The notes under the pieces were generated by a model. The model ran no database searches. It had not been told where the DNA came from and saw nothing but the letters and a program-made list of their open reading frames with translations. A program made the translations under genes and the position numbers. This document shows positions 1-26,272 of a stretch of 26,272 nucleotides of DNA, in pieces. The stretch comes from a virus: IMG/VR virus record IMGVR_UViG_3300031862_000038, positions 1 to 26,272 of that record; one strand, written 5' to 3'. Every line of letters begins with the position of its first letter. The stretch's first letter is position 1.

Positions 1-1
1 A

Positions 2-289
2 AAAGGAAAAGAGAATACTGAAAAAAATAACTTCGATTCTCTCTTTGAAGAATTCTGGAAAGTTTATCCAAAAAAAGTAGCAAAAGATTATGCTAGGGAA
101 AAATTCATGATTCTGGCTAGGCAAGATAAGATACCTGAGCTTATCAAGGCAACAAATGGCTATCTCGATTTTTTAAAACATAGAAAGATTAAGGATAATT
201 TTGAACAAGAGCCGATGAATCCAGCCACGTTTTTGATGAAAAACAGGTGGAAGGATTATATTGATTTCAAATATAAGCCACCTTTATGA
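2..289 (+). CDS. Phage replication-type protein, C-terminal end (partial)
   Basis: The frame is open from the first complete codon of the window, so the 5' part of the gene lies outside. The visible 95 residues include FEEFWKVYPKK near the start and a terminal PATFLMKNRWKDYI motif. This is the layout I know from the C-terminal tail of phage HTH-type replication initiators and DnaD-like proteins, where 'FW..YPKK' is followed by helices and a 'PATWL...RW' box. The function of this tail is not established; the missing N-terminus would carry the DNA-binding domain. The first in-frame ATG is at 107, but the conserved block begins before it, so that ATG is not the start. Replication role is inferred from the family and from its place at the head of early genes. 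Confidence 0.6.
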   Translation, partial: KGKENTEKNNFDSLFEEFWKVYPKKVAKDYAREKFMILARQDKIPELIKATNGYLDFLKHRKIKDNFEQEPMNPATFLMKNRWKDYIDFKYKPPL

Positions 290-298
290 GGAGGGAAA

Positions 299-412
299 AT
301 GAGCATTCATTTAATTTTAATCGCATTAGGGCTTGTGGGATTCATCGCCCTATTCATCCTGATAATTGCAATTATGGACGATAGAGAAAATTTTCCGTGG
401 AGGAAAAAATGA
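299..412 (+). CDS. Small single-span membrane protein, 37 aa
   Basis: This short gene starts at an ATG preceded by GAGGAGGG. It encodes about four polar residues, one hydrophobic helix (about residues 5-26, rich in Leu, Ile, Gly and Ala), then the acidic-basic tail MDDRENFPWRKK. The stop overlaps the next ATG as ATGA (409-412), so the two genes are probably translationally coupled. No family is recognised. The positive C-terminus suggests N-out/C-in topology. Function unknown. The start is supported by the very good ribosome binding site. Confidence 0.6.
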   Translation: MSIHLILIALGLVGFIALFILIIAIMDDRENFPWRKK

Positions 413-585
413 AGGAATCAAAAAGAGAGATAACGGAGAGACAATTAAAAAATACTCTTAACTGGTATTTGGTGATGAGTACTTGGGAACATACTGAAAA
501 GGCTCTGCGAAAAACAGAAAAAGCTAAAGCAATTTTAGAAGGATATATCTATGGGGAAATAAAATTAATTAAGGAGGAAAAATGA
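409..585 (+). CDS. Small helical hypothetical phage protein, 58 aa
   Basis: The start chosen is the ATG at 409, 6 bases after GGAGG and in an ATGA overlap with the upstream stop. A GTG at 397 in the same frame would add four residues but would lie before that ribosome binding site. The product is strongly charged (Lys and Glu rich), with no cysteines and no predicted membrane segment, and looks all-helical. Its stop again overlaps the following ATG (582-585). I do not recognise a family. It belongs to the early operon by spacing. Confidence 0.55.
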   Translation: MKESKREITERQLKNTLNWYLVMSTWEHTEKALRKTEKAKAILEGYIYGEIKLIKEEK

Positions 586-863
586 ATGAGCCAACCATAG
601 AGCAAATTAAAGCATGGTTGAGAAGTCTTCCTGGGTCTATGTCAGCCTGGAGCGAAAGAGATGAGAGGATGGTAGGGATTATCCATCGCCTAATCGAGCA
701 GAGGCCGAAGGTGACAATAGGATTCATCGAAAAATTAACAACAAAGATTGAGTTCAGAGCGCCTCAAGCAAGGCATGACTTCATAAAGGCGATATTGATT
801 GGAGGATTTAAAGATAGTGGCATTAAAATTCAGGCGGAGGTAGGCGATGAGGAGGAAAAATGA
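582..863 (+). CDS. Hypothetical early phage protein with shared EQ-PKV/DSG module, 93 aa
   Basis: Preceded by AAGGAGG and starting within an ATGA overlap. The first 38 residues look helical. Residues 39-83 form a module with EQRPKV at its start, HDFIKAI in the middle and DSGIKI at the end. The same module, with EQKPKV, DNFIEAL and TGVEV, occurs in the protein encoded at 1708-2067, so the two genes are partial paralogues that share a module. Similar modules occur in many environmental phage proteins as I know them, without known function. The C-terminus is acidic. No catalytic motif is visible. Confidence 0.6.
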   Translation: MNEPTIEQIKAWLRSLPGSMSAWSERDERMVGIIHRLIEQRPKVTIGFIEKLTTKIEFRAPQARHDFIKAILIGGFKDSGIKIQAEVGDEEEK

Positions 864-1543
864 AAGAAATGCTTTTTAAATGTCTCGAAAAGGGCCGCCG
901 AGGGCCATTTTCCGCATTTCAGTGGCCCCTACGGAAGTGGGTTAAGGTAGAGGGAGAGTTGAAGGTCTGTCAAAATGGCATTCACCTCTGTACAAAAGAT
1001 AACTTAATTTACTGGTTGAACGAGGAAATCTGGGAAACAGAGGCTAGGGGTGAAAGGATAGAAAGTGAGAATAAAATCATAGTGCGTGAAGCGAGACTTA
1101 GGCGGAAGCTAAAAACCTGGAATGAAAAGACCGCAAGACTCTTTGCCTGTGATGTTGCAAGAAGGGTTCTTCCAATTTATGAAAAACGATATCCAGGAGA
1201 TAACAGGCCCCGCAAGGCTATCGAGGCTGCGGAAAAATACGCTGAGGGAACTATCACAGAAAAGGAACTACTTGCATCCAGGGACGCAGCCTGGATCGCA
1301 ACCGAGGACGTACCCTGGGTTGCAACTAGGGACGTAGCCAAGGTCGCAGCTAGGGCCGCAACCAAGGACGCAGCCAGGGTCGCAACCGAGGACGCAGCCA
1401 GGGTCGCAGCCTGGGTCGCAACCGAGGTCGCAGTTAGGGACGTAGCCAGGGTCGCAGCTAGGGCCGCAGCTAGGACCGCAGCCTGGGATGCGGAGAGAAA
1501 ATGGCAGACAAAAAAGTTAATGGAATATTTATATCCAAAATAA
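860..1543 (+). CDS. DUF7666-like / Imm5-like protein with Ala-rich tetrapeptide repeat tail, 227 aa
   Basis: Starts behind GAGGAGG in an ATGA overlap. There are three parts. Residues 1-65 include a GPFSAFQWPL motif, a C-x-NGIHLC box and 'IYWLNEEIWETEA', the pattern I associate with DUF7666-type domains in phage proteins. Residues about 90-135 read CDVARRVLPIYEKRYP then RPRKAIEAAEKYA, the hallmark of the Imm5 putative immunity family (established family; molecular role unproven). Residues 141-212 are 18 consecutive four-residue units of the form R/W/E/K - D/V/A/I/T - A/V - A/T. The last 15 residues (KWQTKKLMEYLYPK) are a normal Imm5-type end, so the repeat does not break the frame. The 'immunity' name comes from bacterial toxin loci; its role in a phage is unknown. 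It could be a counter-defence protein, but that is speculation. Confidence 0.65.
   Translation: MKEMLFKCLEKGRRGPFSAFQWPLRKWVKVEGELKVCQNGIHLCTKDNLIYWLNEEIWETEARGERIESENKIIVREARLRRKLKTWNEKTARLFACDVARRVLPIYEKRYPGDNRPRKAIEAAEKYAEGTITEKELLASRDAAWIATEDVPWVATRDVAKVAARAATKDAARVATEDAARVAAWVATEVAVRDVARVAARAAARTAAWDAERKWQTKKLMEYLYPK
1280..1495 (+). repeat. 18 tandem copies of a 12-bp coding repeat
   Basis: Eighteen uninterrupted 12-bp units lie in frame inside the Imm5-like gene (codons 141-212). The consensus is AGG-GNC-GCA-GCC. Codon 3 is nearly fixed (GCA, sometimes GTA; GCG in the last unit) and codon 4 is mostly GCC, GCT, ACC or ACT. Codon 1 alternates among AGG, TGG, GAG and AAG, and codon 2 among GAC, GTC, GCC, ATC, ACC, GTT and GAT. 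No unit is out of register. Unit number could change by slippage without a frameshift because 12 is a multiple of 3. Confidence 0.9.
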
Positions 1544-1547
1544 TCCA

Positions 1548-1715
1548 ATGTGTGAAAAATTAACAGATGAACAAATTGAAAATTGGAGATGACTATTAAT
1601 TTGTTTAGTAAGCCCGTATGCACTTATTGCACCAAAAGAAGAAATAGAGAACTGGCACAAAATCATGCAAGAAAAAATAAATATGAAAGCAAAAAAGGAG
1701 ATCGCCGATGAATAA
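1548..1715 (+). pseudogene. Small conserved phage gene interrupted by an in-frame TGA
   Basis: From the ATG at 1548 the frame gives MCEKLTDEQIENWR, then TGA at 1590-1592. The same frame then continues with LLICLVSPYALIAPKEEIENW and more, to a TAA at 1713-1715. The two halves together match a small phage protein type I recognise from its 'TDEQIENWR...GPYALIMPKEEI' pattern, in which the residue after WR is usually basic. The stop therefore sits inside the gene, consistent with a single CGA-to-TGA change. TGA is the normal stop for many other genes here, so a changed genetic code is unlikely. The context TGA-C is a weak terminator, so low-level readthrough is possible. No good ribosome binding site precedes 1548. 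The end overlaps the next gene by 8 bases. Confidence 0.6.
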
Positions 1716-2067
1716 AATAATCATAATTAACAGATGTCGGGAATGTCTATTCTGTCGAGAGTATGATGATGGAGAATATTGTACTAACAGAAAAATAGTT
1801 AAAGTTAAAAAATCGGTTGATGCAGACACTATTCCTGACTGGTGTCCGTTGGAGAATGAGCAGAAGCCAAAGGTAATAAAAGAATTTGTTATCAAGTGGA
1901 TTAACAAAATTCACCCTGGATATTTTGGTAGAGATAAGGCAACAGATAATTTTATTGAAGCATTAAAAGAAACGGGCGTAGAGGTGAATGATAAAGCCAA
2001 CGACCCAGATGAAGAATGGAAATCGGTAAGGGATGCATATGGCGGAAAACGTGAAGGTGATGAATAA
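1708..2067 (+). CDS. Cysteine-rich (zinc-ribbon-like) phage protein, 119 aa
   Basis: The start ATG follows AAGGAG by 7 bases. Residues 10-47 hold C10, C13, C16, C25 and C46 in the pattern C-x2-C-x2-C-x8-C-x20-C, ending in PDWCPL, which suggests a small metal-binding domain. This N-terminal type is common in phage early regions; its function is not known. Residues 51-93 are the module also present in the protein at 582-863 (EQKPKV, then DNFIEAL, then TGVEV). The tail is acidic. It overlaps the next gene and lies in the same operon. It could bind nucleic acid, but nothing beyond the cysteines supports this. Confidence 0.6.
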   Translation: MNKIIIINRCRECLFCREYDDGEYCTNRKIVKVKKSVDADTIPDWCPLENEQKPKVIKEFVIKWINKIHPGYFGRDKATDNFIEALKETGVEVNDKANDPDEEWKSVRDAYGGKREGDE

Positions 2068-2428
2068 AAATAGAAGGCGAGGCAAAGATTTTGAGCGGTT
2101 CATTGCTGCCGATTTGGGTGGGCGACGGACCGGCATTCTTGGTCATGAAGATGTGATTATTCCACTATGCAATACTGAATGTCTGGCCGAATGTAAGGAA
2201 AGGAAGAAATTGCCAAAATTTATAACTGATTGCCTATCCCAGGCGAAAAGAAATTGCCCCGACGATAAACTTTCCGCCATATTTTTACATGAGTTAAACC
2301 AAAGTCATGTCAATGATATTGTGATAATGAAATACTCGGATTGGAAAAGAATCTATGATTTTATTACTTTCGGCTTGTCTTGCTCAAAGAGTTGGAAAAG
2401 GAGGAAAAATGAAACCATTAAAATCTAA
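2039..2428 (+). CDS. PD-(D/E)XK-type nuclease, possible Holliday junction resolvase
   Basis: With the ATG at 2039 (AAGGGA about 6 bases upstream) the product has 129 residues. An ATG at 2060 would give 122 residues but has a poorly spaced ribosome binding site. The order GKDFERF, GGRRTGILGHEDV, ECK and LPKF, followed by SQAKRN, then LHEL and a final MKYSDW, matches small phage resolvase-like nucleases. Probable catalytic residues are E19, D38, E51 and K53 of the E...D...ExK signature. The likely role is cutting branched DNA during replication or before packaging. Assignment to the restriction-endonuclease fold is confident; the resolvase substrate is inferred. The 3' end overlaps the next gene by 20 bases. 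Confidence 0.7.
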   Translation: MAENVKVMNKNRRRGKDFERFIAADLGGRRTGILGHEDVIIPLCNTECLAECKERKKLPKFITDCLSQAKRNCPDDKLSAIFLHELNQSHVNDIVIMKYSDWKRIYDFITFGLSCSKSWKRRKNETIKI

Positions 2429-2687
2429 AAGATTAGAAGACGAGATCATCTTGAGCTTCTCGCAAATCACGGCGATTAAGTTGGCAACCCAAAGGATGCT
2501 TGATGTGTTCAAGCGCGCTGACGCGGCGAGGGTGGAGCAACAGGATATAGTGGATGCCGTTGCCATAGAAGCGGGCATCCCGCGGGAAGAAATTTCGTCT
2601 TGGCAGCTGACGCAGGATGGGACGAAATTCACAAAGGTTAAGCCACTTAAACCAGAGTCGGCAAAAGAGAATTTATGCCAAAAATAA
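2409..2687 (+). CDS. Hypothetical phage protein, 92 aa
   Basis: The start is set by GGAGG five bases before the ATG at 2409; the frame is open upstream but has no comparable site. The product has an N-terminal helical region with QITAIKLATQRMLDVFKRA. It is followed by a segment of the kind 'AIEAGIPREEISSWQLTQDGTKFTK', where a short helix and two strands precede a Lys-rich tail. Similar small proteins with a helical N-terminus and a 'G-P-E-E-x-W-x-x-x-x-G-x-x-F' end are frequent in phage early regions and have no known function. Confidence 0.55.
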   Translation: MKPLKSKRLEDEIILSFSQITAIKLATQRMLDVFKRADAARVEQQDIVDAVAIEAGIPREEISSWQLTQDGTKFTKVKPLKPESAKENLCQK

Positions 2688-2929
2688 AATTTTTTATTAT
2701 ATCTTGTTCTAGTGACCAAATTTTAGACACCAGAAAACTTTATGTCTGGGGGGAAACGGAGACTTCAAAATGGATGCCAGAAACTAGTCGAGAGGCTGAA
2801 CGTCGTATTGAATTGTGCCATAAAAAAATGCAATGTCAGATTTGTGATGCGGAAATACATCGAGCAGAAATTGTCAGAATGAAAGAAACATGCCTCAGAA
2901 TGCAGGAGTCTATAAAAAAAGTTAGATAA
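2675..2929 (+). CDS. Hypothetical protein with CxxC motif, 84 aa
   Basis: The ATG at 2675 overlaps the end of the preceding gene by 13 bases; GAG lies upstream, which is weaker than its neighbours' sites. The product begins with a short hydrophobic strand (IKFFIISC). It contains C-Q-I-C near residue 54 and further single cysteines at 11, 48 and 73, and ends in a charged helix. I do not recognise the family. Continuity with the operon and the absence of another candidate in this stretch support it being real, but coding evidence is modest. It is the last gene before the promoter-bearing gap. Confidence 0.45.
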   Translation: MPKIKFFIISCSSDQILDTRKLYVWGETETSKWMPETSREAERRIELCHKKMQCQICDAEIHRAEIVRMKETCLRMQESIKKVR

Positions 2930-3017
2930 GCTTTTCGTTCTGCTCACCCCTTATTTTCAAAAAGATTTTCAAAAACTTTCTTGACATTTCCCATTATAGT
3001 TTTATTCTCAAGCCGAA
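2930..3017 (+). promoter_or_regulatory. Probable late (lysis/structural) sigma70-type promoter
   Basis: This is the only clear gap in the first half of the window. A perfect TTGACA lies at 2981-2986. A TATTCT at 3003-3008, 16 bases further on, matches TATAAT at 4 of 6 positions. Two copies of TTTTCAAAAA (2954-2963 and 2966-2975) sit just upstream of the -35 box, where an A/T-rich UP element would be. The predicted transcript would start near 3015-3018, at or just before the endolysin ATG at 3018. No rho-independent terminator for the upstream operon is evident. The -35 box is convincing; the -10 is weaker. Confidence 0.55.
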
Positions 3018-3473
3018 ATGTCGAGCGATATTTTCGGCAGTCTAAACTTTCCATTAAAACTAAAAAATCTTATTATTCGTCACGAAGGATTCAGAACTCA
3101 CGTATATCTTGATTCTGTTGGCAACCTAACAATCGGCATTGGCCATAACTTGACTGACCTTGGCCTCACCTCCTCGCAAATAAATCTTATATTTGAGGAT
3201 GATCTCCAAAGGGCGATTGATGATGTGGAATCAATATTCCCAGCATTCAAGGATTTTTCTGAAGCTAGATGTGCGGCCCTGATAGATATGATTTTTAACC
3301 TGGGAAAAAGCAGATTTCTGGAGTTTAAAAAAATGATTGAGCTCATAAAAAATGAGGACTGGGGAAAAGCTTCTGACGAGATGCTGGATAGTGAGTGGGC
3401 AACCCAGGTTCCGTTAAGAGTGGCTGAACTTGCAAGGATGGTGAAGTTCGGCACCTGGGATAACGAAAAATAA
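3018..3473 (+). CDS. Endolysin, T4-type lysozyme (GH24)
   Basis: This is a 151-residue muramidase that cleaves the glycan backbone of peptidoglycan for host lysis. The catalytic Glu-Asp-Thr triad has the same spacing as in T4 lysozyme: E23 in RHEGF, D32 in YLDSVG and T38 in NLTIGIGHN (E+9, E+15). A later 'ALIDMIFNLG' helix is also typical. The length fits the family (about 150-165). There is no signal peptide, so export would need the holin. A stop (TAG at 2997) lies upstream and no other start codon lies between, so 3018 is the only ordinary start. It lacks any Shine-Dalgarno sequence. Confidence 0.92.
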   Translation: MSSDIFGSLNFPLKLKNLIIRHEGFRTHVYLDSVGNLTIGIGHNLTDLGLTSSQINLIFEDDLQRAIDDVESIFPAFKDFSEARCAALIDMIFNLGKSRFLEFKKMIELIKNEDWGKASDEMLDSEWATQVPLRVAELARMVKFGTWDNEK

Positions 3474-3474
3474 G

Positions 3475-3684
3475 ATGAAGCGAATGGTACGAAGTTGGCA
3501 CGCTTTTTTAATCGCCCTCGCGTTGATCTCCATCGGATTCGTCTGGACGAGCTTCTATCCAAATTCGCCATATACGACATTCTCGACTGCCATTGGTTTG
3601 ATCTTTGGGGGATATATAGGAAAACGTCTGGCCCAAAAGGCTCAGGCTTTCAATCATAAAACCGGAGACCAAATTGATAAATAA
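3475..3684 (+). CDS. Putative holin, two TM segments, 69 aa
   Basis: The ATG lies directly after the endolysin stop; an in-frame ATG at 3484 would shorten the N-terminus by three residues. The protein has a short basic N-terminus (KRMVRSWH), TM1 at about residues 9-26, a short polar turn with NSP, TM2 at about 34-50 with GLIFGGYIG, and a charged C-terminus. Two-TM size and position next to the endolysin suit a class II-type holin, which forms inner-membrane lesions at the time of lysis. No sequence family is recognised, so the call rests on topology and context. Two possible start methionines near the N-terminus recall dual-start holins, but this is unproven. Confidence 0.6.
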   Translation: MKRMVRSWHAFLIALALISIGFVWTSFYPNSPYTTFSTAIGLIFGGYIGKRLAQKAQAFNHKTGDQIDK

Positions 3685-4399
3685 AATAATCGATTTCATC
3701 AAGAGATATCTGGGACTTGCGGCCGTCATTTTCGTAGGTATCTCGGTTTTCCTTTTCGTTCAGGATATCAGGCAAAAGGCAGTCTACAAAGTTGAGAAGC
3801 AATGGTTTGAAGAGAGATTAAAACAGAAAGAGAGCGACATCAAAAACCTGAATGAGGTGCAGTTGAACTGGATGAATGCGGCTACAATCGAAAAGGCGAA
3901 TGCGGAAAAACAAGCAAAGATAAACAAGGAACTTCAGGAACAACTCAAAAAAATAAACATTGAAAATGAGCAGCAGAAAGTACTGATTAAAAAAATGACT
4001 GCTGATGAGGTAGTGGCTGAGACAAGGAAAAGGTTGGCGCTTTCAGAAACTGATATTTGGAAGAATGGTTTTGGAGTTCAATTTACCTTGGTGGGGGCAA
4101 AGAAGAATCTGCTCAGGCTTGCCGATGCTGATTATTTCAGTCTTGTGAGGGAACCAAAACTTCTTGAAATTATCGGCGGGAAAGACAAGGAAATATCTGA
4201 TCTTAGAAATGCTATTTTCAACGATGAGAAAGCCTTGACTGTATGTGATGAGATAAAGTTGAAATATGATCAAATCAAGATTGATTATGCTGGCATTCTG
4301 AAGAAATCGGAGAAGCAGGCGAAATGGCTTAACATTTCTTACGGTACAACAGCAATCGCAGCAATTGTGACGGTTTTATATATTTTGTTAAGGAAGTAA
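3674..4399 (+). CDS. Doubly membrane-anchored coiled-coil protein, possible spanin
   Basis: The start is a TTG at 3674, seven bases after GGAG and inside the end of the holin gene. The 241-residue product has TM1 at about 12-30, then a long Lys/Glu/Gln-rich coiled coil (about 40-120), a compact region (about 120-165), a second helical segment, and TM2 at about 218-239 followed by RK. Both ends would be cytoplasmic, leaving about 185 residues in the periplasm. In this position after endolysin and holin, lambdoid phages carry the Rz/Rz1 spanin, which joins inner and outer membranes. Known u-spanins have an N-terminal lipobox instead of TM1. I see no lipobox and no embedded Rz1-type gene, so the role is tentative. 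Confidence 0.5.
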   Translation: MINKIIDFIKRYLGLAAVIFVGISVFLFVQDIRQKAVYKVEKQWFEERLKQKESDIKNLNEVQLNWMNAATIEKANAEKQAKINKELQEQLKKINIENEQQKVLIKKMTADEVVAETRKRLALSETDIWKNGFGVQFTLVGAKKNLLRLADADYFSLVREPKLLEIIGGKDKEISDLRNAIFNDEKALTVCDEIKLKYDQIKIDYAGILKKSEKQAKWLNISYGTTAIAAIVTVLYILLRK

Positions 4400-4415
4400 A
4401 AGCAAGGAAAAAATA

Positions 4416-5471
4416 ATGAAAGTGGCGTGGGACAAAGCGAAGATTGATATTTTGCGTCAACTTGCAGAATCGGGCATGCGCTATCAGGATATTGCCAAGC
4501 AGATGGGACTGCGGTTTAAGCAAATAGAATGTGCGGCTTCACGTTATAAAATTAGAAAACCAACTTGGAACTGGAACGAAGAACGCAGAAGAGACATTCT
4601 GGAACTGCGAATTCGGGGTAAAACATATCTCGAAATAGCAAACGAACTATCCAAAAAGTATAATCGAAAACTCAATGGCGAAATGATTAAAAGAGTCGCC
4701 TTATCATATGAAATTCCAGACCAACTGCTTAATACCCCAGATGACATTAAGTTTTACGATTCGCCCGTTCTGCCAATGGACGATTATATGATTTCTTGCG
4801 ATTATCATTCGCCCTATTATGGCGAGCTTTGGATTAATAGATATTTGACTATGGCACAAAAATACGGGATCAAAAAGCAAATTGTTGTAGGTGATCTTTT
4901 TGATATGGATTTTGCCAAAAGCCATCCAATTACAGATGGTGAGGAGAGATCATTTATTGACGAAGAAGAAAAACACAGTGATCCTTTAATTCGAGCGCTT
5001 TCCTGGTTTGATGAGACCTGGCTGGTATGTGGAAATCATGAAACGAGAATAAGTCGAATTACAGAAGCAAGGGTTCAATTCAGTCAACTTGTTAGCTATT
5101 TCTGCAAAGATTTGGTTCAAAAAAAATTTAATTTTACAGTTTTTGATAAAGTTCAAATCGGAGAGAAATTTCTTCTTGTTCACCCAAAAAGTTATAGCCA
5201 GATATCTGGAGCTACCGCTGTTCGCCTAGCTGAAAAATACCATAAACACATCCTCGCTGCCCATGGCCACTTCTGTGCCTTTCGCTGGGATAGGTCAGGT
5301 AAATATATGGGAATAGATATCGGCGGGATGTTTGACCAGAGAAAAATTGCTTATGTAAATCTATTGAGCACAACTCACCCAGCTTGGAATCCGGGCTTTT
5401 CAATGATTTACCAGGGTTTTCCTTATCTTTTTCATGGAGGCACCGATTTTTCATTCTGGCTTGAGAGGTAA
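4416..5471 (+). CDS. Two-HTH plus calcineurin-like metallophosphoesterase fusion
   Basis: A 351-residue protein. Residues 8-48 and 55-98 look like two successive helix-turn-helix units (YQDIAKQMGL...IECAASRYKIRK; YLEIANELSKKYNR...RVALSYEI). From residue 124 on there is a complete metallophosphoesterase core: D129 and H131 (CDYH), G159-D160 with D163 (GDLFD), N207-H208-E209 (GNHE), H256 (LVHP) and H283/H285 (HGHF). These residues bind two metals in the family, whose members act as protein phosphatases, nucleotidases or Mre11/SbcD-type nucleases. The DNA-binding half suggests DNA as the substrate. It sits between lysis genes and the terminase pair, so a role near packaging is possible but unproven. 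Confidence 0.75.
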   Translation: MKVAWDKAKIDILRQLAESGMRYQDIAKQMGLRFKQIECAASRYKIRKPTWNWNEERRRDILELRIRGKTYLEIANELSKKYNRKLNGEMIKRVALSYEIPDQLLNTPDDIKFYDSPVLPMDDYMISCDYHSPYYGELWINRYLTMAQKYGIKKQIVVGDLFDMDFAKSHPITDGEERSFIDEEEKHSDPLIRALSWFDETWLVCGNHETRISRITEARVQFSQLVSYFCKDLVQKKFNFTVFDKVQIGEKFLLVHPKSYSQISGATAVRLAEKYHKHILAAHGHFCAFRWDRSGKYMGIDIGGMFDQRKIAYVNLLSTTHPAWNPGFSMIYQGFPYLFHGGTDFSFWLER

Positions 5472-5477
5472 ACTATC

Positions 5478-5774
5478 ATGAAGGTTCTTAGAAGCTCAAT
5501 AAAAATGAGAAATGACAGAATTGTAGTGGTTGAACAGGCAATCGTAAAACTCGAAGCATTGACAAATGAGAAGATTGGAAACATAAACAAAGAAATGGCC
5601 GGAATAAAAAGTGATATCAAAAACCTTAAAGATAACGAGATTTTGCACCTTGCAAAGGACATAGACAAGATAAAAGACGAAATCGTAAAACTGAAACTCT
5701 GGCAAGCAAAAGTGATGGGCGCAATAGGAATTGTTTGGATTTTAATTCAAATAGCATTGAAATTATGGAAATAA
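5478..5774 (+). CDS. XhlA-like holin/haemolysin-type protein, 98 aa
   Basis: The ATG lies 6 bases after the previous stop; AGAGG is about 9 bases upstream. Residues about 15-72 form a coiled coil with regular hydrophobic positions. They are followed by LKLWQAKVMGAIG and one TM helix (about 79-96) ending in KLWK. This coiled coil plus single C-terminal TM plan, with a Trp before the membrane, matches XhlA proteins, which assist lysis in phages and PBSX-type elements. It may be a second holin component alongside the protein at 3475. Topology is clear; the family call is probable. Confidence 0.6.
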   Translation: MKVLRSSIKMRNDRIVVVEQAIVKLEALTNEKIGNINKEMAGIKSDIKNLKDNEILHLAKDIDKIKDEIVKLKLWQAKVMGAIGIVWILIQIALKLWK

Positions 5775-5935
5775 AATTTATGGCACTTATGAAAAAGTTA
5801 GAAATTAAATCGCTTGTATCTCTAGATCGGGGAGGTAGGTTGCTTTTAGAGTTCAATGCTGACGAAGAGACAATCGCTGGATTAAATCGAATCATGTCGG
5901 CTGAGGATGAAGTGGAGGTGAAAATAGAAAAATGA
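5765..5935 (+). CDS. Small conserved phage protein, 56 aa
   Basis: The ATG at 5765 overlaps the end of the XhlA-like gene; ATGs at 5780 and 5789 are alternatives, and an upstream TTG at 5735 is unlikely. The sequence LVSLDRGGRLLLEFNADEET, then GLNRIM and VEVKIEK, is a beta-strand/helix pattern I know from small phage proteins located just before terminase genes. No function is known for it. It ends in an ATGA overlap with the candidate small terminase gene. Confidence 0.55.
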   Translation: MEIKFMALMKKLEIKSLVSLDRGGRLLLEFNADEETIAGLNRIMSAEDEVEVKIEK

Positions 5936-6243
5936 AACACTGCAATAAAGTAAAAGCACTTGTGGGCCGACCTTTTACCAAGGGCGATCCACGTATCAAT
6001 AGAAAACTTGGGCCAAGAACAAAAGAGGCTGCCAGTTTTGCTGAGCTATATAAAAATGCACTCGCCAAAAAAATAACACCGGATGAATTAGCTATAATTA
6101 TCATTAAATGGGCAAAGATAGGAAGACCTTGGGCAATCGAAATGCTTAGAGATGATTTAGTTGGGAAACCAACTCAACCATTAGAAATTACAGGCGGATT
6201 AAAATTTGAATTTGGCGAAAATGGGATGAACGAAAAAGAATGA
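5932..6243 (+). CDS. Candidate small terminase subunit / DUF5681-like, 103 aa
   Basis: Starts in an ATGA overlap and ends in an ATGA overlap with the large terminase. The N-terminus has GRPFTKGDPRINRKLGPR, the 'GxP-x-KGxPRxN' lead of DUF5681-like phage proteins. This is followed by helices and a closing GKPTQPLEITGG, a tail shared with many small proteins immediately upstream of terminase genes. The small terminase recognises phage DNA and starts packaging. Position supports this role, but I see no clear HTH, so DUF5681-like is the safer family name. Confidence 0.6.
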   Translation: MKHCNKVKALVGRPFTKGDPRINRKLGPRTKEAASFAELYKNALAKKITPDELAIIIIKWAKIGRPWAIEMLRDDLVGKPTQPLEITGGLKFEFGENGMNEKE

Positions 6244-7439
6244 AAGTTATAGGCTTTAATCCACGCGAAAACCAAAAAGAGATATTTTGCAATCCTGCAC
6301 GTTTTCTTACGGTCGATGCTGGGCGACGGTGGGGAAAAACAATAAGTGGATTAAACTGGGTTCTTGAAGGAATCTGCAAAGAAGGGGGACCAGTTTGGTG
6401 GGTAGCCCCCATTTATGCCCAAAGCAAAATGGCATATCGCCGACTTTTGAATGCAGCCAAAAAAGGCGGAGCTGACAAGGCTATAAAATCAAAATCTGAC
6501 TCTGAACTCAGGATAGAATTTATTAACGATGCTGTTTTGGAATTCAAAAGCGCCGACAATTATGAGAATCTTCGGGGTGAAGGCCTTAAACGAGTAATTG
6601 TGGATGAGGCAGCCCGAGTTAAAAAAGAAGTATTTGAAGAAATCATAAGACCGGCAATTTCTGATACGGCAGGTCGAGTGCTTTTTTTATCAACCCCAAA
6701 GGGAAAAAATTGGTTTTATGATCTTTGGACTCGTGGCCAGGATCCTCTTCAAAAAGATTTTAAGTCATGGAAATTCCCGACTTCAGATAATCCCAAGGTT
6801 CCCCCTGAGGATATAGATCAGGCAAGACAAAGCCTTCCTGCGAATGTATTCAGCCAGGAATATCTTGCTGAGTTTCTTGAAAATCAGGCGGGAGTTTTTA
6901 GAAATGTTAAAGAATGTGCCCATTCCAAAAGAGAAAGTCCAAATCTTAAAGAGAAAAAATATTATGCTGGCCTTGATATTGCCCGACTCAGAGATTTTAC
7001 GGTTTTTACGATGTTAGATAATAGGGCAAACCAAATCTTTAAAGATCGATTTAACATCCTTGATTGGGCAGTTCAAAAACAAAGAATTATCACAATTTGC
7101 CAGGATTATAAACCTGCAGTACTTATGGATTCAACCGGGATAGGCGATCCCATCTATGATGATCTTCAGCGAGCTCGTCTTAATATCGAAGGTTATAAAT
7201 TTACACAAGATTCGAAAAAAAAGCTCATTGAATTCCTTATGTTATCATTTGAGAAAAAAGCGATCAATATTCTCGATGATCCCGATCAGACAAACGAACT
7301 CGAGATGTTTGAATATCAATTAGGCCAGTCGGGAATTGTCCATTATTCCGCGCCAGATGGATATCATGATGATTGCGTAATCGCCTTGGCACTTGCGAAT
7401 TGGAAACTTCATCATGGTCCGGAGTTCAGGGTGGCATGA
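6240..7439 (+). CDS. terL: Terminase large subunit (ATPase and nuclease)
   Basis: A 399-residue packaging motor that cuts concatemeric DNA and pumps it into the prohead. The ATPase half shows Walker A at residues 27-34 (AGRRWGKT, K33), Walker B at 119-123 (VIVDE, D122, E123) and a coupling motif LFLSTPKG at 148-155. The RNase H-like nuclease half shows D246 (GLDIA), D297 (LMDSTG) and the D377/D378 pair (GYHDD). All catalytic positions are present. The length is at the short end for the family. It starts by ATGA overlap with the candidate small subunit and ends in an ATGA overlap with the portal gene. Packaging mode cannot be told from the sequence alone. Confidence 0.95.
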   Translation: MKVIGFNPRENQKEIFCNPARFLTVDAGRRWGKTISGLNWVLEGICKEGGPVWWVAPIYAQSKMAYRRLLNAAKKGGADKAIKSKSDSELRIEFINDAVLEFKSADNYENLRGEGLKRVIVDEAARVKKEVFEEIIRPAISDTAGRVLFLSTPKGKNWFYDLWTRGQDPLQKDFKSWKFPTSDNPKVPPEDIDQARQSLPANVFSQEYLAEFLENQAGVFRNVKECAHSKRESPNLKEKKYYAGLDIARLRDFTVFTMLDNRANQIFKDRFNILDWAVQKQRIITICQDYKPAVLMDSTGIGDPIYDDLQRARLNIEGYKFTQDSKKKLIEFLMLSFEKKAINILDDPDQTNELEMFEYQLGQSGIVHYSAPDGYHDDCVIALALANWKLHHGPEFRVA

Positions 7440-9496
7440 AAATATTCAACTTCCTCAAGAAGCAGAGCCGGACTTGGGGCGCGGTACTTTATGCGCTTGG
7501 CTCGAAAATCCTCTGGACGCCAAAGGATTATGCGAACTTAGCAAAGGCCGGCTATCAATCCTGCATGGATGCCTATGCGTGCATAAAGCTCATCGCCGAA
7601 ACGACCGCACAAATCCCATGGATCTTATACCAGAAGCAAAGAGACGGGAGTCTGCAAGAGGTCGAGGAGCATGAACTATTGAATCTAATGAAACGCCCGA
7701 ACCCTCAAGATGGAGGAGTAAAATTCATTGAGAAAGTTCTCAAATATCTTTTGATTGCAGGCAATAGTTATATCGAGAAAATAGGTCCAAACAATGGGCC
7801 GCCAAAAGAGTTATATTCACTTCGCCCCGACCGTATGAAAATAATAGCGGGGAATTCAACGCAATTGGTTTCCGGATATGAATATTATATCGCGGGGCAA
7901 AAACAGACTTTTAATTTTGATGAGATTTTGCACCTGAAATTCTTTCATCCTACCAACGATTTTTATGGCCTGAGTCCGATGGAGGTTGCGGCCAAAGGAA
8001 TCGACATCTCGAACTTATCTCAGGAATGGAATGCCAAGCTTTTGCAAAATGATATGCGGCCTCCCGGATCCTTCATGTTCAAGGGCAAGATGGACCAAGA
8101 GACATTTGACATCATGGCAAAACGCATAAAAGAAAAATATGCTGGAGCTGAAAAAGCCGGAGAGCCACTTATCTTGCAGGGAACTGAGGGAATAGAGTGG
8201 CAGCAAAATTCCATTTCTCCTCATGATATGGATTGGTTGACTGCAGATAAGATGACCACAAGAAAGATTTGCCGCGTCTATGGAGTTTCCCCAGAGCTTA
8301 TCGGAGACTCGGAAAATAAGACATATTCGAATTATCAGGAAGCCCGCCTCGCCCTTTATATGGAGACGGATATACCACTGGCAGGCTGGCTGCGGGATGA
8401 GTTGAATAACTGGCTCACGCCGAAATTTGGGGACAATTTATTGCTCGAACTTAACCTTGACCAAATAGATGCCTTACAACAGAAGCGCAATGAGGCATAC
8501 AACCGAATGGTAAACGCGTGGTGGTTAACGGTGAATCAGAAATTGGCGGAATGCGGGTATTCAGAAATAGGCCCGGAAGGAGACGTTCTTTATATTCCAA
8601 TGGGTCTTATAGCTGTACCCATTAACCAAAGGCAGAAAATCAAAATGGCAAAAAAGGGCCGAGTAATAAAACCAGCCTTATTGACCAAAGGTTATTGGAA
8701 GGCGCCTGATCGGAAAGATATGCTTTGGAAAAACCTGGCTTCGAGAATAACGGCGAAGGAGAAATCTTTCAAGGCCGGAGTTGAATCTTTTCTGAGAAGG
8801 CAGGCCAGGGAGGCAAAGGACAAGATAGACCAGGCAATGGGTGTCAGCTATATCAATAAAGTTGAATTGCTTAATTCAGACAAAGAGCTCAAGGAATATG
8901 TCGAAAAGTTCATGCCGCAATATCTGTGGCTTTTCAAAACCGCGGGCGATGCAGGCATGGATGTCTCTGAAGGGAAGCTCTATGAATTCTCGGAGGAAAA
9001 GAAAGATGCGGCTGGACGATTTGAGTTCAGCCAGGAATTAAAGGAAGAACTTGAACGCCTGGTCATGAACTCGGCCAAGTACATAAACGAGGAGACCGTC
9101 AAAAAGATGCTCGAGATAATTGAGCAAGCGGAGGCTGAGGATTGGACGATTGAGGAACTTAGTCATGAATTTTGGGAGAAATTCAAGGACCTTTCAATTT
9201 CAAGGGCAGAGAGGATTGCTCGGACGGAGGCGGGCAAGGTCGAGAATTATGGCAACCTCGAAGGCTACAAACAGATGCCTTTCGTTGAGCGCAAAGGCTG
9301 GCTCTGTTCCTTCGTTAAGGACTCGAGGCCCGAGCACATGGATGCTGATAGGCGGTATTCGGACAACCCAATACCGCTTGATGAGCCGTTCGTTGTGGGT
9401 GGGGAAGAACTGCAATATCCGGGTGATCCTGCAGGATCCGCTGGGAATATTTGCAATTGCTCGTGCGGAACTTATCCCGAGATAGGAGAGGAATAA
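7436..9496 (+). CDS. Portal protein (HK97 family) fused to Mu-F-like minor head domain
   Basis: The ATG at 7436 overlaps the terminase stop and follows GGAG; the frame is open further upstream inside the terminase gene but has no better start. The 686-residue product begins with a normal HK97 portal (about residues 1-390). Markers are YACIKLIAETTAQIPW and, near residue 280, RVYGVSPELIGDS followed by YSNYQEARL. The portal ring forms the DNA channel at the head vertex. From about 568 to the end a second domain has AERIARTEAGKVEN, a KGWLCSFVKDSRPEHMDADR region and a terminal N-C-S-C-G-T-Y, typical of Mu gpF-like minor head proteins. These are separate genes in many phages, so this is a natural fusion that puts both at the portal vertex. 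Confidence 0.85.
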   Translation: MKIFNFLKKQSRTWGAVLYALGSKILWTPKDYANLAKAGYQSCMDAYACIKLIAETTAQIPWILYQKQRDGSLQEVEEHELLNLMKRPNPQDGGVKFIEKVLKYLLIAGNSYIEKIGPNNGPPKELYSLRPDRMKIIAGNSTQLVSGYEYYIAGQKQTFNFDEILHLKFFHPTNDFYGLSPMEVAAKGIDISNLSQEWNAKLLQNDMRPPGSFMFKGKMDQETFDIMAKRIKEKYAGAEKAGEPLILQGTEGIEWQQNSISPHDMDWLTADKMTTRKICRVYGVSPELIGDSENKTYSNYQEARLALYMETDIPLAGWLRDELNNWLTPKFGDNLLLELNLDQIDALQQKRNEAYNRMVNAWWLTVNQKLAECGYSEIGPEGDVLYIPMGLIAVPINQRQKIKMAKKGRVIKPALLTKGYWKAPDRKDMLWKNLASRITAKEKSFKAGVESFLRRQAREAKDKIDQAMGVSYINKVELLNSDKELKEYVEKFMPQYLWLFKTAGDAGMDVSEGKLYEFSEEKKDAAGRFEFSQELKEELERLVMNSAKYINEETVKKMLEIIEQAEAEDWTIEELSHEFWEKFKDLSISRAERIARTEAGKVENYGNLEGYKQMPFVERKGWLCSFVKDSRPEHMDADRRYSDNPIPLDEPFVVGGEELQYPGDPAGSAGNICNCSCGTYPEIGEE

Positions 9497-9497
9497 A

Positions 9498-10745
9498 ATG
9501 GAATACAAGGTTTTTGATTTTAAGCTCAAGAAACTGGAGGAGAATGGCAATTTTACTGGCCATGCTTCTATATTCAGGAAAGGCAAAGAAAAAGATTTGG
9601 GAGGAGACAGAATAATAGAAGGAGCCTTTAAAAGAACCATTCAAAACAATCCATATATTCCTTTGCATTGGTATCATGATTTGAAAGAACCAGTCGGAGA
9701 AGGTTTGGTAGCTGAAGATTGGCTAGGTTTGGAAATAAGTGGTCAGTTGGTTCTTGAAGTTCAGCGAGCTAAAGAACTTTATGCTTTGATGCAGAAAACG
9801 AAACGTGTCGCTAGACAATTATCTATCGGATATGATGCCGTTAAGTGGGAGATGGAAGATGGAGTCCGGGTAATAAGTGAGGTCAGACTCTGGGAAATTG
9901 GCATTGTAACATTCGGGATGGATGAAGGTGCATTCATTACCGATGTGAAGTGCGCAGATTGCCCACTGAAAAAAAAGCCGGAAATCAAAATGGAATTGAA
10001 ACCTTATCGTAATGAACATGCCTGCCAATTTCATGATTCTAGTGGATATGATCGAATTGCTCGCATGACACGGAAACATAAAGGCAAAGAATATTCTGTT
10101 CTTATTGGTTATAAAGGCGATACCTCTGAAGATATTTCATATAGATATCCCAAGGAGACTTGGTCTGAGGAAGAAGCCAAGAATCACTGTAAAGATCACG
10201 GTGGCCAATTTGAGCCAGCTCGTGGAAAAAGGAGAACATCCATGATTATTAAAAAAAATCAACTCAAATCTGCCTTTCCAGAAGTTATTAAACTTATGGA
10301 AAAGGACGGAATGGAAGAGATAGACCTCAAACAAATCCCAGCAAGACTTCTTGAAGGTCTATGTGCTTCAATCGGGAATGATCCTGGTTTTTTTACAAGA
10401 TGTATGGATAAAAATTTCGGGGATTTTGATCCAGGAGACAAAGAAAGTTTTTGCGCTTGGTTACACCATGAATGTTTAGGCGCATGGCCCGGAGAAAAAG
10501 GCATGGAAGAAATCCTTTCAAAGATCATTTCTTGGAAAGGTTCCTGTTGCATATATTTAACCGACGAACAAAAGAATCTGGCGGAAGAAGCCGTCAAGAT
10601 TCTTAATGCACTCCTTGAAACTGCTGACCCGTCAGAAAAAGACACTCAGAAAGCCAAGGACCCGCAAATAAACGGAATCGACCCGGATGAAATCCACTCG
10701 ATTGCCGAAGAGTTTAGGAAACTCAACAAATCTAAACTTTATTAA
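9498..10745 (+). CDS. HK97-family prohead protease with extra Cys/His modules
   Basis: A 415-residue protein, about twice the usual length. Residues 1-155 are the protease: GHASIF, GGDRIIEGAF, the PLHWYHD box (candidate H60), RQLSIGY (candidate nucleophile S109) and SEVRLWEIGIVTF (candidate E133). It would remove capsid scaffold peptides during maturation. Residues about 165-240 are a second module with NEHACQFHD, then YRYPKETWSEEEAKNHCKDHGG. Residues about 278-332 are a third with FFTRCM, ESFCAWLHHEC and GAWPG. The rest is helical and might act as a scaffold tail. Module two recurs in environmental phage proteases as I recall; function unknown. The gene starts one base after the portal stop. 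Confidence 0.8.
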   Translation: MEYKVFDFKLKKLEENGNFTGHASIFRKGKEKDLGGDRIIEGAFKRTIQNNPYIPLHWYHDLKEPVGEGLVAEDWLGLEISGQLVLEVQRAKELYALMQKTKRVARQLSIGYDAVKWEMEDGVRVISEVRLWEIGIVTFGMDEGAFITDVKCADCPLKKKPEIKMELKPYRNEHACQFHDSSGYDRIARMTRKHKGKEYSVLIGYKGDTSEDISYRYPKETWSEEEAKNHCKDHGGQFEPARGKRRTSMIIKKNQLKSAFPEVIKLMEKDGMEEIDLKQIPARLLEGLCASIGNDPGFFTRCMDKNFGDFDPGDKESFCAWLHHECLGAWPGEKGMEEILSKIISWKGSCCIYLTDEQKNLAEEAVKILNALLETADPSEKDTQKAKDPQINGIDPDEIHSIAEEFRKLNKSKLY

Positions 10746-10758
10746 AAGGAGTAAAAAA

Positions 10759-11886
10759 ATGGAATTAGAAAAAGAAATTCAAGAAATTCACCAGCTTGCC
10801 ACGGATCTCCGCCAGAAACATGAGGAACTTGAAAAGAAAATCATTACTCAAGCTGACTTTAAAACATTCGAAAAGAAAATCTGGGACCGCATGGATGCAA
10901 TCGAGACGGCAGCCAAACGCCCGCAACTATTCGAGCCAGAAGGAAAGAAAGAAAAATCTGCCGAACACAAAGCCCTGGTGAACTGGATTCGTAAAGGGAC
11001 GATCGGGCCGGAAGAGGCGAAAGTGCTGAGGGTTTCAGATGACCAGGCTGGCGGATACTTAGTCTCGCCAGAAATCACAAACGATTTACTCAAGACAATT
11101 GTGCAGTTCTCTAACATCCGCTCAATCGCCAAAGTCCAACCAACAAGCAAAACCGAGATCTGGGTTAGGAAGCGGACAGGAACATTTGCCGCACTACATG
11201 TGGGTGAGACTGGCACCAAAACAGAAACGACTGGCCTGACTTATGGCCTGGAAAAAATCCCAAACCATGAGCTCTATGCTGATGCTATCGTTTCAAATCA
11301 GATGCTCGAAGATTCAGATTTCAATATCGAAGCCGAATTAGCATCGGAGTTCGGCGAGCAGTTCGGAGTTGCCGAAGGAACGGATTTCGTCTCGGGAAAT
11401 GCCGTCAACAAAGCCGAAGGATTCCTGGCCAATGCCGCTGTCATTGCGGCTGTAATTGCTGGCGATACGGCTGGCGACCTTAGCGTGACAGACATTCTGA
11501 ACACCTATTACGGACTCAAAGAACCATACATCAGAAACGCGACTTGGCTTATGAGGCGAGCCACAGTGCAGAAAGTTGTGCTCTTCAAGGATGCCGCAAA
11601 TCATTACATCTGGATGCCTAGTCTTGTCACGGCTATGCCCTCTACGATCCTGGGACGGCCAATCCTCGAATGCCCCGATATGCCGGCCGTGGCCGCAAGC
11701 GCCTATGCTGTTGCTTTCGGCGATTTTCGAATTGGCTACACAATCTGTGACCGTATCCAAATCAGTATCCTCAGAGACCCTTATAGCCAGAAACTCAGCG
11801 GAGCAGTTGAATTCACAGCCAGAAAAAGAGTTGGTGGCCAGACGGTTCAACCCGAAGCCATCAAAATCCTTCAAATCCACGCATAA
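10759..11886 (+). CDS. Major capsid protein, HK97 fold
   Basis: The start at 10759 follows AAAGGAG; the frame is open further upstream but overlaps the protease end. The 375-residue product has an N-terminal coiled coil (about 1-50), the expected scaffolding delta domain. A linker of LVNWIRKG type follows, then the core with GGYLVSPEI near residue 98, SNIRSIAKVQP and the ETG-T-E strand region. The C-terminal part includes FGDFRIGYTICDR and ends with VQPEAIKILQIHA. Together with the protease just upstream, this indicates cleavage of the N-terminal region during maturation; I cannot place the cut exactly. Cross-linking residues were not assessed. Confidence 0.92.
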   Translation: MELEKEIQEIHQLATDLRQKHEELEKKIITQADFKTFEKKIWDRMDAIETAAKRPQLFEPEGKKEKSAEHKALVNWIRKGTIGPEEAKVLRVSDDQAGGYLVSPEITNDLLKTIVQFSNIRSIAKVQPTSKTEIWVRKRTGTFAALHVGETGTKTETTGLTYGLEKIPNHELYADAIVSNQMLEDSDFNIEAELASEFGEQFGVAEGTDFVSGNAVNKAEGFLANAAVIAAVIAGDTAGDLSVTDILNTYYGLKEPYIRNATWLMRRATVQKVVLFKDAANHYIWMPSLVTAMPSTILGRPILECPDMPAVAASAYAVAFGDFRIGYTICDRIQISILRDPYSQKLSGAVEFTARKRVGGQTVQPEAIKILQIHA

Positions 11887-11896
11887 GGAGAAATAA

Positions 11897-12319
11897 ATGG
11901 AAACAAAAAAAGATGCATATCCAGAAATTAGTTTCAGGGATGGGGCCAGAACGGCCGCAGCCGATGGTGATGCCATTATCGACCTTAAAGGTTTTGAAGG
12001 TGCCGCAATCATCATCGCAAGCGGGACAATCACTGACGGAACACTCTACACTTTTGAGTTGAAACATGGCGATAATTCTGCTCTTTCGGATGCAGCTGCT
12101 GTTGCTGACGCCGATCTTGTAGCTGGTGGTCCGGCCTCTGCCGACAAAGAACCCGGATTCGCCGCCGCAGATGACAATCACTTACACTGGTTCTATTATG
12201 TCGGCACAAAGCGGTACCTGCGGATCGACTTACTCTCCGTCACCGGCTCGCCTACTACTGGCGGACACTTCCTCGGCGTTGTTGTCAAGAATCTTCCCCG
12301 TCGTTTACCCACTGTTTAA
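11897..12319 (+). CDS. Probable head accessory (decoration-type) protein, 140 aa
   Basis: Starts behind AAGGAGA 10 bases after the capsid gene. The sequence starts with a short charged tail, then a beta-rich domain with FEGAAIIIASGTITDGTLYTFEL, a central ADADLVAGG loop, and YYVGTKRYLRIDL near the end. Proteins with this 'HGD...LSDAA...YVGTKRYLR' pattern are usual next to capsid genes in phages. They are virion-associated by location, but I know no proven function. A decoration protein on the capsid surface is the likely role. Confidence 0.6.
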   Translation: METKKDAYPEISFRDGARTAAADGDAIIDLKGFEGAAIIIASGTITDGTLYTFELKHGDNSALSDAAAVADADLVAGGPASADKEPGFAAADDNHLHWFYYVGTKRYLRIDLLSVTGSPTTGGHFLGVVVKNLPRRLPTV

Positions 12320-12356
12320 TAAGTGCCTGTTGAAATAGAGACGAAAAAGAATTTAA

Positions 12357-12391
12357 AGGGAGGGCGACATGCGGAAGGTGCCGCCTTCCCT
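12357..12391 (+). terminator. RNA hairpin between head accessory gene and next gene
   Basis: AGGGAGGGCG at 12357-12366 pairs with CGCCTTCCCT at 12382-12391. This makes a 10-bp stem with one G-U pair and a 15-base loop. The loop holds half of an alternative stem, GCGG (12371-12374) with CCGC (12381-12384), so the two folds compete. The run after the stem is CTCTT, only partly U-rich, so this is a weak terminator or attenuator. A GTG-started in-frame extension of the next gene would cover this stretch, but AAGGAG just before the ATG at 12413 makes that extension unlikely. It could lower transcription from capsid to neck genes. Confidence 0.5.
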
Positions 12392-12412
12392 CTCTTACAA
12401 AAGGAGAAAACT

Positions 12413-12625
12413 ATGCGAGTGAGAATGCTGGTGGATATGAAAGGAGCCCCCGACGGAATCCACGTCAATGATTATGCGAGCGGAAATGTTTACGATTTGC
12501 CGGAATCGCTTGCTATTCCCTGGTTAGAACGCGGAATTTGCGAACAGGATAAAATCCTTGAGGGCCCATCGGAAAAAAAGGATGAAGCAGCCGGCCCATT
12601 TTTGAGGAAGAAGAAAAGGAAATGA
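12413..12625 (+). CDS. Small phage protein, 70 aa
   Basis: The ATG at 12413 has AAGGAG about 7 bases upstream; a longer GTG-started frame from 12323 would cover the hairpin and lacks a site. The core MRVRMLVDMKG, then GAPDGIH and YDLPESLAIPWLERGICE, recalls small connector-region proteins whose 'G-x-V-x-D-L-P-x-x-x-A-x-x-L' core sits between capsid and head-tail connector genes. The C-terminus is Lys-rich. Another small protein of similar layout is encoded at 14253. Function unknown. It ends in ATGA overlap with the head-tail connector. Confidence 0.55.
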   Translation: MRVRMLVDMKGAPDGIHVNDYASGNVYDLPESLAIPWLERGICEQDKILEGPSEKKDEAAGPFLRKKKRK

Positions 12626-13191
12626 GCGACATCATCACCCTCCCCAACCTGAAAACCTATCTCAGCGAAAGCAGCTCAACTTTCGATACTATACTTGCAA
12701 TGCTGATCTCCGCCATATCAGAGGCAATCGAGAAGGAACTTGGCCGCTCACTTATTGAAGCAACATATACGGGCATAGAGATCACTGGCAATGGTTCGGT
12801 TTTTCTTTATCTTCCGAATTGGCCGGTAACGACACTCACATCCTTGACGGAAGATGACGTCGAATTATACGAGGGCAAGGATGAGGATTTCAGGCTCTAT
12901 ACTGCGAAAGGCATACTCGAAAAACTTACTGGTTGCTGGTCGACCACACCGAAGGGAATCGTCGTCACATATAAGGCTGGCTATACGATAAGTGGTACGC
13001 CAACCATGCCCAAGGACTTGCAGCTCATGTGCTACCACAAGATCGCGCGGGCCTGGAAGGAAGCCAGGAGCCAGGGATGGGGAGAGACCTCGAGGTCATT
13101 CCCGGACGGCTCAGTGAACACAATTGAGGCTGTGCTTTTTGACAAGGAGGAAATGGCAATTCTGGATAACTACAGAAGGACGATAATATGA
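12622..13191 (+). CDS. Head-tail connector (adaptor) protein, gp6-like
   Basis: A 189-residue protein in ATGA overlap with the preceding gene. The N-terminus has repeated helices (LPNLKTYLSES; LISAISEAIEKELGRSL). A strand region LYLPNWPVTTLTSL follows, then VTYKAGYTISGTPTMPKDLQLMCYH, ending in a helical part with DGSVNTIEAV. This order (helical bundle with inserted strands) fits the HK97 gp6 / 'phage gp6-like head-tail connector' family. These proteins form a ring under the portal that joins head and tail. The surrounding order capsid, accessory, connector, neck, tail tube supports it. Confidence 0.7.
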   Translation: MSDIITLPNLKTYLSESSSTFDTILAMLISAISEAIEKELGRSLIEATYTGIEITGNGSVFLYLPNWPVTTLTSLTEDDVELYEGKDEDFRLYTAKGILEKLTGCWSTTPKGIVVTYKAGYTISGTPTMPKDLQLMCYHKIARAWKEARSQGWGETSRSFPDGSVNTIEAVLFDKEEMAILDNYRRTII

Positions 13192-13772
13192 AATTCACGA
13201 TTGAGACGACCCCGGAAGGCCAAAGGAAGCTCAATGCACTCAAGGCCATGAACAGGCCACTTGTCAGACGGATGACTGGCTACGGCGCGGCGGTCGTCAA
13301 GGCGGCGATCAGGAACGTGAGCGGCACAATTTTAGGTCAATATCGCAGCGGCCGGAAAAGCGGAGAATTGCGAAGGAATATCAGCCAGAAGACGGAGGAT
13401 AAGGGCAGTTTCGTCCAGACAACCGTAGGTACGGGGATTCCGCCCGCAAAGGAAGTGGTCTATGCGAGGATACATGAGGGAGGCGGAACCATAAGGGCTA
13501 AAAAGAAATATCTGACGATTCCATTTCCAGGAATAAAACTCAGAGCTCGGGATTATCCGGACACGGCAGTCATCACGTCGAAGGCTGGAAACAAGATAAT
13601 GATTCAGAACATCAAAGGCGTAGGATTCAAGCCTTTATTCATCCTCAAGCCAGAAGTAAATATGCCGGCCAGGCACTGGCTCTCAAGAACAATGGAAGAG
13701 TGCTCAGTGGACTTAACTCAGGCGCTAAATCCGCAGGAAATCATCAAAGAAATGATTGCGGAGGGGGAATAA
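13188..13772 (+). CDS. Tail completion / neck protein, HK97 gp10-like
   Basis: A 194-residue protein starting in ATGA overlap. It has a helical N-terminus with GYGAAVVKAAIRN, then a YARIHEGGGTI motif with strands rich in Lys and Ile, and LKPEVNMPARHW near the end. The pattern 'Y-A-x-I-x-E-x-G' followed by 'P-A-R-x-(F/W)-x-x-x' is typical of HK97 gp10-like and phage virion morphogenesis proteins, which complete the tail or join it to the head. It stands between connector and tail terminator, as expected. Confidence 0.7.
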   Translation: MKFTIETTPEGQRKLNALKAMNRPLVRRMTGYGAAVVKAAIRNVSGTILGQYRSGRKSGELRRNISQKTEDKGSFVQTTVGTGIPPAKEVVYARIHEGGGTIRAKKKYLTIPFPGIKLRARDYPDTAVITSKAGNKIMIQNIKGVGFKPLFILKPEVNMPARHWLSRTMEECSVDLTQALNPQEIIKEMIAEGE

Positions 13773-13773
13773 G

Positions 13774-14253
13774 ATGGGTGCGCCGACAAACCCACTCAGG
13801 CTGAAAACCATAGACAGGGTCGTGGCTGTGCTGGCCGCGATCGTTGCCGGCGATGATTACTTCTTCACGCCGTTTGAGGTGGCGAAAAGATTCAAACATT
13901 GGAACGAATGCCGAGGGTTCCCGACATACATGGTATTCACGGATTCTGGTGGCAACGTGGACTTGTCCGGTGCGCCGGATATTTATGATGAGGATTTCTA
14001 TATCAACGTCAAAGGTTACGTTCAGGATAATGTCGATACAGTGACGAAACTCGAGCAGGCAATCAGGGACGTGAGGAAGGCAATCAACGAAGATTCCAAA
14101 AGCATGGCAGCCGGTTCGCTTGGCGCAATTGCCGTCGAGATAAGGATTGAGAAGTCCCCGGATACGGACAACGGATATCTTTCACTTGAGGGTTTTGGAT
14201 TTTTCGACCAACAGATCCGGGTCAAGATATCCGGCGGTTATGGAGAATTATGA
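13774..14253 (+). CDS. Tail terminator-like protein, 159 aa
   Basis: The ATG at 13774 lies one base after the preceding stop and behind GGAGGGGG; a TTG extension to 13756 would use that site as coding sequence and is unlikely. The protein has a helix near the N-terminus (TIDRVVAVLAAI), then FPTYMVFTD and DEDFYINVKGYV, a central helix with LEQAIRDVRKAI, and an IRIEKSPDTDNGYLSLEGFGFF strand region with a final loop. This mixed alpha-beta plan and position fit a tail terminator or minor tail protein that caps the tube before head joining. No strong motif is available. Confidence 0.6.
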   Translation: MGAPTNPLRLKTIDRVVAVLAAIVAGDDYFFTPFEVAKRFKHWNECRGFPTYMVFTDSGGNVDLSGAPDIYDEDFYINVKGYVQDNVDTVTKLEQAIRDVRKAINEDSKSMAAGSLGAIAVEIRIEKSPDTDNGYLSLEGFGFFDQQIRVKISGGYGEL

Positions 14254-14426
14254 TGTTAGTGAAATGGATTAGGGAAAACCAAGAGACGGCTTTTGGTCCA
14301 GTTCAAAAAGGGACAGTTTTGGATGTCCCCGATGACGTGGCTGAAAGCTGGATAAAAGACCGCTGCGCCGTGAAGGTGAAAGCGGAAAAAACAAAGAAGG
14401 AGACAATTGTTTCCAAGGAGGCATAA
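14253..14426 (+). CDS. Small connector-region protein, 57 aa
   Basis: The ATG overlaps the previous stop by one base (TGATG), with TGGAG about 6 bases upstream. The product starts MLVKWIREN, has a KGTVLDVPDDVAESWIKD core and a Lys-rich end. The core resembles the protein at 12413 (VYDLPESLAIPWLERG); both follow the form of small 'x-V-x-D-x-P-x-x-x-A-x-x-W/L' phage proteins. Its TAA is followed at once by the tail tube ATG. Function unknown. Confidence 0.55.
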   Translation: MLVKWIRENQETAFGPVQKGTVLDVPDDVAESWIKDRCAVKVKAEKTKKETIVSKEA

Positions 14427-15461
14427 ATGGCAGACATAGAAAAACGCCTGAACAAGGCGGCATTCAAAAAAGCAGTGGATTGGGGTACGGAGATCAACGC
14501 GAACGCGGCCCTCTGTGGGATATATCCTTTGAACGCCGGGGTGCCAATTTTGAAGATACCTCCGCTTGAGGATGAGGCCGCAATCTCGGCATTCGAGCAT
14601 GACATTGACCAAGGCGACTATAGCGCCGTGGATTTCAGCCTTGATTTTGATTTGCGCTTCGATACTCTCGGCACCTTGATCGCTATGGTCATGGGCACGG
14701 CTGGAGCACCAGTTCAGCAGGAAGCAACAACAGCCTATCTACACAAATTGCAAATGGCAAATTCAATCTCGGGGATTTTCGGCACATATGCCACAGAAAA
14801 ACTTGACAAAATTCATGTTGTTCCGAGTGTCAAACCGCACAAACTGACGTTCAATATCGCGGGCGGCATTATCAAACTGAGCATAGGTTGCCGAGGTGAT
14901 AGGGTCATAGATGATTCGGCGATCATCACGGGAATGTCCAGCATAACTTGGGCGGACAAGCACAACCGCGTGTTGGGACGTCAAGGAGTATTCCATCTTA
15001 ATGCACAAACCGGCGCCGATTTTGCTGAAGGTGACCTGATTCATCCGAAATCGCTGTTACTCGAGATAGAAAGGAAGGTCGACGCACCTTATGCGGCCGG
15101 ATCGCAGTATATCGTCGAACCAAGGGAGCCAGATAAGCCAACCGTCAAACTGACGCTCGAATTTAACAGGATGGATGCGGCAAACAAAGTCTATTTTGCA
15201 GATTGGAAAGCGGGCACTGAGAAGAAGGCAAATATGATCTTTACTGGCGGTCTAATCGAAACTACTTATTATTATTATTTCAAGTTCCAGTTCCCGCGGC
15301 TCAAGATAGAGGATGCTGAATATCCCGATGCGAACATCATCCCCGCGAAATTGGTTCTGAGGGCCCTTGAGGCAGATACCGCACCTACGGGAATGACTGG
15401 GATCACCAAGCCGGTGCAGATTGATATCATGAATAAACGTACAACTGACATGTTAGCCTGA
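14427..15461 (+). CDS. Major tail (tube) protein
   Basis: The ATG directly follows the previous TAA, with AAGGAG about 8 bases upstream. The 344-residue protein begins with KAVDWGTEINAN and GVPILKI, followed by FEHDIDQGDYSAVDFSLDF and FDTLGTLIAMVMGTAG. This is the usual lead of phage tail tube proteins ('G-x-E-x-x...G-x-P-x-L...F-D-x-L'). Later strands include YYYYFKFQFPRLKIEDAEYP and an end with VQIDIMNKRTTDML. It is expected to stack in hexamers around the tape measure. Location just before the frameshifting chaperone pair fits well. Confidence 0.8.
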   Translation: MADIEKRLNKAAFKKAVDWGTEINANAALCGIYPLNAGVPILKIPPLEDEAAISAFEHDIDQGDYSAVDFSLDFDLRFDTLGTLIAMVMGTAGAPVQQEATTAYLHKLQMANSISGIFGTYATEKLDKIHVVPSVKPHKLTFNIAGGIIKLSIGCRGDRVIDDSAIITGMSSITWADKHNRVLGRQGVFHLNAQTGADFAEGDLIHPKSLLLEIERKVDAPYAAGSQYIVEPREPDKPTVKLTLEFNRMDAANKVYFADWKAGTEKKANMIFTGGLIETTYYYYFKFQFPRLKIEDAEYPDANIIPAKLVLRALEADTAPTGMTGITKPVQIDIMNKRTTDMLA

Positions 15462-15474
15462 TGAGGAGACAAAG

Positions 15475-15834
15475 ATGGAGTTTAAAGAAATCAAGGCAGT
15501 CTCTGAAGAGCTGACATTCGAACTTGAGGTGAATCCGGTTCTGGACCCGCCACTTTTTAAGGTCAGAATCGCGCCTGTTAATCCAGCCCTTGTATTGCCT
15601 TTCGCTCGATCGGGCGAAGCTGCGGAGCTTTCGATATCCGATGGCGCGGCACTCATGCTGCTGGATGCGATCCAGGAATGGAATCTGCCCCTGCCGTGCT
15701 CTCAGGCAATCAAATATCAATACCTTACCTCATTCAAAATCCTGTTCGGGACGATGCTCGCGGGCCAAAGACGCAGTCTCTTCTTCGCGCTCTTTGAATA
15801 TGCGGCAGAGATTGGGAACTACCTAAAAAATTAG
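15475..15834 (+). CDS. Tail assembly chaperone, short form (gpG-type)
   Basis: A 119-residue helical protein behind GATGAGGAG. It has a short beta-rich N-terminus with VNPVLDPPLFKVRIAPVNPA and helices with DGAALMLLDAIQEW and FFALFEYAAEIG. Its stop TAG comes directly after the slippery A AAA AAT. In lambda-like phages gpG is made from this reading frame and gpGT by -1 frameshift; both help load tail tube protein onto the tape measure and neither is in the virion. The position between tail tube and tape measure and the overlapping downstream frame support this. Confidence 0.8.
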   Translation: MEFKEIKAVSEELTFELEVNPVLDPPLFKVRIAPVNPALVLPFARSGEAAELSISDGAALMLLDAIQEWNLPLPCSQAIKYQYLTSFKILFGTMLAGQRRSLFFALFEYAAEIGNYLKN

Positions 15835-15859
15835 GGGCCTACCTCGGGCTGCGGCTCGA
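15825..15859 (+). promoter_or_regulatory. Programmed -1 frameshift signal with downstream hairpin
   Basis: The heptamer A AAA AAT at 15825-15831 satisfies X XXY YYZ exactly in the zero frame, and the zero-frame stop TAG follows immediately at 15832. A hairpin at 15844-15859 has the stem TCGGGC/GCTCGA (one G-U pair) and a TGCG loop, 12 bases after the heptamer. That spacing is longer than the usual 5-9. Frame arithmetic (zero frame to -1 frame) agrees with the location of the downstream open frame. Confidence 0.75.
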
Positions 15860-16181
15860 ACTTTGGAACATGCTGACCGAGGAGCATAGCCACGAGGTGG
15901 GCGAGCCGGAGGAGGAGAGAGAGGCATGTGCGAATTGTGCCTTGGAAAGAGAACTCAAGCGTCTTTCAAGATTCGAGGCGGCGGCTGTCAGTTGGTATTA
16001 TGGCAATGTGAGCCAGTTCACCTTGGACTGCGGACTCATGGCAGACCTTTTCCAGGACCTTAAGCTTGAAGGTGTAGACAAGGAGCTTTTCCTCAGGGCG
16101 ATGGCCATGATCCACAGGACGGAGCAGAAAATACAGAATGAGAGAATGAGACTGGAAATGGAGAAACGAAAAAATGGCTGA
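15828..16181 (+). CDS. Tail assembly chaperone, frameshift extension (gpT-type)
   Basis: This frame is open from before the shift and continues with LGAYLGLRLELWNMLTEE, an acidic stretch, CANCALERELKRL and a helical end. A -1 shift at 15825-15831 joins residue 118 of the short form to it, giving a fused product of about 235 residues. An internal ATG at 15870 exists but lacks a ribosome binding site and would lose the first residues. The last bases overlap the tape measure start by 8. The C-x2-C near its middle is unusual for gpT, and its meaning is unknown. Confidence 0.75.
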   Translation, partial: KLGAYLGLRLELWNMLTEEHSHEVGEPEEEREACANCALERELKRLSRFEAAAVSWYYGNVSQFTLDCGLMADLFQDLKLEGVDKELFLRAMAMIHRTEQKIQNERMRLEMEKRKNG

Positions 16182-18099
16182 CATTAAATTCTCGGTAGTT
16201 GTCGATACAGCCACGGGCCAGGCACAGATCAAACAATTCGATTCCGATGTCAAGAATCTTGGAAGAACAGGCGAAACAGCAGGAACTTCATTCAATAAAT
16301 TTTCAGGGGCTATAGCTTTCGGAATCGCGGCTTATCAAGCAGCCTCTAGGGCGGTCTCTGGTCTGACTGGGTTTATGAAGGACTGCATCGGCGGTGCAAT
16401 CGAATCGGAACAGGCCGAATCAGCCCTCGCCAGCACACTTATGATAACGGGAAGAGAAGTTGACAAAAATAAAAAACATTTCCTTGATTACGCAACGCAA
16501 ATGCAGCAGGCAACGCTATTCACAGACGAACAGGTTGAGGCCTCTCAAACACTTCTCCTTCAGTTGACAAACCTGGATCAGAAGGGAATGGATGCCGCAG
16601 TGAAAGGTGCAATCGGTTTGGCAAGCGTTCTGAAAATAGACCTTCAGAGTGCCACTATGATGGTTGCAAAGGCGATGGAAGGCAATTTTGCGGCTTTGGG
16701 ACGCTATGGTATCAAAATAGAGCAAACCGGGCACCTCGAAAAGGACAGGGCAGCACTGCTTGAGAAGTTGGGCCTAATGTATAAGCGTGCAGAAGACGCC
16801 ACGGATACATTCGGCGGATCAATGATTCAATTATCTAAATCATTCGGAGAATTTAAAGAAGCAATAGGCAAAGTTATTCTGGGAAGTGAAACACTTAATA
16901 CAACAATAAAATTCCTTTCAAAAACCCTGGATGCTGCTACTGATAAAACAAACAAATCTGAAGGTTTTTTTAAAAAACTTGAAAAAACATTCCTTTTTTT
17001 AAATCCAACAGTGGCGAATTACGCAGACTTAATGAAAAAAGCAAATGCGGCTCAAGAATTAGCCTTAAAATCGGGGGGATTTCTAAACGAAAAATTTAAA
17101 GGTCTTAATGATTCTTTACCTAAGATATCGGCAAAGCTTGATAATTTTATTAAACCATTAACCCTTGTAAAAGGAGAAACATTATCTTGGACAGAGGCGA
17201 TAGAAGAAGCCAATAAAAAAAATATGACATTTATAGATATCCTTGAGAACATAGGGCCCGCTTTTGATCAAGTAGGAGCGGCTTTTGATAATACAGAAGA
17301 AGCCGTGAACTCGGTTATTGGCGATATACTTGCTGATGTGTATAAATTTTCAGATAAAACATGGGAAAAAAGCAGGAAAATAGTAGAGGCTAATAAAGAT
17401 ATAGCCCAAGCATATGATGATATGGCTCAAAAATGGTATGACGATTATAAGAGATCAATCGAGCCAACCTATGCACAATGGGGTAACCTCCTAAAGGAAA
17501 ATTACGGATACATTGCCGACTATTGCGTTCGCACAGACCAGGCTTTTGAAAATATGAAAATAAATCTTGGCGATACCTTTGTTCAGATCGGCCTGGGTCA
17601 CAAAAGCCTTTTCGAGGGAATGGGCCTCGTGATGACGAATTATGCGAATGAGATCGGCGCGGCGATGCGGAAGATGGCGATGGATGCGATCATGGAAGTC
17701 GGGCGTCAATGGATAGCGGACAAGATGTCAGCCCTCAGTTCCCTGATAAAATCCGTCATGAAGTTGCCTTTCCCTTTCAATATCGCGGCGGTCGGTGGAG
17801 CGATCGCACTTGTGACGGCGCTCTTTGCAAAGATCAGGGCCTTCGAGGAGGGCGGCATAATCGTCAGGCCGACCATGGGAATGCTCGGGGAACGCGGGCC
17901 GGAGGCGGTCATCCCACTCAATCAGAACACAATAAACAATTATTTTGGCAGGCAATCTTCAGCCAGACGGAGTGAGACTATCAATCTCGACGTTTATTTG
18001 GGGACTGAATTGTTTGAGCGGAGAGTGATCAAGATTGTGGAAAGCAATTCTGATTTAGGCACTCTTAGGGTCCATCCCAAAGCTATAAGGACAAGATAA
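16174..18099 (+). CDS. Tail tape measure protein, 641 aa
   Basis: It begins MADIKFSVVVDTATGQAQIKQF, the typical tape measure N-terminus, followed by a hydrophobic helix near 47-65. Two further conserved parts follow, with QATLFTDEQVEASQTLLLQL and IGLASVLKIDLQSATMMVAK. The C-terminus has a membrane-type segment at about 532-552 and the family motif EEGGIIVRPTMGMLGERGPE (about 556-575) followed by AVIPL. The protein sets tail length; at roughly 0.15 nm per residue the tail would be near 96 nm (family rule, approximate). The middle (about 16800-17500) is visibly more A/T-rich than both ends. The ATG overlaps the chaperone end by 8 bases. Confidence 0.88.
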   Translation: MADIKFSVVVDTATGQAQIKQFDSDVKNLGRTGETAGTSFNKFSGAIAFGIAAYQAASRAVSGLTGFMKDCIGGAIESEQAESALASTLMITGREVDKNKKHFLDYATQMQQATLFTDEQVEASQTLLLQLTNLDQKGMDAAVKGAIGLASVLKIDLQSATMMVAKAMEGNFAALGRYGIKIEQTGHLEKDRAALLEKLGLMYKRAEDATDTFGGSMIQLSKSFGEFKEAIGKVILGSETLNTTIKFLSKTLDAATDKTNKSEGFFKKLEKTFLFLNPTVANYADLMKKANAAQELALKSGGFLNEKFKGLNDSLPKISAKLDNFIKPLTLVKGETLSWTEAIEEANKKNMTFIDILENIGPAFDQVGAAFDNTEEAVNSVIGDILADVYKFSDKTWEKSRKIVEANKDIAQAYDDMAQKWYDDYKRSIEPTYAQWGNLLKENYGYIADYCVRTDQAFENMKINLGDTFVQIGLGHKSLFEGMGLVMTNYANEIGAAMRKMAMDAIMEVGRQWIADKMSALSSLIKSVMKLPFPFNIAAVGGAIALVTALFAKIRAFEEGGIIVRPTMGMLGERGPEAVIPLNQNTINNYFGRQSSARRSETINLDVYLGTELFERRVIKIVESNSDLGTLRVHPKAIRTR

Positions 18100-18101
18100 C
18101 A

Positions 18102-19565
18102 ATGAAAAAGCCGCGCATAATCTATGACGATTTCTGGCGGAAGGGGACGATATTTGACAAGTGCTCCCAGCACCCGCAGTTTCCTGTGGAGGACACGCAG
18201 GTTGACACAAGGCTACAATTCTGGCGGACAAGATATGGGGTCGGATCCGGGAATGGATTATTTGTGTTAAGTGCAACAGACAACTATCTGGATTTCAAGG
18301 AAGGCACTGGCAATGAAATATCAATAGAATTTTATGATGAAAACCCCCCATATCATTCTGGGGCATCTTTAGCTGCACTAATCCAGACAAGAATGAGAAA
18401 CCAGGGAACTCTGACCTATAATGTGACCTATTCAGAGAGCACAGGAAAATTTACTATCTCTGCCGGATCGACTTTCTCTTTGCTCTGGAATACGGGCACA
18501 CATAAATCAATTAATCTTGCGAATATGCTGGGATTTTCAAAAGCAGCCGATGATACTGGAGGTACAAGTTATACCTCGGATTACAAGCGCATCCATTATC
18601 CGTGCGCCTATGCCTCGAATGATCTGGGTTCCAGCAAAGAAATAAATTTCGTCGCAATCTTGGGCCACAACATTAGCCAAAACTTCGGCCCGGAATTGAT
18701 AACCAACGGCGATTTCGTTACCGACCTGACAGGATGGACGGGCACCAATTGGGCATGGTCTGCGGGAACCGCACTTCATAGTGCTGGGGCGACTGCGGCA
18801 TTGACCCAGGCGGCTTGTCCTGCGGTCATAGGGAAAAAATACAAGGTTGCTTATACTATAAGCGGCAGAACCGCCGGAACACTTACTTTGTCTTTTGGAG
18901 GCATCTCAGGCAGTGCAAAAAACGACAATGGCACATACATCGAGTATATTATAGCCACCTCTACGGATGCAATCGCCTTCACTCCATCGACTGATTTTAA
19001 TGGCGCCCTCGATAATATTAGCGTGAAAGAGATGGTCTTAATCACTTTCATCACGGCCAGCGATTATGAATTTACTACGGACTTAACTGAAACCGAGATC
19101 ACGAATAATCTCTATAATATTTTCTTTTTCCTCACAAGTTCCGTGACGAATCGCTACGTCAAAATCAGGATTGCTGATCCGACGAATACTCAAGCATTTA
19201 TTCAGGTCGGGCATATTACCCTGGGTTATTATTGGGAGCTCGAAAAAGGCGTCGGCAAAAGCTATGATGATGGCAAGGAATCCTTCTCCTCGGTTGACTT
19301 CTCGGATTCGATGGTCTCCTACGCTCAGGAGAAGCCGACACTCGGGAAAAAAACGCTGCCTATCAAAGGAATAAGCACTTCGACAAAAGAGACCATACTA
19401 CTTTTCTACGAGGAGGTGGACATAATCAAGGCGTTCGTGATCTGTCTCGACTACGAAACACCGAATACGGATTCCTACTGGGTCCAGAATGTCGAACTCG
19501 TGAGCCCGCAATACCAGAACTATGATAACTGGGACTGGGCGCTTGTGATCCGAGAGGTCTTATAA
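18102..19565 (+). CDS. Distal tail-type protein with inserted carbohydrate-binding-like domain
   Basis: A 487-residue protein directly after the tape measure. Residues about 50-165 form a beta-rich module seen in phage tail proteins (EISIEFYDENPPYHSG, then TYNVTYSESTGKFTISAG, then GTSYTSDY). Residues about 196-310 look like a CBM4_9-type jelly roll: GPELITNGDF, then TGWTG, YKVAYTISGR and a closing LDNISV. Flanking parts (KEINFVAILGHNIS before; ASDYEF...RYVKIRIADPTNTQAFIQVG after) read like one split discoidin-like strand domain, so the CBM-like unit appears inserted within it. The C-terminus has LVIREV. Such proteins form the tail tip and the extra domains may bind host glycans. The Dit name is by position. 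Confidence 0.6.
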   Translation: MKKPRIIYDDFWRKGTIFDKCSQHPQFPVEDTQVDTRLQFWRTRYGVGSGNGLFVLSATDNYLDFKEGTGNEISIEFYDENPPYHSGASLAALIQTRMRNQGTLTYNVTYSESTGKFTISAGSTFSLLWNTGTHKSINLANMLGFSKAADDTGGTSYTSDYKRIHYPCAYASNDLGSSKEINFVAILGHNISQNFGPELITNGDFVTDLTGWTGTNWAWSAGTALHSAGATAALTQAACPAVIGKKYKVAYTISGRTAGTLTLSFGGISGSAKNDNGTYIEYIIATSTDAIAFTPSTDFNGALDNISVKEMVLITFITASDYEFTTDLTETEITNNLYNIFFFLTSSVTNRYVKIRIADPTNTQAFIQVGHITLGYYWELEKGVGKSYDDGKESFSSVDFSDSMVSYAQEKPTLGKKTLPIKGISTSTKETILLFYEEVDIIKAFVICLDYETPNTDSYWVQNVELVSPQYQNYDNWDWALVIREVL

Positions 19566-22054
19566 TGTCCCCTCCGGCCGCCCCATCCAATCTCACCGCC
19601 ACTGCGGTTTCTATAACACAAATCGACCTAGCCTGGACAAATAATGCAATATATTATCAAGGCATTTGGATCTATCGGAGGCCGGCGGGGGGAAGCTGGT
19701 CTCAGCTAAATATAGTCGATTATCCCCAGCATACTTATCAGGATAATACTTGTGCCGCAGGAACGAGATATTTTTATCGCGTACGGGGGAAAACAGACAA
19801 TGAATTCAGTAATTATTCAAATGAGGCAGATGAGACTACATTCAAAGATGAACCCCCAGCCGCTCCATCTGGGCTTGCTCTTACTCCGATTTCTATTTCC
19901 CAAATCGACCTAGCCTGGACAAATAATGCAGTCTATAATGAGGGAATATATATCTATCGCAAACTTCCAGGAGGAAGTTGGTCTGAATTAATTATCGTCC
20001 AGTATCCTCAGCACACTTTTAGTAGTTATAATCTGAATGAAGGTACCAGATATGTTTATCGTGTGCGAGGAAAGAGAGACGGCGGATATTCCGAAGCGAA
20101 CCGGTTCAGTGCTTTTTCAAATGAGCCGGATGCAGCCACATTCCTGGACGAGCCGACTGGCCTTACTGCAACAGCTATCAATTGTTCGACAATCAATGTA
20201 GCTTGGACTAATCAAGGTACATATTCATCCATAAAAATCGAAAGAAGAAAAGGCGGAGGCACATGGGAGCAAATACAACAGAGACCAGGGTCTGAGCAAT
20301 CTTGGCTAGATGAGGGACTCGAAATATATACAACTTATCATTATCGCGTACGAGGTTATTGTGGTATTCCAGATTATGTTAATTCGCCATATTCAAACGA
20401 AGATTGGGATGTAACTCCCTCAATAGAAAGCCCCCAAAATCTTCATCAGGGAAGCCCGGCCTATAATTATGTCGAACTTCTTTGGACGAATACCGAGTCC
20501 CCGGACTATGTTGAGGTCCAAAGGAGGGTTGCTGGCGAAACGGATTGGAATACCATTAAGATCTTCGAATGGTCAGGGCAAAGCAGTTATACCGACCAAA
20601 ACAACATCAAGGAAGGCTATGCTTATCACTACAAAATCCGCTATAAAATAGCCGGCAACTGGGGGCCTTTTTCCTCATCATTCTTAGCGGCGACTGTTCT
20701 CAGGCCGCCCTACAATGTCAAGACGACAATCCTCTCCCCAGAGAAGATACAGGTAACATGGTCAAATCATGTAACTTATGCTACGAAGCTCTATCTAGAG
20801 CGCAGGAAAGACCTGACCGGCCCCTGGGAGAGCTTGGACGACTGGGGCCTCCACATTGCCGGCAGCCAGACCTCGGCAATCGATGTTTGGGCGGAACCTG
20901 GCCACACTTTTGAATATCGGCTTTATGCTTATCTCGGTTCTCCCCATTTCACCACATCTGATTATTCCAACGAGGCGGGCGAGTTCATTGGACTCCAGCC
21001 ACCATCGAATCTGCAGGCTTCATGTCTTTCCCCAACGACTGTTAAGTTGACATGGAAAGACAATAGTTGGGAGGAGTATGGGTTTGATATCTACCGCGAC
21101 GGCGCGTCGATTCACCAGACCGGGCCGAACACGACCGAATGGATTGATACAACTGTGGCCGCATCAACCTGGTACACCTACAAGGTTACGGCATTCACCA
21201 CGACAGTCAGTGCGTTTTCAAACGAGGTGAGGATCTATACCGCCTATCCGCCCAACGCCCCGTCAAATCTGACCGCATCGTCTGTGAGCACATCTCAGAT
21301 CAACCTTGATTGGCAGGATAACGAGATCTACGAGAACGACTACCACATAGAGGAAAGTTCAAACGGCGTCGATTTCACAGAAATTGCGACGGTCGGGCAG
21401 AATGTCACTCATTATGAGAGAACGGGCCTAGGTTCCGATCAGCTCCGGTATTATCGCGTGCGGGCGCACAACTCGGCCGGCTATTCGGACTACTCAAACA
21501 TAGCATCGGCACGGACGCTCGCGGCAATTGCGCAGGCCACAAACCTTCAGGCATTTCCTTTCTCGGATACTAAGATTGAGATAACTTTCAAAGACAACTC
21601 ATCCGAGGAGGATGGGCATAGCGTGGAGAGGAAGTTGGATGGTGGACAGTATGCTGAAATCACATTCCTCCCGCCCAACGTGGAATACCTCTGCGATTCG
21701 GGGTTAGTCAAGAATTCAAAATATTGGTATCGCGTGCGGCCCAAGCAGGGCGCGCAATATGCCAGTTATTCGGAAGAGGTTTTTGCTTGGACGATGAATG
21801 ATCCTACCGCACCAACCGGTCTTCATGTTGTAGATCACACGGACACGAAAATTCGGATTGCCTGGACAGGTGCCGAAGGAGCAGCCGGATATAAAATTGA
21901 GAAATCTTTGAATGGAACTGATTATACGGAAATCGCAAAAATCGATGGAAGCATAACGGAATATCTTGCTACTGGGCTTTCTCCTGGAACTGAATATTGG
22001 TTCAGAGTTCGGGCTTACACAATTGTCGGAAATTCCGACTATTGCTACTTATAA
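19565..22054 (+). CDS. Tail protein of nine fibronectin type III domains
   Basis: The ATG overlaps the preceding stop (TAATG). The 829 residues consist almost entirely of FN3 domains. Nine copies start near residues 3, 97, 196, 289, 379, 476, 561, 653 and 745. Each has a P-x-N/G-L lead, a W-T/x-N/D strand and a Y-x-x-R/K-V-R-x turn, for example PSNLTATAVS, IDLAWTNN and YRVRG. FN3 modules are common in phage tail proteins and are thought to bind surface carbohydrates or serve as spacers. There is no catalytic domain and no signal peptide. Copies 1, 2 and 7 are most alike, suggesting duplication. The gene lies between a Dit-like and a hub-like protein. Confidence 0.85.
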   Translation: MSPPAAPSNLTATAVSITQIDLAWTNNAIYYQGIWIYRRPAGGSWSQLNIVDYPQHTYQDNTCAAGTRYFYRVRGKTDNEFSNYSNEADETTFKDEPPAAPSGLALTPISISQIDLAWTNNAVYNEGIYIYRKLPGGSWSELIIVQYPQHTFSSYNLNEGTRYVYRVRGKRDGGYSEANRFSAFSNEPDAATFLDEPTGLTATAINCSTINVAWTNQGTYSSIKIERRKGGGTWEQIQQRPGSEQSWLDEGLEIYTTYHYRVRGYCGIPDYVNSPYSNEDWDVTPSIESPQNLHQGSPAYNYVELLWTNTESPDYVEVQRRVAGETDWNTIKIFEWSGQSSYTDQNNIKEGYAYHYKIRYKIAGNWGPFSSSFLAATVLRPPYNVKTTILSPEKIQVTWSNHVTYATKLYLERRKDLTGPWESLDDWGLHIAGSQTSAIDVWAEPGHTFEYRLYAYLGSPHFTTSDYSNEAGEFIGLQPPSNLQASCLSPTTVKLTWKDNSWEEYGFDIYRDGASIHQTGPNTTEWIDTTVAASTWYTYKVTAFTTTVSAFSNEVRIYTAYPPNAPSNLTASSVSTSQINLDWQDNEIYENDYHIEESSNGVDFTEIATVGQNVTHYERTGLGSDQLRYYRVRAHNSAGYSDYSNIASARTLAAIAQATNLQAFPFSDTKIEITFKDNSSEEDGHSVERKLDGGQYAEITFLPPNVEYLCDSGLVKNSKYWYRVRPKQGAQYASYSEEVFAWTMNDPTAPTGLHVVDHTDTKIRIAWTGAEGAAGYKIEKSLNGTDYTEIAKIDGSITEYLATGLSPGTEYWFRVRAYTIVGNSDYCYL
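19619..19930 (+). repeat. Exact 30-bp direct repeat in FN3 copies 1 and 2
   Basis: A 30-base identical block (starting CAAATCGACCTAGCC) occurs at 19619-19648 and 19901-19930, exactly 282 bases apart, which is 94 codons and one FN3 domain. The shared protein is QIDLAWTNNA. Bases on both sides differ. The remaining FN3 domains do not share this block, so it indicates recent duplication or gene conversion of the first unit, or recombination between copies. Confidence 0.9.
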
Positions 22055-22071
22055 TGAGGTAAATATAGAAT

Positions 22072-25000
22072 ATGGCGATTTATTATATCGATTTTACTTT
22101 AGGCAACGATAACAACAGTGGTCTCTCTGAAACTCTGGCTTGGAAAACCTTATCTAAAGTCAGGGGTGAGCAGGCCAATTTTAATCCGGGTGATTCTATC
22201 CTTTTTAAACGAGGAGAAACCTGGACATGCGGAGACTCGGATGATTGGCTGAGGCTCAGTAAGTCTGGAAGCTCTGGCAATCCAATCACTTATGGAGCCT
22301 ATGGTTCGGGCAATCTGCCCATTATAGACTGCAATGATATTGCCGATTATGGAATCGCAAGCTGGACGGATAATATATCCTGGTTGGTTTTTGAGGATTT
22401 TGAGATTCGTCATGCATATTGGCATGGCATAGCCTTCAACCTACCTCATTCTCACATCACCTGTAAACGATGCCTTGTTCATGAATCCAGTAGTTCCGGT
22501 ATTGTCATCGGTATGGGTAGTTATGCGACGCTGGAAGATTGTGACGTTGATACTCCAGGCTTGTTTGGAATCATAATAACTGGAGACCCCACCTATCATC
22601 AAAGCCACACACTTATTCATGGATGCAGGGTTTGGTCATCCGAAGGTGATGGAATCACTTTGCACGACGATGACTATGGCAATCCTATCGGTGATGATCA
22701 TACGATTGAATATTGTGTTGTTTGGAATTGCACTTATCCGTCACTTTCCTACAGGTTTCTTTCTGGAACTGGTATAGTCTCAAGAGGAAACTCAAGTCGG
22801 GATCCCAGTCTTCCAACAACTCCTCTTACTTATTATGTAGATGCCACGCTTGGCAATGATGGCAATACCGGCTTATCTGAAACACAGGCTTGGAAGACAC
22901 TAACTAAAGTTAGGTCTTATCAGGAAAATTTAAGTTCTGGAGATTCTGTCCTTTTCAAATGCGGCGAAACATGGGTGAGCGGCGATGCCGATGATACCCT
23001 GAGAGTTCTTACTTCGGGAGAAGCTGGGAAGCCTATTACTTATGGCGCTTATGGCAACGGAGCCAAGCCAGTCATAGATTGTAATCATGTGGGTGCCACA
23101 GGAATTCTGAGTTGGGCCGGCAGCATTGCTTATTTGGTTTTTAAAGATATAGAAATTCGCCATTCTGTTCAGCAGGGTGCTGGATTTGATTTGCCTCATA
23201 ATCATCTTAATCTTAGACGAATTCTTGTTCACGAGACTGACAATAATAATGGAATGATATTCAGCAAAGGTTCTTATGTCACCATAGAAGATTGTGATAT
23301 CGATAGTCCTGGTTTGGGCGGGATAGTTATAGTGGGTGATGCTGTAGTACACCAACATGATACGATTATCAAAAGATGTAGGATTTGGGATGCTGATAGT
23401 GACGGCATTACTTTACATACTGACGATTCGCAGAACGATATTGGAGCTAACCACCTAATTGAGGGTTGTACTGTCTGGGGATGCGGAGAGCAAGCTTTTG
23501 ATTTCATTTCTGGCACTAATATTCTTTTAAAGAACTGCGAAAGCTATGACAATGTCACCAGCGGTATCATCGTTGGCTCTGACGTGGGCGGCTCCGTTTC
23601 AAACGTTACTATTCAAGGTCATTACAGCCATGATGAGGGGACGGGAATCTATCTTCAATATTGCAGCGATATAAAGATTCAATATTCTATCCTCAAAAAT
23701 GGTTCCAGGAATGTCCGCCTGGATATTAATGTTAATAATGTAAATATTTATAACAATATTCTCTACGCCACATTGGGAGGAAGTTATCATATTTATGAAG
23801 CTTGGACAGCAACCGGTACTGGCAGAAATATCAAGAACAATATTTTTATAGGCGACAACGTGGATCATAGGTATGTTTATTACTGGCCTGGAGCGAATCC
23901 CAATAACACAAACGCCGTCTATGACTATAATCTTTATTGGCGACAGACAGGAGGGCCTGATGACGATAATTGGTGGCTGATAACAGATGCACCAGGCAGT
24001 TGTGGCTGGACAAATTGGAAGGCTCTCTGGAATCAAGATGCACATGGTATGTTTTGTGATCCCGAGGTTGTTAATCCTGGAATAGATTTTCATCCAAAGT
24101 CTGGCTCTCCCTGTATTGATGCAGGCATTGACGTTGGACTTACTGAGGACAAAGAGGGCAGGGAAGTCCCTCAACGTTTAGGCGTTGATATTGGAGTTTT
24201 CGAATTTCCAGATTGCCGCACGGATGATCAATATATTGAGACGGATTTTGATCGTTTCATGAGGAACCCGAATATCAAGCCAATTTTCCTTCTGGAAATA
24301 AAGACGAAAATGAGGCTCTTAGGATTTGGCCTAAGTAATGGGCAAACTTATACCTATGAGCTTTTGATACCTGACCGAGGGATTGATTTCGAGAAGCTTT
24401 GGGAGAATGGGCAAGAATATTCTAAAAAAAATTCAATAAGCGAAGTAGAGGCTACGGCCTCCAGTTTTTATTTTGATTTTTATGGCAGGATGCTTTACAT
24501 ACACACCTCGCTGGGGATAGCTCCGCTTAACTATTTCATCGAGGGTTCGTTTTGGCTTTATTTTACGAATTATCAGGATGGTGAGATTGTCTTCAACGAT
24601 AAATATTATTTTCCATTTTTTAAAACGGAAAACATTCCTGATATATCTCAGGAGATCAAGGCATACTATGAAGGCAGTTTTACAATCTCTTCAGGAACCA
24701 TAAGTTTATTCAATCCTAAAATCGGAGGAGAATATTTCTTTGACAAGAAGTATGACCGCTATTTCTGGAAAAACTCCTTTGTCCAAATGAAGATTGGAAA
24801 GCCTGGATTCTCCTATTCGCAATATAAGAATTTCTTTTCGGCATTAATTGATTCTTATGAACTCGATGATAGGAAAATGACGTTCAATTTAGTTGATTCC
24901 CGGGAGGCAATCAACGTCGATCTGCCTTTTAATAAACTTTGGAAAAAAAACTATCCCATGATGGCTGCCGAATTAGAAGGCACTGTGCTTCCGGTGCTTT

Positions 25001-25935
25001 TCGGGCCGGTGACGAATGCATTGCTTTATTGTATCGATGAAGTCGCGAGAAAAAAATTCATCTTCCATGATGGCCCGATTAAGGCCGTAAATGCTGTCAA
25101 AAAAAATGGGATTCCTCTTGTGGAAGGAACAGATTATTTTGCGAACCTTCGCGATTCGATCATAGTGTTTTCGAATAATATCACTATAACCGAACAGGAC
25201 CAGGTAACAATAGATTTCCAAGGTAAGACGAACCTTGCAGATGAGCTCATTTCTAATGGCGCTGACATTTATTTCTATATACTGAAAAACTTTCTGGGGT
25301 TGACGGTTCCTGAGATTCACGTAGATTCCATCGAAGAGACGAAGGTTGCTCAATCAAGGACCTTGAGCGTTTATCTCTATTCAGAAAAATCATCTGGCGA
25401 CATCATCCGGTCAATCGAGCATTCCGTTGAAGCCTGCTCCTTTCAGGATGCCAATGGCAAGATCGGACTCAAGACGAATTCCGATACACCCGATTCTGGC
25501 GCGCGATATATCATGAGCCACCAGGTTTTTGATTTCAGGATGAAATATGATCCGGCCTCGATATACAAAAAAATCCAGGTTTATTATGGCGAAGATCCAC
25601 TTACCCAAAATTTCCTTGTAGAGGAAAGAGTGAGCAATCAGCTCTGGTGGAAATACAAAGAAAAGAAGTCTTTCGAGATATATGCCTATTTGATTTTACA
25701 AAGCGAGGCCGCAGAACTTGCATCAAACATTTTGAAAAAACTTGATAAGAGCTATCCAAATTTCGTTGTACCCGCGATTCTCTATGGCTGTCAAGCTGGC
25801 GACCTCTTTTATTTTTCAAGGGACCGATATTACAATTCCGACGGATTCGCGAATAATATCGTCATGAGAATTCTCGGCATCAAAAAATTGATCTCATCAA
25901 GTAGAACGGAAATAACAGCGGAGGTTGTGGAATGA
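22072..25935 (+). CDS. Duplicated right-handed beta-helix fused to tail-hub-like C-terminus, 1287 aa
   Basis: The ATG at 22072 has GAGG about 12 bases upstream. Residues 4-240 form a first beta-helix unit (YYIDFTLGND, AWKTLSKVRG, FEIRHAYW, DGITLHDDD, IEYCVVWNC). A linker near 240-252 leads to a second, longer copy (YYVDATLGND, AWKTLTKVRS, IEIRHSVQ, DGITLHTDD, IEGCTVWGC) extending to about 712. It closes with SPCIDAGIDVG and GVDIGVFEF, as in choice-of-anchor Q type beta-helix proteins. Beta-helix proteins of phages are usually tailspikes or depolymerases that degrade host glycans. Residues about 713-1287 start with IKPIFLLEIKTKM and have the size and position of a tail hub (Tal-like) protein; no peptidase is visible. 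The catalytic residues of the helix cannot be assigned. Confidence 0.65.
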   Translation: MAIYYIDFTLGNDNNSGLSETLAWKTLSKVRGEQANFNPGDSILFKRGETWTCGDSDDWLRLSKSGSSGNPITYGAYGSGNLPIIDCNDIADYGIASWTDNISWLVFEDFEIRHAYWHGIAFNLPHSHITCKRCLVHESSSSGIVIGMGSYATLEDCDVDTPGLFGIIITGDPTYHQSHTLIHGCRVWSSEGDGITLHDDDYGNPIGDDHTIEYCVVWNCTYPSLSYRFLSGTGIVSRGNSSRDPSLPTTPLTYYVDATLGNDGNTGLSETQAWKTLTKVRSYQENLSSGDSVLFKCGETWVSGDADDTLRVLTSGEAGKPITYGAYGNGAKPVIDCNHVGATGILSWAGSIAYLVFKDIEIRHSVQQGAGFDLPHNHLNLRRILVHETDNNNGMIFSKGSYVTIEDCDIDSPGLGGIVIVGDAVVHQHDTIIKRCRIWDADSDGITLHTDDSQNDIGANHLIEGCTVWGCGEQAFDFISGTNILLKNCESYDNVTSGIIVGSDVGGSVSNVTIQGHYSHDEGTGIYLQYCSDIKIQYSILKNGSRNVRLDINVNNVNIYNNILYATLGGSYHIYEAWTATGTGRNIKNNIFIGDNVDHRYVYYWPGANPNNTNAVYDYNLYWRQTGGPDDDNWWLITDAPGSCGWTNWKALWNQDAHGMFCDPEVVNPGIDFHPKSGSPCIDAGIDVGLTEDKEGREVPQRLGVDIGVFEFPDCRTDDQYIETDFDRFMRNPNIKPIFLLEIKTKMRLLGFGLSNGQTYTYELLIPDRGIDFEKLWENGQEYSKKNSISEVEATASSFYFDFYGRMLYIHTSLGIAPLNYFIEGSFWLYFTNYQDGEIVFNDKYYFPFFKTENIPDISQEIKAYYEGSFTISSGTISLFNPKIGGEYFFDKKYDRYFWKNSFVQMKIGKPGFSYSQYKNFFSALIDSYELDDRKMTFNLVDSREAINVDLPFNKLWKKNYPMMAAELEGTVLPVLFGPVTNALLYCIDEVARKKFIFHDGPIKAVNAVKKNGIPLVEGTDYFANLRDSIIVFSNNITITEQDQVTIDFQGKTNLADELISNGADIYFYILKNFLGLTVPEIHVDSIEETKVAQSRTLSVYLYSEKSSGDIIRSIEHSVEACSFQDANGKIGLKTNSDTPDSGARYIMSHQVFDFRMKYDPASIYKKIQVYYGEDPLTQNFLVEERVSNQLWWKYKEKKSFEIYAYLILQSEAAELASNILKKLDKSYPNFVVPAILYGCQAGDLFYFSRDRYYNSDGFANNIVMRILGIKKLISSSRTEITAEVVE

Positions 25936-26272
25936 TAAGGCAACCATTCGCCCTGCAGAAAGACTTGGAAGAGCATATGCGGCGTGGCCTCAACCAGGCG
26001 CACACCGGCCAGGTCATTCTGTATGTCAAAAATGCTGGCTTGACGCATGATGAGCTTGTGGGCGTAAATGCCGACCAGCATCACGTCGAAATCCACACCT
26101 TGGATAGTGCCAAGCATGTCGTTTCGGGATTGACGGCGGGCCATTTCCTTAAGGCTTTAAGCCCTACCACATTTGGTTTTACCGCACATGGATTAAGTTA
26201 TGGTGATGTTGGTGCAGCCCCCGCTAGTCATGGGCATGTTTGGAGTGAGATTAGCAAAACTGGCTCTAATCT
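25932..26272 (+). CDS. Tail fibre protein, N-terminal part (runs off the window)
   Basis: The gene starts in ATGA overlap with the hub gene and is open to the end of the window; about 113 residues are visible. It begins MIRQPFALQKDLEEHM, then has GLTHDELVG, SGLTAGHFLKALSPTTFGF and, further on, SYGDVGAAPASHGHVWSEI. The 'LTAGxxL(K/R)A...F' and 'DVGAAPxSHxH' elements are repeats typical of phage tail fibres, which bind host receptors at the tail tip. The C-terminal receptor-binding part lies outside the window. Confidence 0.75.
   Translation, partial: MIRQPFALQKDLEEHMRRGLNQAHTGQVILYVKNAGLTHDELVGVNADQHHVEIHTLDSAKHVVSGLTAGHFLKALSPTTFGFTAHGLSYGDVGAAPASHGHVWSEISKTGSN

Follow-up and report, generated by a model that had tools for sequence, protein, structure and literature searches.

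A 1287-residue protein encoded by an uncultivated bacterial virus is probably the tail hub of a siphovirus-like phage, decorated at its N-terminus by a duplicated beta-helix. The source is one contig (IMG/VR IMGVR_UViG_3300031862_000038), of which we analysed the whole stretch of 26,272 nucleotides, hereafter the window. The ORF (22072-25935, plus strand) is open from end to end, and places a beta-helix region ahead of a distinct C-terminal module in one protein, as the first-pass annotation had proposed. That annotation did not consider the origin of the arrangement: judging from the comparison with relatives, the beta-helix is a derived insertion, and the usual N-terminal partner of the hub is an array of FN3 domains. 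The fusion of the beta-helix with the hub is known from this single contig.

An insertion at the FN3/hub border

We used L004, the closest relative, as the reference for the breakpoints (its hub is 75% identical in amino acids, its C-terminal FN3 part 92%). In a blastn comparison, positions 19904-22044 and 24220-25229 of the window are colinear with L004, and nothing matches between them. Relative to L004, the cassette (Table 1) replaces about 20-25 bp of the FN3/hub linker. The border in L004 reads NSDYC-EPVSQITDSQ-YIESDF and its last FN3 domain continues with ..NSDYCEPVSQITDSQYIESDF.., while the window has NSDYCYL and a stop, 17 nt, ATG and the beta-helix, and then CRTDDQ-YIETDF. The 829-aa FN3 ORF thus ends in NSDYCYL, with its last FN3 domain lacking the final strand.

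Table 1. Features of the locus (window coordinates, unless a relative is named)
Feature	Position	Strand	Evidence
FN3-array protein, 829 aa	19565..22054	+	Pfam fn3 2.1e-32; C-terminal part 92% identical to L004
Inserted cassette, ~2.17 kb	22045..24219	+	blastn against L004: interval without match
Stop/ribosome-binding site/start junction	22052..22074	+	TAA, GAGGT, TAG, ATG
Beta-helix copy 1, residues 1-244: N-cap and short right-handed beta-helix domain	22072..22803	+	AlphaFold2, copy alignment
Pro-rich inter-copy linker (..PSLPTTPL..)	22804..22827	+	AlphaFold2 uncertain over residues 228-247
Beta-helix copy 2 and ~220-residue extension, residues 253-712	22828..24207	+	AlphaFold2, Foldseek, profile
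Choice-of-anchor-Q closing motif, residues 673-712	24088..24207	+	NCBIfam NF041518, 27.4 bits
Tail-hub-like module, residues 721-1287, phrog_8917 family	24232..25932	+	phrog_8917 1e-10; 25 distinct relatives
Beta-rich hub subdomain, V-x-NG-x-L-x-x-GTDYxxD-x-x-x-x-IxF pattern	24904..25227	+	pLDDT ~60-91
Stand-alone beta-helix genes upstream of TMP, same hub group	L097 (reverse complement) 2855-6304; L098:642-2354; L099:4096-6111

Between the two ORFs lie the TAA of the FN3 ORF, a GAGGT (22056-22060), an in-frame TAG (22066-22068) and the ATG at 22072. Because this TAG closes the beta-helix frame ahead of the ATG, a fusion of the FN3 ORF to the beta-helix by programmed frameshift or readthrough is blocked; the beta-helix ORF would begin by translation restart after the FN3 stop. 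All of the relatives (25/25) have the FN3 array joined to the hub in one ORF, with the border intact and no beta-helix, which makes an insertion in the lineage of the window the simplest reading. The alignments show the cassette exactly at the FN3/hub border, where it has split the ancestral FN3-hub gene and supplied a new stop codon, ribosome-binding site and start codon. The FN3 ORF is the N-terminal half of this gene, now displaced. Compared with L004, FN3, TMP and hub are all conserved at the protein level far above the synonymous level.

Identity of the hub module

Relatives of the hub were collected in four scans of viral contigs (IMG/VR), with the whole module or parts of it. These gave 26 contigs, two of them near-identical, hence 25 distinct relatives. 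The module begins a few residues past the last FN3 strand, typically where ..TTLAA gives way to YxxTxFE.. in these relatives; the border of L083 was assigned by eye, because an insert in the hub N-terminus displaces the computed start. All nine module sequences scanned match phrog_8917, a family of unknown function.

We consider it quite likely that residues 721-1287 are a tail hub. In the window, TMP starts at 16174, a 487-aa gene at 18102, the FN3 ORF at 19565 and the beta-helix/hub ORF at 22072. The order TMP, 250-510-aa gene, FN3-hub gene is found in every relative contig showing these genes. Siphophages have the gene order TMP-Dit-Tal (PMC7291167), and the 487-aa gene may be the Dit. Comparison of the hub profile with T5 pb3, one of several targets, by hhalign gave 361 colinear columns at a probability of 2.7%; against column-shuffled profiles, the score was equalled by 3/497 and the length by 0/497. 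After adding the 25 relatives the match spans 53 columns, in an unchanged register and with a score of 33.1. A control comparison of lambda J with pb3 reached 97.6%. The profile test is insensitive and its negatives mean little, as a profile of RC1-type J, which is annotated as J, fails against pb3 as well.

The hub module has no significant match to lambda J, RC1-type J, TP901-1 Tal, Pfam or PDB. Identification by fold failed, the AlphaFold2 model being poor (pLDDT 46) and Foldseek returning nothing significant; the sole well-modelled part covers model residues 229-336 (pLDDT ~60-91). We found no relatives of the hub in cultured phages by tblastn, nor in GTDB genomes by a pattern scan. The earlier description of the C-terminal part as hub-like is supported, though not proven: gene order and the weak colinear match to pb3 agree with it, while lambda J, TP901-1 Tal, Pfam and PDB provide no match.

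Some observations concern neighbouring proteins. Residues 182-308 of the 487-aa protein (window 18102-19565) form a domain that also occurs in J-like tail proteins of Rhodobacter, Rhodovulum and Thiobacimonas phages and in an Edwardsiella phage; among the Dit-position genes of the relatives (250-510 aa), some apparently lack it. The hub-module profile weakly matches two beta-helix ORFs, L016:4426-7941 (3.7e-6) and L017:912-3338 (8.7e-5), apparently via a common ..DxxNxxLYIxTxGxxPxxY.. stretch. Further upstream, window 7373-9496 encodes a portal fusion, a portal protein with matches to head-morphogenesis families in its C-terminal part.

An old duplication and a GH136-like fold

Pfam Beta_helix (PF13229) covers residues 1-712 (E 1.5e-23), the choice_anch_Q family of NCBIfam scores above its cut-off of 25 bits, and the AlphaFold2 model of the region (pLDDT 75) has right-handed beta-helix domains at 3-227 and from 253 to ~680; the linker between them is modelled at low confidence over residues 228-247. 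These three sources concur with the first-pass annotation, which had described a beta-helix over residues 1-712 with a choice-of-anchor-Q ending. It had also noticed a tandem duplication inside the beta-helix, and this is confirmed: residues 4-244 and 254-493 are identical at 131/239 positions (55%), with a score of 727 against a best of 70 among 200 shuffles. Copy 1 is indeed the shorter, ending at around residue 245, and copy 2 runs ~220 residues beyond. Codon-aligned, the copies are 59% identical in DNA and their longest shared exact repeat is 11 bp, which rules out a recent duplication or an assembly repeat. Their synonymous differences are saturated, and they are sisters in a tree of 31 beta-helix sequences (support 100/99). 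The duplication is therefore real, old and lineage-specific.

In simple searches, GH136 lacto-N-biosidases were matched by the N-cap alone. A profile of the 15-sequence beta-helix family aligns with GH136 over its full length (7v6m, E 5e-35, over 1-398). Foldseek of the beta-helix model ranked GH136 first, at 15-18% identity to its structures, followed by rhamnogalacturonan lyase (PL9), PL6 lyases and mannuronan epimerases. The similarity to GH136 (LnbX 5gqc, TnX 7v6m, ErLnb136 6kqs) comprises the N-cap sequence, the right-handed beta-helix, the closing motif and the full-length alignment. The differences are that the catalytic motif DGxAWDAD is absent as such, that the N-cap occurs as a tandem copy and that the protein is phage-borne. 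At 77.5 bits, the window misses the curated LnbX equivalog cut-off (2500 bits), so we do not file it as a GH136 member and call it GH136-like in fold alone. General family scans reported no GH136-I/LnbY partner domain, which GH136 activity requires, in the window proteins scanned.

The acid/base and nucleophile of ErLnb136, D568/D575, are seven residues apart (PMC7335108). Both copies of the beta-helix have a D-x6-D with the spacing of this pair, within DGITLHxD (D193/D200 and D444/D451); we noted the likeness by eye, and in the profile alignment the motif does not fall on the GH136 site, making it a candidate catalytic pair only. Acidic positions number 23 common to both copies, nine in copy 2 alone and eight in copy 1 alone. 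The suggestion that one copy is a binder and the other an enzyme is not borne out, given the 23 common positions and the D-x6-D present in both. Nor is a loss of catalytic acids from copy 1 supported. Copy 2 has both the longer helix and the closing motif and is the likelier putative active domain; copy 1 would be a short additional domain.

Relatives of the beta-helix family occur in many phage contigs, mostly as separate proteins, and also in bacteria and archaea. A search of cultured phages returned distant cap matches alone, in unannotated fecal phage records. Three phages of the hub group (G011, G012 and G013; Table 1) encode a member of this family as a gene of its own, located upstream of TMP, and the one of L098 starts with a signal-peptide-like sequence. 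The 31-sequence tree gives no support to a descent of the window beta-helix from these stand-alone ones. Another phage beta-helix of the family (L018:1508-3553) carries a C-terminal, different tail-like domain of ~145 aa, an independent N-terminal beta-helix fusion.

Function, alternatives and comparison with known tail tips

The beta-helix has taken the place of the FN3 array on the hub, leaving the array as a separate protein. In the mechanism that we propose, a hub trimer would close the tail tube and, with three chains per tip, present six beta-helix domains. From this position they would bind a host surface glycan and perhaps, less surely, cut it before DNA ejection. The insertion point and the split gene are read directly from the sequences, and the fold class from prediction; presence in the virion, the trimer with its three chains per tip, the glycan target and catalysis are all inferred. 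Glycan binding at the tip is the most likely role, and cleavage is possible. We find it doubtful that the hub is itself a polysaccharide-degrading enzyme, i.e. a GH136-like beta-helix, doubled at its N-cap, built covalently into a DNA-gating trimer, with the FN3 array released; if true, glycan cutting at the tip could couple mechanically to hub opening.

A real insertion whose beta-helix acts as a lectin-like adhesin, binding glycans without catalysis, has close to an even chance. Other inserts near the hub of relatives resemble binding modules (CBM5/12-like in L007/L010, propeller-like in L005, CBM-like in L058/L083), the equivalog cut-off is missed, and the 'GITIHxH' coil of relatives lacks the Asp of the window. 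However, the closest folds are enzymes (GH136, PL9, PL6), and D-x6-D is retained in both copies despite 45% divergence. It is unlikely that residues 721-1287 are another tail protein, such as a baseplate wedge or fibre base. The missing significant profile or fold match to solved hubs would fit this, but the FN3-hub gene is the only hub-sized one of the two large genes after TMP in relatives, and the pb3 match is colinear.

The remaining alternatives question the locus itself. A cassette that damaged a non-essential tip protein and left the locus decaying seems very improbable: the final strand of the last FN3 domain is gone, yet every ORF is open and the conserved residues are retained in both beta-helix copies and in the hub. 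Furthermore, amino-acid changes in FN3 and hub relative to L004 are far fewer than synonymous ones, with the caveat that the greater part of this branch may be older than the insertion. Least probable of all is an assembly chimera with a beta-helix from elsewhere. The fusion is indeed seen in one contig only, but a chimera would require the assembly to have gone wrong twice, at homologous points within a single gene, with a 3' join that is in frame and a 5' join that has a ribosome-binding site and a start. The cassette also has a GC content of 0.42-0.44, inside the range of the contig, and its longest exact repeat with the rest of the contig is 13 bp.

The reading that we prefer, a decorated hub, resembles the 'evolved' Dit/Tal of siphophages, where carbohydrate-binding modules were added to Dit or to gp27-like Tal (PMC7291167, PMC10688798). 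In both, a carbohydrate-handling module joins the tail-tip core through domain insertion: the module, with its putative carbohydrate function, is present in the window and absent at the border of the likely hub in 25/25 relatives. Carbohydrate modules on Dit/Tal are thus already known (PMC7291167), but known extensions of Tal lie at the C-terminus, and the modules known as inserts are small CBMs. What is new is an N-terminal, duplicated, enzyme-type right-handed beta-helix that replaces the FN3 array and splits the gene. Phage tailspikes and depolymerases also have a beta-helix glycan module in a (probable) virion protein, but are separate, whereas here the module covalently fronts a likely hub. 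T5 pb3 and lambda gpJ share with the window module the position after TMP and the Dit-position gene, and pb3 the weak colinear profile match, but confident sequence homology is lacking. In pb3 and gpJ, FN3 domains lie C-terminal to the hub core; in the hub family of the window they are N-terminal. We found no beta-helix/hub fusion described in the open-access literature searched.

The insertion has the look of a natural exchange of the sugar-handling tip of the virus, a tail-tip domain swap caught in one lineage while 25 relatives keep the uninterrupted state. It shows that a beta-helix of the enzyme type, normally a protein of its own, can be joined to the front of a likely hub. If confirmed, the fusion would offer a way to ask whether a hub accepts large modules at its N-terminus and whether DNA ejection can be triggered by glycan processing at the hub.

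Other modules lie around the hub in relatives. CBM5/12-like domains occur near it in L007 and L010, below the Pfam cut-off, and by eye we noted CBM-like inserts in L058, L009 and L083 and a C-terminal addition in L060. The CBM-like domain of L083:3577-6735 lies inside the hub module, in its N-terminal part. In L005:1-280, tandem propeller-like repeats (NGKLYEWNGTDAWVEKAPKLGAEIYIYSLAVYNGKLYGGT) immediately precede the final FN3 domain of the FN3-hub gene and are nearly identical to each other in amino acids.
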